Source: Bacillota bacterium (GTDB lineage Bacteria > Bacillota > Sulfobacillia > JABLXB01). Taken from it: DNA of 64,000 nt. The position numbers and the translations under genes are program-made. The notes below the pieces were generated by a model. The model had not been told where the DNA came from, made no database searches, and was given only the letters and a program-made list of their open reading frames with translations. The stretch spans positions 372,001 to 436,000 of the forward strand of contig JABLXB010000003.1 in the NCBI GenBank assembly GCA_013178305.1, read 5' to 3'. Shown in pieces: positions 1 through 64,000 of this stretch. How positions within the stretch are numbered: position 1 is the stretch's first letter; every line of letters starts with the position of its first letter.

Positions 1-174
1 GACACGAAATACTCAGGCCACGCCGTGTGTGCTCGGTACGGCATGACCAACACTGAGAACCTCGCCAATCTGGATAAGGTAGCGGGCAAGCGTTTCCTGT
101 ACATCGGGTTGCCGCTCAGAATCAGGGACGGCACCGGTTCACCGGTGAGGGCGGTAGCCTTGCTCGATGAGTAG
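1..174 (+). CDS. Cyclase-family hydrolase (kynurenine formamidase-like), C-terminal 57 residues
   Basis: The window opens inside a frame that reads 57 residues to a TAG at 172-174. The end of the protein (TNTENLANLDKVAGKRF, then FLYIGLPLRIRDGTGSPVRA) matches the conserved C-terminus of the cyclase/kynurenine formamidase family (PF04199), metal-dependent amidohydrolases that open N-acyl or cyclic amide substrates. The metal-binding N-terminal part lies outside the window, so the substrate cannot be inferred. A permease and an isochorismatase-type hydrolase follow on the same strand, which suggests uptake and hydrolysis of a small nitrogenous compound. That link is inference from neighbourhood only. 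Confidence 0.75.
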   Translation, partial: DTKYSGHAVCARYGMTNTENLANLDKVAGKRFLYIGLPLRIRDGTGSPVRAVALLDE

Positions 175-386
175 CGGCCCCAGGCTATCGCCTGACCGAA
201 TAGCGAGGAGGTGGTAGCGACAGTACCCATACGAGTTACGCAACCGAATCGGGCTGGGATCCTGAGCTGCTGAATCCGATTTTAGGAGGGGTAAGGATGC
301 GGTAGAGGGTTGGAGATGAGAAAACGCCGAGGGTAACATTGGCGTATTCGGGTGATGGGTATCTCTCAATGGGAGGAGATGAATAG
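175..386 (+). other. Intergenic stretch between cyclase and permease genes
   Basis: There is no credible gene here. A well-formed ribosome-binding stretch (GGAGGGGTAAGG, about 285-296) is followed by ATG CGG TAG, a two-codon reading frame that could be the relic of a lost start or a minimal leader peptide. The ribosome-binding site of the permease (GGGAGGAG) lies just before position 387. I see no convincing promoter. Confidence 0.3.
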
Positions 387-1433
387 ATGAACTTGAGCGA
401 CTTGTTAGCAGCTATGGCGGTCGTTGTAAACGGCTTACCTCAAGGACTCCTGGCATTGACGTACGGGTTTGCGGCCTTTCCTACCGCTTTGGGCTTTGCG
501 GTCGGCACGATCGGCGCAGTTGCCTTTTCTCAGGTGGCGCCAATATCGTTCCAGGCGGAGTCCATCGTATTGGCCGGCACCATGGGTCGCGATAGGGAAG
601 AGCGCCTCAACATCGTAATCTTGACGGGTATCGTCATGACAATCGTAGGAGCCCTGGGCCTGCTCGAGCCCACCATTCGCTTCATAGGGCCCGCCATCTT
701 AAACGGTATGATGGCCGGCGTGGGTGTGATACTCGCTACTGCGGCCATAAACATGATCAGGGCGAACTATGTTGTTGGCGGGCTTTCCGCCGCAGCCGCC
801 ATCCTCACTTACGCCTGGTCAAAGAACCTCGTACATACCATAGTGATAAGCGTGCTCCTCAGCTCTGCTATATGGATCTTCGTGAAGAAGCAAGAGAGCG
901 ATGCCTCTCCGGCCGGCGATCTCTCTATCGAGGTTCTGAAGAGAACTCCTTGGAAGATTAACCCCCACGTCATAAGGAGCACCCTGGCTATGATCACTCT
1001 CCAGATCGGGGGGAATATAGCGTATGGGAGTATTACCGGTGGCATCGCTAATACCCCGGTTAACGTCGACCACATAACGCTGTACTCCGGGATTGCCGAC
1101 GCCGTTAGCGCCTTGTTTGGAGGAGGCCCGGTGGAAGCCATTATTAGCGGTACGGCTGCTGCACCCCATCCCATGATCAGCGCCGTCTTGATGATGGGCA
1201 TAATGACGGTGATACTGGCGTTGAAACTTCTTCCCAGGATAGCCAGGCACGTTCCCAGTGAATCGATCGCGGGATTCCTATTTGTCCTGGGAGCCATCGT
1301 CGTATTCCCTGCCAACATCGGGCTCGGGCTCAAGGAATCTCCAGTTACAGCCGGCGTGACCGCCGTGGTCACTGCGGCTACTGATCCTTTTCTTGGGATG
1401 GTAGCGGGTGTGATTCTGAGGTTTCTAATGTAG
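387..1433 (+). CDS. Multi-pass membrane permease, NCS2 (nucleobase/ascorbate)-like
   Basis: A 348-residue protein that is almost entirely hydrophobic, with about ten membrane segments. The run GGGPVEAIISGTAAAPHP and the repeated glycine-rich helices resemble the substrate-binding half of xanthine/uracil/guanine-type permeases (NCS2, related to SulP). It is shorter than the usual 420-450 residues of that family, so it is either a compact member or a divergent relative. GGGAGGAG lies 8-15 nt before the ATG. It sits between a cyclase-family gene and a cysteine hydrolase, so import of a cyclic amide or ureide-like nitrogen source is plausible. The class of membrane transporter is secure; the substrate is not known. 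Confidence 0.65.
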   Translation: MNLSDLLAAMAVVVNGLPQGLLALTYGFAAFPTALGFAVGTIGAVAFSQVAPISFQAESIVLAGTMGRDREERLNIVILTGIVMTIVGALGLLEPTIRFIGPAILNGMMAGVGVILATAAINMIRANYVVGGLSAAAAILTYAWSKNLVHTIVISVLLSSAIWIFVKKQESDASPAGDLSIEVLKRTPWKINPHVIRSTLAMITLQIGGNIAYGSITGGIANTPVNVDHITLYSGIADAVSALFGGGPVEAIISGTAAAPHPMISAVLMMGIMTVILALKLLPRIARHVPSESIAGFLFVLGAIVVFPANIGLGLKESPVTAGVTAVVTAATDPFLGMVAGVILRFLM

Positions 1434-1488
1434 AGGCCACAACATACAGGCTCAAGAAAACAAGGTCCAGACACTGGGGGAAGATGCC

Positions 1489-2082
1489 ATGGGCGTGAGC
1501 AACTTGTCTCGGGTAGAAAAGGGAGACTGCGCTTTGATCGTAATTGACATGCAGTCGGATTTCATCTGCGAAGGGGCGCCGATCGAGTGTCCGGGCGGTC
1601 GCGAAATCCTCCAGCGACTGAAGGAGTTACTCGCGTTTGCGCGTTCCCAGGGGATTCCGGTAATCTACACCCAAGAGATGCACCGACCGGAGAAGATTGA
1701 CTTTGGGAGGGAGTTGGAGCGCGAAGAGCCGGAACACTGCGTGGAAGGTACTCCCGGCGTGGAAATCATCGAAGAGATTAAGCCCCAGAAGGGTGACTTC
1801 GTCGTACCGAAACGCAGATATAGCGGTTTCTACTTGACAGATCTGGAGATCTTACTTAAGGGCCTCAAGAAGAAGACCCTGATCATTACAGGCGTTGCTA
1901 CCAACGTGTGTGTTTATGCCACCACTCTGGACGCTCAACAGAGAGACCACCACGTAATCGTTATCTCGGACTGCGTCGCTGGGACAAGCAGGGAACTGCA
2001 TCAAGCGTTTCTCCGGAATACCGACTACGTCTTGGGTGACGTTGTTACGGCACAAGAGATGATGGACACTTTGAAAAAGTAA
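1489..2082 (+). CDS. Isochorismatase-family cysteine hydrolase
   Basis: A 197-residue cytosolic Rossmann-like hydrolase of the isochorismatase/nicotinamidase superfamily. The catalytic triad is visible: Asp20 (LIVIDMQSDF), Lys108 (VPKRRYSGF) and Cys141 (GVATNVCVYATTLDA). Family members hydrolyse nicotinamide, N-carbamoyl compounds, ureidoacrylate or biuret. The true isochorismatases lack the Cys, so an amidohydrolase role is more likely here. Full length compared with the family. The cyclase-permease-hydrolase neighbourhood supports stepwise hydrolysis of a small amide imported by the permease (inference). A GC hairpin about 110 bp downstream could end the transcript. Confidence 0.85.
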   Translation: MGVSNLSRVEKGDCALIVIDMQSDFICEGAPIECPGGREILQRLKELLAFARSQGIPVIYTQEMHRPEKIDFGRELEREEPEHCVEGTPGVEIIEEIKPQKGDFVVPKRRYSGFYLTDLEILLKGLKKKTLIITGVATNVCVYATTLDAQQRDHHVIVISDCVAGTSRELHQAFLRNTDYVLGDVVTAQEMMDTLKK

Positions 2083-2193
2083 GTGTCGACGGCAAAGAAA
2101 TACTGGCGACTCCAAGTTTTTGCAGACTGGTTGAGTTGGGAAAACAGCCCGATCGCACAATGCTTGCAGGGTGTTTGGTGCTGAACAGGGAGG

Positions 2194-2218
2194 GGGCCGG
2201 CCCGCGGGGAGCCGGCCC
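2194..2218 (+). terminator. GC-rich hairpin downstream of the isochorismatase gene
   Basis: GGGCCGGC (2194-2201) pairs exactly with GCCGGCCC (2211-2218) around a 9-nt loop. No uridine run follows, so intrinsic termination would be inefficient; it may be a transcript-stabilising hairpin or part of a decayed region. Confidence 0.35.
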
Positions 2219-2281
2219 TGACGGTACACATGCCGAGTTCGACGGCTGCCAGGCGCACCGCGCCTTCGTCGACTTGTAGCC

Positions 2282-2491
2282 AAGGAATCGGCGGAGGGTA
2301 GGTACGAGGCATGGGCCGTCGGGCACTCCATTTTCACTGAAGGAGAAACGTTCGACCAGCTAAGAGAGGCTGTTAGAGACGCTGTCCGTTGTCACTTTGA
2401 AGAGGAGAATATGCCTCAGATAGTGTGCCTGCATTTCGTGAAGTCCGCAGGACTCCTGCATGCCCCATGGGTTACAGCCTTGTTCAGATAG
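2282..2491 (+). pseudogene. Remnant of a HicB/UPF0150-like antitoxin-type protein
   Basis: Frame 2 reads KESAEGRYEAWAVGHSIFTE, then GETFDQLREAVRDAVRCHFE and EENMPQIVCLHFVKS before a TAG at 2489. This is the typical core of the small HicB-like (UPF0150) proteins: glycine turn, AxxxGHSIFTEGET, a DxLRExVRDAV helix and a final LHFV strand. No ATG, GTG or TTG occurs in this frame between the upstream TGA (2219) and the homologous region, and the last ~15 residues do not look like the family. I read it as a fragment that lost its start. No HicA-like mRNA-interferase partner is visible next to it. The family call rests on pattern recognition, not a search. Confidence 0.55.
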
Positions 2492-3123
2492 GCCCTCTAG
2501 TTTCCCATACAGAGACGTCGAATCTGGACGGCGGCCTGAACCCCTTCCCGACCGCTCTTTACGGGACCTACATACAATCCTCTCTTCTCCTCCAAGTACA
2601 TCCTCTTTGTTTTCATTATCCGCCCAGTCCCTCCACACTTGTGGTGGAGACCCCTGATGGTACGCCGCAGCGCGAAAACAGAGTCCCGGCAGCAGCTCCC
2701 ACGGATCTGGCCGGGCTGACCCTTACGCAGGTTAGAGAACGACTGGCGGCCATGTCTACGAGTACCAGTATACATCCCTGAATTGGTCGACTGAACGCGG
2801 GAACTACACGATTATGGACGCGGTGGACCTGGATGTCGCGAGGCGTCCAGCCAGGATGAGCGAAAGACTGGGCCTTCTCGCGGGGATGGGGGCGTGGCTT
2901 GCCCTGGCCGCGTGGGTACTCCTCGACTCGCGCGAGCGAGGCAGCGACGTAGTTCCGGCCTGGTTTCTTATTTGCGCTGTCAACCGGACCCGTAGCCCTC
3001 CTGAATGCACCACCCGGAAGCCGAAATGCCCCGCGGGTGGTGCTATTGTTTTCCAGGAGACTGCCTCCCCGAGAATATTCGAGTCGCGGGACAAATATCT
3101 TTATCGTGCAAAGGGGGTCAGGC
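2492..3123 (+). other. Gene-poor stretch before spoIIIAA
   Basis: Several open frames cross this 630-bp stretch but none has both a ribosome-binding site and a recognisable product. The frame ending at 2781 finishes with DLAGLTLTQVRERLAAM, loosely like the start of a BofC C-terminal domain, which would normally continue with a WEV-type strand; the frame stops instead. The frame from 2814 has a hydrophobic segment (LGLLAGMGAWLALAAWVLL) but runs on as a shadow of spoIIIAA. Decay of older spore-related genes is possible but unproven. Confidence 0.3.
3073..3100 (+). promoter_or_regulatory. Possible sigma-E promoter of the spoIIIA operon
   Basis: GAATATT (3073-3079) resembles the sigma-E -35 element (KMATATT), and CAAATATCT (3092-3100) loosely resembles the -10 CATACAMT. 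The spacing of 12-13 nt is slightly short. The spoIIIA operon is sigma-E-controlled in Bacillus subtilis and this is the only such pair just upstream of spoIIIAA. Confidence 0.35.
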
Positions 3124-4227
3124 ATGGGCGCAGCGTTTCCCTGGAAACCTCCGGCCGTCAACCGGAGCCGTTTCGATGGGAGGTTCAGGCGCGAGATAGT
3201 ACCGTTCCTGCCGGAGGGGATCAGGGAAGCAGTCGTGTCTTACCTGGACCGCGCGCTGGGGCCCTTGCCGGAGGAGGTCCGGCTGAGAGTCAACCGGCCA
3301 CTGGGTGTGACGACCAGCGATGGCGAGGTGTCGCTAGACCGCGCCGGCCGGCCGGCCGCCGGCGGGGGAATGTGCGTGGAGCGCCGGCACATCGACCGCG
3401 CACTCGAGCTGGTGACGGGTTCGTCACTGTACGCGGTCGAGGACCAGATCAGGCAGGGCTTTGTGACCCTCCCCGGCGGCCACCGTGTGGGCGTGGCGGG
3501 CACGGCCGTCACGGAGGACGGCGCCGTGGGTACTTTCCGGGACATCTCCGGTGCCAACTACAGGGTAGCGATGGAAGCGCTGGGGTCGGGTCTCCCGCTT
3601 ATGCCGTGGCTCGTACGCGACGACGGCTCCCCGGCGAGCGCGCTGATTGTGTCGCCGCCGGCCTGCGGCAAGACGACACTGCTCAGGGACGTCGTGAGAT
3701 GCTTTGCGGACGGCCTGGGCTGTAACCGGGCGCGACGCGTGTGCCTCGTGGACGAAAGGTCCGAAGTCGCAGCGTCCAGCGGGTATCCCCGCAACGACGT
3801 CGGCGCCCTCACGGATGTGCTGGACGGATGCCCGAAGGCGCAGGGCATCATGATCGGGCTCCGGTCGCTGTCACCGGAGGTCGTGGCGACCGACGAGATC
3901 GGCAGGCCGGAAGACGCGGCGGCGGTGGGAGAGGCGGTGCTGGCTGGTGTGGCTGTGATCGCCACCGTCCACGGCAGGGACCCGGCCGATGCGGCGCGGC
4001 GCCCGGGAGTGGACGCCGTCATCCGGCAGGGGCTGTTCGATAGGGCCGTGGTCCTGTCGAGGAGGTTCGGCCCCGGCACAGTGGAGGGCGTGTTCGACTT
4101 GACCCGGGACGGGGGCTGCTCGATTGCTCGCGAAGACTCTCGGACTCATGATGCTCGTCTCAGGATGTTCAGGGGCGGGGCTGGTGATGGCGTCGACCTA
4201 TACGGCACGCGGCAGGGAACTGGCTGA
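3124..4227 (+). CDS. spoIIIAA: Stage III sporulation protein AA (ATPase of the SpoIIIA channel)
   Basis: The mother-cell cytosolic ATPase proposed to power the SpoIIIA-SpoIIQ channel that keeps the engulfed forespore active. The start at 3124 was chosen because AAAGGGGG (3109-3116) precedes it; an in-frame ATG lies 29 codons upstream but lacks such a site. The product is 367 residues. A secretion-ATPase-like P-loop (VSPPACGKTTLLRDVV) and an acidic Walker-B-type stretch (VCLVDERSEVA) are visible, followed by ATDEIGRPEDA and ATVHGRD. The first gene of the spoIIIA operon. Odd: about 30 residues follow the usual end (FDLTRDGG), so the 3' end overlaps spoIIIAB by 104 nt. Confidence 0.95.
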   Translation: MGAAFPWKPPAVNRSRFDGRFRREIVPFLPEGIREAVVSYLDRALGPLPEEVRLRVNRPLGVTTSDGEVSLDRAGRPAAGGGMCVERRHIDRALELVTGSSLYAVEDQIRQGFVTLPGGHRVGVAGTAVTEDGAVGTFRDISGANYRVAMEALGSGLPLMPWLVRDDGSPASALIVSPPACGKTTLLRDVVRCFADGLGCNRARRVCLVDERSEVAASSGYPRNDVGALTDVLDGCPKAQGIMIGLRSLSPEVVATDEIGRPEDAAAVGEAVLAGVAVIATVHGRDPADAARRPGVDAVIRQGLFDRAVVLSRRFGPGTVEGVFDLTRDGGCSIAREDSRTHDARLRMFRGGAGDGVDLYGTRQGTG

Positions 4228-4639
4228 CTGCAGAAACGGGCTCGCTCTGCTCGAGACCGAGATCTGCTTCTTCGCTCGCCCGCTGATCGGGGCTCTGGAG
4301 GCTGCGTCGCGGCAAAGCCGCGGCGTTGCACGCGTACTCTTTGCGGAGGCGGCGCGGCACCTGGGCGAGGGGCTGCCGGCGGCGGCCGCATGGGAGTCGG
4401 CGGTTCGGCGGGCCGTGGAATGCTCGTCGCTCTCGGAGGCGGACGCTGCGGCTTTGCTGGGACTGGCGCCACTCCTCGGGAACACCCCCGTGGGGGAACA
4501 GAGGCGCCACATCCGGGGTGTGGCCGAGAGACTCGGCGCCCAGGAGGCGGAGGCCCGGGACAGGCAATCGAGGGAGGGCAGGCTCTGGGGATACGCCGGC
4601 GTCCTGGGCGGACTTGCGCTGGCGGCAATCTTGCTCTAG
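4124..4639 (+). CDS. spoIIIAB: Stage III sporulation protein AB
   Basis: A 171-residue membrane protein with TM helices at both ends (about residues 5-23 and the last 18) flanking a helical domain that resembles GspF/PilC-type assembly platforms. It is part of the mother-cell side of the SpoIIIA channel. The TTG start at 4124 gives the usual short N-terminus MLAKTLGLMMLVSGCSGAG. It lies inside the extended 3' end of spoIIIAA (104-nt overlap), which implies translational coupling. The length is normal for the family. Confidence 0.93.
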   Translation: MLAKTLGLMMLVSGCSGAGLVMASTYTARGRELADCRNGLALLETEICFFARPLIGALEAASRQSRGVARVLFAEAARHLGEGLPAAAAWESAVRRAVECSSLSEADAAALLGLAPLLGNTPVGEQRRHIRGVAERLGAQEAEARDRQSREGRLWGYAGVLGGLALAAILL

Positions 4640-4652
4640 CGGGGGGACCTCG

Positions 4653-4850
4653 ATGAACGTCGACCTGATCTTCAGGATAGCGGGCATAGGCATCATCGTA
4701 TCCGTGCTGCACACCGTCATCAAGCAGGCGGGCAAGGAGGAGTACGCCTGGCTGGCCACCCTCGCTGGCATAGTCATAGTGCTCAGCATGGTGATCCAGG
4801 TGATAAACCAGTTCTTCGAAGCAGTGAAGACCATGTTCCGGCTGTACTGA
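4653..4850 (+). CDS. spoIIIAC: Stage III sporulation protein AC
   Basis: A 65-residue protein with two TM helices (about residues 5-22 and 32-52) and the family features IIVSVLHTVIKQAGKEEYAW. Small integral component of the mother-cell SpoIIIA complex. The ATG at 4653 is preceded by GGGGGG. It lies 13 nt after spoIIIAB, and its size and place between AB and AD are exactly as in other spore formers. Confidence 0.93.
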   Translation: MNVDLIFRIAGIGIIVSVLHTVIKQAGKEEYAWLATLAGIVIVLSMVIQVINQFFEAVKTMFRLY

Positions 4851-4879
4851 CCGGGCGGGGGGAGGGGGGGACGGCATTC

Positions 4880-5266
4880 ATGGAAATGGTGCAGGTGATG
4901 GGTTTCTCGCTCGTTGCAGTGATGCTGCTCGCCATATTGAGGGAGCAGCGCCCGGAGTTCGCGGTGGGGTTGAGCGTCGTGGCCGGCGCAGCCGTGTTCC
5001 TCCTGCTCCTTGGCAGGATCGGCGAGGTTGTGGGGGTCATTCGCGACCTCGCCTCGAGGGCTGGGATAAGCGAGCTGTACCTCTCGAGCGTGCTCCGCAT
5101 CGCCGGAGTCGCCTACATAGCGCAGTTCGGAGCGGAGGTCTGCCGCGACGCGCGCGAGGCGGCCATCGCCTCAAAGGTCGAACTCGCCGGCAAGGTGCTG
5201 ATCCTGATCCTGGCGGTGCCCATAATCCAGGGGATTCTGGAGACGTTCGTGGGGATGCTGTCGTGA
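4880..5266 (+). CDS. spoIIIAD: Stage III sporulation protein AD
   Basis: A 128-residue protein with three to four predicted membrane helices; conserved segments are ISELYLSSVLRIAGVAYIAQ and FGAEVCRDAREAAIASKVEL. SpoIIIAC and SpoIIIAD are related small membrane subunits of the SpoIIIA channel. GGGGAGGGGGGG precedes the ATG. The stop overlaps the GTG of spoIIIAE by 4 nt. Confidence 0.93.
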   Translation: MEMVQVMGFSLVAVMLLAILREQRPEFAVGLSVVAGAAVFLLLLGRIGEVVGVIRDLASRAGISELYLSSVLRIAGVAYIAQFGAEVCRDAREAAIASKVELAGKVLILILAVPIIQGILETFVGMLS

Positions 5267-6540
5267 CAGGGGACCACGGTGAATTGACGATTGCTCGCGC
5301 CCCACGGCGGGCCCCGCTCGTGGCGGCTGTGGCCGCTATGGCGCTGTGCTGTGCCGTGTGCGCGGCGATCACCGTGCCTGCGGGCGTAGCGCGGGCCGCA
5401 GCGGCCGCAGGCAACGATGGCGCCGGCTCCACCGGGTCCGGGCGGGTAGGCCCCCCCGGCGTGGAGGGCCTTGTGCAGGGGCAGGCCGCCAGGCTGGACG
5501 ACGGGGAGTTCCAGAGACTGCTCGACCAGCTGTATCGCGATACGGCAGGTTACGCCCCCGAGATACGGTGGAGGGACGTGGTTTCCGAGGTCTCGCGCGG
5601 CCGTCCGGGGGTCGACGTAACCGCCATAATGCGCGGGCTGGGCGAGTACCTGTTCCGGGAGACGATGGCCAACTCCAGACTCCTCGGGAGGCTGGTGATC
5701 CTGGCGGTTGCCGCGGCGCTTCTCGAGAATATCGGTTCGGCGTTCGAGCGAAGGGGTGTGGCCGACCTGGCGAAGGCGGCGTGCTACCTCGTGCTGGTCG
5801 TGCTGGCGGCGGGGAGCTTCATCCACACGATGTCCGCGGCGCGAAAGGTCATTGCCGACATGGTTACGATGATGAAAGCGCTGCTCCCCACGCTGATCGC
5901 CCTGGTGGCCGCGTCCGGCGGCCCTGTCAGCGCGGGCCTTCTCAAGCCGGCGATCATAGCGACGGTGTACGCGGTCTCGGTGATTACCTCGGACTACGTG
6001 CTCCCGATGCTCATGCTCGCGGCCGTTATCGACCTCGCGGGCCACGTTGTGAAGCAGTTCAGGATATCGGGCGTCGCCAGCTTGTTGCGGCAGGCGAGCG
6101 CGCTGGTGCTGGGGTTGTCCCTGGCGACGTTCCTGGGCATGGTGGCGGTGAACAAGGCCGCGGGCTCCGTGGCGGACGGCGTGGCGCTCCGCTCCGCGAA
6201 GTTCCTAAGCGGGACGTTCGTGCCCGTGGTAGGTAAGATGTTTTCCGACGCCGCCGAGATGGTATTCGCCTCGTCCTACCTGCTGCGTAGCGCCGTCGGC
6301 ATCGCGGGGGCCGCCGCCGTGATCGTCACGGTTGCATACCCGCTGTGCAAGGTTCTGTCGCTCATCATCATCTACCGCGTGGCTGCGGCGCTGATGCAAC
6401 CGATAGGCGCCGACACGCTGGGTGAGTGCCTGAACAGCATAGCGAATGCGCTGACGTTCATGTCCGCGGCTGCGGGGTCGGTCGCCATCATGTTCGTGCT
6501 GGCGATCACGGCGCTCGCTGTTGCGGCCAACCCTGTGTAG
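5263..6540 (+). CDS. spoIIIAE: Stage III sporulation protein AE
   Basis: A 425-residue polytopic membrane protein with an N-terminal hydrophobic signal-like segment (about residues 14-40), a soluble region, then six or seven TM helices. SpoIIIAE is the large membrane subunit of the channel. The GTG start overlaps the spoIIIAD stop (GTGA), giving tight coupling. Its N-terminal part is rich in Gly and Ala, as is common in this GC-rich genome. The length is close to the usual ~390-400 residues. Confidence 0.93.
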   Translation: MTGDHGELTIARAPRRAPLVAAVAAMALCCAVCAAITVPAGVARAAAAAGNDGAGSTGSGRVGPPGVEGLVQGQAARLDDGEFQRLLDQLYRDTAGYAPEIRWRDVVSEVSRGRPGVDVTAIMRGLGEYLFRETMANSRLLGRLVILAVAAALLENIGSAFERRGVADLAKAACYLVLVVLAAGSFIHTMSAARKVIADMVTMMKALLPTLIALVAASGGPVSAGLLKPAIIATVYAVSVITSDYVLPMLMLAAVIDLAGHVVKQFRISGVASLLRQASALVLGLSLATFLGMVAVNKAAGSVADGVALRSAKFLSGTFVPVVGKMFSDAAEMVFASSYLLRSAVGIAGAAAVIVTVAYPLCKVLSLIIIYRVAAALMQPIGADTLGECLNSIANALTFMSAAAGSVAIMFVLAITALAVAANPV

Positions 6541-6554
6541 GGCGGGGGTGCTCG

Positions 6555-7178
6555 ATGCAGGCCTTGAAGGAATGGGTCAGGGGGATAGTGATCTTGACCG
6601 TGTTCGCGGGGGCTGTGGACATGGTGCTCCCGGCGGGGGATCTCAGGAAATACGCGCGCCTCGCGCTGGGCCTCCTGATAGTCCTGAGCATCATATCCCC
6701 TCTCGCGGGGATGACGAGGGCGGGGACCTGGTCGACGTTCGCCGGGGGAAACGCGCTGTTCCCCCGCGGGCCGGGTGCGGCGGAGCCGGGCGATATGGAT
6801 GACAAGACGCGGCAAGTACTGGAGTGGCAGGCCGAGGCCCTGGCCGGCGCGGTCCCGGGCGTGAGGTCCGCGAAGGTCACTGTCAGGATGAGACAACCGG
6901 GCGAGTGGCCCATGCCGCTCGGCGCCGCGGGGATCGAACGCGTGACAGTCAGGGTCGTTACCGGCGGCGCAGCAACCCCGGGTAGTGGTGGTCCGGCGCC
7001 TTCGGTGGAGCCTGTGCCGCCTGTCATACCGGCCGGATCTCGTGGAACCCCCGCGCATGGCGCGCAGGGACGGGCGACGGACGCGGAGACCCGAAAGGTA
7101 GCGGATGCGATCAGGTCCGTTATCTGTGAGAGGTTTGGACTCGGCGAGGACGCTGTACTCGTTGAGATAGCCGGGTAA
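6555..7178 (+). CDS. spoIIIAF: Stage III sporulation protein AF
   Basis: A 207-residue protein with two N-terminal TM helices (about residues 7-25 and 33-50; the second contains ARLALGLLIVLSIISPL) and a soluble C-terminal domain with a low-complexity Gly/Pro linker. The domain ends in the conserved IRSVICERFGLGEDAVLVEI strand-helix-strand. The ATG at 6555 is preceded by GGCGGGGG and was chosen over upstream in-frame starts that lie inside spoIIIAE. Confidence 0.9.
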   Translation: MQALKEWVRGIVILTVFAGAVDMVLPAGDLRKYARLALGLLIVLSIISPLAGMTRAGTWSTFAGGNALFPRGPGAAEPGDMDDKTRQVLEWQAEALAGAVPGVRSAKVTVRMRQPGEWPMPLGAAGIERVTVRVVTGGAATPGSGGPAPSVEPVPPVIPAGSRGTPAHGAQGRATDAETRKVADAIRSVICERFGLGEDAVLVEIAG

Positions 7179-7209
7179 ACCGGCACGTGTTCCGGGGTGG
7201 GGTGAGACA

Positions 7210-7836
7210 TTGGACCGGGACTGCTGGCAGGATAAGCAACAGGTTCGGTTCTGGACGTTCGCGCTGCGTGGCCGAAAGCTCCAGATCTGGGCCAGACTCG
7301 TCGCACTCGCCGCGCTTGGGGTGCTGCTGATCGTGGCGGGACCGCTCCTCGCGCCCGGGGGGAGAGCGAAACCCATCGAGGAGCAGAACGCGGCTGCGCC
7401 GGCTGCCACCGTTGACGGGTCCCTCGCGGCGCTGGAACGGGAATTCGCGCGCGAGGCGGAGTGGGTGCTCGGCCGCGTGGCCGGCGCTGGGAAGGTCGTG
7501 GTCTCGGTGCGGCTGCGCTCCGGCCCCGGCTACCTTTACAGGGACAACCGGAACTCGACCCAGAGAAAGACGGAGGAAAGGGACACGAGCGGCGGTACCC
7601 GGACGGTTACCGAGACGGTTGAAAGCTATCAGGCGGTCATGGCCCGCAGGCCGCAAGGGGGCGAGGAGTCGCCGGTGGTGACGGGGGTCCACCGCGCGGA
7701 AGTGGACGGGGTGGTTGTCGTGGCGGAGGGGGCGTCAGATTCGAAGGTGAAGGCCGATCTATTCAGAGCGGTGCAGGTCATGTTGGGTGTTCCCGCGCAC
7801 AGGGTCACCGTACTTACTATGAAGGCAGGTGAGTAG
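7210..7836 (+). CDS. spoIIIAG: Stage III sporulation protein AG (ring-forming channel subunit)
   Basis: A 208-residue protein with one TM helix near residues 29-48 and a periplasm-like soluble domain that in known homologues forms a large ring in the intermembrane space. Recognisable features are AGKVVVSVRLRSGPGYLYRD and the polar beta-hairpin insertion with KTEERDTSGGTRTVTE, which in the family builds the vertical beta-barrel. TTG start after GGGGTGGGGTGAG. It overlaps spoIIIAH by 8 nt. Confidence 0.92.
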   Translation: MDRDCWQDKQQVRFWTFALRGRKLQIWARLVALAALGVLLIVAGPLLAPGGRAKPIEEQNAAAPAATVDGSLAALEREFAREAEWVLGRVAGAGKVVVSVRLRSGPGYLYRDNRNSTQRKTEERDTSGGTRTVTETVESYQAVMARRPQGGEESPVVTGVHRAEVDGVVVVAEGASDSKVKADLFRAVQVMLGVPAHRVTVLTMKAGE

Positions 7837-8359
7837 TGTGCTCAAACTGAACGCCAGGGGGCGAAAGATCGTCAGGTTCGTGGCGTTCGCCGTACTGGTG
7901 GTGGGGGTCGTCTGGTACGTTTCGCTGAAACGGGTGGAGGTGGAGAGGCGTAACCTCGGCCAGCCCGTCAACAAGGAAACGGCTGCAAAGACTACGGGGA
8001 CGGTCGAAAGGAAGGACTTCTACAACGACTACAGGCTGACAAGGGAACGCACTCGAAGCCAGCAACTGGACCTGTACAGGGAGATAATAAACAACACCAA
8101 CGCTGAGCCCAGCGCACGTAAAGAAGCCAACCAGGTGTTTCTGAAGATGACCCACTACGTCGGCAAAGAGGCGGAGCTCGAGAACCTGATAAAGGCCCGC
8201 GGGTTCGAGGACGCGATAGTCTCCCTGTACGAGAACACCGCGGTGGTCATGGTGAAGGCGAAAGAGATATCCCAGGCGGATGCCGCCAAGATCGCCGACA
8301 TTGTGAGCCGCGGGGCAAACATCAAGCCTGAACAGGTAAGCATAGTCCCGAAACCGTAG
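7829..8359 (+). CDS. spoIIIAH: Stage III sporulation protein AH
   Basis: A 176-residue protein with a TM helix at about residues 14-31, a charged coiled-coil-like linker (DYRLTRERTRSQQLDLYREI) and a C-terminal YscJ/FliF-like ring-building domain (DAIVSLYENTAVVMVKAKEI). Family members bind forespore SpoIIQ in the intermembrane space. GTG at 7829 overlaps the end of spoIIIAG; a second GTG at 7838 is possible. Last gene of the spoIIIA operon. Confidence 0.93.
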   Translation: MSSVLKLNARGRKIVRFVAFAVLVVGVVWYVSLKRVEVERRNLGQPVNKETAAKTTGTVERKDFYNDYRLTRERTRSQQLDLYREIINNTNAEPSARKEANQVFLKMTHYVGKEAELENLIKARGFEDAIVSLYENTAVVMVKAKEISQADAAKIADIVSRGANIKPEQVSIVPKP

Positions 8360-8522
8360 GGTCCTCTGCAGGGAACGCCGGTTCCGGGCCGGATAGCGCC
8401 GAGCGGGCAGCGCGACCGGCAGGATCCGGCGTTTGTGTTGCTGGGAGTATATGGAAGGAATGCGCGTAAGGGCACAGAACTAAGTAAGAACCGGACTTGA
8501 GGTTCTGCTCGAACGCCGTTTA

Positions 8523-8551
8523 TTGTAACGAGCAGGCTCTTCCGCTATAAT
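8523..8551 (+). promoter_or_regulatory. Sigma-A promoter of the Asp23/AmaP operon
   Basis: TTGTAA (8523-8528) and a perfect TATAAT (8546-8551) are separated by exactly 17 nt. They stand in the 241-bp gap after spoIIIAH and about 50 bp before the Asp23-family start codon. The short AT-rich island contrasts with the GC-rich surroundings. Confidence 0.75.
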
Positions 8552-8600
8552 TGTTAATGTTGGGATTAGGAAGCCCGGTCCGGCGCCAGGGGGTGGGCTT

Positions 8601-8999
8601 GTGGACGGAGCGCCTGCTGCCGAAGAGCGCGGGGGACAGACCGAAGGTAACGTAAGGATATCCGATGACGTGGTCGCAGTCATAGCCGGAATGTCCTGCA
8701 CTGAGGTTGAAGGCGTGGCAGGCATGTCGGGGGGCCTTGTCGGGGACTTGTCGGAGATCCTCGGGAAGAAGAACTTCTCGAAAGGCGTCAAGGTCGAGGT
8801 GGGTGAGAAGGAGGCTGCCATCGACCTTTTCGTCGTGGTGGACTACGGTGTCCGGATTCCCGAGGTCGCTCAGAGGGTGCAGGAGAACGTGAAGACCGCC
8901 GTCGAAATAATGACCGGCTTGAAGGTTGTGGAAGTCAACGTCCACGTCCACGGCGTGGCGTTTAACCCCGGTGAGCAGGAAGAAGCGCGCGTCAAGTAG
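8601..8999 (+). CDS. Asp23/Gls24-family envelope stress protein
   Basis: A 132-residue soluble protein of the Asp23 family, with the start of the domain at GNVRISDDVVAVIAGMSCTE and the strand VGEKEAAIDLFVVVDYGVRI. In staphylococci Asp23 is an abundant membrane-associated protein anchored by AmaP and linked to cell-envelope stress. The GTG at 8601 is downstream of a strong sigma-A promoter. The next two genes encode an AmaP-like and a DUF2273 membrane protein, the standard partner set. Confidence 0.92.
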   Translation: MDGAPAAEERGGQTEGNVRISDDVVAVIAGMSCTEVEGVAGMSGGLVGDLSEILGKKNFSKGVKVEVGEKEAAIDLFVVVDYGVRIPEVAQRVQENVKTAVEIMTGLKVVEVNVHVHGVAFNPGEQEEARVK

Positions 9000-9020
9000 C
9001 CGCGCGGAGGGAGTGGTACG

Positions 9021-9560
9021 GTGGGTCTGTTCGACAGGGTAGTTCTCACACTGTACACGTTCTTTCTCGCCCTGTTTTCCCTGGCGATGGTGCTCGTCTC
9101 GGCGGGCTGGGGATACCCGCTCGAATTCCTGAAGGCGAACCTCGCGACCGTGTCGGGCAGGTGGGTGACGGGGATAATCAGCGCTATGCTGTTCGTCGCC
9201 AGCCTTCGGCTGCTGTACTTCGGATTTCAGAAGAGACGGGGAATGCAGACGGTCGTGCACGAGACCTCGATGGGTGAGGTTCGCATATCACTCGACGCCA
9301 TCGAGGATCTGGTCAGGCGGGTAGGGCGCCAGGTCCAGGGTGTGAGGGACGTCAAGCCCGTGGTCACTTCGGGTCCGTCCGGCTTGAACGTGATCGTGAG
9401 GACGAGCGTCAGCCCAGATGTATCGATACCGCAGGTGTCCGAAGAGCTGCAGACGACGGTGAGGAATTACGTCAAGAACGTGGTAGGCGCAACCGTGGCC
9501 GAGGTCAGGGTGTTTGTCGGTAACATCACTACTGACTCCAAGCGTTCTAGAGTGGAGTGA
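9021..9560 (+). CDS. amaP: AmaP-like alkaline shock response membrane anchor
   Basis: A 179-residue protein with two N-terminal TM helices (about residues 8-28 and 47-67) followed by a cytosolic Asp23-like domain (TSMGEVRISLDAIEDLVRRV). This is the architecture of the AmaP anchor that holds Asp23 at the membrane. GGAGGG precedes the GTG start. The stop region overlaps the next gene by 4 nt. Confidence 0.88.
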   Translation: MGLFDRVVLTLYTFFLALFSLAMVLVSAGWGYPLEFLKANLATVSGRWVTGIISAMLFVASLRLLYFGFQKRRGMQTVVHETSMGEVRISLDAIEDLVRRVGRQVQGVRDVKPVVTSGPSGLNVIVRTSVSPDVSIPQVSEELQTTVRNYVKNVVGATVAEVRVFVGNITTDSKRSRVE

Positions 9561-9790
9561 CCGAAGTGCGGGAACGTTACTGGGAGGAGGTCCTGCGAAA
9601 CCGGGGTAAGATGTTGGGCGCGCTTGCGGGCCTTATTATCAGCCTCATGATAATGGACTTCGGGTTTCTCTGGACCGCTTTCATAGTTGCCTGCACGTAC
9701 GCGGGGTACCGGATCGGCAAGGGGATGGACGACCACAAGGAGAACATCGTTGAAATTCTCGACCGGTGGTTTCCCCCGCGGGACAGGTAG
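9557..9790 (+). CDS. DUF2273 small membrane protein
   Basis: A 77-residue protein with two closely spaced TM helices in its centre (GKMLGALAGLIISLMIMDFG and LWTAFIVACTYAGYRIG). This is the DUF2273 family that regularly accompanies Asp23/AmaP genes. GTG start, 4-nt overlap with amaP. Its molecular role is not established; location suggests part of the same membrane-linked complex. A strong terminator follows. Confidence 0.85.
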   Translation: MTEVRERYWEEVLRNRGKMLGALAGLIISLMIMDFGFLWTAFIVACTYAGYRIGKGMDDHKENIVEILDRWFPPRDR

Positions 9791-9797
9791 AGTGCCC

Positions 9798-9823
9798 AAC
9801 CACCTTCGCGGTGGTTTTATATT
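9798..9823 (+). terminator. Intrinsic terminator after the Asp23/AmaP operon
   Basis: AACCACC (9798-9804) and GGTGGTT (9810-9816) form a 7-bp stem around TTCGC, followed by TTATATT. It ends the envelope-stress operon just before nusB. Confidence 0.8.
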
Positions 9824-9851
9824 GGCCGTGTGAGGCCATGGAGGGATACTG

Positions 9852-10259
9852 TTGAAAAGGAGGAAGGCCCGGGAGCTCGCGCTGAAGGTGCTTTTCCAGG
9901 TGGACGTGGCCGGGGCTGATGCCCATGAAGCCATGTCCTTTCTAGTGAGTGAGGAGAGAACACCGGAGGAAACCGTGCTGTTCGCACAGGAGATCGTCAG
10001 GGGGACCCTGGAGCGTCGCGAGGAGATAGACAAGAATATCGCGACTCTCTCGCGGGAGTGGGCCCTGGACAGGATGGCCAACATCGACAGGAACATCCTC
10101 AGGATGGGGTGTTACGAGATCCTCTACAGGGACGACATCCCGTCGAGTGTCTCCATCAATGAGGCCGTCGAGATGGCGAAGGCCTACGGGGATGCTGACT
10201 CGGCCAAATTCGTGAACGGCATCCTCGGCAAGATCGTTCAGAACCTGAGCAAGCAGTAG
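9852..10259 (+). CDS. nusB: Transcription antitermination factor NusB
   Basis: A 135-residue all-helical protein. It shows the family start KRRKARELALKVLFQVDVAG and end SVSINEAVEMAKAYGDADSA with KFVNGILGKI. NusB binds boxA RNA with S10 and promotes rRNA antitermination. TTG start at 9852. It heads the conserved nusB-folD-xseA-xseB-ispA housekeeping run, here with an nfnAB pair inserted after it. Confidence 0.95.
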   Translation: MKRRKARELALKVLFQVDVAGADAHEAMSFLVSEERTPEETVLFAQEIVRGTLERREEIDKNIATLSREWALDRMANIDRNILRMGCYEILYRDDIPSSVSINEAVEMAKAYGDADSAKFVNGILGKIVQNLSKQ

Positions 10260-10311
10260 GGGGACGCCGGTAGCGGGGGCCCGTGCGGGCGCCTCCCGGG
10301 GAGGGTTGGGG

Positions 10312-11214
10312 ATGTACAGGATCGTCGAGAAGTCTGTGTTGAATCCGGTCATCAAGGAGTTCGTCGTGGAAGCGCCGTTGGTCGCGAGGAAGGCTGAACC
10401 CGGCCAGTTCGTGATCGTCAGGCTGGGCGAGCAGGGTGAGAGAGTGCCCCTGACTATAGCCGACTTCGACAGGGAGAGGGGCACCATAACCATAGTGTTC
10501 CAGGAGGTCGGCAAGAGCACCAGGATTCTGGGGTGCCTCGATGCCGGCCAGTCCATAACCGACGTGGTGGGACCGCTCGGGATCCCGGCCGAACTGCCCG
10601 AATCCGGGAGCGTAGCATGCGTTGCGGGCGGGGTCGGCGTAGCTCCGATGTACCCCAAGGCCAAGGCGATGCACGCGGCGGGGATCGAGGTCGTTTCGAT
10701 CGTGGGCGCGAGATCGGCCGACCTGCTCATCATGGAGGACCGCATGAAGGCGGTCTCGTCCGAGCTCCACGTGTGCACAGACGACGGCTCGAGGGGATTT
10801 CACGGCTTCGTGAGCGAGAAGCTGAAGGCGCTGATCGAGAGCGGCCGGCGGTTCGACGAGGTCATCGCGATCGGCCCGTTGCCCATGATGAGGGCTACGT
10901 GTGAAGTCACCAGGCCCCTCGGCCTCAAAACGTGGGTCAGCCTGAACTCTATCATGGTCGACGGGACGGGAATGTGCGGCGCGTGCCGCGTGACCGTCGG
11001 CGGCCGGACGAAGTTCTGCTGCGTCGACGGCCCGATGTTCGACGGGCACGAGGTTGACTTCAAGGAGGCAATCAGGCGCAGCCAGATATATTGCGACCAG
11101 GAGAAGACCGCCCTTGAGCAGTGGGAAGGCTGTTCGGGCCACATCGCCGGGCACGCCGGGCACGCGGACCATGCCGGCCATGGCGGGTGCTGTGGAGGTG
11201 GTAAGCGTGGCTAA
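10312..11214 (+). CDS. nfnA: NfnA: NAD-binding subunit of NADH-dependent ferredoxin:NADP oxidoreductase
   Basis: A 300-residue flavoprotein of the dihydroorotate dehydrogenase electron-transfer subunit / sulfide dehydrogenase type: an FAD-binding barrel (about residues 1-100), an NAD-binding domain (CVAGGVGVAPMYPKAKAM) and a C-terminal [2Fe-2S] motif (MCGACRVTVGGRTKFCCVDG). With NfnB it would bifurcate electrons between NADPH, NAD and ferredoxin. The ATG at 10312 follows GGGGAGGG. Odd: the last ~25 residues are a His/Gly/Cys tail (GHIAGHAGHADHAGHGGCC), unusual for the family and probably metal-binding. It overlaps nfnB by 8 nt. Confidence 0.88.
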   Translation: MYRIVEKSVLNPVIKEFVVEAPLVARKAEPGQFVIVRLGEQGERVPLTIADFDRERGTITIVFQEVGKSTRILGCLDAGQSITDVVGPLGIPAELPESGSVACVAGGVGVAPMYPKAKAMHAAGIEVVSIVGARSADLLIMEDRMKAVSSELHVCTDDGSRGFHGFVSEKLKALIESGRRFDEVIAIGPLPMMRATCEVTRPLGLKTWVSLNSIMVDGTGMCGACRVTVGGRTKFCCVDGPMFDGHEVDFKEAIRRSQIYCDQEKTALEQWEGCSGHIAGHAGHADHAGHGGCCGGGKRG

Positions 11215-12592
11215 GTCTCGCGTCGCGATGCCGGCCCAGGACGCCGGCAAGCGTATCCGCAATTTCAACGAGGTAGCGCTGGGCTACTCAGAGGACATGG
11301 CTGTCGACGAGGCGAACCGTTGCATTGGCTGCAAGAAGCCCCTGTGCGTGCAGGGCTGCCCCGTCATGGTCAAGATTCCCGAGTTCATCAAGCAGGTGAA
11401 AGAGCGCGACTTCGCCGGCGCCATCAAGACGATTAAGGAGACTAACAGCCTGCCCGCGATCTGCGGCCGCGTGTGCCCACAGGAGGAGCAGTGCGAGAAA
11501 TACTGCATCCTGGGGAAGAAGGGCGAACCCGTGGCCATCGGGCGCCTGGAGAGGTTCTGCGCCGACCGTGAGATGTCGGAAGGCGTCAGCAAGCCCGAAG
11601 TCTCCGGCTGGAACGGCAAGAAGGTCGCGGTGGTCGGATCGGGCCCGGCGGGACTGACCTGCGCGGGCGACCTGGCCAAGCTGGGGTACAAGGTAACGAT
11701 ATTCGAGGCGCTTCATGCGCCAGGAGGCGTGTGCATCTACGGCATACCTGAGTTCAGGCTACCGAAGAACATCGTGCGCGAAGAGGTAGAGTATGTAAAG
11801 AGCCTCGGGGTCGATCTCGTCACCGACGTCATCGTCAGTCGGACGGTCTCGATCGACGAGCTTTTCGAGGACGGCTACTCGGCGGTGTTCCTCGGTACGG
11901 GCGCGGGGTTGCCCAAGTTCATGGGGATCCCCGGCGAGAACCTCAACGGAGTCTACTCGGCAAACGAATGGCTGACCAGGACCAACCTGATGAAGGCGTA
12001 CATGTTCCCGCGGTACGACACTCCGATCAAGGTCGGGAGCAGGGTGGCCGTGGTCGGCGGCGGCAACGTGGCGATGGACGCCGTCAGGTGCGCGCTCAGG
12101 CTCGGCGCCGCACAGGCGCACATCGTGTACCGCCGGAGCGAGAAGGAGATGCCGGCGAGGATCGAGGAGCTCGAGCACGCGAAGCACGAAGGGGTCATAT
12201 TCCACCTCCTGACGAACCCGGTCAGGATCATCGGAAACGAAAAGGGCTGGGTCGAGGGCCTCGAGTGTATCCGGATGGAACTCGGCGAACCGGACGCCTC
12301 CGGCCGGAGGAGGCCGGTGGAGGTCAAGGGTTCCGAGCACGTGATCGATGTGGACACCGTAGTGATGGCTCTCGGCACGACGCCGAACCCCGTCCTGTCG
12401 AAGGCCACCCCGGGTCTCAAGGTGCACGACTGGGGCGGCCTGGTTGTCGAGGAGGAAACCGGTGCCACCACGAGGCCGGGAGTGTACGCAGGTGGCGACG
12501 CCGTGACAGGGTCGGCCACCGTGATCCTGGCGATGGGCGCCGGGAAGAAGGCGGCCGCGGCGATTCACGAGTATATACAGAAGAGCGCCTGA
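11207..12592 (+). CDS. nfnB: NfnB: NADPH-binding subunit of NfnAB (GltA-like)
   Basis: A 461-residue protein resembling the glutamate synthase small subunit. N-terminal ferredoxin-like cysteines (CIGCKKPLCVQGCPV and CGRVCPQEEQCEKYC) are followed by an FAD dinucleotide fold (VAVVGSGPAGLTCAGDLAKL) and an NADP fold (VAVVGGGNVAMDAVRCALRL). The GTG at 11207 with GTGGAGGTGG six bases before it was preferred because it gives the family-typical MAKSRVAMPAQDAGKRIRNF start; longer in-frame starts lie inside nfnA. No glutamate synthase large subunit is adjacent, which favours NfnB over GltD. Confidence 0.88.
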   Translation: MAKSRVAMPAQDAGKRIRNFNEVALGYSEDMAVDEANRCIGCKKPLCVQGCPVMVKIPEFIKQVKERDFAGAIKTIKETNSLPAICGRVCPQEEQCEKYCILGKKGEPVAIGRLERFCADREMSEGVSKPEVSGWNGKKVAVVGSGPAGLTCAGDLAKLGYKVTIFEALHAPGGVCIYGIPEFRLPKNIVREEVEYVKSLGVDLVTDVIVSRTVSIDELFEDGYSAVFLGTGAGLPKFMGIPGENLNGVYSANEWLTRTNLMKAYMFPRYDTPIKVGSRVAVVGGGNVAMDAVRCALRLGAAQAHIVYRRSEKEMPARIEELEHAKHEGVIFHLLTNPVRIIGNEKGWVEGLECIRMELGEPDASGRRRPVEVKGSEHVIDVDTVVMALGTTPNPVLSKATPGLKVHDWGGLVVEEETGATTRPGVYAGGDAVTGSATVILAMGAGKKAAAAIHEYIQKSA

Positions 12593-12649
12593 GGCGCGGG
12601 GGTTTGTTAAGGACCCACGAGGCCCGGGGGCGTCAGGGAGGGGACGGAA

Positions 12650-13501
12650 TTGTCGGCCAGGATAATCGATGGAAAAACGATCGCAGCCGAGATCAGGAGC
12701 GAGATAGCGGCCGAGGTTGAGGCGCTCAAGGCGACGAAGGGCGTCACGCCAGGACTCGCTGTCATCCTCGTCGGTGACGATCCCGCGTCTCACACCTACG
12801 TGCGCAACAAGGAGAAGGGCTGCAAGGAAGTAGGCATGCACTCCGAAGTCTACAGGCTTCCGGCCTCGACATCGCAGGCCGAGGTGCTGGGGCTGATCGA
12901 ACAGCTGAAGAACAGGAACGAAATACACGGCATACTAGTGCAGCTACCGCTTCCCGATCACATAGACGAGAAAGCGTGCCTCCTGGCGATTCCGCCGGAG
13001 AAGGACGTGGATGGGTTTCACCCCGTCAACGTCGGCAAGATGGTTATAGGCGACGACTGCCTGCTACCGTGCACTCCCCACGGGGTGATCGTCCTTCTTG
13101 AAAGGTCGGGAGTCGAGATAAAGGGCAAGAACGCGGTGGTCGTCGGAAGGTCGAACATCGTGGGAAAGCCCGTGGCCATGATGCTCTTGCACAGGCACGC
13201 GACCGTGACCATGTGTCATTCGAGGACGAAGGACCTCGGCGCGGTGACACGGGGGGCCGACATTCTCGTCGTAGCCGTGGGCAAGCCCGGCATGATAACC
13301 GGTGACATGGTGGGGCATGGCGCCGTCGTGATCGACGTCGGGACCAACAAGGCCGGCGACAAGCTGGTGGGCGACGTCGAGTTCGCCGCCGCATCGGAGA
13401 AGGCGTCCCAGATCACCCCGGTGCCTGGCGGCGTCGGCCCCATGACGATAACGATGCTCCTGAAGAACACGCTGCAGGCGGCGAGAGCGAGCGTGAAGTA
13501 G
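12650..13501 (+). CDS. folD: Methylenetetrahydrofolate dehydrogenase/cyclohydrolase FolD
   Basis: A 283-residue bifunctional enzyme that interconverts 5,10-methylene-, methenyl- and 10-formyl-tetrahydrofolate. Visible signatures are the catalytic region [17 protein letters not shown], the substrate segment [14 protein letters not shown], the [11 protein letters not shown] loop and the NAD(P) motif [18 protein letters not shown], with the end [19 protein letters not shown] start after GGGAGGGG. Normal length; sits in the usual folD-xseA-xseB-ispA order. Confidence 0.97.
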
Positions 13502-13515
13502 GGAAAGGTGAGGCG

Positions 13516-14733
13516 ATGAGCGCAACCGCCACTGTCCTCAGCGTCAGTGACCTGACGAGGTACGTGAAGAAAACCCTCGATTCGGACCCTCTCCTCCAGG
13601 GGGTCCTGGTCAAGGGCGAGATTTCCAATTTTAAGAAGCACACGTCGGGGCATCTGTATTTCACCCTCAAGGACGAATCCTCACAGGTGCGTTGCGTCAT
13701 GTTCAGGTCGAGCGCCTCGAGATTGGCCTTCCTCCCCGAGAACGGGATGGAAGTCGTAGTCGCGGGCCACGTGACCGTGTACGAACGCGACGGCCAGTAC
13801 CAGCTTTACGCTGAGTCCATACAGCCGTACGGCATAGGTGCGTACCACATCGCTTTCGAGCAGTTGAAGAAGAAGCTCGAGGCTGAAGGCCTGTTCGACG
13901 CGCTCAGGAAGCGGCCGCTGCCGCTGCTGCCACGCAGGGTAGGCATCATCACTTCGCTTCGCGGGGCCGCTCTCAGGGACATGGTGTCAATATGCAAGCG
14001 GCGGTTTCCGGGCATAAAGATCCTGGTAGCAGACGTGCTGGTCCAGGGTGAGGAGGCGCCGCCGCGTATCATCTCGGCCCTGTCGCTCATGAACTCGGTT
14101 GAGGACGTGGACGTGATAATCATCGGCAGGGGCGGGGGCTCTGTGGAGGAGCTATGGGCGTTCAACGACGAACGACTCGCGAGGGCGATCGCTGGGTCGA
14201 GGATCCCCGTGGTTTCCGCGGTTGGCCATGAGACCGACTTCACGATCGCCGACTTCGTTGCGGATTGCAGGGCGCCGACGCCGTCGGCTGCGGCTGAGCT
14301 GGTGGCGCCGGAGGTCAGGGAGATCAACCTGCGACTGGCGGATAGGATCGGAGGAATGGCGAGGGCCGTCCGCAAGAAGTGCCGCTCCGGCCGCGAACGG
14401 CTGGCGCTGCTGGTGGAGAGGAGGGCGTTCACCAGGCCGCGTGACGTGGTCGACCACCGGAGGCAGGCGCTCGACGACGCGGTCCGAGACCTGGAGAGCG
14501 CAATCAGGGCGAGACTCAACGCGGCGTCCGGCGTCCTCGAACGGGTGGCCGGCAGGCTGGACGCGCTCAGCCCGCTGTCGGTGCTGAAGCGTGGATACGG
14601 CGTGGTGCGCAGGGCGGCCGATGGAGTGGTTGTGAGCAGTGTACGCCTCGTCGAGCCGGGTGACGCGGTGTGGATCACCGTCTCGGACGGGGGTTTCGAT
14701 GCCGTGGTGAAAGGGAGGGACGGGGGGACGTGA
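13516..14733 (+). CDS. xseA: Exodeoxyribonuclease VII large subunit
   Basis: A 405-residue catalytic subunit. It has an N-terminal OB fold (LVKGEISNFKKHTSGHLYFT), then the catalytic domain with DVIIIGRGGGSVEELWAFND, VVSAVGHETDFTIADFVAD and RAPTPSAAAELV. The C-terminal long helices carry LKRGYGVVRR. Exo VII degrades single-stranded DNA. Overlaps xseB by 4 nt. Confidence 0.97.
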   Translation: MSATATVLSVSDLTRYVKKTLDSDPLLQGVLVKGEISNFKKHTSGHLYFTLKDESSQVRCVMFRSSASRLAFLPENGMEVVVAGHVTVYERDGQYQLYAESIQPYGIGAYHIAFEQLKKKLEAEGLFDALRKRPLPLLPRRVGIITSLRGAALRDMVSICKRRFPGIKILVADVLVQGEEAPPRIISALSLMNSVEDVDVIIIGRGGGSVEELWAFNDERLARAIAGSRIPVVSAVGHETDFTIADFVADCRAPTPSAAAELVAPEVREINLRLADRIGGMARAVRKKCRSGRERLALLVERRAFTRPRDVVDHRRQALDDAVRDLESAIRARLNAASGVLERVAGRLDALSPLSVLKRGYGVVRRAADGVVVSSVRLVEPGDAVWITVSDGGFDAVVKGRDGGT

Positions 14734-15023
14734 GCGATCCCGAACTCAAGGAATCGGGCTGCGAGAAGGGCTGCGCCGGCGATGACGGGGAGTCGCCCGC
14801 GATGTCGTTCGAGGAGGCGCTGGGCAGGCTGGAAGAGATCGCGCGCAGCCTGGAGAGCCTGGAACTCGGGCTGGACGAATCGCTCCGGCTGTTCCAGGAG
14901 GGCGTCAGGCTGGCGCGGGTCTGCTCCAGCAAGCTCGACGAGGCGGAGCACCGGATCGAGCAGCTCCTCGAAGCGCCCGGCGGAAGCGCGGTCGTGGCGC
15001 CGCTGGAGGGCCTGCATAAGTGA
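14730..15023 (+). CDS. xseB: Exodeoxyribonuclease VII small subunit
   Basis: A 97-residue helical subunit that wraps around XseA. The domain MSFEEALGRLEEIARSLESL and LDESLRLFQEGVRLARVCSS is typical. The GTG at 14730 overlaps the xseA stop (GTGA). About 24 N-terminal residues (with GCEKGC) precede the domain, longer than usual. The stop overlaps ispA by 4 nt. Confidence 0.93.
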   Translation: MSDPELKESGCEKGCAGDDGESPAMSFEEALGRLEEIARSLESLELGLDESLRLFQEGVRLARVCSSKLDEAEHRIEQLLEAPGGSAVVAPLEGLHK

Positions 15024-15934
15024 CTCCGCGCGGTGACGCGAAGGGTGTCATCGAGTACGCCGCGTCGTGGGGAGAGAGGATCGAGTCCAGGCTGAGTGAG
15101 TTGCTGCGCCTGGAGGGGTCCTGTCCGGCCACGCTCGCGGAGGCGATGAGCTACAGCGTATTCAGCGGCGGCAAGAGACTGCGGCCGGTCATGGTCATTG
15201 CCGCCGCAGAGGCGGTTGGCGCGGACCCGCGGTCGGTACCGGGGCTCATCGACGCTGCATGCGCAGTCGAGATCATTCACACTTATTCCCTTGTCCACGA
15301 TGACCTGCCGTGCATGGATGACGACGACCTCAGGCGCGGGAAACCTACAAGCCACAAAGTATTTGGGGAGGCCGTGGCGGTTCTCGCTGGCGATGCCCTG
15401 CTCACGTACGCATTCGAGGTGCTTGCGGGGTCGGGCGCGCCGGCCGGCAGGGTGGTTGCAGCCACCCGGGTGATGGCGCGTTGCGCGGGCCCCGCGGGAA
15501 TGGTCGGTGGGCAGGTCATCGACATCGAACTCGAGTCCGGCGGGGAGCGGGCTGCGGATGAAGCGACTCAGGGCGACGTCGTCCGCCGTATGCACGTGCT
15601 CAAGACGTCCAACCTCTTTAGCGGATCTGTGACTGTAGGAGGGATCCTCGCCGGGGGGAACGAGGAACAGGTCGCCGCCCTTCAACGATACGCGATCCAT
15701 TTCGGCCTGGGGTTCCAGATCGCGGACGACGTGAAGGACGCGGAGAGCGGGCAGGATGCCGGCAAGGTGACTTATGTCTCGCTGTACGGGACGGCAGCGG
15801 CGCGGGCGGAGGCGCTGGGCGCGCTCTCGTCAGCGGCGCGCGAACTCGATATTCTTGGTGGTGGCGCGTGGGCTCTGCGTGAGATCGCACACCATGTCGC
15901 GGCAGGAATAGCGGAAGGAGTAGGACAGGCGTAG
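15020..15934 (+). CDS. ispA: Polyprenyl (farnesyl/geranylgeranyl) diphosphate synthase
   Basis: A 304-residue trans-prenyltransferase that condenses isopentenyl diphosphate with allylic diphosphates. The first aspartate-rich motif (HDDLPCMDDDDLRRGKPTSH) and the second (QIADDVKDAESG, in DD-xx-D form) are present. GTG start with 4-nt overlap on xseB. Isoprenoid genes of this type commonly lie upstream of the OLE RNA locus in extremophilic Bacillota, which matches the layout downstream. The start of the next gene overlaps the stop by 1 nt. Confidence 0.93.
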   Translation: MTPRGDAKGVIEYAASWGERIESRLSELLRLEGSCPATLAEAMSYSVFSGGKRLRPVMVIAAAEAVGADPRSVPGLIDAACAVEIIHTYSLVHDDLPCMDDDDLRRGKPTSHKVFGEAVAVLAGDALLTYAFEVLAGSGAPAGRVVAATRVMARCAGPAGMVGGQVIDIELESGGERAADEATQGDVVRRMHVLKTSNLFSGSVTVGGILAGGNEEQVAALQRYAIHFGLGFQIADDVKDAESGQDAGKVTYVSLYGTAAARAEALGALSSAARELDILGGGAWALREIAHHVAAGIAEGVGQA

Positions 15935-16368
15935 TGGAGGAGTTGCTCAAGAACAGGGCGCTCGTCGCCTCGACCGCGTCCTGGATGATCGCCCAGATGT
16001 TGAAGGTGCTGTTCTCCTACGTCGAGACGCGGAGGCTCGATTTCCGGCGATTCGTGAGTCCCGGCGGGATGCCGAGCTCTCACGCCGCCGCGGTGTCGTG
16101 CCTGGTCGTGTTGACTGCCAGGGAGTTCGGGCTCTCGTCGACGCATCTTGCCATCGTGGTGGTGTTCGCGTTGATAGTCATGTACGACGCGGCGGGAGTC
16201 AGGAGAGCGGCCGGAAAACAGGCCGCGGTTCTCAATACCATCGTCAGGGAGATCCACGCGCTCCGGGGGCTCCGGAACGAACGGCTGAGGGAGCTCCTCG
16301 GCCATACGCCTGTCGAGGTCATAGCGGGAGCTCTACTTGGCATCACTGTAGCCATCATGGCCCTTTAG
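15934..16368 (+). CDS. Divergent PAP2 family (DUF212) membrane protein
   Basis: A 144-residue protein with four or five TM helices. The phosphatase-like motif PGGMPSSHAAAVSCLVVLT and VMYDAAGVRRAAGKQAAVLN are characteristic of the divergent PAP2/DUF212 family, and LLGHTPVEVIAGALLGI is the usual C-terminal helix. Probably a membrane phosphatase acting on lipid or isoprenoid phosphates (inference from the PAP2 fold and the adjacent ispA). The GTG start overlaps the ispA stop by 1 nt. Confidence 0.88.
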   Translation: MEELLKNRALVASTASWMIAQMLKVLFSYVETRRLDFRRFVSPGGMPSSHAAAVSCLVVLTAREFGLSSTHLAIVVVFALIVMYDAAGVRRAAGKQAAVLNTIVREIHALRGLRNERLRELLGHTPVEVIAGALLGITVAIMAL

Positions 16369-16420
16369 GTCCACCGGTCCATCAAGGGCGTTTACCGCCC
16401 ACAGTCGCCGGACACGCGCT

Positions 16421-16449
16421 TTGACCCACTCGCACCCCCATGTTATCAT
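16421..16449 (+). promoter_or_regulatory. Sigma-A promoter driving the OLE-like non-coding tract
   Basis: TTGACC (16421-16426) and TATCAT (16444-16449) are separated by exactly 17 nt. They are followed by no reading frame for ~600 nt. Transcription would start near 16456, at the 5' edge of the tract interpreted as OLE RNA. Confidence 0.7.
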
Positions 16450-16455
16450 GTTGCA

Positions 16456-17050
16456 TGCCGTGCCGGTGGGTGGCGCAGTATCCTAGTCAGAGCCGGCGTT
16501 CCTGAGGGCGGGCCTAAAAATCCGTCAAGGGCACATCGATGAAGCCTCTGGTGCCGGCCTTCGACGCCCAGTCGGGGGTTGGTGCTGGAGGATACGGGGT
16601 CGAGGGCGATCTACAACGGCATGTAGGCGTGGACCCTTACCCCTTGAGGCCCAAGCGCGTGGCCTGGAGCCATGGCTTGGGGGTAAACCTGCATACGGTA
16701 GCACTGTGTGCAGCGTAGCCTGTCCTGAGCGCGCGGGGCGGATGGCCGTGTATCGCGGGCGCCACAATGGCGCAGCGGGCGGTTCTGAAATCCCGGGTGC
16801 AAAAGGGACTAAGGAACGGCGCGGGGCTGTTGAGGAAAACTCCTAGGCTGTTCGACCGGAGGCACTCCGGGGATTGCAGTGTGTGCTAAGTGGTAGTCCA
16901 GCACGGCGTCCGGTGACGGCGCCGGCTGGTCCTAATGGGAAACCGCCGCGGCGGCGACGCGCGGTGGACCTGTCGGGAAAGCCTGCTGGACCTCAAGCCG
17001 CAAAATTTACCCGGAGGGCTGCCACTCACCGGACCGTACTTTTATGGAGG
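16456..17050 (+). ncRNA. ole: OLE (ornate, large, extremophilic) RNA, predicted
   Basis: About 600 nt with no credible gene, directly after a 17-nt-spaced sigma-A promoter and directly before a TTG-started membrane-protein gene with an OapA-like layout. OLE RNA is known as a ~600-nt structured RNA of extremophilic and anaerobic Bacillota. It lies among isoprenoid and nusB/folD/xse genes and just upstream of oapA; all of these are matched here. Local pairing potential is dense, for example the palindromes AGCCATGGCT and CCGCCGCGGCGG. I could not run a covariance model, so identity rests on size, position, own promoter and partner gene. Both ends are approximate. Confidence 0.8.
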
Positions 17051-17063
17051 GTTGGTCTGATAG

Positions 17064-17663
17064 TTGGCTAATGGTCAATCAAGGGCCCGCAAAGCGGTCC
17101 CATCGGTCAGGGCAGGGGTGCTCACCGGCTTCTGGGCATTCGTCCTGGCCATATTTGTTTCCCTGCCGCTCCAGAGGGTTCTCTCACACCTGCCTCCCGC
17201 TCTATCCATCCTGACGATTCTGCTCGTGGTGGCCACGGGCGTGCTGTTCGACGTCGTGGGGCTGGCTGCGGCGTCGGCCGACGAGGCGCCGTTTCACGCC
17301 ATGGCGGCGAAGAAGATCCCGGGCGCCAGGCAGTCCATCGCAATCGTAAGGAATGCGGGAAAAGTTGTTACAATATGCAACGACGTCGTGGGGGACCTGG
17401 CCGGCACGCTCAGCGGGGCGCTCGCGGCGGGGGCGGTCTTCCAGGTGTCGAGCAGCCGGGGATGGAACCCCGCGCTGGCCGGCACCCTTGCGGTTGGTCT
17501 GGTGGCAGCCCTGACCGTCGGCGGGAAGGCGTCGGCGAAGAGAGTAGCCATAGGCAGGTCGGATGAGATCACTACGGCCGTGGGGCGGCTGCTGTACGGC
17601 TGGGAGCAGGTCACGGGCATCAAGCCTTTCGGAGGGAATTCGTCTGGCAGGAGAACGCCTTGA
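17064..17663 (+). CDS. oapA: OLE-associated membrane protein OapA, predicted
   Basis: A 199-residue protein with a basic N-terminus (RARKAV), TM helices near residues 18-37, 45-62 and in the C-terminal half, and the central segments ASADEAPFHAMAAKKIPGAR and NAGKVVTICNDVVGDLAGT. Size, TM layout, basic charge and position straight after a ~600-nt non-coding tract fit OapA, which in known systems binds OLE RNA and brings it to the membrane. TTG start at 17064; GGAGGG is about 13 nt upstream, a rather wide spacing. Its 3' end overlaps the tlyA start region by 20 nt. Confidence 0.78.
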   Translation: MANGQSRARKAVPSVRAGVLTGFWAFVLAIFVSLPLQRVLSHLPPALSILTILLVVATGVLFDVVGLAAASADEAPFHAMAAKKIPGARQSIAIVRNAGKVVTICNDVVGDLAGTLSGALAAGAVFQVSSSRGWNPALAGTLAVGLVAALTVGGKASAKRVAIGRSDEITTAVGRLLYGWEQVTGIKPFGGNSSGRRTP

Positions 17664-18483
17664 CGTAGAACTGGTCAAGCGGAACCTGGCGCCGAGCCGC
17701 GAGCGAGCGCGGGCTTACGTACTCGAAGGCCGCGTTTACGTGGACGGCGAACCACGGCTCAAGGCCGGCTGCGCCGTGCCGCCCGGGGCGGGCATCGAGG
17801 TCAGGGGGGAGCCACTCCCGTACGTGAGCAGGGGTGGGTTGAAACTCGCCGCGGCGCTCGACAAATTTCGTGTGGATGTCTCCGGCAAGAGCGCGCTCGA
17901 CTCCGGGGCCTCGACCGGCGGGTTCACCGATTGCCTCCTGCAGAGGGGTGCGGCCAGGGTGTACGCGGTCGATGTGGGCTACGGTCAGCTCGCCTGGAGG
18001 CTGCGAAACGACCCGCGCGTGGTGGTACTCGAGCGCACCAACCTCCGCTACCTGACCCCCGAGAAGCTCGGCGCCCGCGTCGACGTGGTCACGCTCGACG
18101 TATCGTTCATATCCCTCGCCAGGGTTTGGCCGGCAGTGCACGCGCTGGCGGCCCCGTCGGCGGCCGTCCTCTCGCTTATCAAGCCCCAGTTTGAGGCGGG
18201 GAGGGCCCGCGTGGGCAAACGCGGCGTGGTGAAGGATCCCTCAACCCACCTGGATGTGATCCTCAGGCTATGCGACCAAGCGGTGTCACTCGGGTTCTCG
18301 GTTGCGGGGCTGTCGTACTCCCCCATAACCGGCCCCGAGGGCAACATAGAATTCTGGATGTACGCTATCGCCCCGCCCTCGCTCGTTCCGCCACTCGGCC
18401 CCGACATGGTCCGCGCGCGTGCCGTTGCGGTGGTCGAGGCTGCCTGGATCGCCTTGGGTTGCGGACCTGCGGACCTGACGTAG
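17644..18483 (+). CDS. tlyA: TlyA-family rRNA methyltransferase / hemolysin-like protein
   Basis: A protein of 279 residues with an N-terminal S4 RNA-binding domain (GERLDVELVKRNLAPSRERA) and a FtsJ-like SAM methyltransferase domain (SALDSGASTGGFTDCLLQRG). TlyA 2'-O-methylates 16S/23S rRNA in mycobacteria. The start is inferred to be CTG at 17644: it lies 7 nt after GGAGGG and gives MAGERLDVELV, the exact family N-terminus. The only in-frame ATG (17563) would add 27 unrelated residues and lies inside oapA. tlyA-nadK-argR-recN-spoIVB-spo0A is the conserved order in spore formers. Confidence 0.88.
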   Translation: MAGERLDVELVKRNLAPSRERARAYVLEGRVYVDGEPRLKAGCAVPPGAGIEVRGEPLPYVSRGGLKLAAALDKFRVDVSGKSALDSGASTGGFTDCLLQRGAARVYAVDVGYGQLAWRLRNDPRVVVLERTNLRYLTPEKLGARVDVVTLDVSFISLARVWPAVHALAAPSAAVLSLIKPQFEAGRARVGKRGVVKDPSTHLDVILRLCDQAVSLGFSVAGLSYSPITGPEGNIEFWMYAIAPPSLVPPLGPDMVRARAVAVVEAAWIALGCGPADLT

Positions 18484-18873
18484 GAGCAGGCGGCGCGGCA
18501 GGCGGTGACCGAAAAGAGGCGAGGCGAGATGCAACGGGACCTCTGCAGCGCGTTCCTGGCTCGGTGCGTGGGTGAGGACAACCGACTCCGCGCGGACCTG
18601 GCACGCGAGCGCTGGTCAGGTGCGGAACCGCTCCTGCGGGCGGAGTGGAAGCGGGCTATAGAAAACCAACCCGCGAGTGGGCGGTCTCGGCCGTCCTCCT
18701 TCGGGCCGTGGATCCGGAGTCGGAGCGGTTCTTCCCAGAACCCCACGGCTTTAGCCGGGGGGAGGTTCAGGTAAAGGATAAGCCTGCGGCAGTGGAGAAG
18801 CCATCGCGCGGGCGCCTGGCTCGGGAGGCCCCCCTGCCTGCCTGCCGAAAAGTGTTGGAAACGGAGTGAATCC
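18484..18873 (+). other. 390-bp gap with IS200/IS605-type relic
   Basis: No functional gene is evident. Two overlapping frames cross it; the one ending at 18774 finishes SSQNPTALAGGRFR, reminiscent of the C-terminal tails of IS605-type TnpB proteins, whose last codons run through the right-end hairpin. No TnpB catalytic or zinc-ribbon residues remain. tlyA and nadK are usually adjacent, so the gap looks like an insertion that later decayed. Confidence 0.45.
18738..18768 (+). mobile_element. Right-end-like hairpin of an IS200/IS605-family element (remnant)
   Basis: GAACCCCACGGCT, TTA and GCCGGGGGGAGGTTC form an imperfect stem-loop of the shape CCCACGGC-TTTA-GCCG(T)GGG with flanking GAACC/GGTTC. 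That is the usual right-end hairpin of IS200/IS605 elements. No intact tnpA or tnpB is nearby. Confidence 0.5.
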
Positions 18874-19842
18874 ATGAAAGGCATCGGACTGTGGCCGAAT
18901 CTGGATAAGGAAGGGGCACTGCCCGTCGCGCTCAGCCTCCTGAAATGGCTGGAAAGCAGGGGCGTGAAGGTGGTACTCTCCGACGAGGCGGCGGGCGCCA
19001 CGGGAAGGCCCGCCCAGGGGGTCAGCCCCGCGGACTGGGCGGCGAAGGTGGAGTTCGTGATAGTCCTGGGCGGCGACGGCACCATCCTCAACGTAGCAAA
19101 GCAGATAGCGCCTGCCAGCACCCCTGTTCTCGGCGTGAACCTCGGGCGACTCGGGTTCCTCACCGAGATCGAGCTCCAGGACCTGTACGACGCGCTGCCC
19201 GGATTCCTTCGCGGCGACTACACCGTCGAGGACAGGATGATGCTCGATGCGGTTGTGGCCCGCGGAGGAGAGGCCCAGTCGAGGTTCCTCGTGCTGAACG
19301 AGGCGGCGATCGCCAAGGGGCCTTTCGCCAGGATTATCTCGCTGGACCTGTACATAAACGAGACATACGTGGACACGTACCCCGCGGACGGCCTCATCAT
19401 CGCCACGCCCACCGGTTCCACTGCCTACTCGCTCTCCGCCGGCGGTCCGATCGTGAGCCCGAGCGTGGATGTGACCGTCATAACCCCTATATGCCCTCAC
19501 AGTCTCTACAGCCGGTCACTGGTGGTTTCGAGGCGTGAGGACGTAAAGGTCGTCCTGACCGGACGCCACGAGGACACGATGATTACCATAGACGGACAGA
19601 GGGGGTACGGGCTCAGGGCAGGAGACGAGGTGGCGTTCTTGCCTTCGGCGGACGTGGCCCGGCTGGTCCGGGCGAGAGACTGGAGCTTCTACGAGGTGCT
19701 CCGGAAGAAGATGAAAGAGGGCACCGTCCCCACCCGGCGGTTCGAGGCCGTTCGCGGCGTTTCGGCAGGAAACCGCGTGGGAGAGAAGAACTCCATCCGT
19801 GGGGACAAGTCCCCGGGCTGCCGAGGGGGTATTGACAATTGA
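18874..19842 (+). CDS. nadK: NAD kinase
   Basis: A 322-residue ATP-NAD kinase that makes NADP. Signature motifs are FVIVLGGDGTILNVAKQIAP, LGVNLGRLGFLTEIE, VLNEAAIAKG and ATPTGSTAYSLSAGGPIVSP. ATG start after GGAAACGGAG. The protein is about 35 residues longer than usual: after the last conserved strand it continues with a polar tail (TRRFEAVRGVSAGNRVGEKN) to a stop that overlaps the argR start by 4 nt. Confidence 0.95.
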   Translation: MKGIGLWPNLDKEGALPVALSLLKWLESRGVKVVLSDEAAGATGRPAQGVSPADWAAKVEFVIVLGGDGTILNVAKQIAPASTPVLGVNLGRLGFLTEIELQDLYDALPGFLRGDYTVEDRMMLDAVVARGGEAQSRFLVLNEAAIAKGPFARIISLDLYINETYVDTYPADGLIIATPTGSTAYSLSAGGPIVSPSVDVTVITPICPHSLYSRSLVVSRREDVKVVLTGRHEDTMITIDGQRGYGLRAGDEVAFLPSADVARLVRARDWSFYEVLRKKMKEGTVPTRRFEAVRGVSAGNRVGEKNSIRGDKSPGCRGGIDN

Positions 19843-20291
19843 AGGCGCGCCGGCAGATGAGAATACTCGAGCTTGTACGCGGCAGGGTTATTGAAACGCA
19901 GGAGCAGCTGGCGGAACTGCTGGGGCAGGAGGGCATCGAGGTCACCCAGGCCACGGTGTCCAGGGACATCAAGGAACTGAACCTGGTCAAGATCCCGGCG
20001 GGCGACGGCAGGTACAGGTACATGCCGTCGGATGACTCGCAGCCGGCGGGAACGGCGGAGAAGATGAAGAGGCTGCTCGCGGACTGCTGCGTGAGTATCG
20101 ACAACTCCGATAATATCGTTGTGGTGAAGACCCTCTCCGGAACGGCGTCGGCTGTAGGCGAAGCCATCGACAACCTGAGGTGGCAGGAGATCGTGGGGTG
20201 CGTGGCCGGCGACAACACGATCATCATGGTCGTCAAGCCCAGAGAGGCGGCTTTCTCCATTGTCGAGCGCCTGAGGAGCCTGACGAGTTAG
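19839..20291 (+). CDS. argR: Arginine repressor ArgR (AhrC)
   Basis: A 150-residue protein: an N-terminal winged-helix domain (RQMRILELVRGRVIETQEQL, then VTQATVSRDIKELNLVKIPA) and a C-terminal hexamerisation/arginine-binding domain (GTASAVGEAIDNLRWQEIVG with GDNTII). It regulates arginine genes. TTG start overlapping nadK by 4 nt. The place between nadK and recN is conserved in Bacillota. Confidence 0.96.
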   Translation: MKARRQMRILELVRGRVIETQEQLAELLGQEGIEVTQATVSRDIKELNLVKIPAGDGRYRYMPSDDSQPAGTAEKMKRLLADCCVSIDNSDNIVVVKTLSGTASAVGEAIDNLRWQEIVGCVAGDNTIIMVVKPREAAFSIVERLRSLTS

Positions 20292-20301
20292 GTGGCTGTG
20301 C

Positions 20302-21999
20302 ATGCTTTCTGAGCTGCGAATCGAGAACTTCGCGCTCATCGAGTCGCTCAGGGTGGAATTGAACCCCGGCCTCAACGTGCTCACGGGCGAGACGGGCGCG
20401 GGGAAATCGATAATAATAGACGCCGTCGAGATGCTGCTCGGCGGTCGCGCGTCCTCGGAATACGTGAGGAGCGGGTGTGACAGGGCGGTCGTTGAGGCCG
20501 TCTTTGTTATTTCGTCGAATCAGCGCGCGAGGGCGCTCCTCAGGGACTGGGGCGTCGAGGAAGATGACGCGGTCGTCCTGTCACGGGAGATATCCTCAAC
20601 CGGCCGGTCGGTCGCCAGGGTGGCGGGGCGCTCCGCGACGGCCGGGATGCTGCGCGAGATCGCGGGCTGCCTCGTTGACATCCACGGGCAGCACGAGCAC
20701 CAGTCACTCCTTCGCCCCGAGACGCACATCGACGTGCTGGACGCGTTCGCCGGTGGGACCGTCGCCGCCCTCAAGTCGAAGGTCGCGGAGACCTACGCTG
20801 AGTACCAGGCCGTCATTCGCGAGATCCGGGAACTGGGGGGCGGGGAGAAGGACCGCGCGAGAAGGCTCGACATCGTCAGGTTCCAGGTGAGGGAAATAGA
20901 GTCGGTCAACCCGCGCCCCGGCGAGGACGCCACCCTCGCCGACGAGGCCACGGTGCTGCGCAACGCGCAATTGCTCAAGAACGCCGCACGCTCGGCCTAC
21001 TCCAGGCTCTACGAAGGACGGGGCCAATCGGCGATTGACATACTCGGGGAGGCGTGGTCGGAGGTGGCCTCGGCTGCGCGGGTGGACCCGAGGCTCAACC
21101 AGTTGGCCGAGTCGATCTCGCAGGTTTCCGAGGTCGTGAAAGACGTCGCTCGCGACATACGCATCTACGCCGAACGCGTTGAATCCAACGCGGCGCGGCT
21201 TGGTGAGGTCGAAGCCAGGATCGACAGGATCCAGCAGCTCAAGGCGAAGTACGGGGACACTATCGACGAGATCCTGGCGTACCGAGACCAGTGCAACGCC
21301 GAGATCGACAGGCTCGAAAACGCCGCGGGTCTCGCCGAACGGCTTGGCGCGAGGCGCGACGAAATCGAACAGTCGTTGGGGGGCATCTGCGGGCATCTGT
21401 CGGAGGAAAGGAAGTCCACGGCGCCCCGGTTCGAGGCGCGGATGATCGAGGAACTGGACGCGATGGGCGTCGGGCGTGCGGCGTTCTCGGTAGAGCTATC
21501 CACCGAGGAGGACGCCGGCGGCGTGCCCGTCGACGGCCGGCGCCTGACCGTCAGCGCACGGGGTGTCGACCGCGCCGAGTTCCTCATATCCCCGAACCCT
21601 GGTGAGCCACCGAAGCCACTGGCGCGCATAGCCTCGGGTGGTGAGATGTCGCGGATAATGCTGGCGCTCAAATCGATAACAGCGGATGCCGACCAGGTCC
21701 CCTGCGTGATCTTCGACGAGATCGACTCCGGCATAGGCGGCGAAACCGCCAGGGCGGTCGCATCGAGACTGGCGGGGCTGGGTAAGACGCGTCAGGTACT
21801 GTGCGTGACGCACCTCGCGCACATCGCTTCGCGCGCGACGTCGCATTTCCTGATATGGAAGGAAACAGACGGCGCGAGGACGATAACGCGGGTCAAGAGC
21901 GTCAGCGGGTCCGAGCGGGAACGTGAAATCGCACGAATGCTCGGTGGCTCATCCGAGATCGCGCTGAACCATGCCAGGGAACTCCTGGAAGGAGATTGA
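20302..21999 (+). CDS. recN: DNA repair protein RecN
   Basis: A 565-residue SMC-like ATPase acting early in double-strand break repair. N-terminal MLSELRIENFALIESL and P-loop NVLTGETGAGKSIIIDAVEM; long coiled-coil arms in the middle; C-terminal ABC signature ASGGEMSRIMLALKSITA, Walker B VIFDEIDSGIGGETA and VLCVTHLAHIAS. Full length. An intrinsic terminator follows, so spoIVB is probably transcribed separately. Confidence 0.97.
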   Translation: MLSELRIENFALIESLRVELNPGLNVLTGETGAGKSIIIDAVEMLLGGRASSEYVRSGCDRAVVEAVFVISSNQRARALLRDWGVEEDDAVVLSREISSTGRSVARVAGRSATAGMLREIAGCLVDIHGQHEHQSLLRPETHIDVLDAFAGGTVAALKSKVAETYAEYQAVIREIRELGGGEKDRARRLDIVRFQVREIESVNPRPGEDATLADEATVLRNAQLLKNAARSAYSRLYEGRGQSAIDILGEAWSEVASAARVDPRLNQLAESISQVSEVVKDVARDIRIYAERVESNAARLGEVEARIDRIQQLKAKYGDTIDEILAYRDQCNAEIDRLENAAGLAERLGARRDEIEQSLGGICGHLSEERKSTAPRFEARMIEELDAMGVGRAAFSVELSTEEDAGGVPVDGRRLTVSARGVDRAEFLISPNPGEPPKPLARIASGGEMSRIMLALKSITADADQVPCVIFDEIDSGIGGETARAVASRLAGLGKTRQVLCVTHLAHIASRATSHFLIWKETDGARTITRVKSVSGSEREREIARMLGGSSEIALNHARELLEGD

Positions 22000-22043
22000 T
22001 CCGGCCCGCGCGCGCGACCGGCCGGGATCGGCCGAATACGTCG

Positions 22044-22082
22044 AAAAAAGCCCGGTAGCGCCGGGCATGTTTGTTTTTGTTG
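22044..22082 (+). terminator. Intrinsic terminator after recN
   Basis: GCCCGG (22050-22055), loop TAGCG and CCGGGC (22061-22066) form a stem preceded by A6 and followed by a T-rich run (TGTTTGTTTTTGTT). The A-run and T-run could extend the pairing or act in both directions. Confidence 0.7.
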
Positions 22083-22187
22083 CGCGTTCTCGACCACACT
22101 TTGGGAACATAATTCACGCTCTTTCCGGGCATTTTAGTTCTGAAAGAAAGAACGCTGGAGGTGGAAACGGCAGGAGCGTGATTTGAC

Positions 22188-23558
22188 TTGTCGAGCTGGA
22201 CCAGGCGCCGGATAACGGGCCTGCTCCTGGTGTGGCTCCTCGCCGTAACCTGTGCCAGCGCGCCGTTTTGGGGTCTTGCGAGTATCCCCGGCAGCATCAG
22301 ACTGTTTGAGGGCCGCGAGCACGAGATCCGGGGAACGATCCCGTTCGTCAGCATTGTTTCGGCTGACGACCGCGTGATCCAGGTCCGAAACGTCTCGGGC
22401 ACAGCGGGGACCGGTTTTTCCGTGGTCCCGCTCGCTAAAGGCCGCGCGAACCTCGAATTTCGCCTCTTCGGGGTTATTCCGTTGAAGCGGCTTCTAGTCG
22501 ACGTACTTCCATCCCTCAGGCTCTTTCCAGGGGGCCATTCCATCGGAGTCCTCATCCACGCGCAGGGCGTGCTCGTAACGGGGCTTGCGCCCGTAACCAC
22601 GGCGGCGGGCAAGACGATATATCCCGCGAGGGACGCCGGTGTCGAGGTCGGCGACATGGTGCTCGAGGTATGCGGGGAGAAGGTACGGAGCGACGCCCAC
22701 ATATCGGCATTGATCGACGAGGCCGGACGGAAGAACGCGGAGGCCACCTTGCTCCTCCGGAAGAAAGATGGTCGCGAGGCGCTGGTGCGCGTGACCCCGT
22801 TGATATGCAGGGATTCCGGCAAGTACCGCATAGGGATGTGGGTGAGGGACAGTGCCGCCGGAGTCGGTACGCTGACCTTTTACGAACCTTCCACAGGGGT
22901 ATTCGGCGCGCTTGGCCACGTGATAACCGACGATGAGACCGACAGGCCGATAGACGTTCGCGACGGGCGCATTGTCAAGGCGACAGTCACGGGCATCGAA
23001 GAGGGCCGCCGGGGGCAACCCGGTGAAAAGATCGGGGTATTCCTCGAGGAAAAAGACGTAATAGGATGCATACAGCGAAATACGCAGTTCGGCATCATCG
23101 GGGTACTGGATGTCATCCCCGATAATCCGCTGTATCCCGAACCGCTCCCGATAGGCCTGGGCCAGGACGTACGGGAGGGCCCCGCGGAAATAATCACGGT
23201 CGTCCAGGGCCAGAAAATGGAGCGATTCAGGGTAGAGATCCAGAAGGTGATAAGGCAATCGAAACCTGATGGGAGAGGTCTCATCGTAAAGATCACGGAT
23301 CCCGACCTCATCAACAAGGCGGGCGGGATCGTGCAGGGTATGAGCGGGAGTCCGATAATACAGGACGGCAGGCTGATTGGTGCGATAACTCACGTGTTCG
23401 TGAACGACCCGACCCGGGGTTACGGGGTGTTCATAGAGTGGATGATAATGGAGGCCGGGCTTCACGGCAGTGACAGGGTGGTGGGCTGGGGGATGAGATC
23501 CCCGGCCCATTCGCTTTCGCCGGCGGCTCGACTCACAGGAAAAAACTGCCTTACTTAG
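22188..23558 (+). CDS. spoIVB: SpoIVB serine peptidase (sigma-K checkpoint signal)
   Basis: A 456-residue secreted serine peptidase of family S55. In the forespore it signals across to the SpoIVFA/BofA/SpoIVFB complex that activates sigma-K. It has an N-terminal membrane/signal segment (residues about 8-27), a PDZ domain around residues 110-200 (ARDAGVEVGDMVLEVCGEKV) and the peptidase domain with the catalytic Ser in GIVQGMSGSPIIQDGRLIGA (about Ser386). TTG start after CAGGAGCG. Adjacent to spo0A, as is classical. A sigma-G or sigma-F promoter is expected but none is convincing upstream. Confidence 0.95.
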   Translation: MSSWTRRRITGLLLVWLLAVTCASAPFWGLASIPGSIRLFEGREHEIRGTIPFVSIVSADDRVIQVRNVSGTAGTGFSVVPLAKGRANLEFRLFGVIPLKRLLVDVLPSLRLFPGGHSIGVLIHAQGVLVTGLAPVTTAAGKTIYPARDAGVEVGDMVLEVCGEKVRSDAHISALIDEAGRKNAEATLLLRKKDGREALVRVTPLICRDSGKYRIGMWVRDSAAGVGTLTFYEPSTGVFGALGHVITDDETDRPIDVRDGRIVKATVTGIEEGRRGQPGEKIGVFLEEKDVIGCIQRNTQFGIIGVLDVIPDNPLYPEPLPIGLGQDVREGPAEIITVVQGQKMERFRVEIQKVIRQSKPDGRGLIVKITDPDLINKAGGIVQGMSGSPIIQDGRLIGAITHVFVNDPTRGYGVFIEWMIMEAGLHGSDRVVGWGMRSPAHSLSPAARLTGKNCLT

Positions 23559-23587
23559 AAGGATAAGCAAGGGGCTTCGTAGAATTG
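23558..23587 (+). promoter_or_regulatory. Sigma-H promoter of spo0A
   Basis: GAAGGATAA (23558-23566) matches the sigma-H -35 RNAGGAWWW, and GTAGAAT (23579-23585) contains the -10 core GAAT (23582-23585). The AGGA and GAAT cores start 22 nt apart, which is inside the known sigma-H spacing. It overlaps the last codon of spoIVB and lies about 40 bp upstream of spo0A, whose Bacillus homologue has a sigma-H promoter in the same place. Confidence 0.7.
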
Positions 23588-23624
23588 GTGAAACCGCATC
23601 ACTACTCTGGGGAGGGTTATATCC

Positions 23625-24383
23625 GTGGGCCAGATCCGGGTCGCTATCGCCGACGATAACAAGGACTTCTGCGAGCTGTTGAAAAACCACATTCAAAATC
23701 AGCCCGACATGGAAGTAGTGGGAATCGCACACAACGGAAACGACGCTCTGGAGCTCCTCAAGAAAACCAACCCGAACGTCCTCGTGCTGGATATTATCAT
23801 GCCGCACATCGACGGGATAGCGGTGCTCGAGAAGCTGGCGACCGACACGGGAACGCGCCCGCGGGTCATCATCCTGACCGCCTTCGGGCAGGAAAGCATC
23901 ACCCACCGTGTTGCGGAGCTCGGGGCCGATTATTACGTCCTGAAGCCGTTCAACCTGGATGTACTGGTCAGCCGCATCCGCCAGATGTGCTCCGCGGCCC
24001 CGGTGACAAGGATGCCCCAGGTTAAGACCAAGACCATGGACGCCGAGGTCACAAACATAATCCACGAGATCGGGATCCCCGCCCACATCAAGGGGTACCT
24101 GTATCTGAGGGACGCTATAATTATGGTCGTCAACAAGGTCGAGCTCCTGTCGGCGGTCACCAAGGAACTGTACCCGAACATCGCATCCAAGTACAAGACC
24201 ACCCCGAGCAGGGTGGAACGGGCGATAAGGCATGCAATCGAGGTCGCGTGGAACAGGGGGAATATCGAGCTGATCAACAACATGTTCGGGCACACGGTGA
24301 GCCAGGAAAGAGGCAAGCCGACCAACTCGGAATTCATCGCGATGGTTGCCGACAAGATCAGGATGGACCTCAGGGCCTCGTGA
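23625..24383 (+). CDS. spo0A: Spo0A, master regulator of sporulation entry
   Basis: A 252-residue response regulator. The receiver domain (residues 1-125) has acidic pocket ADDN, phosphoacceptor Asp56 ([13 protein letters not shown]) and conserved Lys in [10 protein letters not shown]. The C-terminal Spo0A DNA-binding domain has [20 protein letters not shown] and [20 protein letters not shown], the recognition helix region. It receives phosphate by phosphorelay or direct kinases and switches on sporulation. GTG start after GGGGAGGG. A sigma-H promoter lies just upstream. Confidence 0.98.
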
Positions 24384-24503
24384 TTCTGCGGTTGCGAGTC
24401 AAGTCCCGGAGGGACATGGTTCCCGCCGGGCTTTATCATTTAAGAGTACTATTTTTGAAGGTACTGCGGCGGGCATTCTCGAACAGAGTCTGCAAAGGAT
24501 TTC

Positions 24504-26336
24504 ATGGTGGAAGAGCACAAATCGACGGCGAAGGTGAAGAGAATGGCCGGTCTCGATGTTCTGGAGCGCGCGCTTCACGGGTTCGTAGGCCCGCAGGAAA
24601 GGATAATCGATTACCTCCTGTTTGTACTCAATTCAACGCACGATGGCATGATCGCCGTGAATTCACGCGGGATAGTCACCATCGTCAATTCGGCGGCGGA
24701 GGCCATCACGGGCCTGAAATCTGCAGACGTGGTGGGCAGACCCGCGGAGGAAGTCATCCCCAACACAAGGCTGCACATCGTGGCGCGGACGGGGAAAGCC
24801 GAGCTTAACCAGCAGCAGGACACCGGCAAGACGGTGATCATAACCAACAGGGTCCCGGTGCGGGACAAGAAGGGCGACATCGCCGGGGCGGTGGCCGTGT
24901 TCAGGGACATTACGGAGGTCAAGCACCTCGCGGAGGAGATAACGAACCTCCGCGAGATCCAGAGCATGCTCGAGGCAATAATCAACTCCACGCAAGATGC
25001 AATCTCGGTAGTCGACGCCGAGGGCAAGGGGCTCATGATCAATCCCGCCTACACGCGATTGACGGGACTCACCGGGGAGGACGTGATAGGGAAGCCGCCG
25101 ACCGTCGACATCGCCGAGGGGGAGAGCATGCACCTGCTAGTGCTCGAGACGATGCAGCCCGTTACGGGCGTACCGATGAAAGTGGGGCCCGGCAGGCGAG
25201 AGGTGCTGGTCGATGTCGCCCCCATCCTGGTTGCCGGTGGTCTCAAGGGGAGCGTAGCGGTCATCCACGACAAATCGGAGATAATCAGGCTCACCGAGGA
25301 GCTCGATCGCGTCAAGCACCTCGTGAGGAGGCTCGAGGCGAAATACACCTTCGAAGATATCGTGGCGGAGAGTCCGCTGATGAAATCGGCAGTCGACCAG
25401 GCGCGGCGCGCTGCGCGCACGCCCGCGACGGTGTTGCTGCGTGGCGAGAGCGGCACCGGAAAAGAGCTGTTCGCCCACGCGATACACAACCTCAGCCAGC
25501 GGAAGAGCGGGCCATTCGTGCGCGTGAACTGTGCGGCGATCGCGGAGTCCCTCCTCGAGAGCGAGCTTTTCGGCTACGTTGAGGGCGCGTTCACGGGGGC
25601 CAGGCGGGGCGGCCGCAGGGGAATGTTCGAGGAAGCGGACCGCGGAACGATATTCCTGGACGAGGTCGGCGTCATGAATCTCAACCTCCAGTCCAAGATC
25701 CTCAGGGTGCTTCAGGAGAAGGAAGTGATGCGGGTCGGCGACACCACCCCGACGAAGATCAACGTGAGGATCATCGCCGCTACCAATGTCAACCTGGAGC
25801 AGGCAATGGAGAACGGGAAGTTCAGGGAGGACCTGTATTACCGGCTCAACGTGATACCGATACTCATTCCACCGTTGCGGCAGCGCAGGGGGGACATTCC
25901 GGGACTCGTATACTGGCTGATACGCAAGTTCAACCAGGAGTACGGCAGGTCGCTGAAGGGCGCTTCCGGAGAGGCGCTCGAACGTCTCTGCGCATACGAC
26001 TGGCCCGGAAACGTCAGGGAACTGGAGAACATCCTCGGGCGGGCCATCATCAACATGAAGTACAGCGATACACTCATAGAGACGTGGCACCTCCCGGCGC
26101 TGGGCCGCCCCGAGCCGGTGGGCCGGGCGGCCGATGGGCTCGCCGCCGGCGCCGGGGCCGCGCAGGGGGGCGGGGAGGAGAGGCTCGTAGACCTGATGCG
26201 GAGGGTGGAGCGCGAGGCGATCCTCAGTATGCTCCGAGCGACGGGGTGGAATAAGACCGAATCTGCGAGGCGCCTCGGGATCGCGACCAGGAGCCTGTAC
26301 TACAAGATGGAGCGGCTCGGCCTTACCAACGAATAG
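24504..26336 (+). CDS. Sigma-54-dependent transcriptional activator with two PAS domains
   Basis: A 610-residue enhancer-binding protein. Domain order: PAS1 (about residues 35-135, [20 protein letters not shown]), PAS2 (about 150-250), sigma-54 AAA+ domain (about 295-525) with Walker [13 protein letters not shown], the sigma-54 loop [13 protein letters not shown] and Walker B TIFLDEVG, and a C-terminal Fis-type helix-turn-helix ([20 protein letters not shown]). The GAFTGA loop is intact, so it should act with RpoN. It lies directly before a sigma-54-type promoter and a branched-chain amino-acid catabolic set, so a BkdR-like role is likely. The PAS domains probably sense a metabolite. Confidence 0.9.
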
Positions 26337-26381
26337 AGAGGGGCATCGCGGAGGGCGGCGGACCGTGTGCAGTCACATGCG

Positions 26382-26423
26382 TGCAGAGATCTGCAGACCA
26401 TGAACTGTACTGCATCGTAGGGT
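26382..26423 (+). promoter_or_regulatory. Possible activator-binding repeats upstream of the sigma-54 promoter
   Basis: TGCAG (26382-26386) and CTGCA (26391-26395) form an inverted repeat. Further TGCA-containing words occur at about 26367-26371 and 26409-26413. They lie about 75-130 bp before the -24/-12 promoter, the right distance for enhancer sites of the adjacent activator. The pattern is short and could be chance. Confidence 0.3.
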
Positions 26424-26499
26424 CGCCCCTCACGGGCCGGATGGCTGCCGAACAGGCCGCACTGCAGCACGGTGCGGCTTCTCGTTTCCCGGGGCGCTC

Positions 26500-26517
26500 A
26501 GGCACGGGATTTGCATT
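26500..26517 (+). promoter_or_regulatory. Sigma-54 (-24/-12) promoter of the dehydrogenase-VOR operon
   Basis: AGGCACG (26500-26506) and TTGCA (26511-26515) reproduce the -24/-12 consensus TGGCACG-N4-TTGCW with one mismatch. The invariant GG (26501-26502) and GC (26513-26514) are exactly 10 nt apart. It stands about 100 bp before the dehydrogenase start and 165 bp after a sigma-54 activator gene. Confidence 0.8.
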
Positions 26518-26618
26518 CGTGAGGTGTCAAGAGCTGGTGGTGCCTGCGCAAGCCGCAATCCACGCTGTAATGCGCGTCGCACCGTGCGCGGCGCCGCCGG
26601 CGGGCGGAGGTGGGATCC

Positions 26619-27698
26619 GTGGAGGTCTTCAAGGAGATCGGGAAGTACGGGCACGAGCAGGTGGCTTACTGCTTCGACGAGGTCTCGGGCCTGAAGTCCA
26701 TTATCGCTATCCACAACACCAGCCTGGGCCCCGCCCTGGGTGGGTGCCGGATGTGGCCGTACGGTTCCGAGGAGGAAGCGGTCGAGGATGTGCTCAGGCT
26801 GTCGCGAGCCATGACGTACAAGAACTCGATCATGGGGCTCGACCTGGGCGGTGGTAAGGCGGTCATAATTGGCGATCCCAGGAAGGATAAAACGGAGGCG
26901 CTGTTCAGGGCGTTCGGCAAGTTCGTGCAGAGCCTCGGGGGCAGGTACATCACCGCCGAGGACGTGGGAGTCGGCGAGCGCGACATGGCGGTGGTGGCCA
27001 CGGAGACGGGGTTCGTCGCGGGGCGGCCCGAAGTGAGCGGCGATCCGTCGCCCGCAACGGCGTGGGGCGTTCTTCACGGGATGAAGGCGTGCTGCCGCGT
27101 GGTGTTCGGCGATGACTCGCTGGCGGGCCGCAAGGTCGCGGTGCAGGGCGCCGGGCATGTGGGCAGACATCTCATCCGCCACCTCGTCGAGGAGGAAGCG
27201 GAGGTCGTCGTGACCGACATCTTCGAGGATGCCGTCGAGTCCGTGGTCACGGGGTTCAACGTGAGGGCCGTGGACCCGCAGGACATATACGATGTGGAGT
27301 GCGATGTGTTCAGCCCGTGCGCGCTCGGGGGCGTCATCAACGACGGTACGATCCCGCGGCTGAGATGCCGTATCGTGGCGGGCGCGGCGAACAACCAGCT
27401 GGCCGAATCGCACCACGGCGAGGAGCTGGCCCGGGCGGGGATTCTGTATGCTCCGGATTTCGTCATGAACGGTGGAGGCGTGACTAACTGCGCCGCCGAA
27501 CTCAGGCGCGGGAGCTATAACCGGAAGGAAACGTTCGAACGGATCTCGCGGATATACGACATCCTGCTCAGGGTGTTCGAGACCGCGCGGGCGCGGGGGA
27601 TCGCGCCGCACCGCGCCGCCGAGCAGCTCGCGGAAGAGCGCATCAACACCCTGAGCGGTATCAAGCGACTGTACCTGCGGGCGCCGGTACCGGCGTGA
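26619..27698 (+). CDS. Leucine/valine/phenylalanine-type amino-acid dehydrogenase
   Basis: A 359-residue NAD-dependent dehydrogenase that oxidatively deaminates branched-chain (or aromatic) amino acids to 2-oxo acids. Catalytic Lys80 sits in LGGGKAVIIGDPRKDK, as in Bacillus leucine dehydrogenase. Substrate region GGRYITAEDVGVGERDM, PSPATAWGVLHGMKACCRVV and the NAD fold VAVQGAGHVGRHLIRHLVEE are present. The GTG at 26619 was chosen for GGGCGGAGG 8 nt upstream; another GTG is at 26610. Its 2-oxo acid product would feed the oxidoreductase encoded three genes later. Confidence 0.92.
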   Translation: MEVFKEIGKYGHEQVAYCFDEVSGLKSIIAIHNTSLGPALGGCRMWPYGSEEEAVEDVLRLSRAMTYKNSIMGLDLGGGKAVIIGDPRKDKTEALFRAFGKFVQSLGGRYITAEDVGVGERDMAVVATETGFVAGRPEVSGDPSPATAWGVLHGMKACCRVVFGDDSLAGRKVAVQGAGHVGRHLIRHLVEEEAEVVVTDIFEDAVESVVTGFNVRAVDPQDIYDVECDVFSPCALGGVINDGTIPRLRCRIVAGAANNQLAESHHGEELARAGILYAPDFVMNGGGVTNCAAELRRGSYNRKETFERISRIYDILLRVFETARARGIAPHRAAEQLAEERINTLSGIKRLYLRAPVPA

Positions 27699-27737
27699 CC
27701 GCGGGCAGGCTGTTCAAGGGCAGGGGAGGGATCTGTC

Positions 27738-28529
27738 CTGCGGATTCGTGGGAGCGACGGTAGCGCGGCTGGCGGGAATGAGTGCCGCGTCACGGCGTTC
27801 GTGGGACCTTATGGCAGCGGCAAGACCGAGGTCTCCATCAACTACGCCCTGGCGAGGCTCGCGTCCGCGCCGTGTCGAGGCCGCCATGGTGTGGCGATCA
27901 TCGATCTGGACGTGGTCACCCCTTACTTCAGGACCAGGGAGGTTCGTGAAGAGCTGGAGGCGCTCGGGCTGAGCGTCATCACCCCGCCGGGCGCGGTCTC
28001 CCGGACGGATCTGCCGGTCATCCCGCCCGAGGCGAGGGGGGCGATTGAGAACGAGTCTCTGGAGGTGATCATCGACGTGGGCGGCGACCCCGCTGGCGCG
28101 CGCGCGTTTGGGTCACTGGCGGGGTACGCCCGCCCATCAGGACTCCGGATTCTATTCGTGGTGAATGCCTCAAGGCCTTTCACCAGGACGCCCCAGGAGA
28201 TCGTGCACTACGTCCGTGAGATCGAGGCGGCAATGGGGCGATCCTGCACGGGGCTGGTGTCCAACACGCACCTCGGGCCGCACACTACTGAAAGCATAGT
28301 GAAGGACGGCCGTGCGGTCGCCGCGGCGGCAGGGCGCGTGCTCGGGCTCGACATCGTGCTTACGGGGGTTCCCGAGTTCATGGAGGGTGCCGCGCCTGCG
28401 CGGCTGCTGGTAGCGGATGGAGAGATTCTTCCGCTTCGCCTTTTCATGAAGCCGCCGTGGGAGACCGCGGCGTGGAGAATGGGGAGGGTTCTGCGTGAAG
28501 CGAGTGGTCTTCAACGAGGAGAGGTGTAA
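27738..28529 (+). CDS. P-loop ATP/GTP-binding protein associated with the VOR operon
   Basis: About 263 residues with a clear Walker A (FVGPYGSGKTEVSINYA), a second acidic strand (HGVAIIDLDVVTPYFRTREV) and VIIDVGGDPAGARAF, like MinD/CobQ-type nucleotide-binding folds. The best start is a CTG at 27738, 7 nt after GGGGAGGG; the first in-frame GTG (27801) falls inside the Walker A strand and would truncate it. It lies between the dehydrogenase and vorD and overlaps vorD by 35 nt, so it is surely co-expressed. I do not know its function; a role in maturation or regulation of the oxidoreductase is only a guess. Confidence 0.7.
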   Translation: MRIRGSDGSAAGGNECRVTAFVGPYGSGKTEVSINYALARLASAPCRGRHGVAIIDLDVVTPYFRTREVREELEALGLSVITPPGAVSRTDLPVIPPEARGAIENESLEVIIDVGGDPAGARAFGSLAGYARPSGLRILFVVNASRPFTRTPQEIVHYVREIEAAMGRSCTGLVSNTHLGPHTTESIVKDGRAVAAAAGRVLGLDIVLTGVPEFMEGAAPARLLVADGEILPLRLFMKPPWETAAWRMGRVLREASGLQRGEV

Positions 28530-28719
28530 GGCGTGCGAGCTGTGCGTCGCGGTCTGCCCGAGGAAGATCATTAACCTCTCCGAGCGCATCAACCGGATGG
28601 GTTTCAGGTCGGCCGAGGTCCGGGAGCAGGACAAGTGCACGAGCTGCACGCTTTGCGCCAGGATGTGTCCACACATCGCCATCGAGGTCTACAGGGAAGG
28701 GGGCGCCGCGGTTGGCTGA
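28495..28719 (+). CDS. vorD: 2-oxoacid:ferredoxin oxidoreductase delta subunit (2x[4Fe-4S])
   Basis: A 74-residue ferredoxin-like protein with two complete clusters (CKACELCVAVCP and CTSCTLCARMCP). It would pass electrons from the catalytic subunit to free ferredoxin. GTG start overlapping the P-loop gene by 35 nt and overlapping vorB by 8 nt. The gene order delta-alpha-beta-gamma is typical for VOR/KOR-type enzymes. Confidence 0.9.
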   Translation: MKRVVFNEERCKACELCVAVCPRKIINLSERINRMGFRSAEVREQDKCTSCTLCARMCPHIAIEVYREGGAAVG

Positions 28720-29773
28720 TCTTGCGCTGATGAAGGGCAATGAGGCCGTGGGCGAGGCCGCCGTCAGGGCGGGGTGCCGGTACTTCTTCGGGTATCCCAT
28801 AACGCCCCAGAACGAGATCCCCGAGTACATGTCGAGGCGGCTTCCGGCGGTCGGTGGCGTATTCCTGCAGGCCGAGAGCGAGGTAGCGGCGATCAACATG
28901 GTGTACGGCGCGGCGGGGGCCGGCGCGAGGGTAATGACCTCGTCGTCCGGGCCGGGGATAAGCCTTAAATCGGAGGGCATATCGTACATCGCCGCGGCGG
29001 AACTTCCGTGCGTCATCGTCAACATGGTCCGCGGCGGCCCGGGGCTCGGAAGCATCCAGCCCGCCCAGTCGGATTACTTCCAGGCCACCAAAGGCGGCGG
29101 CCACGGCGATTACAGGCTGGTCGTGCTGGCGCCGGCGTCGGTCCAGGAAATGGTGGACCTCGTGATGGACGCGTTCGACGTCGCGGACGAATACCGGAAC
29201 CCCGTCATGATCATGGGCGACGGGATACTCGGCCAGATGATGGAGCCGGTTGAGTTCAAGGAACGGCCGTTCTCAGCCCCGCGGGAGAAACCGTGGGCCA
29301 CGACCGGCGCGAATGGGAGGGCCGCCAACCTCATCAACTCCCTGTACATCGACCCTGAGGTACTGGAGAAGCACAACCTACACCTGGCCGAGAAATACCG
29401 TACGATCTCCGGCAAGGAGGTCAGGTACGAAGTCGTCGACCCGGGCGATTCCGAGTACTTCCTCGTGGCGTACGGCACCACCTCGCGGATATGCCGCTCG
29501 GTGATGCAGAAGGCGCGCGAGACCGGGATCAGGGCGGGCCTCATAAGGCCCATCACCCTCTGGCCGTTCCCGTACAAGGCGTTGGAAGAGGCGACGCGAA
29601 GGGCGAAGGGGTTCCTGACCGTGGAGATGAGTTGCGGCCAGATGGTCGAGGACGTACGGCTTGCGGTGTGCGGGCGGGCACCGGTGCGCTTCTATGGCAG
29701 GACAGGCGGGATGATCCCGCAGCCCCAGGCAATCCTGGAGCAGCTTGTGAGCCTCGTGGAAGGGGGTGTGTGA
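28712..29773 (+). CDS. vorB: 2-oxoacid:ferredoxin oxidoreductase alpha subunit (VorB-type)
   Basis: A 353-residue subunit carrying the pyrimidine-binding and domain II folds of thiamine-diphosphate enzymes. Typical features are [40 protein letters not shown] and the later [22 protein letters not shown] start. Together with the neighbouring subunits it oxidatively decarboxylates 2-oxo acids to acyl-CoA. Proximity to an amino-acid dehydrogenase and a sigma-54 activator supports branched-chain 2-oxo acids as substrates. Confidence 0.93.
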
Positions 29774-29774
29774 C

Positions 29775-30521
29775 GTGGAGAAGGTGTTCGAGCGGCCACG
29801 CTGCATGAAAGACGTCGTCATGCACTACTGCCCCGGGTGTACGCACGGCATAGCGCACAGGCTGGTGGGCGAGGTAATCGACGAGCTCGGGATTGCCGCG
29901 AAGACGATAGGCATTTCGCCCGTCGGGTGCGCGGTATTCGCGTACAACTACTTCAACGTCGACTTCCAGCAGGCCGCGCACGGTCGCGCTCCGGCTGTGG
30001 CCACCGGCATCAAGCGCGTGCTGCCCGACAGGGTCGTGTTTTCGTACCAGGGTGACGGGGACCTCGCGTCTATCGGTACGGCGGAGATAGTCCACGCCGC
30101 GGCCAGGGGCGAGAAGATCACCGTGGTATTCATCAACAACGCGGTATATGGCATGACGTCCGGCCAGATGGCGCCGACCACGCTGCTTGGGCAGGTCACG
30201 ACCACGACACCGGGCGGCAGGGACCCGTCGAGGGCGGGTTACCCGATCAGGATCGCGGAGATGCTTGCGACGCTGGACGGCGCCGCGTACATCGCCAGGG
30301 TCTCGCTGCACAACCCGGCCAACGTGGCGAGGGCGCGGCGGGCTATCCTCAAGGCGTTCAAGGTGCAGATGCTCGATCTCGGATTCTCCCTGGTCGAAGT
30401 GCTATCCATCTGCCCGACCAACTGGGGACTCGCGCCCCAGGCCTCCCTGAAGTGGGTCGAGGAAATGATGATACCCACGTTCACGCTCGGGGAACTCAAA
30501 TCGCCGGCGGAGGTGGGATAG
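29775..30521 (+). CDS. vorA: 2-oxoacid:ferredoxin oxidoreductase beta subunit (thiamine-diphosphate binding)
   Basis: A 248-residue subunit with the thiamine-diphosphate domain: [20 protein letters not shown] at the start, [20 protein letters not shown] (GDGD motif) and [23 protein letters not shown] at 29775 follows AGGGGG at the vorB stop. It ends with the usual [20 protein letters not shown]. Cytosolic. Confidence 0.93.
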
Positions 30522-31082
30522 ATGGTCCACGAGATCGTCATCGCGGGTTTCGGCGGGCAGGGGGTCATGTCGATGGGGACCCTGCTTGCGTACGCGGGCA
30601 TGCTGCAGGGGAAGAAGGTGTCCTGGATACCGTCGTACGGGCCGGAGATGCGCGGCGGGACCGCGAACTGCTCGGTGGTCGTCTCCGACGAGGAGATCGT
30701 GTCGCCGGTCGTGAGCGAGCCCACGGCGGGGATCATGATGAACCTGCCGTCTCTAGACAAATTCGAGACTGCGATAAGGACGGGCGGCCTGCTCATAGTG
30801 AACAGTTCCATGGTTAACAGGAGGCCGGCGAGGACCGACCTGAAGGTGCTCGAGATCCCGGCGAACGACATCGCTTTCGAACTCGGAAACGACAAGGTAG
30901 CAAACATGGTCGTCCTGGGGGCTTTCCTGGAGATGACCAACGCCGTCAGGCCCGACCTGGTCGTAGAGTCCCTGAAGAAAGCGTTGCCGCCGCACCGGCA
31001 CTCGTTGATCCCCGTCAACCAGCAGGCGCTGGAAAGGGGAAGGGATTTCGTAAGGGCGCAGGCTGCGGGTGGAGCAGCGTAG
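30522..31082 (+). CDS. vorC: 2-oxoacid:ferredoxin oxidoreductase gamma subunit
   Basis: A 186-residue subunit with the PFOR gamma-domain start EIVIAGFGGQGVMSMGTLLA and the motif PSYGPEMRGGTANCSVVVSD. It directly abuts vorA (ATG at 30522). It is the last gene of the sigma-54-type operon. No obvious terminator lies before the next promoter at 31105. Confidence 0.93.
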   Translation: MVHEIVIAGFGGQGVMSMGTLLAYAGMLQGKKVSWIPSYGPEMRGGTANCSVVVSDEEIVSPVVSEPTAGIMMNLPSLDKFETAIRTGGLLIVNSSMVNRRPARTDLKVLEIPANDIAFELGNDKVANMVVLGAFLEMTNAVRPDLVVESLKKALPPHRHSLIPVNQQALERGRDFVRAQAAGGAA

Positions 31083-31104
31083 ACCCAGGCCGCCCCCACC
31101 AACT

Positions 31105-31133
31105 TGCTGGAAGGGCTTTACCATGCTAGAATA
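31105..31133 (+). promoter_or_regulatory. Sigma-A promoter upstream of the conserved unknown gene
   Basis: TTGCTG (31105-31110), a 17-nt spacer ending in ATGC, and TAGAAT (31128-31133). A start near 31140 would leave a ~30-nt leader with GGGGGTAGAG before the GTG at 31174. It marks the break from the VOR operon. Confidence 0.65.
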
Positions 31134-31173
31134 TGGCTAGATGCCCATTCAGCGGGTCCTGGGGGTAGAGAGC

Positions 31174-31875
31174 GTGCAGGATGCCCCGAGAGTAACTGTC
31201 ACGGTGGACGAAATCGAGGCGCTCCTTTCGAGGTTACCCGGGGTTATGTCCTCCCGGGTAGTGGTGAACAACTGGGGGGCAATAGAGGAAATCCACATCC
31301 TGGCGAATACCGACAGGAATCCCAAGCAGCTGGTGAGGGATGTCGAGAGTTCGCTGGCGGCGCGGTGGAGTATCACCATCGATCACAAGAAGATCAGCGT
31401 GGCACAGCTGACGTCGATTCCGACGGGGGCCGGCCCCAGCAGGGTGAAGCTGGTCAACGTCATCCTCACCAACGACTCGCAGAGGGGACGGGTGCAGGCC
31501 AAGGTGGTCCTGTGCAAGCTCGATGAGGCTGGCATGAGGTACGAGGGGACCGCCGAGGGCTCCAGCAACAGATACCAGTCGTTCAAAGTGGCCTGCCAGG
31601 CGGCCGTAAGCGCGATTAACCAGGTGATCAACCCCCAGAACGTTTTTCTCCTCGAGGATGTGGGTACGATGTTCCTGTCCAAGCAGGAGATCGCGGTCGT
31701 GGCGGTGTCGCTGGTCACGGCGAGGGGTAATGAGGAGCTCCTGGTCGGGGCAGCGCCCATCAAGGGAGACGCGTTCGAGGCAGCCGTTAAGGCGACTCTT
31801 GACGCTTGCAACAGGCGGCTGGGTAACCTTCCGCCCAAGATAAACTCCGAGGAGAACGCGCAACCCGCTACTTGA
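31174..31875 (+). CDS. Conserved protein of unknown function
   Basis: About 233 residues, soluble, no signal peptide or TM helix. The first part has VDEIEALLSRLPGVMSSRVV and IEEIHILANTDRNPKQLVRD, an alpha-beta pattern like small regulatory folds; DHKKISVAQL follows. The second part (YEGTAEGSSNRYQSFKVACQ, EIAVVAVSLVTARGNEELLV) looks like a second, dimerising alpha-beta domain. The GTG at 31174 is preferred because GGGGGTAGAG precedes it; the ATG at 31141 would sit at the transcription start. I have seen similar proteins next to Nudix genes in clostridia, but the function is unknown to me. Confidence 0.65.
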   Translation: MQDAPRVTVTVDEIEALLSRLPGVMSSRVVVNNWGAIEEIHILANTDRNPKQLVRDVESSLAARWSITIDHKKISVAQLTSIPTGAGPSRVKLVNVILTNDSQRGRVQAKVVLCKLDEAGMRYEGTAEGSSNRYQSFKVACQAAVSAINQVINPQNVFLLEDVGTMFLSKQEIAVVAVSLVTARGNEELLVGAAPIKGDAFEAAVKATLDACNRRLGNLPPKINSEENAQPAT

Positions 31876-31901
31876 GGGTCGGGACGAGGCTAACGGCGAT
31901 T

Positions 31902-31933
31902 GGGAGGGGAGGCACGGCCTCCCCCCTTCGATT
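31902..31933 (+). terminator. Hairpin after the conserved unknown gene
   Basis: GGGGAGGC (31906-31913), loop ACG, and GCCTCCCC (31917-31924), an 8-bp GC stem followed by CCTTCGATTAT. The T-content after the stem is modest, so it may be a partial terminator. Confidence 0.55.
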
Positions 31934-31945
31934 ATACGCCCCTGA

Positions 31946-32563
31946 TTGAGGAAGGACGTGGACCGGGGGATGTGCGGGCGGACGGACTCACTGGAGGAGA
32001 AGCTCATAGAACGAAAGACCGTGCACAACGGCAAGATCCTCACGCTCAACGTGGACCGCGTGGCGCTGCCGGGCGGGGGCGTGGCCACCAGGGAGGTCGT
32101 GCTCCACCCCGGGGCGGCCGCTGTCGTCGCCCTCGACGATGCCGGAAACGTACTCCTTGTGGAGCAGTACCGCTATCCGGCCGGAGCCACGCTCCTGGAG
32201 ATCCCCGCGGGCAAGCTGGACCCGGGTGAGGACCCGCTCGGATGCGCCAGGAGAGAGCTCGGCGAGGAGGCCGGGGTCACTGCGCGGGACTGGGAAAGAC
32301 TCGGCTCTTTCTTCACGAGCCCCGGCTTCTCGAGCGAGGTTATTCACGTGTTCCTGGCGTCCGGGCTGGAGCCCGTTCGCCCGGGCGAGGCTCTCCCCGA
32401 CGATGACGAGCTGCTGAGAGTGGAGCACGTTCCGCTGGCGGATGCTCGGGACCTCATCTCGAACGGGCGTATTCGCGACGCAAAGACGGTCGCCGGCCTT
32501 CTCCTCGCCATGGACAGGGGGGCCTTCGAAGCGCCCCGCGCGGCCGGAAGGGGCGGCCGGTGA
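31946..32563 (+). CDS. nudF: Nudix hydrolase, ADP-ribose pyrophosphatase type
   Basis: A protein of up to 205 residues that hydrolyses ADP-ribose or related nucleotide sugars. The Nudix box is intact: GEDPLGCARRELGEEAGVTA. Upstream LEEKLIERKTVHNGKILTLN and VLLVEQYRYPAGATLLEIPA fit the ADP-ribose subfamily. The start is uncertain: TTG 31946 or ATG 31970 (preceded by CCGGGGG) are possible, and conservation begins only after both. The stop overlaps the endonuclease Q start by 4 nt. Confidence 0.9.
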   Translation: MRKDVDRGMCGRTDSLEEKLIERKTVHNGKILTLNVDRVALPGGGVATREVVLHPGAAAVVALDDAGNVLLVEQYRYPAGATLLEIPAGKLDPGEDPLGCARRELGEEAGVTARDWERLGSFFTSPGFSSEVIHVFLASGLEPVRPGEALPDDDELLRVEHVPLADARDLISNGRIRDAKTVAGLLLAMDRGAFEAPRAAGRGGR

Positions 32564-33789
32564 ACGAATACTTTGCCGACCTTCACATACACCTCGGCAG
32601 GGACGGGCGGGGGAGGCCCGTCAAGATCTCCGCGTCGGCCGGACTTACCGTCACCGGCGTCGTGGAGGAGTGTACGCGCCGGAAGGGCATCCAGATCGCC
32701 GGGGTCGTCGACTGCCATTCGCCGGGAGTGCTTGATGACCTGCGCAGGCTGGTCGCGGGAGAAGACGCCTGCGAGGACGCCGCCGGGGGGATCCGCGTGG
32801 CCGGTGTCGACGGTTGCTACTCTGGCGCCGGGGCAACCGGGGCAGACAACGTCACGGTAATCCTCTGCTCCGAGGTGGAGGTGGTAGTCCGCGGCGCGCG
32901 CTGCCACCTGCTGGCCTACCTCCCGACCCTGGAATCGATGGTCCGCTTCTCGCGGTGGCTGGAGCCCCGCGTGACCAACGTCACGTTATCGAGCCAGCGT
33001 TGTGAGGCTCCCGCGGGCGAGGTGGTCCGCGTCGCCGCGGACCTGGGCGGTCTCGTGGCGCCGGCCCACGTGTTCACTCCCCACCGGGGCATCCTTGGGG
33101 CGTGCGTGACCAGGCTCGGCGAGGCTTTCGACGACCGGGATCTCGAGCATATGCCGTCTGTCGAATTGGGTCTCAGCGCCGATACTGGCATGGCGGACAC
33201 CATCGACGAGATGAGCCGGTTCAGTTTCCTCAGCAACTCCGACGCCCACTCCAGGGCGTCGATCGCGAGGGAGTACAATACCCTGTGGCTCGAGGCGCCG
33301 TCGTTCGCCGAGTTGCTGCTCGCCTTGCGCTATTCCGGCGGCAGGAGAGTCACCGCCAACTACGGCCTGGACCCGCGGCTTGGGAAGTACCACAGGACGT
33401 TCTGCCCCGTGTGCGGGCACGTGGCCACAGGCCCCGCTCCCGAGAATGAGTGTACACTGTGCGGAAACGCGCGCGTCGTGCTCGGGGTCTGGGACCGCGT
33501 GAGGTCGATCGCCAGCAGCTATTCGCCCGTTCACCCGCACGGCAGGCCACAGTACATGCATCAGGTCCCCCTGGCTTTCATCCCGGGCCTCGGGCCGCGC
33601 TCGCTCGATCGGATCATCGCCGCGTTCGGCTCGGAGATGAACGCACTGCACCGCGCCTCCGCGGAGGACCTCGAAAGCGTGGTGGGCCCCATCCTGGCCT
33701 CCAGGGTGGTCGCGGCCAGGGAAGGCCGGCTCCAGGTTACGGTGGGCGCGGGCGGGGTGTACGGGTCGGTTTGCGACCCCACCGGCTGA
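32560..33789 (+). CDS. endoQ: Endonuclease Q (PHP-domain DNA repair nuclease)
   Basis: A 409-residue protein with the PHP metal site at the N-terminus (YFADLHIHLG), VTANYGLDPRLGKYHRTFCP, a four-Cys zinc finger (FCPVCG and CTLCGN) and a helix-hairpin-helix region (FIPGLGPRSLDRIIAAFGSE). This is the layout of EndoQ, which cuts DNA 5' to deaminated bases such as uracil and hypoxanthine. It is best known from archaea and occurs in some Bacillota. ATG start, 4-nt overlap with the Nudix gene; spoIIM follows. Confidence 0.88.
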   Translation: MNEYFADLHIHLGRDGRGRPVKISASAGLTVTGVVEECTRRKGIQIAGVVDCHSPGVLDDLRRLVAGEDACEDAAGGIRVAGVDGCYSGAGATGADNVTVILCSEVEVVVRGARCHLLAYLPTLESMVRFSRWLEPRVTNVTLSSQRCEAPAGEVVRVAADLGGLVAPAHVFTPHRGILGACVTRLGEAFDDRDLEHMPSVELGLSADTGMADTIDEMSRFSFLSNSDAHSRASIAREYNTLWLEAPSFAELLLALRYSGGRRVTANYGLDPRLGKYHRTFCPVCGHVATGPAPENECTLCGNARVVLGVWDRVRSIASSYSPVHPHGRPQYMHQVPLAFIPGLGPRSLDRIIAAFGSEMNALHRASAEDLESVVGPILASRVVAAREGRLQVTVGAGGVYGSVCDPTG

Positions 33790-33852
33790 CTTCGGACATA
33801 CCCACCCCGCGCGCGGCATATCGTGTATTGCCGGCGCAGGGGAGGGTCGACC

Positions 33853-34494
33853 GTGTTCGGGCGCAGAGTCGGAATGTCGGCCACCGGGGTGTTCAAGACG
33901 CACGTTGCGGCGTATTTCTTCGTGGGCGTGTTGTTCGTCACGGGGGTGGCGTTCGGCGCCGTGGCGGTGAAAGGCCTTACCGCGGACCAGAAGTCGGAGC
34001 TCGTGGCCTACGTTGATACGCTCCTTCGCGGGGTCGTGAGGTACACCGAGCCGGTGTCGCGGGCGAAGGTGTTCCAGGCATCCCTCCTGAACAACCTCAA
34101 GACCGCCGCCGCGCTGTGGTTTCTTGGCGTTACCGTGATTGGGATCCCCCTCGTGCTGCTGATCGTGTTCACCCGTGGTTTCACACTGGGGTTTGCGGTG
34201 GCATTCCTGGTTGAGGACATGGGCTACAGGGGTATTCTGTTCTCCGCTGCCGCCGTGCTGCCGCAGAACCTGCTCGCGGTGCCCGCCATTCTATCGCTCG
34301 GGGTGCTGTCGCTGTCGTTCTCTTTCATCCTCATCGCAAGCAGGCGCTCGGGGAGGGGGATCGATTTCCTCGGGGAATTCTCCAGGTACAGCCTTCTGGC
34401 CGCCTTGCTCGGGGCAGCGCTCCTCGCGTCGAGTGGGGTGGAGGCCGTCGTGACCCCGTCTCTCATCTCCCTCATAGGTGCCGGGGCGCACTAG
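33853..34494 (+). CDS. spoIIM: Stage II sporulation protein M
   Basis: A 213-residue protein with five predicted TM helices; the family segments are LWFLGVTVIGIPLVLLIVFT, RGFTLGFAVAFLVEDMGYRG and VLPQNLLAVPAIL. SpoIIM belongs to the DMP complex (with SpoIID and SpoIIP) that drives engulfment in the mother cell. The GTG at 33853 was chosen because GGAGGG precedes it; longer starts run into the upstream stop region. Confidence 0.92.
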   Translation: MFGRRVGMSATGVFKTHVAAYFFVGVLFVTGVAFGAVAVKGLTADQKSELVAYVDTLLRGVVRYTEPVSRAKVFQASLLNNLKTAAALWFLGVTVIGIPLVLLIVFTRGFTLGFAVAFLVEDMGYRGILFSAAAVLPQNLLAVPAILSLGVLSLSFSFILIASRRSGRGIDFLGEFSRYSLLAALLGAALLASSGVEAVVTPSLISLIGAGAH

Positions 34495-34602
34495 GCGTTC
34501 CGGCCCTCTGGAGGACTTCATGCAACCATGGCGAACCATCCTTTGGATTGGGCTCGTCCGCAGAGACGAGTTCCAGTACTGGCGAAAAGGGGTGCGCTAC
34601 AG

Positions 34603-35724
34603 ATGAAAATCGGGGTTCCGCGGGAGATCAAGGCAGACGAGAACCGCGTCGCAATCACGCCGGCGGGCGTGGCCAGTTTCGTGAAGTTCGGGCACGAGAT
34701 ATACATCGAGAAGGGCGCGGGCTCCGGGAGCAGCATCTCCGACGACGAGTACAGGGCGGCGGGCGCGAAGATCCTTGACAAGGCTGCCGACGTCTTTTCC
34801 GTAGCGGACATGGTTATGAAGGTCAAGGAGCCCCTTCCACCGGAGTACGACTTGCTGACCCCGGGCAAAGTGCTGTTCACGTACCTGCACCTGGCTCCCG
34901 AGCCTGAACTGACGAAGGCCCTCGTGAAGAACAAGGTTGCAGCGATCGCATACGAAACAGTCCAGAAGGATGACGGCAGCCTGCCGCTCCTGACGCCGAT
35001 GAGCGAAGTCGCGGGCAAGATGGCCACCCAGATAGGCGCGCACCTCCTTGAGAAGAGGAACGGTGGCCGGGGTGTGCTGCTCGGCGGCGTGGCGGGTGTA
35101 CCGCCGGCCAACGTTACCATAGTCGGCGGTGGTACGGTGGGGACCGCGTCCGCCAAGGTGGCCGCGGGGATGGGGGCCACGGTGACCGTACTCGACCTGA
35201 ACATCGACAGGCTCAGGTACCTGGACGACGTGTTCGGCGGCCGTGTCATGACGCTCATGTCCAACTCGTACAACATTGCGGAGTCGGTGAAGCACGCCGA
35301 TCTGCTCGTCGGCGCGGTGCTGGTGCCCGGCGCCCGCGCGCCGCGGCTCGTGACCGAAGAGGTGGTCAAGACGATGAGGCCGGGGTCGGTCATCGTGGAC
35401 GTCGCGATCGATCAGGGCGGCTCCGTCGAGACCATCGACAGGGTGACTACCCACTCGAACCCGACCTACGTCAAGCACGGTGTCGTCCACTACTCGGTTG
35501 CGAACATGCCCGGCGCGGTGCCGAGGACGTCTACGTTCGCCCTTACGAATGCCACTCTCCCGTACGCCGTCAAACTGGCGAACAAGGGTCACATAGCGGC
35601 AATCAAAGAGGACAGGGCGCTCGCGCTCGGCGTCAACGTCATAAACGGGGCCGTGACCTACAAGGCCGTCGCCGAGGCGCACAACCTCGCCTATGTGCCG
35701 CTGTCCGAGGTCATCGGCAAGTAG
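34603..35724 (+). CDS. ald: Alanine dehydrogenase
   Basis: A 373-residue NAD-dependent enzyme interconverting L-alanine and pyruvate plus ammonia. Signatures: [40 protein letters not shown], the NAD fold [20 protein letters not shown] and [20 protein letters not shown]. The ATG at 34603 with AAAAGGGG upstream gives the canonical N-terminus. In Bacillus subtilis ald is needed for efficient sporulation. It ends with a strong terminator. Confidence 0.96.
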
Positions 35725-35751
35725 GCTTCTGATATTTATCCAGTTAATGGT

Positions 35752-35778
35752 GGGGGCCCGGTGGGCCCCTTTTCCTTT
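35752..35778 (+). terminator. Intrinsic terminator after ald
   Basis: GGGGCCC (35753-35759), loop GGT, GGGCCCC (35763-35769), then TTTTCCTTT. A compact, strong hairpin. Confidence 0.8.
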
Positions 35779-35879
35779 CCGGGGGGACTGGCCGGTGACC
35801 GTAATAAGCCACGCGGCATTCACATATTCCTTGAATAAGTACCTGTGGCAGGAAAAGAATACCGGGGAAGGGATGGACT

Positions 35880-36083
35880 ATGATAGTCATTTCGCTTACC
35901 AGGGTGAGGCGGGGGTTCGGGGTGGTAGCCAGGTTGTGTGTACTGCTGTTCCTGGCCGGGTTTGTGCTTCCGAGGGCCGTGGACGCGATGGCGAGGCTTA
36001 TGATTCCTGCGGCCGGTAAAGGCGCGGCTAATCTGGGTCTGGTAATCGAAAAAGTGTTGAGCATCATTGGCATAGCGCGTTAG
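35880..36083 (+). CDS. Small membrane protein preceding xerD (YqzK-like position)
   Basis: A 67-residue protein with one clear TM helix (about residues 12-32, ARLCVLLFLAGFVLPRAV) and a short amphipathic C-terminus. The ATG follows GGGGAAGGG. In Bacillus subtilis a small membrane protein gene, yqzK, sits just upstream of the xerD homologue; the position and size match but I cannot show sequence homology. Function unknown. Confidence 0.6.
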   Translation: MIVISLTRVRRGFGVVARLCVLLFLAGFVLPRAVDAMARLMIPAAGKGAANLGLVIEKVLSIIGIAR

Positions 36084-36157
36084 GTAGTGGAAGGAATTTC
36101 TGGAAAAACCGTAGAATGAATCCCCTCAGTGCAGTCGGATAGAAGGGGCTGTAGGCT

Positions 36158-37045
36158 TTGAACAACCTGATAGGTGAATTCATGAATTATCTGAGCACCG
36201 AGAGGGGACTTGCCCTGAACACCCTGGAGTCCTATGGTAGAGATCTCAGGCAGTATTGGGAATACTTGCAGTCTGACGGCGGTGCCACGCTCGAGAAGGC
36301 GTCCAGGGCGACCGTGGTCGCGTACCTCCTGTTCCTTCAGAAGCAGGGGAAGGCGACCGCTACCATCGCCCGCCGGCTGGCCGCGCTGCGCTCATTCTAC
36401 CAGTTCCTCCTGAGGGAGAAGTACGTCGACAAAGACCCGACCGCGAACCTGGAGTCGCCCAAACTCGAGAAGAGGCTGCCGAAGGTGCTCACGATCAAGG
36501 AAGTGGAGACACTCCTGAAGCAGCCCAACCCGTCGACCGCGTCGGGGTTGCGGGACAAAGCGATGCTTGAGCTGCTGTACGCCACGGGGATCCGCGTGTC
36601 CGAGCTTATATCACTGAACGTGGAGGACATAAGCCTGGACATGGGGTACATACGCTGCTCGGGCAAGGGCTCAAAGGAGCGGATAGTCCCGGTGGGTTCG
36701 GTGGCTGTCAAGTGCGTGGCCGATTACCTTTCGGCAGGCAGGCCCCGTCTGGGACCCGACCGCAGCGAGCAGGCGCTTTTCGTCAACCACCACGGCAAGC
36801 GCCTGACGAGGCAGGGATTCTGGAAGATCGTCAAGCGGTACGCCCACGACGCCAAGATCAACAAGGAAATCACACCGCATACGCTACGCCACTCGTTCGC
36901 GACGCACCTGTTGGAGAACGGGGCGGACCTGAGGTCGGTCCAGGAGATGCTCGGCCACGCCGATATCTCGACGACGCAGGTGTACACGCACATAACCAAG
37001 GGCAGGCTGAAGGAGGTGTACGCGCGGGCCCACCCCAGGGCCTGA
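36158..37045 (+). CDS. xerD: Site-specific tyrosine recombinase XerD
   Basis: A 295-residue tyrosine recombinase that resolves chromosome dimers at dif with XerC. N-terminal SAM-like core-binding domain ([20 protein letters not shown]), catalytic domain with the Arg of [48 protein letters not shown] (His and nucleophile Tyr). TTG start. The order xerD-deoB-dacF-spoIIA is conserved in spore formers. Confidence 0.95.
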
Positions 37046-37055
37046 GGACCGGATA

Positions 37056-38261
37056 ATGACGCAATCCAAGCCAAGCAGGGTAGTGCTAATCGTACTCGAC
37101 AGCGTGGGCATTGGGGAGACCCCCGATGCCCATTTGTACGGCGACGAGGGTTCCAACACCCTCTCCAACACGGCAAAGGCCGTCGGGGGCCTCCACCTTC
37201 CGAACATGGCCGGCCTCGGCCTGCCGCTCATCCCCGGAGTCTCCGGGGTTGGGCCGGTGGTCGTCCCCGCCAGGGGCGCATTCGGCCGCATGGCCCCGGC
37301 TTCGCCGGGGAAGGACACCGTCGGTGGGCACTGGGAAATGATGGGGGTCGTGCTCGAGAAACCGTTCAGGACCTATCCCCATGGGTTCCCTCGCGACGTG
37401 ATCGCCGAATTCGAACGGAGGACGGGAAGGCGCACCCTCGGAAACGTCGCGGCGTCGGGGACGGAGATAATCGAACGCCTTGGGAAGGAGCACGTGGCCA
37501 CCGGTGACCCGATCGTCTACACATCGGCGGACAGCGTGTTCCAGATCGCGGCGCACGAGGACGTCATCCCCGTGGACGAGCTGTATGGTATGTGTTTGAC
37601 GGCGCGGTCGATGCTCGTGGGCGAGAACCTGGTGGGCCGGGTTATCGCCCGGCCGTTCGCCGGTGAGCCAGGCGCCTTCAAGAGGACCGAACGGAGACGG
37701 GATTTCCCGCTCGAGCCCCCGGAAAGCATCGTGCTTGGGTCGCTCGTGGCAGCGGGTGTCACCGTCACCGCGATCGGCAAGATCGAGGACATATTCTGCG
37801 GAAAGGGCATATCGCGGTCGTTCCACACGGGGTGCAACGCCGACTCGTGCCGCACGTTGGAGGACCTCGTGCTGGGAGAACGGGCGCCGGATGCAGCGCC
37901 CGAGCTACTTTTCGCCAACCTGGTCGACTTCGACATGGTGTACGGCCACCGGAACGACCCGCACGGATACGCTCGTGCCCTCGAGCAGTTCGATGAGTCG
38001 CTGGGCAGGATGCTTCCGGGCCTCCGCCCGTCCGATTTACTCGTAGTGACCGCCGACCACGGCTGCGACCCCACGACACCCAGCACCGACCACTCGCGCG
38101 AATACGTGCCCGTGCTTCTCGCCCGGCCGCGGGTCCTCGCCGGAGCCGACATCGGCCTCAGGCGGACTTTCGCGGACCTTGGAGCCACGCTGGCTGAAGC
38201 GTTCGGCGTGAAACCACCGCACAGCGGCGAGTCCTTCCTTTCCACTGTTTACTCCCTGTAG
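37056..38261 (+). CDS. deoB: Phosphopentomutase
   Basis: A 401-residue metalloenzyme interconverting (deoxy)ribose 1- and 5-phosphates in nucleoside salvage. Features: [20 protein letters not shown] (metal-binding Asp), [16 protein letters not shown] (active-site Thr), [32 protein letters not shown] and [23 protein letters not shown] start 10 nt after xerD. Normal length. Confidence 0.96.
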
Positions 38262-38357
38262 TTGCTCCCACGCCTGAGAGGTGGCAGGCATCAGGGACCT
38301 CGCGTGAAAAAGGTCTCGCTCATCTGGGCAGTATAGCCTTCAGGAGGCGATGCCGAG

Positions 38358-39521
38358 GTGAGGAAGACCGCCAGTTCATTGCTAGCGGCAACCCTTGTGA
38401 TAACGATCGTTGCGACCACGCTTTCCGGCGGCGCTGCGGGTGCGGCGCCCTACGCCGGGGCCGACCTGACCACTGATTCCCCGTGCTGTGTCCTCATGGA
38501 CTACCTGACCGGGGAGGTGCTGTACGAGAAGAACCCCGACGAAAAGCGGGCGCCCGCCAGCCTGACCAAGATAATGACGCTCGTGGTGGCACTGGAGGCG
38601 GTCGCAGCCGGCAAGGTGAAGCTAGACGACCCTGTGACCGCCGGCGAAGGGTGCGAACTCGAAGGAACGCAGGTGTGGGCCGAACCTGGGGAGACCCACC
38701 CTTTGAGGGACTGGCTTACGACCATTGCGGTCGGGTCGGCGAACGACGCCTGCAAGGTGGTTGCAGAGTACGTGGCAGGTTCGGAGCCGGCGTTCGTATC
38801 GATCATGAATGAAAGAGCCAGGCAGCTGGGCGTGACCGGCAGTGAATTCAAGAACAGCCACGGGCTCGACGAGGAGGGCCACATGGTGACCTCGCGCGAC
38901 ATGGCCATAATCGGCAGGCACGCGGTGGACGTGCCGGGGCTCCTCGACTTGACGAAAATATACCAGACCAAGTTCAGGGGCGGCAAGTTCAACCTGGACA
39001 ACGCGAACAAGATGCTGGTGTTCTTCCCGGGCTGCGACGGGCTGAAGACGGGCAGCACCGACAAGGCGGGCTACTGCGTGGTGAACACGGCGCAACGGGA
39101 CGGAAAGAGATTCATATCCGTGGTGATGGGCGCCCCTTCAACCAGGGTAAGGTTCGCGGACTCCACGAAGATGCTGAACTACGCGTTCGCCAATTACCAG
39201 CCCATGCTCCTCGTCAAGAAGGGCCACCCCGAACAGAGGGTGAGGGTGTGGAAGGGCGCGAAGGACTACGTCGACGCGGTCCCCGAGAAGGACCTGGGTG
39301 TCGTGCTGAAGAAGGGCGAGGAGAAGGGCGTGGCGCAGAAGGTGAACCTCAAGAAGGAAGTCCTGGCGCCCGTCAGGAAGGGCGACGCGCTCGGTGAAGT
39401 GACGTTCACCAGGGAAGGTGGCGTGCTGGGGCGCGTCAACCTCGTCGCGGCGGAGGACGTGAAGAAGAAGGGCATGGCGCAGCACTTCGTGTCGGTACTC
39501 AAGGGGCTGATTTCGTTCTGA
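38358..39521 (+). CDS. dacF: D-alanyl-D-alanine carboxypeptidase DacF
   Basis: A 387-residue low-molecular-weight penicillin-binding protein with a signal peptide (MRKTASSLLAATLVITIVAT). Active-site motifs are Ser68-x-x-Lys71 (PASLTKIMTL), SAN in VGSANDACKV and KTG in GLKTGSTDKAGYC. The C-terminal beta domain is present. DacF trims spore cortex peptides and is usually forespore-expressed just upstream of the spoIIA operon, as here. GTG start after CAGGAGG. Confidence 0.94.
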   Translation: MRKTASSLLAATLVITIVATTLSGGAAGAAPYAGADLTTDSPCCVLMDYLTGEVLYEKNPDEKRAPASLTKIMTLVVALEAVAAGKVKLDDPVTAGEGCELEGTQVWAEPGETHPLRDWLTTIAVGSANDACKVVAEYVAGSEPAFVSIMNERARQLGVTGSEFKNSHGLDEEGHMVTSRDMAIIGRHAVDVPGLLDLTKIYQTKFRGGKFNLDNANKMLVFFPGCDGLKTGSTDKAGYCVVNTAQRDGKRFISVVMGAPSTRVRFADSTKMLNYAFANYQPMLLVKKGHPEQRVRVWKGAKDYVDAVPEKDLGVVLKKGEEKGVAQKVNLKKEVLAPVRKGDALGEVTFTREGGVLGRVNLVAAEDVKKKGMAQHFVSVLKGLISF

Positions 39522-39543
39522 GGCGTAGGCCTGGTCAGGGATT

Positions 39544-39572
39544 GACGGGGCTGCCGGCGAGGCGGCCCCGTC
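39544..39572 (+). terminator. Hairpin after dacF
   Basis: GACGGGGC (39544-39551) and GCCCCGTC (39565-39572) form an 8-bp stem with a GC-rich 13-nt loop. No T-run follows, so read-through from dacF into spoIIAA remains possible. A 10-nt direct repeat GGCTACCGCT x2 lies just downstream (about 39590-39609). Confidence 0.45.
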
Positions 39573-39615
39573 GCATTAGAGCGTACATGGGCTACCGCTG
39601 GCTACCGCTGACGGA

Positions 39616-39644
39616 GAAGGAAAAACACCGGTAGCGGAGAATCA
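39616..39644 (+). promoter_or_regulatory. Sigma-H promoter of the spoIIA operon
   Basis: GAAGGAAAA (the AGGA core is 39618-39621) matches RNAGGAWWW and GAAT is at 39639-39642, with the cores 21 nt apart. The Bacillus subtilis spoIIA operon is sigma-H-dependent. The site fixes the spoIIAA start: the GTG at 39649 would lie at the transcript start, so the TTG at 39691 is used. Confidence 0.7.
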
Positions 39645-39690
39645 GGCCGTGATAGGAAAAAAGTGGGAAGGCAGCAGGGGGGGCCTACCG

Positions 39691-40035
39691 TTGAAAGTGG
39701 ATTTCGAGTCGGCCGGAAACGTGCTCGTCGTCAGGGTCGAGGGCGAACTGGACCTGTCAACCGCGCCGCAGTTCAGGGCCAGCGTCGAGCACGCCCTGGA
39801 CCGCACGATGGCCAGGGACTGCATCCTAAACATGAAGGGAGTCAGCTTTATAGATTCATCGGGGCTGGGCGCGATACTCGGCAGGTACAGGCGCGTCACC
39901 CAGGCGGGAGGTAAGATGGCTCTCTGCGGAGTCATCCAGCGCGTGAGGCCCATTCTGGAGCTCTCGGGCATCAAGCGGATAATGCCCCTATACGACTCGG
40001 AGAAAGAGGCGCTGGCGTCGCTTCAGGGGGACTGA
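39691..40035 (+). CDS. spoIIAA: Anti-sigma-F factor antagonist SpoIIAA
   Basis: A 114-residue STAS-domain protein. Unphosphorylated SpoIIAA binds SpoIIAB and frees sigma-F. The phosphorylated serine lies in VSFIDSSGLGAILGRYRRV (Ser56 or Ser57 here). Conserved GNVLVVRVEGELDLSTAPQF. TTG start preceded by AGGGGGGGCC; see the sigma-H promoter for why the upstream GTG is rejected. Two nt separate it from spoIIAB. Confidence 0.94.
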   Translation: MKVDFESAGNVLVVRVEGELDLSTAPQFRASVEHALDRTMARDCILNMKGVSFIDSSGLGAILGRYRRVTQAGGKMALCGVIQRVRPILELSGIKRIMPLYDSEKEALASLQGD

Positions 40036-40037
40036 CC

Positions 40038-40502
40038 ATGGCTGGGGACAGGCAGCAGGCTGCAAACAGGCTCTACATGGAGGTGGATTCGGTCGCAGCG
40101 AATGTCGGACTGGTCCGCGTCGCGGTTGCCGCTCTGGCTGCCCAGGCGGGCTTCACCATCTCCGACGTGGAGGAAATAAAGGTAGCCGTCTCCGAGGCCG
40201 TGTCCAACTCCGTGCTTCACGGTTACGGCGTGCCATCCGGGGGTGCTTCCGGGGTCATCAGGGTTACCGCGATCCTGCGGACGGGGTCGATCGCCATTGT
40301 CGTCGAGGACGACGGCAAGGGCATGGACGATGTCGAGAGATGCATGAAGGGCGGCGCCGGAGACGACCCTGAGCGGATGGGGCTGGGCTTCATATTCATG
40401 AAATCGTTGATGGACAGCGTGGAAGTCACCTCGACCCCCGGCCGGGGCACGAGGGTCAGCATGAGCAAGTACGTTCCAGGCGCCGAGGGGGGCCGGGGGT
40501 GA
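40038..40502 (+). CDS. spoIIAB: Anti-sigma-F factor and SpoIIAA kinase SpoIIAB
   Basis: A 154-residue GHKL-type kinase/anti-sigma factor. N-box VEEIKVAVSEAVSNSVLHGY, DDGKGMDDVERCM and GMGLGFIFMKSLMD-type G-boxes (here RMGLGFIFMKSLMDSVEV) bind ATP. It holds sigma-F inactive in the predivisional cell and phosphorylates SpoIIAA. Length as in the family. Confidence 0.95.
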   Translation: MAGDRQQAANRLYMEVDSVAANVGLVRVAVAALAAQAGFTISDVEEIKVAVSEAVSNSVLHGYGVPSGGASGVIRVTAILRTGSIAIVVEDDGKGMDDVERCMKGGAGDDPERMGLGFIFMKSLMDSVEVTSTPGRGTRVSMSKYVPGAEGGRG

Positions 40503-40506
40503 GGGT

Positions 40507-41235
40507 TTGGGTCCGCTTTCCCACGAAGAAACCCTCGAACTCATCGCGCGGGCCTCGAGGGGCGACCTCAGCGCCCGCGAATCGCTCGTAGAGGCGAACG
40601 CGGGACTCGTCCGCGCCATCGCTGCGAGGTTCAGGTGTTACGCAGGCAATGAATACGAGGACATCGTCCAGGTTGCGTACGTCGGTTTCCTGAAGGCCAT
40701 CGACGGCTTCGACCCCGGGTTCGGTGTGCGATTCTCCACATATGCGTTCCCCGTCATCATGGGCGAGATAAGGCGCTACCTGAGGGACACCGCCCTTGTG
40801 CACCTCTCGCGCTCGGTGCAGGAAGCGAGGTCCAGGGTTTCGGACGCCCGCGCCGCTCTGAACGTAAGGCTCGGCCGCGAGCCGACCGTCGCGGAGATCG
40901 CCGCGGAGGCGGGGCTCGAGCCCGACCAGGTGATCGAGGCGATCGAATCCGCCAGGCCGCCACAATGGCTGGATGGACCGGCCGGCGGTGACGAGTCGCC
41001 GGCCATGCTCGACGTGGCCGGCAGCCCAGACGAAAGCGAAGGGCTGATTGACCGGCTCGCGCTGGGGAAGGCGCTGGATTCGCTCGAGCCCCGCGAGCGG
41101 CTGCTGATCATCCTCAGGTACGTCAAGGGATACACACAGACCGGAGTGGCGGCCAGGCTTGGCGTCTCGCAGGCGCAGGTATCGCGCGAGGAGAAGAGGG
41201 CTCTCGAGCGACTCCGGCAGTTGATGACGGGCTGA
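40507..41235 (+). CDS. sigF: RNA polymerase sigma factor sigma-F
   Basis: A 242-residue sigma-70-family factor: region 2 (NEYEDIVQVAYVGFLKAIDG and VRFSTYAFPVIMGEIRRYLR), region 3 (REPTVAEIAAEAGLEPDQV) and region 4 (GYTQTGVAARLGVSQAQVSR). It is the first forespore-specific sigma factor. TTG start at 40507 after GGGGGTGAGGG. A strong terminator lies 50 bp downstream. Confidence 0.96.
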   Translation: MGPLSHEETLELIARASRGDLSARESLVEANAGLVRAIAARFRCYAGNEYEDIVQVAYVGFLKAIDGFDPGFGVRFSTYAFPVIMGEIRRYLRDTALVHLSRSVQEARSRVSDARAALNVRLGREPTVAEIAAEAGLEPDQVIEAIESARPPQWLDGPAGGDESPAMLDVAGSPDESEGLIDRLALGKALDSLEPRERLLIILRYVKGYTQTGVAARLGVSQAQVSREEKRALERLRQLMTG

Positions 41236-41285
41236 AACGCCGCTGTGCCGGGCCGCATGTAAGCAGGGTTCGCATCGTTCGCAGT

Positions 41286-41312
41286 CCCCCGGGAAGATCC
41301 CGGGGGTTTTCG
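41286..41312 (+). terminator. Intrinsic terminator after sigF
   Basis: CCCCCGGGA (41286-41294), loop AGA, TCCCGGGGG (41298-41306), then TTTTCGCTTCTTCT. A 9-bp perfect stem. Confidence 0.88.
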
Positions 41313-41335
41313 CTTCTTCTCTGCGCCTGGACAGG

Positions 41336-41365
41336 GCATTATCGTCAGGCGATAGGAGCATAATA
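41336..41365 (+). promoter_or_regulatory. Sigma-G promoter of the dodecin-spoVA operon
   Basis: GCATT (41336-41340) fits the sigma-G -35 GHATR at four of five positions. CATAATA (41359-41365) fits the -10 CATWMTA exactly, and the spacer is 18 nt. spoVA is sigma-G-controlled in Bacillus subtilis. The site is 51 bp before the dodecin start. Confidence 0.65.
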
Positions 41366-41416
41366 CACTCTGCCCATTGGATTTCCAGATGGAAGCGGCA
41401 CAACGACCGAGGGGGT

Positions 41417-41635
41417 ATGTCAGTGGCTATCGTGAAGGTGTTCGAGCTCGTGGGGGAGTCGAGCAAAGACTGGCAGGACGCGGCGACAAACGCCATCGCC
41501 GAGGCCAGCAAGGCCGTCGACAAGATCGTCGCGGCCGAGATCGTCAACTGGACCGCGAACATCAGCGAGGGCAGGATCAAGGAGTACAAGGCGAACGTGA
41601 AGGTTGCCTACGTGGGTGAAATTCGCAGCATCTGA
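41417..41635 (+). CDS. Dodecin family flavin-binding protein
   Basis: A 72-residue protein with the dodecin fold: KVFELVGESSKDWQDAATNA, KAVDKIVAAEIVNWTANISE, ending KEYKANVKVAYVGEI. Dodecins form hollow 12-mers that store flavins or related cofactors. ATG start. Placed between sigF and spoVAC behind a sigma-G-type promoter, it may be made in the forespore, which is not a role I know for dodecins (inference). Confidence 0.88.
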   Translation: MSVAIVKVFELVGESSKDWQDAATNAIAEASKAVDKIVAAEIVNWTANISEGRIKEYKANVKVAYVGEIRSI

Positions 41636-41679
41636 CGGCGGCGCTGTGGTGCGCTTCCGGCCGGCGTGGTCGACCGGTG

Positions 41680-41710
41680 GGGTCCGCCCGCTCGAGCGGC
41701 GGACCCTTTC
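41680..41710 (+). terminator. Hairpin between dodecin and spoVAC
   Basis: GGGTCCGCC (41680-41688) pairs perfectly with GGCGGACCC (41698-41706) around CGCTCGAGC, followed by TTTCG. It could attenuate transcription so that dodecin is made in excess over spoVA, or terminate and leave spoVA to another promoter. Confidence 0.6.
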
Positions 41711-41730
41711 GAATGACGGGGTGTGTGGAT

Positions 41731-42189
41731 TTGAAAGCCAGCTCTGCTCAGGCTAAGGAGTACCAGAAACTCGTAAACCAGAAATCGCCGCCGCGGCCGA
41801 TTCTGAGGAACACTGTGCTCGCGTTCCTGGTTGGAGGCCTCATCTGCGTGGTCGGCCAAGTGATCTTGGGCGGCCTCACCGCGCGCGCCGGTATGGGGCG
41901 GACAGAGGCGACCTCCCTGACATCGGGGATCATGGTCGCGCTGGGGTCGACGCTGACAGGGCTGGGCCTGTATGACGAGATCGGGCGCGTAGGGGGCATG
42001 GGCTCAGCGATTCCAATAACCGGGTTCGCGAACTCGATAACCTCTCCGGCGATGGAATTCAAGACCGAGGGATTCATTCTCGGGCTCGGGGCCAGAATGT
42101 TCACGATCGCCGGACCGGTGATCGTGTACGGGCTCATCACGGCGGTCGCGGTCTCAGCGCTCAGGATCTTCTTCCTCCGGGGGTTATAG
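41731..42189 (+). CDS. spoVAC: SpoVAC, dipicolinic acid channel protein
   Basis: About 152 residues, four TM helices. Conserved PILRNTVLAFLVGGLICVVG and PITGFANSITSPAMEFKTEG. SpoVAC is the mechanosensitive inner-membrane subunit that moves dipicolinic acid into and out of the spore core. The TTG at 41731 lies after GGGGTG and gives the family-like MKASSAQAKEYQKLV; an ATG at 41713 is also in frame. One nt separates the stop from spoVAD. Confidence 0.92.
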   Translation: MKASSAQAKEYQKLVNQKSPPRPILRNTVLAFLVGGLICVVGQVILGGLTARAGMGRTEATSLTSGIMVALGSTLTGLGLYDEIGRVGGMGSAIPITGFANSITSPAMEFKTEGFILGLGARMFTIAGPVIVYGLITAVAVSALRIFFLRGL

Positions 42190-42190
42190 T

Positions 42191-43258
42191 ATGGCGTTGA
42201 AGTGGGCCGGGAGGCAAACGGTGTTCCTCCAGAAGCCCCCCGTAATAGCGTCGTCGGCCGCTGTCGCCGGCCCCAAGGAGGGGAGAGGCCCGCTGGGGGC
42301 CGAGTACGACCTCGTCCTGGAGGACCTCAGGGACGGGCAGAAGTGCTGGGAGCGGGCGGAGACGCGGATGCTCTCCAGGGCGGTTCAGATCTGCCTCGAC
42401 AAAGTGGGGCTGAAGCCCAACGACATCCAGTTCTTCATAGCGGGCGACCTCCTGAATCAGATTACCTGCGCAAACGCCGTTGCCCGCGACCTCTCCATCC
42501 CGTTCGTGGGCATATACGGAGCCTGCTCTACGCTGGCCGAAGGTATGGCCATAGGTTCGATGCTGATCGACGGCGGGTTCGCGGAGAGGGTGATGGTGGC
42601 CACATCCAGCCACCACAACACGGCCGAAAGGCAGTACAGGTACCCCACGGAGTTCGGGGCGCAGAGGACCCCCGCCTCCCAGTGGACGGTCACGGGCGCC
42701 GGCGCATTTCTTCTGGCGGCCAAGGGGACGGGCCCTCGCGTCACCCACGCTACCGTTGGGTCGGTCGTCGACATGGGCATGAAGGACGTGAACGACATGG
42801 GAAGTGCCATGGCGCCCGCTGCCGCGTCGACGATACGGGCGCACTTCACCGATACTGGCAGGACCCCGGCGGACTACGACGTGGTCCTCACAGGCGATCT
42901 GGCCTCAGTGGGCAAGGCTCTCTGTGACGAACTCCTCAAGCAGCAGGGGCTGGACCTTTCGGGTAGGTACGAGGATTGCGGGCTCATGGTGCTCCGCAAG
43001 GACCAGGACGTCCACGCGGGGGCGAGCGGCTGCGCCTGTTCGGCCCTGGTGCTTTCGGGGCGCGTCCTCAAACTCCTCGAGGCCGGCAAGTACAGGCGAG
43101 TGCTCATGGTGGCGACGGGCGCCCTGCACAGCCCGCTTACGTACCAGCAAGGCGAGTCCATACCGTGTATCGCGCACGGGATCGCGATAGAACGAGTGGG
43201 CGACGCATCCGCGAGGGACCTGGACGCGGGTGTCAAGGAGGAGGCTCTGCAGCCGTGA
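42191..43258 (+). CDS. spoVAD: SpoVAD, dipicolinic acid-binding protein
   Basis: A 355-residue thiolase-fold protein that binds dipicolinic acid at the spore membrane. Features: GRQTVFLQKPPVIASSAAVA, FVGIYGACSTLAEGMAIGSM, ATSSHHNTAERQYRYPTEFG and CGLMVLRKDQDVHAGASGCA. ATG start; 4-nt overlap with spoVAEb. Length is normal. Confidence 0.95.
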   Translation: MALKWAGRQTVFLQKPPVIASSAAVAGPKEGRGPLGAEYDLVLEDLRDGQKCWERAETRMLSRAVQICLDKVGLKPNDIQFFIAGDLLNQITCANAVARDLSIPFVGIYGACSTLAEGMAIGSMLIDGGFAERVMVATSSHHNTAERQYRYPTEFGAQRTPASQWTVTGAGAFLLAAKGTGPRVTHATVGSVVDMGMKDVNDMGSAMAPAAASTIRAHFTDTGRTPADYDVVLTGDLASVGKALCDELLKQQGLDLSGRYEDCGLMVLRKDQDVHAGASGCACSALVLSGRVLKLLEAGKYRRVLMVATGALHSPLTYQQGESIPCIAHGIAIERVGDASARDLDAGVKEEALQP

Positions 43259-43605
43259 ATCTGATGCTCGCTTTCCTTGTGGGCGGGGCGATATGCGCGA
43301 TCGCGCAGCTCGTCGTCGACCTGACGAAATGCAACCCCGCCGTGGTCATGGTATCGTCCGTCAGCGCGGGCGCGATACTCAGCGGCCTCGGGGTGTATGG
43401 ACCCCTCGTGGAGCTCGGTGGCGCGGGTGCGACTGTCCCCCTGACCGGCTTCGGCCACTCGCTAGTGCAGGGGATAATGGAGGACTCGGCGCGCCTCGGG
43501 TTCCTGGGGCTGTTGACCGGGGGGCTGCGGGCGACGTCTTTGGGGCTGTCGGCGGCGATCGTCATGGGTTACCTGATGGCGCTGCTGTTCAACCCGAAGG
43601 AGTAA
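43255..43605 (+). CDS. spoVAEb: SpoVAEb, dipicolinic acid channel protein
   Basis: A 116-residue protein with about four TM helices, paralogous to SpoVAC: MNLMLAFLVGGAICAIAQLV and TVPLTGFGHSLVQGIMEDSA. The GTG at 43255 overlaps the spoVAD stop (GTGA). Together spoVAC-AD-AEb make up the conserved core of the dipicolinic acid transport operon. Confidence 0.94.
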   Translation: MNLMLAFLVGGAICAIAQLVVDLTKCNPAVVMVSSVSAGAILSGLGVYGPLVELGGAGATVPLTGFGHSLVQGIMEDSARLGFLGLLTGGLRATSLGLSAAIVMGYLMALLFNPKE

Positions 43606-43619
43606 CGGGACTCGAGAGG

Positions 43620-45443
43620 ATGGATCGAACGAGGGTGCCGCGGGCGAGGACGCGCCCGAGAGGGATGCGCAGGCCGAAGACACCGGCAGAATTGAAGAGG
43701 CTCAGGCTCGAGGAGCTCGCAGGGGAGATCGCTGCGGAACTGGCTCCCCCGACCGGCGGCGGACGCGCAGGCGAGGGTGCCGGGGGCGGCGCGTCCGGTG
43801 GAGGCGGCGGACGCATGGGGGACCCGGGGGGGCAGATCGGCGACAGACCGGTCTCGCCGGACCTCGACGAGAACGTCACCCTGATAAAGGCGTTATTGAA
43901 TCCCAGCGATGACATAGTGTTCCGCGAAATATCAATAGGCCACGAGCAGCACATCCGCGCGGAAATTGTATTCATCGACGGCATAGTGGACAAGTCCACT
44001 ATCCACGAGCACGTCATGAAGTCCCTGATGCTGCACACGGAGCGTATCTTCCCCGCGCCCCCGAGGGGCAAGGGCCTCGGGGACGTAATCAAGGAGTTCT
44101 CCCTCACCGTTGGAGAGGTCAAGACGTCCACGAAAATGGGGGACGTGATCGACGCCGTACTCAATTCGGACACAGCGCTGTTCATTGACGGCGTCCCCAT
44201 TTGTTACATCGTCAACACCAAGGGGTGGGAACACCGGAGCGTCCAGGAGCCTAACATAGAGTCCGCCGTCAGGGGGGCGCGGGAGGGGTTTAACGAGGTA
44301 CTCCGGACCACGACGGCGCTCGTCAGGCGGCGCATAAAGGACAGCCGGCTGAGGGTGAAGCAGATGAGGCTGGGCCGGAGGACCAAGACGGACATCGCGG
44401 TCATTTACCTGGAGGGGGTCGCCAACGAGCAGATCGTCGCGGAGGTGTTCTCGCGCCTTCGTGACATCGACGTCGACGCCGTGCTGGACACTGGCCACCT
44501 CGAGCAGCTGATAGAAGACAATCCCTATTCGCCGTTTCCGCAGATGCAGGCCACCGAGAGGACGGACAAGGTCGGGGCGTCGATCCTGGAAGGCAAGGTG
44601 GCGATCGCGTGCGACACCACGCCGTTTGTGCTACTGGCACCCGCGACCCTGTGGGCTTTCTACCAGACATCGGACGACTACTTCGAACGCTGGATCATCG
44701 CAACATTCGTGCGGGCGCTGCGGTTTCTCGCGCTGGTGACGGCCCTCGTGCTCCCTTCACTGTACGTATCCCTGGTGGCGTTCCATCCGGAGATGATACC
44801 CGCAAAGATTGCCCTGCCGCTGGCCGGTATACGGTCCGGCCTGCCATTCAACGCGGTTCTCGAGCTACTCATCCTGGAGCTCTCCGTCGAGACTCTCCGC
44901 GAGGCGAGCGTGCGCCTGCCTGGTCCCATCGGGCCGACGATAGGCATAGTCGGCGCGATCGTCATTGGCGAGGCTGCGATCCGCGCCGGCCTTGTTGGTC
45001 CCCTGGCCGTCATACTCGTCGCCACAACCACGATCGCCTCGTTCGTGTCGCCGAGTTACAGTGCTGGAATTGCTGTGAGGGTGTTGAGGTTTCCACTCAT
45101 CGCGCTTGCGGCGATGCTGGGTCTGGTCGGTGTCATGGTGGGAATAATAGCGATCAGCATTCATGTCTGCGGGCTCGACTCGTTCGGGGTCCCATACCTT
45201 TCTCCGATTGTCCCGCTGACGACCGGTGATCTTAAGGACACAGCGGTACGCCTGCCGCTCTGGGCGATGAAGATGCGGCCGCTGCACCTCCGGCCGGTCG
45301 ACGTCAGGCGGATGGCGCAGAGCGTGAGCGCGCTAGAGACAGGACGAGCCGCCAAACGGATCGATCTCGGACAGCCTGCGAGCGACCGGGACAAGGGCGC
45401 GGGGGAAGGGGCGGGCGGTCCCGGGGGAGGGAGCGGGCAATGA
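43620..45443 (+). CDS. gerA: GerA-type germinant receptor A subunit (GerAA/SpoVAF family)
   Basis: A 607-residue protein with a soluble N-terminal half and at least five TM helices in the C-terminal half (from about residue 350). Family signatures: DLDENVTLIKALLNPSDDIV, GWEHRSVQEPNIESAVRGAR, EGFNEVLRTTTALVRRRI, RLPGPIGPTIGIVGAIVIGE and FVSPSYSAGIAVRVLRFPLI. Because gerB and gerC follow, it is best read as a receptor subunit, although its position after spoVAEb is also that of spoVAF. Unusual: an ~75-residue Gly/Arg-rich N-terminal extension and a Gly-rich C-terminal tail. Confidence 0.92.
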   Translation: MDRTRVPRARTRPRGMRRPKTPAELKRLRLEELAGEIAAELAPPTGGGRAGEGAGGGASGGGGGRMGDPGGQIGDRPVSPDLDENVTLIKALLNPSDDIVFREISIGHEQHIRAEIVFIDGIVDKSTIHEHVMKSLMLHTERIFPAPPRGKGLGDVIKEFSLTVGEVKTSTKMGDVIDAVLNSDTALFIDGVPICYIVNTKGWEHRSVQEPNIESAVRGAREGFNEVLRTTTALVRRRIKDSRLRVKQMRLGRRTKTDIAVIYLEGVANEQIVAEVFSRLRDIDVDAVLDTGHLEQLIEDNPYSPFPQMQATERTDKVGASILEGKVAIACDTTPFVLLAPATLWAFYQTSDDYFERWIIATFVRALRFLALVTALVLPSLYVSLVAFHPEMIPAKIALPLAGIRSGLPFNAVLELLILELSVETLREASVRLPGPIGPTIGIVGAIVIGEAAIRAGLVGPLAVILVATTTIASFVSPSYSAGIAVRVLRFPLIALAAMLGLVGVMVGIIAISIHVCGLDSFGVPYLSPIVPLTTGDLKDTAVRLPLWAMKMRPLHLRPVDVRRMAQSVSALETGRAAKRIDLGQPASDRDKGAGEGAGGPGGGSGQ

Positions 45444-46546
45444 ACCGCGAGACCATCTCGGCTAACCAGATTATGTCCATAGTTGCGTCGTCGCTGATAG
45501 GGGTTTCCATCCTTGCGCTGCCGAGCAGCGTGGCAAGGGTCGCTGGCCCCGACGGCTGGATATCGTTCCTACTCGCGTGGGCGGGGAGTATGGCGGCGCT
45601 CTACCTTGTGGTTGCCCTGGCGCGCAGGTTTCCCGGTGAGTCCCTCCTTCAGTATTCCATACATATCCTGGGTAGACCGGCCGGGACGGCCGCTACTTTT
45701 CTCTTCGGGGTCGTGGAGCTCGTCTCGAGTGCGCTGGTCACTCGAGTGTTCTCGGAGGCCGTCGTCAGCGCCGTCCTCCCAGAAGCGCCTCACGAGGTCA
45801 TTTGCGCCGCCATGACGGCGCTGGTAGCGTACCTGTCGCTACAGAGGGTTCGCGTGTTTGCACGCGTTCACGAGCTCTTCCTCGTACCCATCCTCGTTAC
45901 GTTCGGCCTGTTCATTTTGTCAGTCTACCAGAACGCATACCTGGCGAACATCACGCCTGTGCTTGCGCGGGGAGCGGGGCCGGTGCTCGCGGGTGTGGCG
46001 AGGACGTCGCTGGCGTTCCAGGGTTTCGAAATCATGCTCCTGTTCTTCGCATACGCCGCAAACCCGGGGGAGATCGCCCGGTCGTCGCTTCTCGGGTTGA
46101 GCCTCGCAGGAGTCCTGTACGTGACGGCGATTGCGGGCGTGACTGCGGTGTTCGGCCCGGAACACCTCAAGTCGTTACAGTGGCCCATGCTGGAAGCGAT
46201 CAGGATAGTCGGTGCGTCGCCCGGGGTCGGATTTGAACGGATCGAGTCACTGTTCATGACGGTCTGGATGATCGCGGCATTCACGTCCGCAGGCGCGCTC
46301 GGGTATGCGGGAATCCGCGCTTTGAGCGATGCCATCGGTTGGCAGGATGCGACCCTGTCGGTGCCCGTGTTTTCGCCCGTGTTGTACGCGATATCCCTGG
46401 CCCCCTCCAACCTGTTCAGCGTGCTCGATGCCTCATCGCTGTCCGGCCAGGTCGCGATCGTCTATACCGTACTGCTGACAATCACCCTCCTCGGGGTGGC
46501 GGTCATAAGGCGGAGGCGGGGGGATTCCGGTGCCCGCACCCGATAA
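45440..46546 (+). CDS. gerB: GerB-type germinant receptor B subunit (GerAB/ArcD/ProY family)
   Basis: A 368-residue APC-superfamily-like membrane protein with ten predicted helices. Family features are ISANQIMSIVASSLIGVSIL at the start and WISFLLAWAGSMAALYLVVA. In known receptors the B subunit binds the germinant. ATG start with 4-nt overlap on gerA; the 3' end overlaps gerC by 17 nt. Confidence 0.92.
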   Translation: MNRETISANQIMSIVASSLIGVSILALPSSVARVAGPDGWISFLLAWAGSMAALYLVVALARRFPGESLLQYSIHILGRPAGTAATFLFGVVELVSSALVTRVFSEAVVSAVLPEAPHEVICAAMTALVAYLSLQRVRVFARVHELFLVPILVTFGLFILSVYQNAYLANITPVLARGAGPVLAGVARTSLAFQGFEIMLLFFAYAANPGEIARSSLLGLSLAGVLYVTAIAGVTAVFGPEHLKSLQWPMLEAIRIVGASPGVGFERIESLFMTVWMIAAFTSAGALGYAGIRALSDAIGWQDATLSVPVFSPVLYAISLAPSNLFSVLDASSLSGQVAIVYTVLLTITLLGVAVIRRRRGDSGARTR

Positions 46547-47717
46547 GACCGTGAGCCTCTTGCGTCCGCACCGGCGTGGGACCGGGCCATGGAGTGTTCT
46601 GTGCCTGGCCGCCGCCTGCGCCTTGCTTACCTGCGGCTGCTGGGGTTCGCTCGACATCGAGGAGCGCGCCATCGTCACAATGGTAGGGATAGACCGCGGA
46701 GAGAAGGGAGTCAAGGTCTCGCTGGAAGTGGCGATAAACGAGAAAATGGCCAAGGAGGGTGGCGATGGCGGCGGCGGCGGCGGTGAGGAAGCGTTCGTCG
46801 TGGTGCACGAGGACGAGGCCAGCACGGCCGAGGCGATTCACCGCCTCCAGGACAAGGTCTCGATGCCGATGTACCTGGGGCACCTGAAAGTGGTAGTCTT
46901 CGGTGAGGAATTCGCCAGGGAGTCCGGCATCATGGAACCGCTTGCGGCGCTGACGCGGCACCCGGAAATCCGTGGGCAGGTGTGGATCGCCGTAGCCAGG
47001 GGGACGGCCGAGGACCTGATGCACCACAGGATCAAAGCCGAGCGACTGCCGGCAGCCTACCTGGAGAGGCTGCTCAACACGGGCAAGAGGTTCGGGCATA
47101 CCGCTGATTCGAGGCTGAGCGCGGTGTCGTCGAAACTCGACTTACCGGGGTATCACCCGCTATTACCCATACTGAAGGCTGATGAGGGCTCGGTCGAAAT
47201 CGAGAACGCCGCGGTGTTCTTCAACGACAGGCTCGTCGGCGAACTGGAACACGACGAAATGCACGACTTCGCCCTGGTTGAGGGCGTTCACACGGCGGGG
47301 ACCTACTCCATCCCTTCGCCGAGGGGCCGGGGAAAACTCTACGTGTTGCTTCGCGGCGCCCGTAAAAAAGTGAGCGTGACGCAGGACGGTGACCGGGTAA
47401 CGATCAGCCTGAAGATCCGGGCAGATGGCAACGTCGTGGAGGATTCCGGGGACGCCCCGCGGGCAACCGCAGGCACTGAGACCGCGGGGAAGGTCGTCAA
47501 AGCCCTGGAACGACAGTTAAACGACGAGATCAGCCACCACGTCGAGGACCTCATCAAGAAGGTTCAGACACAGTACGGCGCGGACATATTCGGATTCTCG
47601 CGGCACGCCGGCCGGTTGAAATTTGAGGAGAAGAAGTGGGATGCCGTGTTCCCGACCGCCGATGTCCATGTAGAGGTGAACGTCATGCTCCGCAAGTTCG
47701 GTCTGGGGGAGGTGTGA
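46530..47717 (+). CDS. gerC: Ger(x)C-family germinant receptor lipoprotein
   Basis: A 395-residue GerAC-type lipoprotein: N-terminal hydrophobic segment ending in LLTCGCWGSLDIEERAIVTM, then MVGIDRGEKGVKVSLEVAIN and the C-terminal domain EISHHVEDLIKKVQTQYGAD. The lipobox is TCGC rather than the usual LTGC; the second Cys is still well placed for lipidation. A Gly-rich insertion (GGDGGGGGGEEA) interrupts the first domain. GTG start inside gerB. Confidence 0.9.
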   Translation: MPAPDKTVSLLRPHRRGTGPWSVLCLAAACALLTCGCWGSLDIEERAIVTMVGIDRGEKGVKVSLEVAINEKMAKEGGDGGGGGGEEAFVVVHEDEASTAEAIHRLQDKVSMPMYLGHLKVVVFGEEFARESGIMEPLAALTRHPEIRGQVWIAVARGTAEDLMHHRIKAERLPAAYLERLLNTGKRFGHTADSRLSAVSSKLDLPGYHPLLPILKADEGSVEIENAAVFFNDRLVGELEHDEMHDFALVEGVHTAGTYSIPSPRGRGKLYVLLRGARKKVSVTQDGDRVTISLKIRADGNVVEDSGDAPRATAGTETAGKVVKALERQLNDEISHHVEDLIKKVQTQYGADIFGFSRHAGRLKFEEKKWDAVFPTADVHVEVNVMLRKFGLGEV

Positions 47718-47721
47718 GGCA

Positions 47722-47958
47722 GTGCTGGATGCCGTTATGCAACTCGGCCCCTACATCTTCCTGGGCTTCCTGGGATCGGGGGTATTCCTGCTGTCCGTGA
47801 CCGCTCCCCGCCTCAAGGCCGCAGGTGTACGGCAATCAGGTGAGCCGGAAAAGGGGCCCCGGCCGGGGCCGCAGCCGGTGGCGGTGGCCACCGGCATCGG
47901 GTGGCTGTACATCATATTCGGAGCCCTGGGTCTCGTGCTCATGGTGGTCGTCACATGA
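47722..47958 (+). CDS. Small two-helix membrane protein downstream of gerC
   Basis: A 78-residue protein with TM helices at about residues 10-29 and 56-77 separated by a Pro/Gly/Lys-rich loop. GTG start 5 nt after the gerC stop; overlaps the next gene by 4 nt, so it is part of the same transcript. Small accessory proteins of this size often accompany ger operons. I cannot assign a family. Confidence 0.6.
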   Translation: MLDAVMQLGPYIFLGFLGSGVFLLSVTAPRLKAAGVRQSGEPEKGPRPGPQPVAVATGIGWLYIIFGALGLVLMVVVT

Positions 47959-48953
47959 GGCTCTCGGTGGTGGCAGCGGGCTGTATAGGGATCCCGCGAG
48001 GCCTGTTGTATTACGAGTATTTCCCGCTCTGGAGCGAGTTCTTTAAACGGCTCGGGTTTCGCGTGACTGCCGCGAACAACACGACCCGCAGGATCCTGGA
48101 CGCCGGAGTGACGTGTGCGGTGGATGAGGCGTGCCTGCCCGTCAAGGCATATCTCGGGCATTGCATTGAAACGGCGTCCGGGTGCGACCTGTTATTCGTT
48201 CCGAGGGTAGTCAGCGTGGAGCGAGGAGCCTACACGTGCCCGAAGCTCCTGGGTCTTCCGGACATGGTCAACGCCATGAACCTGGGGGTACGCGTTCTCA
48301 CCGCAGTGGTCGACGTGACGCGACGGGGTCACGGCGCATTCGTCGCCGCCATGTCCCTCGCGGGTGAACTGGGGGTTGGGCGGGTCGCGGCTCTTCGGGC
48401 GTACCTGGCAGCACTCCTTGAGTACGCCCGCTTCAGGCACAGGCTGAACGGGACCGGCGGCTGGTTCGATAACACAGCCGGTGCGCGGCCGGTAGGGCCG
48501 GGAGCGCTGCCAAGAGTGCTGGTGCTCGGCCATTCGTACGTCGTCAACGATCCGGGGCTGAACCTGGGCTTGAGGCAGCACATCGAGCGCCTCGGGGCGT
48601 CGCCCTTCACGGTGGATTCCCTGCCGTGGCGCGCCGTGAACGGGCACCTCAGGGGCCTGTCAAAGCCGATATTCTGGACGTACCAGAAGAAGATGTACGG
48701 TGGCGCCATGTACCATATTCGTAACCACACGTGCGACGGGATAATACAGGTTGCCTCGTTCGGGTGCGGGCCGGACTCCCTCATAGCCGAGTTGATAAGG
48801 AGAGAAGCGGACAGGAAGCGGGTACCATATATGGCGTTGACCGTGGACGAGCACACCGGTGAGGCCGGCACGGTGACCAGGGTCGAGGCTTTCCTGGACA
48901 TGCTGACGCGGCGCGTGAGTGACCGCGTACGCGAGGAGGCTACGGAGCATTGA
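47955..48953 (+). CDS. Acyl-CoA dehydratase activase-related protein (DUF2229-like), first
   Basis: A 332-residue protein with the family start VVAAGCIGIPRGLLYYEYFP, then CAVDEACLPVKAYLGHCIET and PRVVSVERGAYTCPKLLGLP. It carries many Cys residues for an iron-sulfur cluster. Relatives are the C-terminal modules of large 2-hydroxyacyl-CoA dehydratase activases and the dehydratase subunits themselves. The DEHTGEAG near the end recurs in the next gene, showing paralogy. ATG start overlapping the small membrane gene by 4 nt. The substrate is unknown. Confidence 0.8.
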   Translation: MRLSVVAAGCIGIPRGLLYYEYFPLWSEFFKRLGFRVTAANNTTRRILDAGVTCAVDEACLPVKAYLGHCIETASGCDLLFVPRVVSVERGAYTCPKLLGLPDMVNAMNLGVRVLTAVVDVTRRGHGAFVAAMSLAGELGVGRVAALRAYLAALLEYARFRHRLNGTGGWFDNTAGARPVGPGALPRVLVLGHSYVVNDPGLNLGLRQHIERLGASPFTVDSLPWRAVNGHLRGLSKPIFWTYQKKMYGGAMYHIRNHTCDGIIQVASFGCGPDSLIAELIRREADRKRVPYMALTVDEHTGEAGTVTRVEAFLDMLTRRVSDRVREEATEH

Positions 48954-50074
48954 GGGTTACGTTTCCCCGCATGGGTAACTCGCACATACCGCTCAGGGCT
49001 TTGTTCGAGTCGGCGGGCGTCGAGGTGGTCCTGCCGCCCCCCAGCAGCAGGCGGACGGTAGCACTCGGCGCGCGGCACTCCCCCGAGTTCGCGTGTTTCC
49101 CGCTGAAGCTGAACATCGGGAACTTCATCGAGGCTGCTGAATCCGGCGCCGACACCATGGTCATGGCCGGGGGTATAGGGCCCTGTCGCTTTGGATATTA
49201 CGCCCAGGTTGAGCGCGAAATCCTTGCGGACATGGGCTTCGACCTCGAGATGGTGGTGCTGGAGCCTCCCTGCACCGGTTGGGTGGGGCTGGCCTCCCGT
49301 ATCCGGAAGATCACCGGAGGCTGCGGGGTGACGGGGCTCCTTCGGGCCGCGAGGCTCGCCTGGGTGAAATGCGGCGCGGTGGACGAAATCGAATCGGTTT
49401 CCCGCAAGGCCAGGCCGGTGGAGAGGTCGCGTGGGGCCGTAACGCGCGCCATGGAGGAGGCGCTCGCGTTGCTCGACGACGCCGGCACAGTGACCGCTGC
49501 CAGGAAAGCGCTGGCGGCCGGTTGTGAGATGATCTGGAGCGCCACGGGCTTTCCCGTGGACGATCCGGAGCCGATACGGGTGGGTATCGTCGGCGAGATA
49601 TTCATGGTTCTCGACGGTTTCTCGAACATGGATGTCGAGCGTCGGCTCGGCGAGATGGGCGTGGAGGTTCACAGGTTCCTCTCCATGGGAGAGTGGGTAC
49701 GGTCGAACCTCCTGCCGAAGTCGTTCATGCCCCACGAGGCCCGCGAAATGGTAGCTCTGGCGAGCCCGTACCTGAACTACTTCGTTGGGGGACACGGTGT
49801 CGAGTCTGTGGGCGGGGTGCGGGTGTACGCTCGCCTCGGGTTCGACGGGGTGGTACAGATAATGCCGTTCACCTGCATGCCCGAGATCGTTGCGCAGAGC
49901 GTACTGAAGAACGTCAGTCGCGACCATTCGATCCCCGTGCTGACGCTGAGCCTGGACGAGCACACCGCCGAGGCGGGGTTGCAGACCAGGCTGGAGGCGT
50001 TCGTCGATCTCCTCAAGAGGCGGCGTGTCATGAAGGCTGCGGGCCGGACCGAAGAGGGGGTCACCCCGCTGTGA
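48950..50074 (+). CDS. Acyl-CoA dehydratase activase-related protein (DUF2229-like), second
   Basis: A 374-residue protein: VTFPRMGNSHIPLRALFESA, ARHSPEFACFPLKLNIGNFI, GGIGPCRFGYYAQVEREILA, and near the end CMPEIVAQSVLKNVSRDHSI with DEHTAEAGLQTRLEAFVDLL. It is the distinct second module found fused to the first in large activases; here the modules are separate genes. TTG start with 4-nt overlap. Cys residues again suggest an Fe-S cluster. Confidence 0.8.
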   Translation: MRVTFPRMGNSHIPLRALFESAGVEVVLPPPSSRRTVALGARHSPEFACFPLKLNIGNFIEAAESGADTMVMAGGIGPCRFGYYAQVEREILADMGFDLEMVVLEPPCTGWVGLASRIRKITGGCGVTGLLRAARLAWVKCGAVDEIESVSRKARPVERSRGAVTRAMEEALALLDDAGTVTAARKALAAGCEMIWSATGFPVDDPEPIRVGIVGEIFMVLDGFSNMDVERRLGEMGVEVHRFLSMGEWVRSNLLPKSFMPHEAREMVALASPYLNYFVGGHGVESVGGVRVYARLGFDGVVQIMPFTCMPEIVAQSVLKNVSRDHSIPVLTLSLDEHTAEAGLQTRLEAFVDLLKRRRVMKAAGRTEEGVTPL

Positions 50075-51018
50075 GCCTGTACCTCGGGATCGACGTGGGT
50101 TCGGTTAGCACTGACGTTGCGCTCATAGACCCGCGGAACGGGCTGGTAGCGGGGGCGTACCTGATGACCCGCGGCCAGCCGATCCGCGTGGTGCAGGAGG
50201 CCCTCGACGAGATCGCCGCAGCGGCCACGGTTCCGCACGAAATATCCGGCGTGGGGACCACCGGGAGTGGCAGGCACCTCGCGGCTGCCATAGTGGGGGC
50301 GGACGCGGTGAAGAACGAGATCACGGCTCACGCCGTGGCGGCGCTCGCTCGCGTGCCCGACGCGAGGACGGTAATAGAGATAGGCGGCCAGGACTCCAAG
50401 ATCATAATCCTCCGGGATGGAGTCGTCGTGGATTTCGCCATGAACAGCGTGTGCGCCGCGGGTACAGGGTCGTTCCTGGACAGGCAGGCATCGCGCCTGG
50501 GGATCCCCATAGAGGAGTTCGGGACCATAGCGCTCAGGTCGAAGAACCCGGTCCGCATAGCGGGGCGGTGCGCGGTATTCGCCGAATCCGACATGATCCA
50601 CAAGCAGCAGGTCGGTCACACGGTAGAGGACATCGTGTGGGGGCTGTGCCAGGCGCTTGTCAGGAATTACCTGAACAACGTGGGGAAAGGGAAGGAGATC
50701 AGGCCCCCTGTGGTGTTCCAGGGAGGTGTGGCGGCGAACGCCGGGATGAAGAAGGCGTTCGAGGAAGCGCTGGGCATGGAGGTGATCGTGCCGGGGGAGC
50801 ACAAGCTGATGGGAGCGATCGGGGCTGCCATCCTTGCCAGGGAGGCACGCCCGAAACCCGCGACGTCGTTCAAGGGGTTCGATGTGGCGCGGCAGAGGTT
50901 CGTCTCCGGCGGTTTCGAATGTTCAGGGTGCTCCAACATGTGCGAGGTAACGGAGATCCGCTCGGGTGACAGCCTGGTCGCCAGGTGGGGCGGGCGCTGC
51001 GGGAAGTGGTCGTCGTAG
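50071..51018 (+). CDS. BcrAD/BadFG-type acyl-CoA dehydratase activase (ASKHA ATPase)
   Basis: A 315-residue ATPase of the actin/Hsp70-like superfamily: phosphate loops LYLGIDVGSVSTDVALID and VIEIGGQDSKIIILRDGVVV. The cluster-binding Cys of FAMNSVCAAGTGSFLDRQAS and the later FQGGVAANAGMKKAFEEALG are present, plus a C-terminal CSGCSNMCEV. Such activases reduce their dehydratase partner with ATP. GTG start overlapping the previous gene by 4 nt; it ends the transcript. Confidence 0.88.
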   Translation: MSLYLGIDVGSVSTDVALIDPRNGLVAGAYLMTRGQPIRVVQEALDEIAAAATVPHEISGVGTTGSGRHLAAAIVGADAVKNEITAHAVAALARVPDARTVIEIGGQDSKIIILRDGVVVDFAMNSVCAAGTGSFLDRQASRLGIPIEEFGTIALRSKNPVRIAGRCAVFAESDMIHKQQVGHTVEDIVWGLCQALVRNYLNNVGKGKEIRPPVVFQGGVAANAGMKKAFEEALGMEVIVPGEHKLMGAIGAAILAREARPKPATSFKGFDVARQRFVSGGFECSGCSNMCEVTEIRSGDSLVARWGGRCGKWSS

Positions 51019-51045
51019 CCTTCGTTTCGTTACCAGGTGAACCCA

Positions 51046-51054
51046 TGGTATAAT
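51046..51054 (+). promoter_or_regulatory. Extended -10 promoter of the M50 protease-scpAB operon
   Basis: TGGTATAAT: a perfect TATAAT (51049-51054) with an extended TGn motif. No good -35 is present 17 nt upstream, which is normal for extended -10 promoters. It is 32 bp before the ATG of the protease gene. Confidence 0.65.
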
Positions 51055-51085
51055 GACGTAGGCCGACTTGGGAGATGGTTTCTTA

Positions 51086-51718
51086 ATGCCCTACCTGCAA
51101 GCGCTCATACTGAGGATACCCGGGCTGGTCGCCGGCTTCGCGTTCCACGAGTATGCGCACGCTCTGGTGGCCGACAGGCTCGGCGATCCCACGCCCAGGA
51201 TGTACGGCAGGCTTACGCTCGAGCCGTGGGTGCACATGGACCCGTTCGGGACCCTGGCGCTGCTATTCTTCGGCTTTGGATGGGCGAGACCGGTGCCCAT
51301 CAATCCGTATAACTTCAGGCGGGTCAGGGACGGGGTAATCAAGGTCTCGATCGCGGGACCCCTGATGAACATACTCGTCGCGGGTGTGTTCGCGGTGTTC
51401 ATGCGCCTCGCTGCCTACATCGGCGGGATGTCCCTCCTGTACGACATAATGCAGAGCGGGTTTATCGTAAACGCCGGTCTCGCTGTCTTCAACCTCTTTC
51501 CGATCCCGCCGCTTGACGGCTCCAAGGTGCTTGCCGGGATCCTGCCGCGCGAGGCGGCGTCAGTATTTGAGCAGGCTGAACGATACGGCCCGCTGTTCCT
51601 GGTACTGATCCTCTCAACCGGGGTACTCAACGGTCTTCTGTGGGGGTTGACGAAGCTCCTGATGAGCGGGCTCTACGGGTGGGCGAGGGCGATTACCTGG
51701 TTCCTTCCGGTCCGGTGA
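51086..51718 (+). CDS. Site-2 protease family (M50) membrane metalloprotease
   Basis: A 210-residue membrane protein. The zinc motif HEYAH is in GFAFHEYAHALVADRLGDPT; the third ligand region is NLFPIPPLDGSKVLAGI, and FGWARPVPINPYNFRRVRDG is typical of the YwhC/Rip3-like subgroup. Five or six TM helices. The ATG at 51086 follows GGAGATGG. This protease commonly precedes scpA in clostridia; its substrate is unknown. Confidence 0.9.
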   Translation: MPYLQALILRIPGLVAGFAFHEYAHALVADRLGDPTPRMYGRLTLEPWVHMDPFGTLALLFFGFGWARPVPINPYNFRRVRDGVIKVSIAGPLMNILVAGVFAVFMRLAAYIGGMSLLYDIMQSGFIVNAGLAVFNLFPIPPLDGSKVLAGILPREAASVFEQAERYGPLFLVLILSTGVLNGLLWGLTKLLMSGLYGWARAITWFLPVR

Positions 51719-52497
51719 TTGGGGTGAAACCGTTGCTTCGTCCGGTCCAGGCTTTGCCAGTCAAGGTGGACGTGTTCGAGGGGCCTCTCGATCTCCTGCT
51801 TCACCTCATCGAAGACAACGAAATCGACATATACGACATCCCCATAGCAAGGATCACCGGGCAATACCTCGCGTACCTCCGCGCCATGGAAGAACTCGAC
51901 CTCGAAATAGCCAGCGAGTTCCTGGTCATGGCGGCGACACTCATGGAGATAAAGACCAGGATGCTGTTGCCCAAAACCGTGACGGTGGGTGAAGAAGCCG
52001 GGGAGGCTGACCCGCGCAAGGAGCTCGTGGACATGCTCCTCGAGTACAAGCGCCTCAAGCAGGCGGCGGGCGAACTCAAGCGCCTCGCCGAGGACAGGTC
52101 GAAACGCGTCTTCCGCGTCGCGGCCTCGCCGGTGTTGGGACAGGAGAGGCAGCTGGACCTCGGTGACATACGGCTCTTCGACCTCGCCACGCGGTTCAAG
52201 ATGATCCTGTCGAAAGCGAAGCCCGTTATATCCGAGATAGCCCGCGAGTCGTTCAGCGTACGCCAGAAGATGAGGTACATACTCCGGCAGGTCTCGGGGC
52301 TCGCGAAGGCTGGCGCCCTGACGTTCACGCGGCTCGTGTCGTCCGCGATAAGCAGGCGGGAGGTGGTCGTCACCTTCCTCGCGCTGCTCGAGCTCGCGAG
52401 GCGGCGCCGGGTGAGGGTCGAGCAGGAGGGGCTGTTCGGCGAGGTAAGGATATACGCGGCGGGGGCCGCCCCTGAAGCCACCGGCACGGAAGGATGA
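51715..52497 (+). CDS. scpA: Segregation and condensation protein A
   Basis: A kleisin of about 260 residues that bridges SMC heads: VDVFEGPLDLLLHLIEDNEI, DIYDIPIARITGQYLAYL and ASEFLVMAATLMEIKTRMLL. C-terminal winged helix RREVVVTFLALLELARRRRV. GTG at 51715 overlaps the preceding stop by 4 nt; TTG 51733 (after GGGGTG) is an alternative start. Confidence 0.94.
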   Translation: MIGVKPLLRPVQALPVKVDVFEGPLDLLLHLIEDNEIDIYDIPIARITGQYLAYLRAMEELDLEIASEFLVMAATLMEIKTRMLLPKTVTVGEEAGEADPRKELVDMLLEYKRLKQAAGELKRLAEDRSKRVFRVAASPVLGQERQLDLGDIRLFDLATRFKMILSKAKPVISEIARESFSVRQKMRYILRQVSGLAKAGALTFTRLVSSAISRREVVVTFLALLELARRRRVRVEQEGLFGEVRIYAAGAAPEATGTEG

Positions 52498-53024
52498 ATG
52501 AGGTGAACTCAACCGAAGCGGCTGCCGCAATCGAGGCATTGCTCTTCGTAACCGATTCACCACTATCTACGGAGAGGTTGAAAGAGATCCTCCAGGTTGA
52601 CGACGCGGTGTTATCCGAGGCCATCGCCGCGCTCGACGAGAGATGTTCGCGGCCCGGGTCGGGAATCGAAATCCAGCGGGTTGCCGGCGGGCTACTGCTG
52701 GCCACGAGGCCCCACCTCTCGGGATACGTTGAGAAACTCGTCCGTACAAGGCCTACCGCGCTGTCGCAGGCGGCCTTCGAAACGCTCGCCATCATCGCAT
52801 ACAGGCAGCCGGTGACTCGCACCGAGATCGACGCCATCCGCGGCGTCAAGTCCGACAGCGCCATAAACACGCTCCTCGAGCGGAACATGATCAAAGAGGT
52901 CGGCCGCAAGCAGGTCATCGGCAGGCCGATGCTCTACGGTACAACGCGGGAGTTCCTCAAGCACTTCGGGCTGAATTCGGTCGAGGAACTTCCGGAAGTA
53001 CGCGTCGACGAGAGCGGCGACTAG
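52494..53024 (+). CDS. scpB: Segregation and condensation protein B
   Basis: A 176-residue winged-helix dimer that binds the ScpA linker. Features: AIEALLFVTDSPLSTERLKE, RPTALSQAAFETLAIIAYRQ, PVTRTEIDAIRGVKSDSAIN and GRPMLYGTTREFLKHFGL. ATG start with 4-nt overlap on scpA. Confidence 0.95.
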   Translation: MNEVNSTEAAAAIEALLFVTDSPLSTERLKEILQVDDAVLSEAIAALDERCSRPGSGIEIQRVAGGLLLATRPHLSGYVEKLVRTRPTALSQAAFETLAIIAYRQPVTRTEIDAIRGVKSDSAINTLLERNMIKEVGRKQVIGRPMLYGTTREFLKHFGLNSVEELPEVRVDESGD

Positions 53025-53114
53025 TCGAACCCCGTGACTAATCCCCCATGCCTGGGAAATACTAGAAGGCGAGATGAGCGTTCCCTTTAGAGGGAACGGG
53101 CGGGGGGAGCCCTC

Positions 53115-53759
53115 TTGCAGATCCACTTGAACGGCGTCGCGCTGGCCCTGGTCATGGCCGGGGCTTTTGTCGTCGTTGTGGCACTGTCCCCGCTCTCGCT
53201 CAGGTTGACCCTCGCTGTACGCGGTCTTGGCGCCAGCGTGACTACCGAGATAACCGCGTTCTGGGGGTTACTCAAGTTCAAGGGTCCGCGCCCCGCGCCC
53301 GGCGAAACCGCACGCCCACGAGCGCCCGTCCGGCTTCGCTCGTTGGGCCGGGCGGATTACGAGCGTGCGCTCCGGTACATCCTCGCCAGGGCGAGCTGCA
53401 GGCGCCTGTCGGCCAGGGTCGCGTTCGGCACCGGCGACGCGGCCTCTACTGGTATCGGCGCGGGGATTGTATGGGCCGTCGCCGGCGCCGCTGTCGCGGT
53501 CGCCAGGGAATTTGTCGGAGAATGGGACTGCGTCCCCGCCGTGAGCGTCGTCCCGTTTTTCCACGGCGCCGCACTCGAAGCCGACTTCGACTGCATACTG
53601 GCAATCCGCACGGGCCATGCTATCTTTGCCGCGCTTGGTTTGGCTTTGAGGGCGATGAGGAGGGCAACTTTCCGTGGAAGAGCATCCCATCCAGGGCCTG
53701 ATGAAGACAGCGATGGAGAGCATCAAGGACATGGTGGACGTCAACACCGTGGTAGGTGA
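53115..53759 (+). CDS. DUF2953-family membrane protein
   Basis: A 214-residue protein with an N-terminal TM helix (about residues 8-26), an Arg/Pro-rich middle and another hydrophobic stretch near residue 120. DUF2953 proteins regularly precede the GerW-type gene in spore formers. TTG start. The last 29 codons overlap the next gene by 86 nt; that tail is polar and low-complexity and probably not part of the fold. Function unknown. Confidence 0.75.
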   Translation: MQIHLNGVALALVMAGAFVVVVALSPLSLRLTLAVRGLGASVTTEITAFWGLLKFKGPRPAPGETARPRAPVRLRSLGRADYERALRYILARASCRRLSARVAFGTGDAASTGIGAGIVWAVAGAAVAVAREFVGEWDCVPAVSVVPFFHGAALEADFDCILAIRTGHAIFAALGLALRAMRRATFRGRASHPGPDEDSDGEHQGHGGRQHRGR

Positions 53760-54201
53760 CCCTGTCGAAGCCCCCGATGGTAGCGTGATCGTGCCCGTCT
53801 CCCGGGTCACGTTCGGTTTTGCAGCGGGCGGCGGCGATTTCGAGGGCGGCCGTGAAGGTGGAGGCGGAAAGAACGGGGATTCCGGGGACGGGGCGGCGCA
53901 TCCGTTCGCGGGCGGTAGCGGTGCGGGCGTTTCCGTCCAGCCCGTGGGATTCCTCGTGGTCGGACAGGGGACCGTCCGGATGCTTCCTGTCCATGGAGGG
54001 GCGGTGGTCGATCGTTTTATAGAAATGGCGCCGGGCATCCTGGCGCAGCTCAAGACGATGCTCCGCAGGGACGGGGAGGCGACACAGAACGTGGTCGTGA
54101 CCCCGGCCGCACCGGGTACTGAAGCCGGCCACGACACGCCCGGCACTACGCGAGGCGCGGGCGGAGGCATGGCGGGTGGCGGGCGCATCGTCACGCCATA
54201 G
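53674..54201 (+). CDS. ytfJ: GerW/YtfJ-family sporulation protein
   Basis: A 175-residue protein with the family start HPIQGLMKTAMESIKDMVDV, NTVVGDPVEAPDGSVIVPVS, RVTFGFAAGGGDF and VGFLVVGQGTVRMLPVHG. Gly-rich linkers flank the core. GerW is made in the forespore and affects germination. GTG start inside the DUF2953 gene. Confidence 0.9.
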   Translation: MEEHPIQGLMKTAMESIKDMVDVNTVVGDPVEAPDGSVIVPVSRVTFGFAAGGGDFEGGREGGGGKNGDSGDGAAHPFAGGSGAGVSVQPVGFLVVGQGTVRMLPVHGGAVVDRFIEMAPGILAQLKTMLRRDGEATQNVVVTPAAPGTEAGHDTPGTTRGAGGGMAGGGRIVTP

Positions 54202-54216
54202 TATGGCGTCCACAGC

Positions 54217-55056
54217 ATGAGGCCGATCTGGAAAGGCTCGATCTCGTTCGGACTGGTGACCATCCCTGTCCGCCTTTACGCTGCCACCGAGCGCAAGGAC
54301 CCGAAGTTCAACTACCTTCACCAGCCCTGCGGTTCCCCCGTCAGGTACTTGAAGTGGTGCCCGTACTGCAATCGCGAGGTGCCCGCCGAGGAGATCGTGT
54401 GGGGGTACGAGTACGAAAAGGGGCGCTACGTACTCCTCAATGAGGAGGATCTCAACATGGTTCCGGCACCCGAGGCGAGAGCGCTTACTATTGAGGACTT
54501 TATCGATATCCGCGAGATTGACCCCATCTATTACGACAAGACCTACTTCCTTGAGCCGGGTGACGGTGGGGCCAGGGCATACGCCCTTCTGAGGCAGGCG
54601 ATGCTGGACCGCGGTCGAATCGCGCTGGCGCGCGTCGCCCTCAGATCCAGGGAAACCCTCGCTACCATCAGGGTGTACGGCGGTCAAGTGCTCGTCATGG
54701 AGACCATGATGTGGCCCGACGAGATCCGCGACACCGCCGGCCTGCAGATTCCCGCTCTCGGAGATGTGGACCGGCGGGAGGCGCAGATGGCCCAGACCCT
54801 CGTGGACACGCTCTCGGCGCCCTTCGAGCCGGCGCGATACCGGAGCAGGGGCAGGGAGCGGCTGGTGGAGCTGATAGAGGCCAAAGTCCAGGGGCGGGAG
54901 ATCCAGGAGCCGCGGCTTCCGGAGGCGGCGAAAGTCGTTGACCTCATGGAGGCGCTGAAGAAGAGCATCGCACGGGCAGGTGAAGGGCGCCCCACTTCGC
55001 CGGCCGCTGAAGCCGGCGGGGCGGCAGGCGAGCGTGCCGGCGGATTACCGCACTGA
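54217..55056 (+). CDS. ku: Non-homologous end-joining protein Ku
   Basis: A 279-residue bacterial Ku: MRPIWKGSISFGLVTIPVRL, YLKWCPYCNREVPAEEIVWG, GYEYEKGRYVLLNEEDL and IDPIYYDKTYFLEPGDGGAR. It binds double-strand ends and recruits LigD. C-terminal tail Gly/Ala-rich. ATG start; its stop overlaps the ligase ATG by 1 nt. Spore formers often express Ku/LigD in the forespore for repair at germination. Confidence 0.96.
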   Translation: MRPIWKGSISFGLVTIPVRLYAATERKDPKFNYLHQPCGSPVRYLKWCPYCNREVPAEEIVWGYEYEKGRYVLLNEEDLNMVPAPEARALTIEDFIDIREIDPIYYDKTYFLEPGDGGARAYALLRQAMLDRGRIALARVALRSRETLATIRVYGGQVLVMETMMWPDEIRDTAGLQIPALGDVDRREAQMAQTLVDTLSAPFEPARYRSRGRERLVELIEAKVQGREIQEPRLPEAAKVVDLMEALKKSIARAGEGRPTSPAAEAGGAAGERAGGLPH

Positions 55057-56021
55057 TGTGCGCAGCCGAGATCGACCCCGTGTCGGGCCCGGTACCCCCG
55101 ATGCTCGCCACCCCTGTCGAGAAACCATTTGATTCTCCGGACTACGCCTTCGAGCTGAAATGGGATGGGTACCGCGCCATTGCCTTCGTAGGTGCGCGGG
55201 ACGGCCGAGGTGTCACGCTGCAGAGCCGGAACCTGAGAGACATAACCTCCGAGTTTCCGGGGCTCGCGGGTATTCACCGCAGGATCAGCGGGGGGCGCGC
55301 CACGCTCGATGGGGAGATTGTGGTAATGAAGGGCGGGAGGCCCAGTTTCCAGGCGCTCCAGCACCGGGAGGAACCGCCGGTGTACGTGGCGTTCGACATT
55401 CTCAGCCTGAACGGGAAGAGCCTGCTGGAGCAGCCGTTCGGGGAACGTAGACGAGTTCTCGAGGATTCGGTCCAGCCCGGCGGCGACATCATCCTCTCCA
55501 GCACATTCGAGAGAGAGGGCGTGAGGCTCTACGAGACTGCGTCGGAACGCGGCCTTGAGGGTATAGTGGCGAAGCGGCTCGACAGCCCATATGTGCCGGG
55601 AAGACGCAGCTCCTACTGGTTGAAAATCAAGGCCAGGCGCGCCGCGGACTGCGTCATCGGGGGGATCAACAGGGGCGTGGGGACTCCTGTGGGATCCCTC
55701 GCCGTGGGACTCTATGACGGTGATGAGCTTATCTACGTTGGGAGTGTGGGGGCGGGGCTTACCGATGCCGTCCGCCTCGATCTGCTCTCGCGGCTCAAGG
55801 CCGCGGAGGCGCCGCCGTTCTCATTCGGCCGCCGCGGCATCCCGCGCGAGGTCCGGGGGGCATTCTGGGTGGGGCCGGATACCGTCTGCGAGGTGGGATA
55901 CGCGGAAATGACGAAAGACTTGAGACTCAGACAGCCCTCGTACCTGAGGCTCCGTGAAGACAAACACCCGCGTGAATGCGACTTCGTACAGATCTTCCCC
56001 GATCGCCCCGCGGAGAGGTGA
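55056..56021 (+). CDS. ligD: ATP-dependent DNA ligase (LigD ligase domain as a separate protein)
   Basis: A 321-residue ATP-dependent ligase with Lys35 as the adenylated residue (FELKWDGYRAIAFVGA), TLDGEIVVMKGGRPSFQALQ, the motif EGIVAKRLDSPYVPGRRSSY and WLKIKARRAADCVIGG. The OB domain ends FGRRGIPREVRGAFWVGPDT. It corresponds to the ligase part of LigD; no nuclease or polymerase domain is fused. Confidence 0.93.
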   Translation: MCAAEIDPVSGPVPPMLATPVEKPFDSPDYAFELKWDGYRAIAFVGARDGRGVTLQSRNLRDITSEFPGLAGIHRRISGGRATLDGEIVVMKGGRPSFQALQHREEPPVYVAFDILSLNGKSLLEQPFGERRRVLEDSVQPGGDIILSSTFEREGVRLYETASERGLEGIVAKRLDSPYVPGRRSSYWLKIKARRAADCVIGGINRGVGTPVGSLAVGLYDGDELIYVGSVGAGLTDAVRLDLLSRLKAAEAPPFSFGRRGIPREVRGAFWVGPDTVCEVGYAEMTKDLRLRQPSYLRLREDKHPRECDFVQIFPDRPAER

Positions 56022-56027
56022 GCCCTG

Positions 56028-57038
56028 TTGCCGCCAAGTAAGTCGAAAGTAATCGTCAAAGTGGGGTCCCGCGAACTCACCCTGACCAACCTCAATAAGG
56101 TACTGTGGCCGGAAGACGGGTTCACGAAGGCCGACCTGATACAGTATTTAACCACTATCGCGCCGGTTCTGCTCAAGCACCTTCACAACAGGCCCCTCGT
56201 GTTTACCCGTTACCCGGACGGCATCCACGGCGAGTGGTTTTACCAGAAGGATACCCCTGAATATGCACCCGAATGGCTGAGTACGTTCCGTTACGAGACT
56301 GCCGACCCGCGAAGCGAGAAGCGCGTGATTGAGTTCGTGCTGGCGAATGGGGTGGAGGACCTCGCCTGGATCGCGAACCAGGCTTCCATCGAGATCCACC
56401 CGTGGCTTTCCAGCCTGGGAACGATCGACTACCCCGACTACGCAGTGTTCGACCTGGATCCTGCACCGCCGGCCACGTTCGAAGACGCCGTTGTCGTCGC
56501 CCGCGCGCTCGAGGTGTGCCTCGAGCAGCTCGGCCTGCGCGGCTACCCCAAGACTTCGGGGGCGACGGGATTACACATCTACCTGCCAGTCCGACCGGTC
56601 TACGCCTACGACGCTATCGCGGAATTCGTGAGGCAGGTGGCGGAGATCGTGAAGTCGACAATGCCGGGCAGGGTCACGCTTGCGAGGCCCGTAAAAGAGA
56701 GGACGGGCAAGGTCTATATTGACTACCTCCAGAACATCAAGGGGAAGACCATCGTTGGTCCTTACATTCCCCGCCCACTTCGCGGCGCGCCGGTTTCGAC
56801 GCCCTTCTCGTGGAATGAACTGGACGGTATAGACCCCGCCCGCTTCACCATTCAGACTGTCCCAGCGAGAATCAGTTCGTCAGGTGACTTGTTCGATGCC
56901 GTCCTCCGTGACAGACAGTCTCTGGACGTCGCCATGGGATCGCTGGGCGTGGCTACCGGAGCCGGGGGACGTCGGCCAGCCCCGTCGCGGGCCCCTGGAC
57001 CGCAATCGCCTGCTCGGCAATCTCAATGGCGCGTCTGA
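56028..57038 (+). CDS. LigD-type polymerase/primase domain protein
   Basis: A 336-residue archaeo-eukaryotic primase-like polymerase: LTNLNKVLWPEDGFTKADLI, VFTRYPDGIHGEWFYQKDTP, the metal motif AVFDLDPAP, TSGATGLHIYLPVRPVY and VKERTGKVYIDYLQN. It fills ends during NHEJ. The three NHEJ activities are separate genes here. TTG start. The last ~29 residues are low-complexity (RRPAPSRAPGPQSP) and are antisense to the SASP gene (86-nt overlap). Confidence 0.92.
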   Translation: MPPSKSKVIVKVGSRELTLTNLNKVLWPEDGFTKADLIQYLTTIAPVLLKHLHNRPLVFTRYPDGIHGEWFYQKDTPEYAPEWLSTFRYETADPRSEKRVIEFVLANGVEDLAWIANQASIEIHPWLSSLGTIDYPDYAVFDLDPAPPATFEDAVVVARALEVCLEQLGLRGYPKTSGATGLHIYLPVRPVYAYDAIAEFVRQVAEIVKSTMPGRVTLARPVKERTGKVYIDYLQNIKGKTIVGPYIPRPLRGAPVSTPFSWNELDGIDPARFTIQTVPARISSSGDLFDAVLRDRQSLDVAMGSLGVATGAGGRRPAPSRAPGPQSPARQSQWRV

Positions 57039-57162
57039 CGATCCTACCGCAGTCCCTGGATGGAACGGCACCCCATCCGTCGCTTCGAACGATGTCATAG
57101 ACGCCCAGGTCTACTGCAATGCGTTCCCGAAGGTCCTCTGACATTACGCCTCGACGCGGCAT
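56953..57162 (-). CDS. ssp: Alpha/beta-type small acid-soluble spore protein (SASP)
   Basis: Minus strand, 69 residues: MPRRGVMSEDLRERIAVDLG, VYDIVRSDGWGAVPSRDCGR and IVRRAIEIAEQAIAVQG. The GPR protease region (RIAVDLG), GWG and RxxGxIVxxAIxxAE are the hallmarks of SASPs that saturate forespore DNA and protect it. The start was taken at 57162 because AAAGGAAGGTG lies just before it on the minus strand. The C-terminal tail (PATGLADVPRLR) is longer than usual and overlaps the polymerase gene's 3' end tail to tail. The only clear minus-strand gene in the window. Confidence 0.92.
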   Translation of the reverse strand: MPRRGVMSEDLRERIAVDLGVYDIVRSDGWGAVPSRDCGRIVRRAIEIAEQAIAVQGPATGLADVPRLR

Positions 57163-57743
57163 GGAACACCTTCCTTTCCTGTTCTCCGACATGGGAACAG
57201 AGGGCCTATAGCAACCTTCGCTCTGGCCACTCAGACGATCCCTTTCTGACTCACGGATAGCCTCTCGACTATCCGTGAGCCTTACGGGACCAGGTCATGA
57301 CCGTTGCCCGACGGAAGGAGGTCCATTCGCGGCTGCGGATGATCATTCGACCATCCGCAACCACTACTGGACGTCTTGCCGTCTTGGCTCAACCATTACC
57401 GGTCCCGGCCGGCTCGATGCAATCTTACGACTGCATCGAACCGTACCTGAAGACCGGTAATGATCTTCGCTCCGGCCACTACCGATCTGCAAAACCTCAT
57501 CGACCGGCAGTGACCTTTGCCCGGCCACTGCAGATCCGTATACTTCGACCTGCAGTAGCCTTCGCTCGGCTGCTATAGACCCTCATCAAGTAGTATAACC
57601 ACCAAGATCGAGACTAACCTTGGACGCGGTTTTGTATTTTTTTCCTTGATTAAAACATAGGTTTCGAGATCGAGGTGGCCCTACCCCGATAGCCATCCTG
57701 TACACCGGAGTTTGCTTGCCGGTCACGCTATGGAGGTGCCGCA
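57163..57743 (+). other. 580-bp gap between SASP and spmA
   Basis: No gene is present. It holds the SASP promoter region on the minus strand, then the 379-bp stem-loop array (57203-57581), then an AT-rich stretch: AACC/GGTT hairpin (57616-57631) followed by TTGTATTTTTTT, which may act as a weak terminator. GGAGGTGCC precedes spmA. I see no clear promoter for spmA. Confidence 0.5.
57203..57581 (+). repeat. Array of stem-loops with conserved loops and unrelated stems, framed by a 14-nt inverted repeat
   Basis: The ends GGCCTATAGCAACC (57203-57216) and GGCTGCTATAGACC (57568-57581) are inverted repeats (12 of 14). Inside are five hairpins with unrelated but self-complementary stems. They are 57250-57279 (CTCACGGATAG), 57334-57359 (TGCGGATG/CATCCGCA), 57414-57439 (TCGATGCA/TGCATCGA), 57477-57512 (CACTACCG/CGGCAGTG, one mismatch) and 57523-57555 region (ACTGCAG/CTGCAGT). 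Loops share an ATC- or GCC-type start and end in CGAC. Six linkers contain variants of CCTTCGCTCGGCC (57215, 57301, 57373, 57463, 57513, 57558). Stem changes that keep pairing imply a folded RNA or single-stranded DNA. I do not recognise this element. Confidence 0.7.
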
Positions 57744-58352
57744 ATGGAAATAATATGGCTGGTTCTCGTCGCCGGCAGCATGGCTGTTGCGGTCGCAAAC
57801 GGCCGCGCCGAGGTGGCTGTGAACGAGGCGCTGAGGTCGGCGGCCGCGGCGGTGGAGACCACGCTTGGATTTCTCGGCGCCATGTGCCTGTGGCTGGGGT
57901 TAATGAAGATAGCGGAGCGCTCGGGCCTCGCGGCCGCGCTATCGCGACTTGTGTCACCGCTCCTCCGGCTAGTCATGCCGTCCGTGCCCCCCGACCACCC
58001 GGCGTTCGGGGCGGTGTCCATGAGCATAAGCGCAAATCTCCTGGGCCTCGGTAGCGCGGCCACGCCGTTCGGCTTCAAAGCGATGGAGGAACTGAAGCGC
58101 CTGGCCGAGAGCGACGCCTGTCACCGCCCGCGTGCCGGCAAACCGGTTGACAGCGCGACGCCCGCGATGTGCACTTTCGTGGCGATGACCTGCGCGGGAC
58201 TGACGCTGGTCCCCGGGGCCGTGGTGGCGTTGCGCGCTCAGATGGGCTCCAGCGACCCCTCCGCGACTGTCGGGCCGACCATCCTTGCCGGGCTGGTCGC
58301 TTGGATGACCGTCCTGGTAACAGACTCGGCTTTCCGTCGGCGGTGGGGTTAA
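57744..58352 (+). CDS. spmA: Spore maturation protein A (nucleoside-recognition domain)
   Basis: A 202-residue membrane protein with four or five TM helices: EIIWLVLVAGSMAVAVANGR, ETTLGFLGAMCLWLGLMKIA, SISANLLGLGSAATPFGFKA and the gate-like SATPAMCTFVAMTCAGLTLV. SpmA/SpmB affect spore core dehydration. ATG after GGAGGTGCCGCA. In most spore formers spmB follows immediately; here 589 bp intervene. Confidence 0.92.
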   Translation: MEIIWLVLVAGSMAVAVANGRAEVAVNEALRSAAAAVETTLGFLGAMCLWLGLMKIAERSGLAAALSRLVSPLLRLVMPSVPPDHPAFGAVSMSISANLLGLGSAATPFGFKAMEELKRLAESDACHRPRAGKPVDSATPAMCTFVAMTCAGLTLVPGAVVALRAQMGSSDPSATVGPTILAGLVAWMTVLVTDSAFRRRWG

Positions 58353-58516
58353 GTGGGCATCTCACCTCGTGGTGAGCCCTGCCTGTACACCGGACCATCT
58401 AAACCGTAGTATTCTGCAACACAATTGCTTTCGGATTCGTCATGTGTTGGGGAGAAGCAGAAGGTCAAGACGATGCCCCAGACGGCGCTATCAAGGCAGT
58501 GAAAGACGGAGGATAT

Positions 58517-58771
58517 ATGCGCATCCGCAGCGTACTACCCGATCTGTTATCAAGTCTCCTTCTCGGGTTGGGCTTTCTCTTGGTCGTGAGTCCTGCGTTT
58601 CTCTACTGGTTCATCCACGATAACAGTGAGCGGTATGTCTGGATTATCAGTGGCCCGTACCCTTTTAGTCACTTCGGCAGTGGCCCGTTCCAGCTTTTCT
58701 TGGGCACCGGCTTGCTACTTTCGGGGACGACCCTGGTCGCACTATCACTCCTGATCAGGAAGAATATATGA
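58517..58771 (+). CDS. Small two-helix membrane protein inserted between spmA and spmB
   Basis: An 84-residue protein with TM helices at about residues 10-31 and 58-79, and an aromatic, polar loop between (NSERYVWIISGPYPFSHFGS). ATG 58517 is preceded by ACGGAGGATAT, a good ribosome-binding site. Base composition is visibly less GC-rich than the neighbours, consistent with acquisition. I do not recognise it. Confidence 0.6.
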   Translation: MRIRSVLPDLLSSLLLGLGFLLVVSPAFLYWFIHDNSERYVWIISGPYPFSHFGSGPFQLFLGTGLLLSGTTLVALSLLIRKNI

Positions 58772-58941
58772 TGCGCTGCATATCCTCATGATTGTGGTGG
58801 CCTTGCCTCTAGGGCGGGGGCTCAACGCAAGTGGTGTTGCCGCCTACAGTCGCGGGAGGCGATACAACAGCGAATACGCCTTCACGGGTTGTGTGTGCGT
58901 GTAGCGGTTCTTCTACTCATAGTCCGCCTGGTGGTGATCGT

Positions 58942-59487
58942 GTGGTTGGCTCGGCTCTCGCCGCAGTGTCTTTCCTCTCACGCTGGGCGATGCCCGCGCT
59001 CATCCTGGGCATACCACTCTATGGCTTTGCCAGGGGGGTTCCCGTCTACCGCACGTTCGTGGAGGGCGCCGAGGAAGGCCTGAATGTGGCCGCCAGGATC
59101 CTGCCTTACCTGGTTGCCATCATGTTTGCGACGTCGCTGTTCAGGGCGTCGGGGGCGATGGACGTGCTTGTAGCCGCTTTTCGCCTGCTCACCGCGGTTG
59201 GCGTTCCAGCGGAGGTCATTCCGCTCCTGTTCCTGAAGCCCATCTCCGGTGCCGCCTCACTCTCGTACACCATCGACCTCATGAACCGCCTCGGCCCCGA
59301 TTCCTTCCCCGCATTCCTGGCCTGCGTCAGCCAGGCAAGCTTCGACACCACGTTCTACGTCGTGAGCCTGTACTTCGGCTCCATCGGCGTCAGGAACACC
59401 AGGCATACGATCCCCGTGGCGCTCCTCGGCGACGTCACGGGGTTCATCGTCGCGCTGCTGGTCTCCAGGCGGCTGTTCCCGCTGTAG
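58942..59487 (+). CDS. spmB: Spore maturation protein B (nucleoside-recognition domain)
   Basis: About 181 residues, four or five TM helices: SRWAMPALILGIPLYGFARG, VPVYRTFVEGAEEGLNVAAR, LLFLKPISGAASLSYTIDLM and SFDTTFYVVSLYFGSIGVRN. The start is taken at GTG 58942, which gives the usual SpmB length; upstream codons read as non-conserved sequence. The ribosome-binding site (GGTGGTGA) is weak, perhaps because translation was once coupled to spmA. Confidence 0.88.
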   Translation: MVGSALAAVSFLSRWAMPALILGIPLYGFARGVPVYRTFVEGAEEGLNVAARILPYLVAIMFATSLFRASGAMDVLVAAFRLLTAVGVPAEVIPLLFLKPISGAASLSYTIDLMNRLGPDSFPAFLACVSQASFDTTFYVVSLYFGSIGVRNTRHTIPVALLGDVTGFIVALLVSRRLFPL

Positions 59488-59614
59488 CGCAGGTCAGCCC
59501 GCCCTTCTGCCGAGGAGTGCGCTCAAAGCCCCGCCAGGGGTTGACCTCTGGAGATCCCCGATTTGCCGGAAACACCTGTGGGCAATCGTGCGTCCAGAAC
59601 AGCGGTGATCGCCT

Positions 59615-60511
59615 GTGTCCTCATCAAGTTCGCCTGGCTGCCTCACGTTACGAGAAGAGATCCTGGCTGAAAACACAACCGGCGGGGCTTCGAGGTCCTG
59701 GTCCCCGGAGTGGGTATTCTGGGTCAAGGTAGGTCTACACCGAATGATGCGGTGGCTCCGGTGGATTGCGGAGGACATTGGTCTCCCGGTTGGTTCCGAC
59801 TGGGGGCGCCCCTCACCTGTGGCGCGTACACGGATGAAGACCCCCGCGGATTTTCCATACCTGCTTTTCCGGCATAATTCCCCGTTAGCCCGCCCATCCA
59901 GGGCCGCTGAAGAATACCAGGCGAACAAGGCCCACAACCTCCAGATTGCATGCCGGAAGATCGACGGTATCGTCGTACGGCCGGGAGAAGTGCTGTCATT
60001 CTGCCGCCTGGTGGGCCCCACGCCCCGCTCGCGAGGATACTTTCCAGCCCTGACGCTGATCGGAGACCGGCTTCAAGCGCTCACCGGGGGAGGCCTCTGC
60101 CAGCTCTCGAACATGATCTACTGGATGGCGCTTCACCTCGGGTTCGAAACAGTGGAACGCCACAGGCATTCGTACGACCTATTTCCCGACGTCAACCGCA
60201 CGGTACCGTTCGGTTGCGGGGCCACCGTTTTCTACAACTACGTAGACCTCGTGGTTAAGAACACGCTAGAGTTCCCCGTGGGGTTCGGATTCAGGGTCAT
60301 GGACGGTATGCTGGTCGGGGAGGCCTACGGCGCGTGCCCGCTTCCGTTTGAGGTGCGTGTATACGAAACTGACCACGAGTATTACGATTCCGTCGATGGC
60401 AAGCGCCGCCGGAACAAGATCTGGAGGCGCGTCGCCGGACCGGGTGGCCCTCCGCGGGTCGAGCTCGTTGCGGAGAACGATTGCCGCGTGACATACGAGG
60501 TTTCAGTCTGA
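59615..60511 (+). CDS. VanW-family protein
   Basis: Up to 298 residues. The VanW domain is intact: VVRPGEVLSFCRLVGPTPRS, GGGLCQLSNMIYWMALHLGF and DLFPDVNRTVPFGCGATVFY. The domain belongs to the VanW/YoaR-like group often linked to the cell wall. The GTG at 59615 is the longest start; ATG 59744 (after CAAGGTAGGT) gives a protein of ~256 residues, closer to VanW of the vanB cluster. No vancomycin-resistance genes are adjacent. Confidence 0.85.
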   Translation: MSSSSSPGCLTLREEILAENTTGGASRSWSPEWVFWVKVGLHRMMRWLRWIAEDIGLPVGSDWGRPSPVARTRMKTPADFPYLLFRHNSPLARPSRAAEEYQANKAHNLQIACRKIDGIVVRPGEVLSFCRLVGPTPRSRGYFPALTLIGDRLQALTGGGLCQLSNMIYWMALHLGFETVERHRHSYDLFPDVNRTVPFGCGATVFYNYVDLVVKNTLEFPVGFGFRVMDGMLVGEAYGACPLPFEVRVYETDHEYYDSVDGKRRRNKIWRRVAGPGGPPRVELVAENDCRVTYEVSV

Positions 60512-60647
60512 CCATAGGGAACCGCGCAGGTACGCGCTATCGCCAGCCGCCGCGGAACCGGAGTAGGACTGCGGCAGTCTAATTGTAAGTAGGGCGGTCC
60601 TCGCTATTAGGATTCGAACAGGCCTTCGGTGAGGTGGGGAGGCGGCA

Positions 60648-62495
60648 GTGAGCGGACGGCGGCGGACACACAGACGAGGGTCGCGCTTTGTTAGCGCGGT
60701 TCTGACATTGACGCTCCTGGTTACGGTGTGGGGAACCACGGTACCTCGAATGCCCACCCGCACCGCACTTGCCAACTCGGTCCCGCTGGAGGCGGTCGGG
60801 CGCAGCGTCGTGCCGAAGCACAGCACAAGCGTCCGGATGGTCGAAGAAGAGGTCAACGTTGATATTCACTACGCTCCGGCTCTGAAAGCCACCGAACGGG
60901 CGGCGTCTCCGGACTATCCGCCGCCGTATGTTGCCAGGGTCCACGCCGTGTTCCTCTTTGAGTCGTCGCGCGACGAACGCCTCACGGTCGGGTTTCCGCC
61001 GGGCGTGCTTCCTGACGAGGAGTTCTTCACTCGCCAGGTTGAGGAATTCCGGGTAACGCTCGACGGGGAGGGTCTGGCACATCGAATCGAGACCATTCGT
61101 CGGCCGAGGACGGAGGAAACATGGGCGGTGTGGGAGACCCCCTTTCGCAAGGGGCGCATCCGTATGGACGTGGCATACACCATTCCGATGGATCCTCCCA
61201 AACCCGACTCGGACCTCCGATTCTACTATGTTCTGAGGACCGGCAAGTACTGGGAGGGACCCATCGGGAAGGCGCTCATCAGGCTGAAGGTCGTGAACTC
61301 GCAGGGTCCCGTCCCAATCAGGCGCGGGGACGTACTTGCCGGGACCACCAGAGGCTGGCGGGTGAACGGAAGCGCGCTCGTCTGGGAGTACACGAACATA
61401 GAACCGCAGTTCGACATGGAGGTCCACCTTCGGCACTTTCCTATGGAAAGAGACGTTGAAAGGGCTCTCACGCTGGCCGCCGTCTCGAATGTACTGCCGC
61501 CGGACTGGCTCGATGAGGAGTGCTCTCCAGAGGAACTCGCTCGGCTGGCATACAGCGTGAAGAGGCACTTCGGTCTGCTGTACTACGAGGCGCGATCCCG
61601 TGATGCAGACGAGGAGCGGTTGATACCCATGTTTGAGGCGGGCGTCTTCGTGCACAGGCGGGCGCTGCTTGGCCTGCCGGACGATGATGACCTTCACTCG
61701 TCATACCTGGGCTTTCTCGCAGGAGTGATCGAGACCGACAAGCGGGCTGACCTCCTGGAAGACTGGTTCAGGGGGATGCTGCGGGCACTGGAACGAGGCA
61801 AACGCGCTGACCTGTCCGACTTCGGTGACCCGGCGGAAGCGAGCTCGTACCGGCGGGCGGTGCGGATGTACGCTCATACGGCGGACCCGGCGAAGCGGTC
61901 CGTCGTTGTCAACGTCCTTAAGGCTTGCATGGTGCCGCCCCGCGCCTTCAGGACAATCGTGAACTGGTCGGGAGACCTATCGGGGCTGCCGGCGGAAACC
62001 CTCGAGAAGGCGCAACGAGATCTGTACGACGACCTCCGGAGCGGCGGACCCGACGGAGGCGGTGCGCTCGTCTATTTTATAGAAAAGGATACAGCAGAGC
62101 CCGTAGCCGAAATATGGGACATCCCGGCGACACCTGAAGCATTGGTTAAAGCGCTCCTCGGCGTGCCGCGTGACACCAGGAACCTTTATTCCCCGTTCAT
62201 AAGCGGGATCGAGCTGAAAAGCGCGACGGTTCGGGGGCGGACACTGACCCTGGACTTCAACGAGAGGTTTCTTGAGGGGATCACGGGGCGCCTATCCTTT
62301 AACGACAAGTGGGTTGCATTCGTGCTGGAGCGGACGCTTTCGCAGATCGACTCGATCGACTCGTACCGGGTGACCGTAAACGGGAGAGCCGTCCCCGCGG
62401 GGAGCCACTTCGACTTCAACGGCCCCCTTGACCTGCGCCCATGGCGGGAACGGAGCGATACCGGCGCCGGCACTAGTGACGGCGGAGGAGGTTGA
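60648..62495 (+). CDS. Secreted protein: DUF4424-like N-terminal region plus GerMN-like C-terminal domain
   Basis: A 615-residue protein with an N-terminal membrane/signal segment (about residues 14-35, ending in ALANS), a beta-rich domain with FYYVLRTGKYWEGPIGKALI, a helical middle and a C-terminal domain of ~130 residues. The last domain has ATPEALVKALLGVPRDTRNL, SATVRGRTLTLDFNERFLEG and SYRVTVNGRAVPAG, the pattern of GerMN domains (spore germination proteins). The N-terminal domain resembles the proteins encoded next to it. GTG start after GGGGAGG. No recognised function; a spore or cell-surface role is suggested. Confidence 0.65.
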   Translation: MSGRRRTHRRGSRFVSAVLTLTLLVTVWGTTVPRMPTRTALANSVPLEAVGRSVVPKHSTSVRMVEEEVNVDIHYAPALKATERAASPDYPPPYVARVHAVFLFESSRDERLTVGFPPGVLPDEEFFTRQVEEFRVTLDGEGLAHRIETIRRPRTEETWAVWETPFRKGRIRMDVAYTIPMDPPKPDSDLRFYYVLRTGKYWEGPIGKALIRLKVVNSQGPVPIRRGDVLAGTTRGWRVNGSALVWEYTNIEPQFDMEVHLRHFPMERDVERALTLAAVSNVLPPDWLDEECSPEELARLAYSVKRHFGLLYYEARSRDADEERLIPMFEAGVFVHRRALLGLPDDDDLHSSYLGFLAGVIETDKRADLLEDWFRGMLRALERGKRADLSDFGDPAEASSYRRAVRMYAHTADPAKRSVVVNVLKACMVPPRAFRTIVNWSGDLSGLPAETLEKAQRDLYDDLRSGGPDGGGALVYFIEKDTAEPVAEIWDIPATPEALVKALLGVPRDTRNLYSPFISGIELKSATVRGRTLTLDFNERFLEGITGRLSFNDKWVAFVLERTLSQIDSIDSYRVTVNGRAVPAGSHFDFNGPLDLRPWRERSDTGAGTSDGGGG

Positions 62496-63598
62496 CCAAT
62501 CTGAGCAGGGTAGCGTGTGGAATGCTGGTGGCCGCGTCGATCACGATATATGCTATGATTTGCTCTCCCGTGGCCACCGCGAACGGTTTGCCGTCGGACG
62601 TCATCCTGCACGAGAGCGGTGCGATTCTGCTGCCGAGGCCGCAGTCGCCCTTGTGCGTCGACCGGGCCGACATCGTGATGGACGTGCGCGACTACCGAGC
62701 GCAGATCCACACGACGTACCAGGTTTCAAACCCGGGGCCGGAGCGGCTCAGGGAACAAGTAGCCTTCTTCGTACCCGATGGGAGCGACGTCGAGGGCCTG
62801 GAGACGGTTGTCGCGGGACGGCAAGTCGAGCACCTGCTGCTCAAAGGTAACGCCGGGCAGGTCGTCCCCCCGGGGACGCTCCCTGAACCGGATGAACTGT
62901 GGGTGGACCCGCTTAGTGGAGCCAGGTATCAGCCCGCGAATCCGTGGTCGACGCGCGGGAGACCTGCCGTTTTTGTGTTCCCGGTCGAGATCGGGCCACG
63001 CGAAACCTGCAAAGTCGAGGTGAAGTACAGGCAGGTCCCAAGCGTAGATTACGGTCGGCTGGTCAGGCCCCTGTATCGTTACGACTACCACCTCTGGCCG
63101 GCACGCCACTGGTCGAGTTTTGGACCCATATCAATGAGGATTCTGTCCGGCGGTCAGCAGAGAGCGGTGAGGAGCAATTGTACTGCAGTCAGGCGTGAGG
63201 GTAACAGGACAATCGGCGACAGCCAGCTTGACGGAATCCCCGTGGATGTGTTGAGTGTGTACGTGTACAGCGGCGCGATCACTCCATGGGTCCCATGGCC
63301 TCTCAACGCGATCTGGCTTGGGCGCTGGGGCAGGATAGCCGTCATTGTCGCAGTGTGCTCACTGGCCGGAGTAGCCGCGGGGCGGGTCGCCCGGCGCAAG
63401 CGGCCCGGCGCGCGCCTCTTGAGCCTGGCGCTGTGCGCGGGCGTGCTGGGACTGGCGTACTTGGGCCTCCCGCTTTCCAGCGGTTCAGGGTGGGCGTTCG
63501 TCATGTTGTTCATGTTCTTCCCGGTGCTGGTGCTGCTGACGTTCGGGTTGCGCTGGGCGTTCAGCGGCTCGGGGGACTACTATCGGATGGGCCCATGA
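62492..63598 (+). CDS. DUF4424-like membrane protein
   Basis: A 368-residue protein: signal peptide (MLVAASITIYAMICSPVATA), a beta-rich outer domain with QIHTTYQVSNPGPERLREQV, YDYHLWPARHWSSFGPISMR, and a C-terminal membrane part of three helices (from about residue 275). ATG or TTG start at 62492, overlapping the previous gene by 4 nt, so co-expressed. The motif around YWAG/HWSSFG is shared with the flanking genes, which are probably paralogues. Function unknown. Confidence 0.65.
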   Translation: MTNLSRVACGMLVAASITIYAMICSPVATANGLPSDVILHESGAILLPRPQSPLCVDRADIVMDVRDYRAQIHTTYQVSNPGPERLREQVAFFVPDGSDVEGLETVVAGRQVEHLLLKGNAGQVVPPGTLPEPDELWVDPLSGARYQPANPWSTRGRPAVFVFPVEIGPRETCKVEVKYRQVPSVDYGRLVRPLYRYDYHLWPARHWSSFGPISMRILSGGQQRAVRSNCTAVRREGNRTIGDSQLDGIPVDVLSVYVYSGAITPWVPWPLNAIWLGRWGRIAVIVAVCSLAGVAAGRVARRKRPGARLLSLALCAGVLGLAYLGLPLSSGSGWAFVMLFMFFPVLVLLTFGLRWAFSGSGDYYRMGP

Positions 63599-63613
63599 GG
63601 GGGTATCGTCGCG

Positions 63614-64000
63614 ATGGCGTTCGCGGTCGACAACCGTGCACAGGACGCTATCCAGCGCACAGTCCCGATGCTTTGCGCCGTCACGCTGGCGGCGGCCGCC
63701 CTCTGTCTGTCGCCGGCCCGCGCGCTGGCCAACGCCGGGCCGACCCGGGCAATTGTCCATATTGGGGGCGGGAACCTGATTCCGTGTAGAGACGCTCCCG
63801 TTGTCGTTGAAAGAGAGGACTTGACGATCGATCTCCGCGTCTCCGAGTATGAGCGGGCCAAGATCGCGGCCGCGTACGTCCTTAGAAACGAGGGCCCGCA
63901 CATACCCTCAGATGCTGAGTTATGACCACAGCTCCAGGCTGATCGGCGCTCCCGCTCGGGTGGACTACCTTCTACTGCCGGCAAGTTACTGGGCGGGATT
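63614..64000 (+). pseudogene. Third member of the DUF4424-like set, apparently interrupted
   Basis: The frame from ATG 63614 has a signal peptide (VTLAAAALCLSPARALANAG) and a domain start (TIDLRVSEYERAKIAAAYVL, RNEGP) like its neighbours, but stops at 63923-63925. A different frame then reads ARVDYLLLPASYWAG, the same motif as YHLWPARHWSS in the previous gene. In that gene about 110 residues separate the matching segments; here fewer than 30 do. This implies an internal deletion and frameshift, unless the downstream match is a separate gene cut by the window edge. Confidence 0.5.

Follow-up and report, generated by a model that had tools for sequence, protein, structure and literature searches.

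Dehydratases of the 2-hydroxyacyl-CoA type (HadBC/HadI, HgdAB/HgdC) are built from two enzyme subunits of the same fold, each with three conserved cysteines, and an ASKHA activator that in HgdC carries a cysteine pair. The fold recurs in DCCP, a single polypeptide of about 420 amino acids with an ATP-driven activator (DCCP/DCCP-R; PDB 6ENO, 7YYL), and in the class I benzoyl-CoA reductases (BzdNOPQ, MbdONPQ), while large fused "activase" proteins of about 1,450 amino acids unite DUF2229 and ASKHA domains in one chain. The spoVA operon of spore-formers (spoVAC-D-E-F), for its part, lies behind dacF-spoIIA-sigF and before lysA/scpAB. Here we describe three genes, ORF1 to ORF3 (the triad), that look like two enzyme subunits and their activator and that close a spoVA operon; to our knowledge, the triad is lacking from the spoVA operons that are well described, namely those of B. 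subtilis and of several clostridia.

In the window, that is, the whole 64,000-nt stretch of DNA analysed, the triad forms the closing part of a longer sporulation locus with the order dacF-spoIIAA-spoIIAB-sigF // dodecin-spoVAC-spoVAD-spoVAE-gerABC-triad, then M50-scpA-scpB-ytfJ, and all features given below lie on the + strand. A terminator-like hairpin with a 9-bp stem and a TTTT tail (41286..41306) is placed right after sigF, shuffles giving about as many terminator-like sites. It is followed by a candidate forespore (sigma-G-like) promoter, GGCATT-N18-CATAATA (41335..41365), proposed by resemblance to the consensus, which was the top-scoring site of its kind within 41.3-51.1 kb; of 200 shuffled versions of the 380-nt gap, 3 reached its score. 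Downstream come the dodecin gene (41417..41635; PF07311, 2.6e-20), spoVAC (41677..42189; PF03862, 3e-36), spoVAD (42191..43258; PF07451, 1.5e-148), spoVAE, or spoVAEB (43255..43605; PF03862, 6.5e-32), gerA (43608..45443, start approximate; GerA, PF03323, 3.5e-176), gerB (45440..46546; Spore_permease, PF03845, 1.5e-55) and gerC (46530..47717; Ger(x)C, TIGR02887, 1.6e-73). A small gene encoding 78 residues with two transmembrane segments (47722..47958) matches CLC_0170 weakly, under the cut-off; a two-TM ORF of similar kind occupies the same place in three other loci (L044, L045 and L056), and from its position it probably belongs to the ger operon as a Ger D-subunit-like component. It ends in the ATGA that starts ORF1, and ORF1/ORF2 and ORF2/ORF3 overlap by TTGA and GTGA, so that the small membrane gene and three 4-nt-overlapping genes behind gerABC read just as the earlier note had claimed. 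No sigma-70-type promoter was found on the + strand between 41.2 and 51.8 kb, which includes the 47.7-48.0 kb interval where a vegetative promoter would have counted against a spore link. The M50 site-2 protease gene (51086..51718) opens a conserved downstream flank with scpA, scpB and ytfJ.

Profile searches matched ORF1 (47955..48953) and ORF2 (48950..50074, TTG start) to DUF2229 (4e-44 and 1.2e-9) and ORF3 (50071..51018, GTG start) to BcrAD_BadFG (4.9e-51), in agreement with the earlier description as two DUF2229-type proteins and an ASKHA ATPase. ORF3 scored 200 bits against TIGR00241 (cut-off 125.4), and its Cys128 and Cys167, which correspond to the HgdC pair, were kept in 75/75 sequences; judged from its sequence, it is a member of the HgdC/BadFG activator family (component A) with the bridging cysteine pair. 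Its extra C-terminal tail of four cysteines (Cys284/287/291/310) might bind another cluster or a metal. The HGD-D profile (PF06050, cut-off 28.4) recognized only the C-terminal part of the other two proteins, with ORF1 just over the cut-off (29.0; 1e-6) and ORF2 under it (23.9; 3.7e-5), and this sequence similarity extends over no more than the C-terminal third to two thirds. In the AlphaFold models (pLDDT about 80, pTM 0.81-0.82), on the other hand, the predicted HGD-D fold spans the whole chain. The top Foldseek matches of both models were all HGD-D enzymes, with E-values down to 2e-9: the best 17 matches of ORF1, headed by DCCP, and every match of ORF2 at E<=1e-3 were HadBC, BzdNO, MbdON or DCCP, at moderate TM-scores of 0.43-0.58. 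A single-sequence search of ORF2 against solved structures returned chance matches only, whereas the profile and fold searches found the family. Three cysteines per subunit, predicted to be the cluster ligands, were essentially invariant, namely Cys60/95/271 of ORF1 (93/93 sequences) and Cys49/79/309 of ORF2 (Cys49 and Cys309 in 92/92, Cys79 in 91/92), and the third of each aligns with a cysteine of the HadC/DCCP C-terminal segment. On these models, ORF1 and ORF2 resemble a pair of enzyme subunits, with ORF3 as the activator. The two DUF2229 proteins had been taken for modules of the large activase proteins; their predicted folds and conserved cysteines instead match the enzyme component, and the fused proteins, of which partial matches occur in several relatives, are much more distant from the triad. 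DUF2229 proteins, little studied so far, thereby gain a likely identity: in an ATP-driven Fe-S oxidoreductase they would be the enzyme subunits.

The triad departs from each described system in some respect. Its identity to 2-hydroxyacyl-CoA dehydratases is about 12-14% in structural alignments, with only the C-terminal part similar in sequence, and it differs from them in an ORF2 below the Pfam cut-off, in the four-cysteine tail of the activator and in its spoVA location, where the neighbours are sporulation and housekeeping genes and no CoA-transferase, acyl-CoA or fermentation genes adjoin. Membership in DCCP, which uses one polypeptide where the triad uses two, was rejected with 18 and 15.6 bits against a cut-off of 350 (NCBIfam double_cubane, NF040772). 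ORF3 is nearest to MbdQ (5e-46), yet unlike the class I benzoyl-CoA reductases the triad has neither a second activator subunit type nor aromatic-degradation genes nearby.

We then sampled 83 families of spore-forming Firmicutes, mostly anaerobic, and found triads directly behind spoVA/spoVAF/ger in 52 of them, on the same strand and mostly at a distance of <300 nt to the final spo gene, which excludes chance or a local oddity and contradicts the absence of linkage in other genomes that would have spoken against the earlier note. The linked loci share recurring flanks, sigF-spoIIAB-spoIIAA-dacF upstream and lysA/M50/scpAB/ytfJ downstream. A spoVA and/or gerA-type gene was present in 33/40 triad-centred loci; only 12/40 spoVA-centred loci showed the link. 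Across 299 genomes of the phylum, 209 had both triad and spoVA, 41 spoVA only, 7 the triad only and 42 neither (odds ratio about 30). Judged by conserved adjacency and co-occurrence, the triad would be a member of the spoVA operon. No description of this linkage was found in the literature searched; the system appears new, as had been suspected, in its setting, the kind of enzyme being already known.

We therefore propose, with a probability of about 0.6, that the triad is a self-contained ATP-driven Fe-S oxidoreductase and an integral, forespore-made member of the spoVA operon. ORF1 and ORF2 would form the component D-like enzyme, each probably holding a cluster on its three cysteines, and ORF3, as a homodimeric ASKHA activator, would drive low-potential electrons into this enzyme at the expense of ATP. 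The triad would be an old, integral part of the operon in anaerobic Firmicutes; as such, its products most likely arise in the forespore and are enclosed in the spore, and they could act on a small molecule late in forespore development or when the spore revives. Against an ATP-driven spore enzyme, dormant spores probably contain little ATP.

Rather unlikely, in our judgement, is a vegetative role in metabolism (e.g., in acyl-CoA or amino-acid fermentation) and none in the spore, in which case the triad would sit behind spoVA only through frozen gene order in an old region and might be transcribed by read-through. Housekeeping lysA, M50 and scpAB do lie in this same frozen neighbourhood, triads occur in the 7 genomes without spoVA and in 2 Atribacterota genomes (no SpoVAC/SpoVAEB), which indicates that the enzyme can work outside sporulation, and the second triad of the window genome lies near genes that, read by eye, resemble those of 4-hydroxybutyryl-CoA metabolism. 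However, triad presence tracks spoVA across the 299 genomes, and in the window the three genes run on behind ger in 4-nt overlaps, with no sigma-70 site between. Moreover, where there are two copies, usually one is at spoVA and the other in a separate clade: in a quick tree, the 18 unlinked second copies, that of the window genome included, formed one clade apart from the linked copies (SH-aLRT 100). These unlinked copies had no recurrent neighbours that might hint at a substrate.

Less probable still is the earlier proposal, in which the set would serve as an orphan activator, reducing a dehydratase or reductase whose genes lie elsewhere. ORF3 is clearly an HgdC-type ATPase and the Pfam name of ORF1/ORF2, "CoA enzyme activase", suits this proposal, but the search for dehydratase subunits elsewhere found no genuine HGD-D (PF06050) enzyme in the whole genome, one of 87/216 triad genomes in this situation, and ORF1 and ORF2 have the predicted enzyme fold with three cysteines each. 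The statement that no dehydratase is present hence holds for genuine PF06050 enzymes, but not for the dehydratase/reductase fold, which the two proteins themselves adopt in the models.

The earlier note had coupled the triad to the ger operon, and in the window it does adjoin gerC through the small gene and 4-nt overlaps. A triad that serves the germinant receptor itself, for example by sensing redox state or setting GerABC activity, is nevertheless highly improbable. The window ger genes belong to the spoVAC-spoVAD-spoVAE run directly behind dacF-spoIIAA-spoIIAB-sigF; gerABC occupies this slot only in the family of the window genome and a few others, most relatives having there a lone GerA/SpoVAF-type gene, and in most linked loci spoVAE is separated from the triad by one such gene or by none. 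The window gerA is 29-34% identical to these lone genes and 47-69% to those preceding gerB-gerC. The conserved link is therefore to spoVA, for whose spoVAF gerABC substitutes locally, and with spoVA as the constant partner a ger-specific role was rejected. The suspected link to spores itself comes out much stronger than the letters alone could show, with linkage in dozens of families, spoVA co-occurrence, a linked group separate from the unlinked copies and no sigma-70-type promoter on the + strand of the locus. That the triad makes or remakes dipicolinic acid (DPA) in place of dpaAB is barely credible and was also rejected: SpoVA moves DPA and the window genome has no dpaA match at E<=1e-20, but DPA synthesis belongs to the mother cell and spoVA to the forespore, and dpaA occurs in 215/299 genomes, many of which also have the triad, so that no replacement pattern (anti-correlation) exists.

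Returning to the proposed forespore oxidoreductase within the spoVA operon, its genes are missing from the aerobic relatives of these spore-formers. The triad was present in 0/17 genomes with strong haem-copper-oxidase (COX1) matches and in 18/18 with weaker, qNOR-like COX1-family matches (triad versus strong COX1 in the genomes that have spoVA, p = 1e-12 over 8 families), and DUF2229 was absent from the B. subtilis control. Among the spoVA genomes without strong COX1, 27 lack the triad, so anaerobic sporulation can do without it. Most work on sporulation has used aerobic Bacillus, and the triad could represent an overlooked redox module of anaerobic spores, a piece of endospore biology that would be invisible in the model organism. 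The spoVA setting supplies a cell type and a time for a substrate hunt, making the question directly testable. More tentatively, and as a possibility we would not favour on present evidence, the ancestral anaerobic spoVA operon might have been a redox kit, with a dodecin flavin store at its head and an ATP-driven low-potential Fe-S reductase at its tail, that loaded the forespore with both to complete anaerobic maturation or to resume low-potential chemistry on revival; its repeated loss in aerobic spore-formers, as in Bacillus, would then be why the model organism never showed it. Dodecin lies directly upstream of spoVAC in 47/73 spoVA loci.

In the window, three genes overlapping by 4 nt lie downstream of gerABC and a 78-aa two-TM gene. 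ORF1 (47955-48953) and ORF2 (48950-50074) both combine DUF2229, which is diverged in ORF2, with an HGD-D segment at the C-terminus; ORF3 (50071-51018) is a BadF/HgdC-type ATPase. This triad is preceded, in order, by dacF, spoIIAA, spoIIAB, sigF, a terminator-like hairpin, a dodecin gene, spoVAC, spoVAD, spoVAE and gerABC, and followed by M50, scpA, scpB (the scp names derive from sequence and gene order), a DUF2953 gene and ytfJ. Taking the B. subtilis order to be dacF-spoIIA-spoVA-lysA-...-scpAB, the triad occupies the position of the spoVAF-to-lysA passage. The full gerABC with its small, D-subunit-like two-TM gene (43608-47958) sits in the slot of the lone GerA/SpoVAF-type gene of most relatives. 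Ku and LigD-type genes of bacterial end joining, named from sequence, map shortly 3' of the spore locus (54217-56021) and are also present in three other loci (L044, L047, L048).

Linkage of the triad to the spore locus proved to be conserved beyond this genome, as revealed by gene neighbourhoods in three samples. Among same-class relatives, the order spoVA-triad-M50-scpAB recurred in many families. Across the phylum, 33 of 40 loci chosen by ORF2, a sample biased toward query-like copies, contained spoVA, a gerA-type gene or both within the same stretch; in three more, only the M50/scp side was present. Another set of 40 loci was selected on spoVAC, in most cases a single locus for each new family and without regard to the triad, except for five picked for having a triad at another position; 12 of the 40 contain the triad. 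Summed by family, all samples yielded a spoVA- or ger-linked triad in 52/83 families; a random position in a 2-3 Mb genome would be expected to produce such linkage in ~1% of genomes. The distance from the last spo gene was mostly <300 nt, and clustering of neighbours, named by eye from sequence, recovered sigF, spoIIAB, spoIIAA and dacF upstream and a lysA-like gene, among others, downstream.

AlphaFold models of ORF1 and ORF2, built on shallow alignments (7 sequences), reached pLDDT ~80 and pTM 0.81-0.82. Foldseek searches of the PDB matched ORF2 (E<=1e-3) exclusively to 2-hydroxyisocaproyl-CoA dehydratase, benzoyl-CoA reductases and the double-cubane cluster protein (DCCP), which also made up the first 17 matches of ORF1, followed by NifEN; TM-scores of 0.43-0.58 indicate a fold shared with HGD-D enzymes, with details not fixed. 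Against 30 genuine HGD-D proteins, profile comparison gave alignments of 249 columns for ORF2 and 141 for ORF1. Cys60/95/271 of ORF1 are conserved in 93/93 homologues, and Cys49 and Cys309 of ORF2 in 92/92 (Cys79 in 91/92); in both proteins, the third of these Cys lines up with the Cys in the C-terminal segment of DCCP and HadC. ORF3 conserves Cys128 and Cys167, corresponding to the HgdC pair, in 75/75 proteins. Almost all of these also end in a CxxCxxxC...C tail (50920-51018 in the window), which solved HgdC-type activators lack. Given these folds and cysteines, the triad looks like a complete two-component system, with ORF1/ORF2 as putative enzyme subunits and ORF3 as their activator. Joint action of ORF1 and ORF2 is further supported by their natural fusion into a single open frame of ~755 aa beside a separate ORF3 (L059, L060, L061). 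The earlier note had seen activase modules without a dehydratase: indeed, a genuine HGD-D enzyme on which ORF3 could act is missing from the window's genome, as from 87/216 triad genomes, but ORF1 and ORF2 themselves resemble the enzyme subunits.

A vegetative promoter at 47.7-48.0 kb, which the earlier note had set against a spore link, was not found, the + strand from 41.2 to 51.8 kb being devoid of sigma-70-type matches. The best match to a sigma-G-like consensus in 41.3-51.1 kb falls between the sigF terminator and dodecin-spoVAC, immediately behind the terminator; such sites resemble a consensus and do not demonstrate function. Most likely, the triad encodes an ATP-driven Fe-S oxidoreductase made in the forespore. 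On binding ATP, an ORF3 dimer would tilt its cluster helices to a different angle and hand an electron to the ORF1/ORF2 clusters, by analogy with HgdC/HadI and DCCP-R, families in which both ATP-driven helix-angle change and electron transfer are established. SpoVA moves DPA, but nothing found here points to DPA as the substrate. In the window's genome, dpaA had no match at E<=1e-20, despite the presence of spoVA.

Of 299 genomes of the phylum, 209 carry triad and spoVA, 41 spoVA only, seven the triad only and 42 neither, related genomes being non-independent and the co-occurrence p-value thus descriptive. None of the 17 genomes with a COX1 (haem-copper oxidase family) match in the range of true oxidases (E<1e-140) has the triad, and 14 of these 17 genomes, from 8 families, have spoVA; the triad was present in 18/18 genomes with weaker matches of ~480 aa, probably qNOR-like. 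This fits an oxygen-sensitive enzyme, although aerobic lineages also differ in many other respects. The triad is also missing from 27 spoVA genomes that have no strong COX1 match and is therefore not essential to anaerobic sporulation. SpoVAC/SpoVAEB are absent from two triad-bearing Atribacterota genomes (L066, L067), whose triad falls among spoVA-linked copies in a quick tree, suggesting transfer.

The open-access main texts searched do not describe DUF2229 or such activases with sporulation, and the main text of a 2012 sporulation-gene survey (PMC3533761) contains neither 'activase' nor 'DUF'. We rate the triad as a variant on a known kind of enzyme, placed in a new and conserved genomic setting. 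Nor did this literature connect dodecin with spoVA. The dodecin gene (41417-41635, between sigF and spoVAC) directly precedes spoVAC in 47/73 usable spoVA loci, that is, 41/49 with a linked triad versus 6/24 without; both traits may simply follow lineage. Dodecins are flavin stores.

Many genomes harbor a second triad. A quick maximum-likelihood tree built from 92 ORF2 proteins grouped 18 copies without the linkage, including the second one of the window's genome at C2:230.7-233.7 kb, into one clade (SH-aLRT 100). On this tree the linked label required 10 changes versus 27.6 in shuffles, so the linked copies represent an old lineage defined by position, though not necessarily a single clade. 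The unlinked triad of the window's genome (L043:8520-11682; about 230.5-233.7 kb of its contig C2) lies near genes resembling 4-hydroxybutyryl-CoA dehydratase, acyl-CoA transferase and a Na+-decarboxylase beta subunit.
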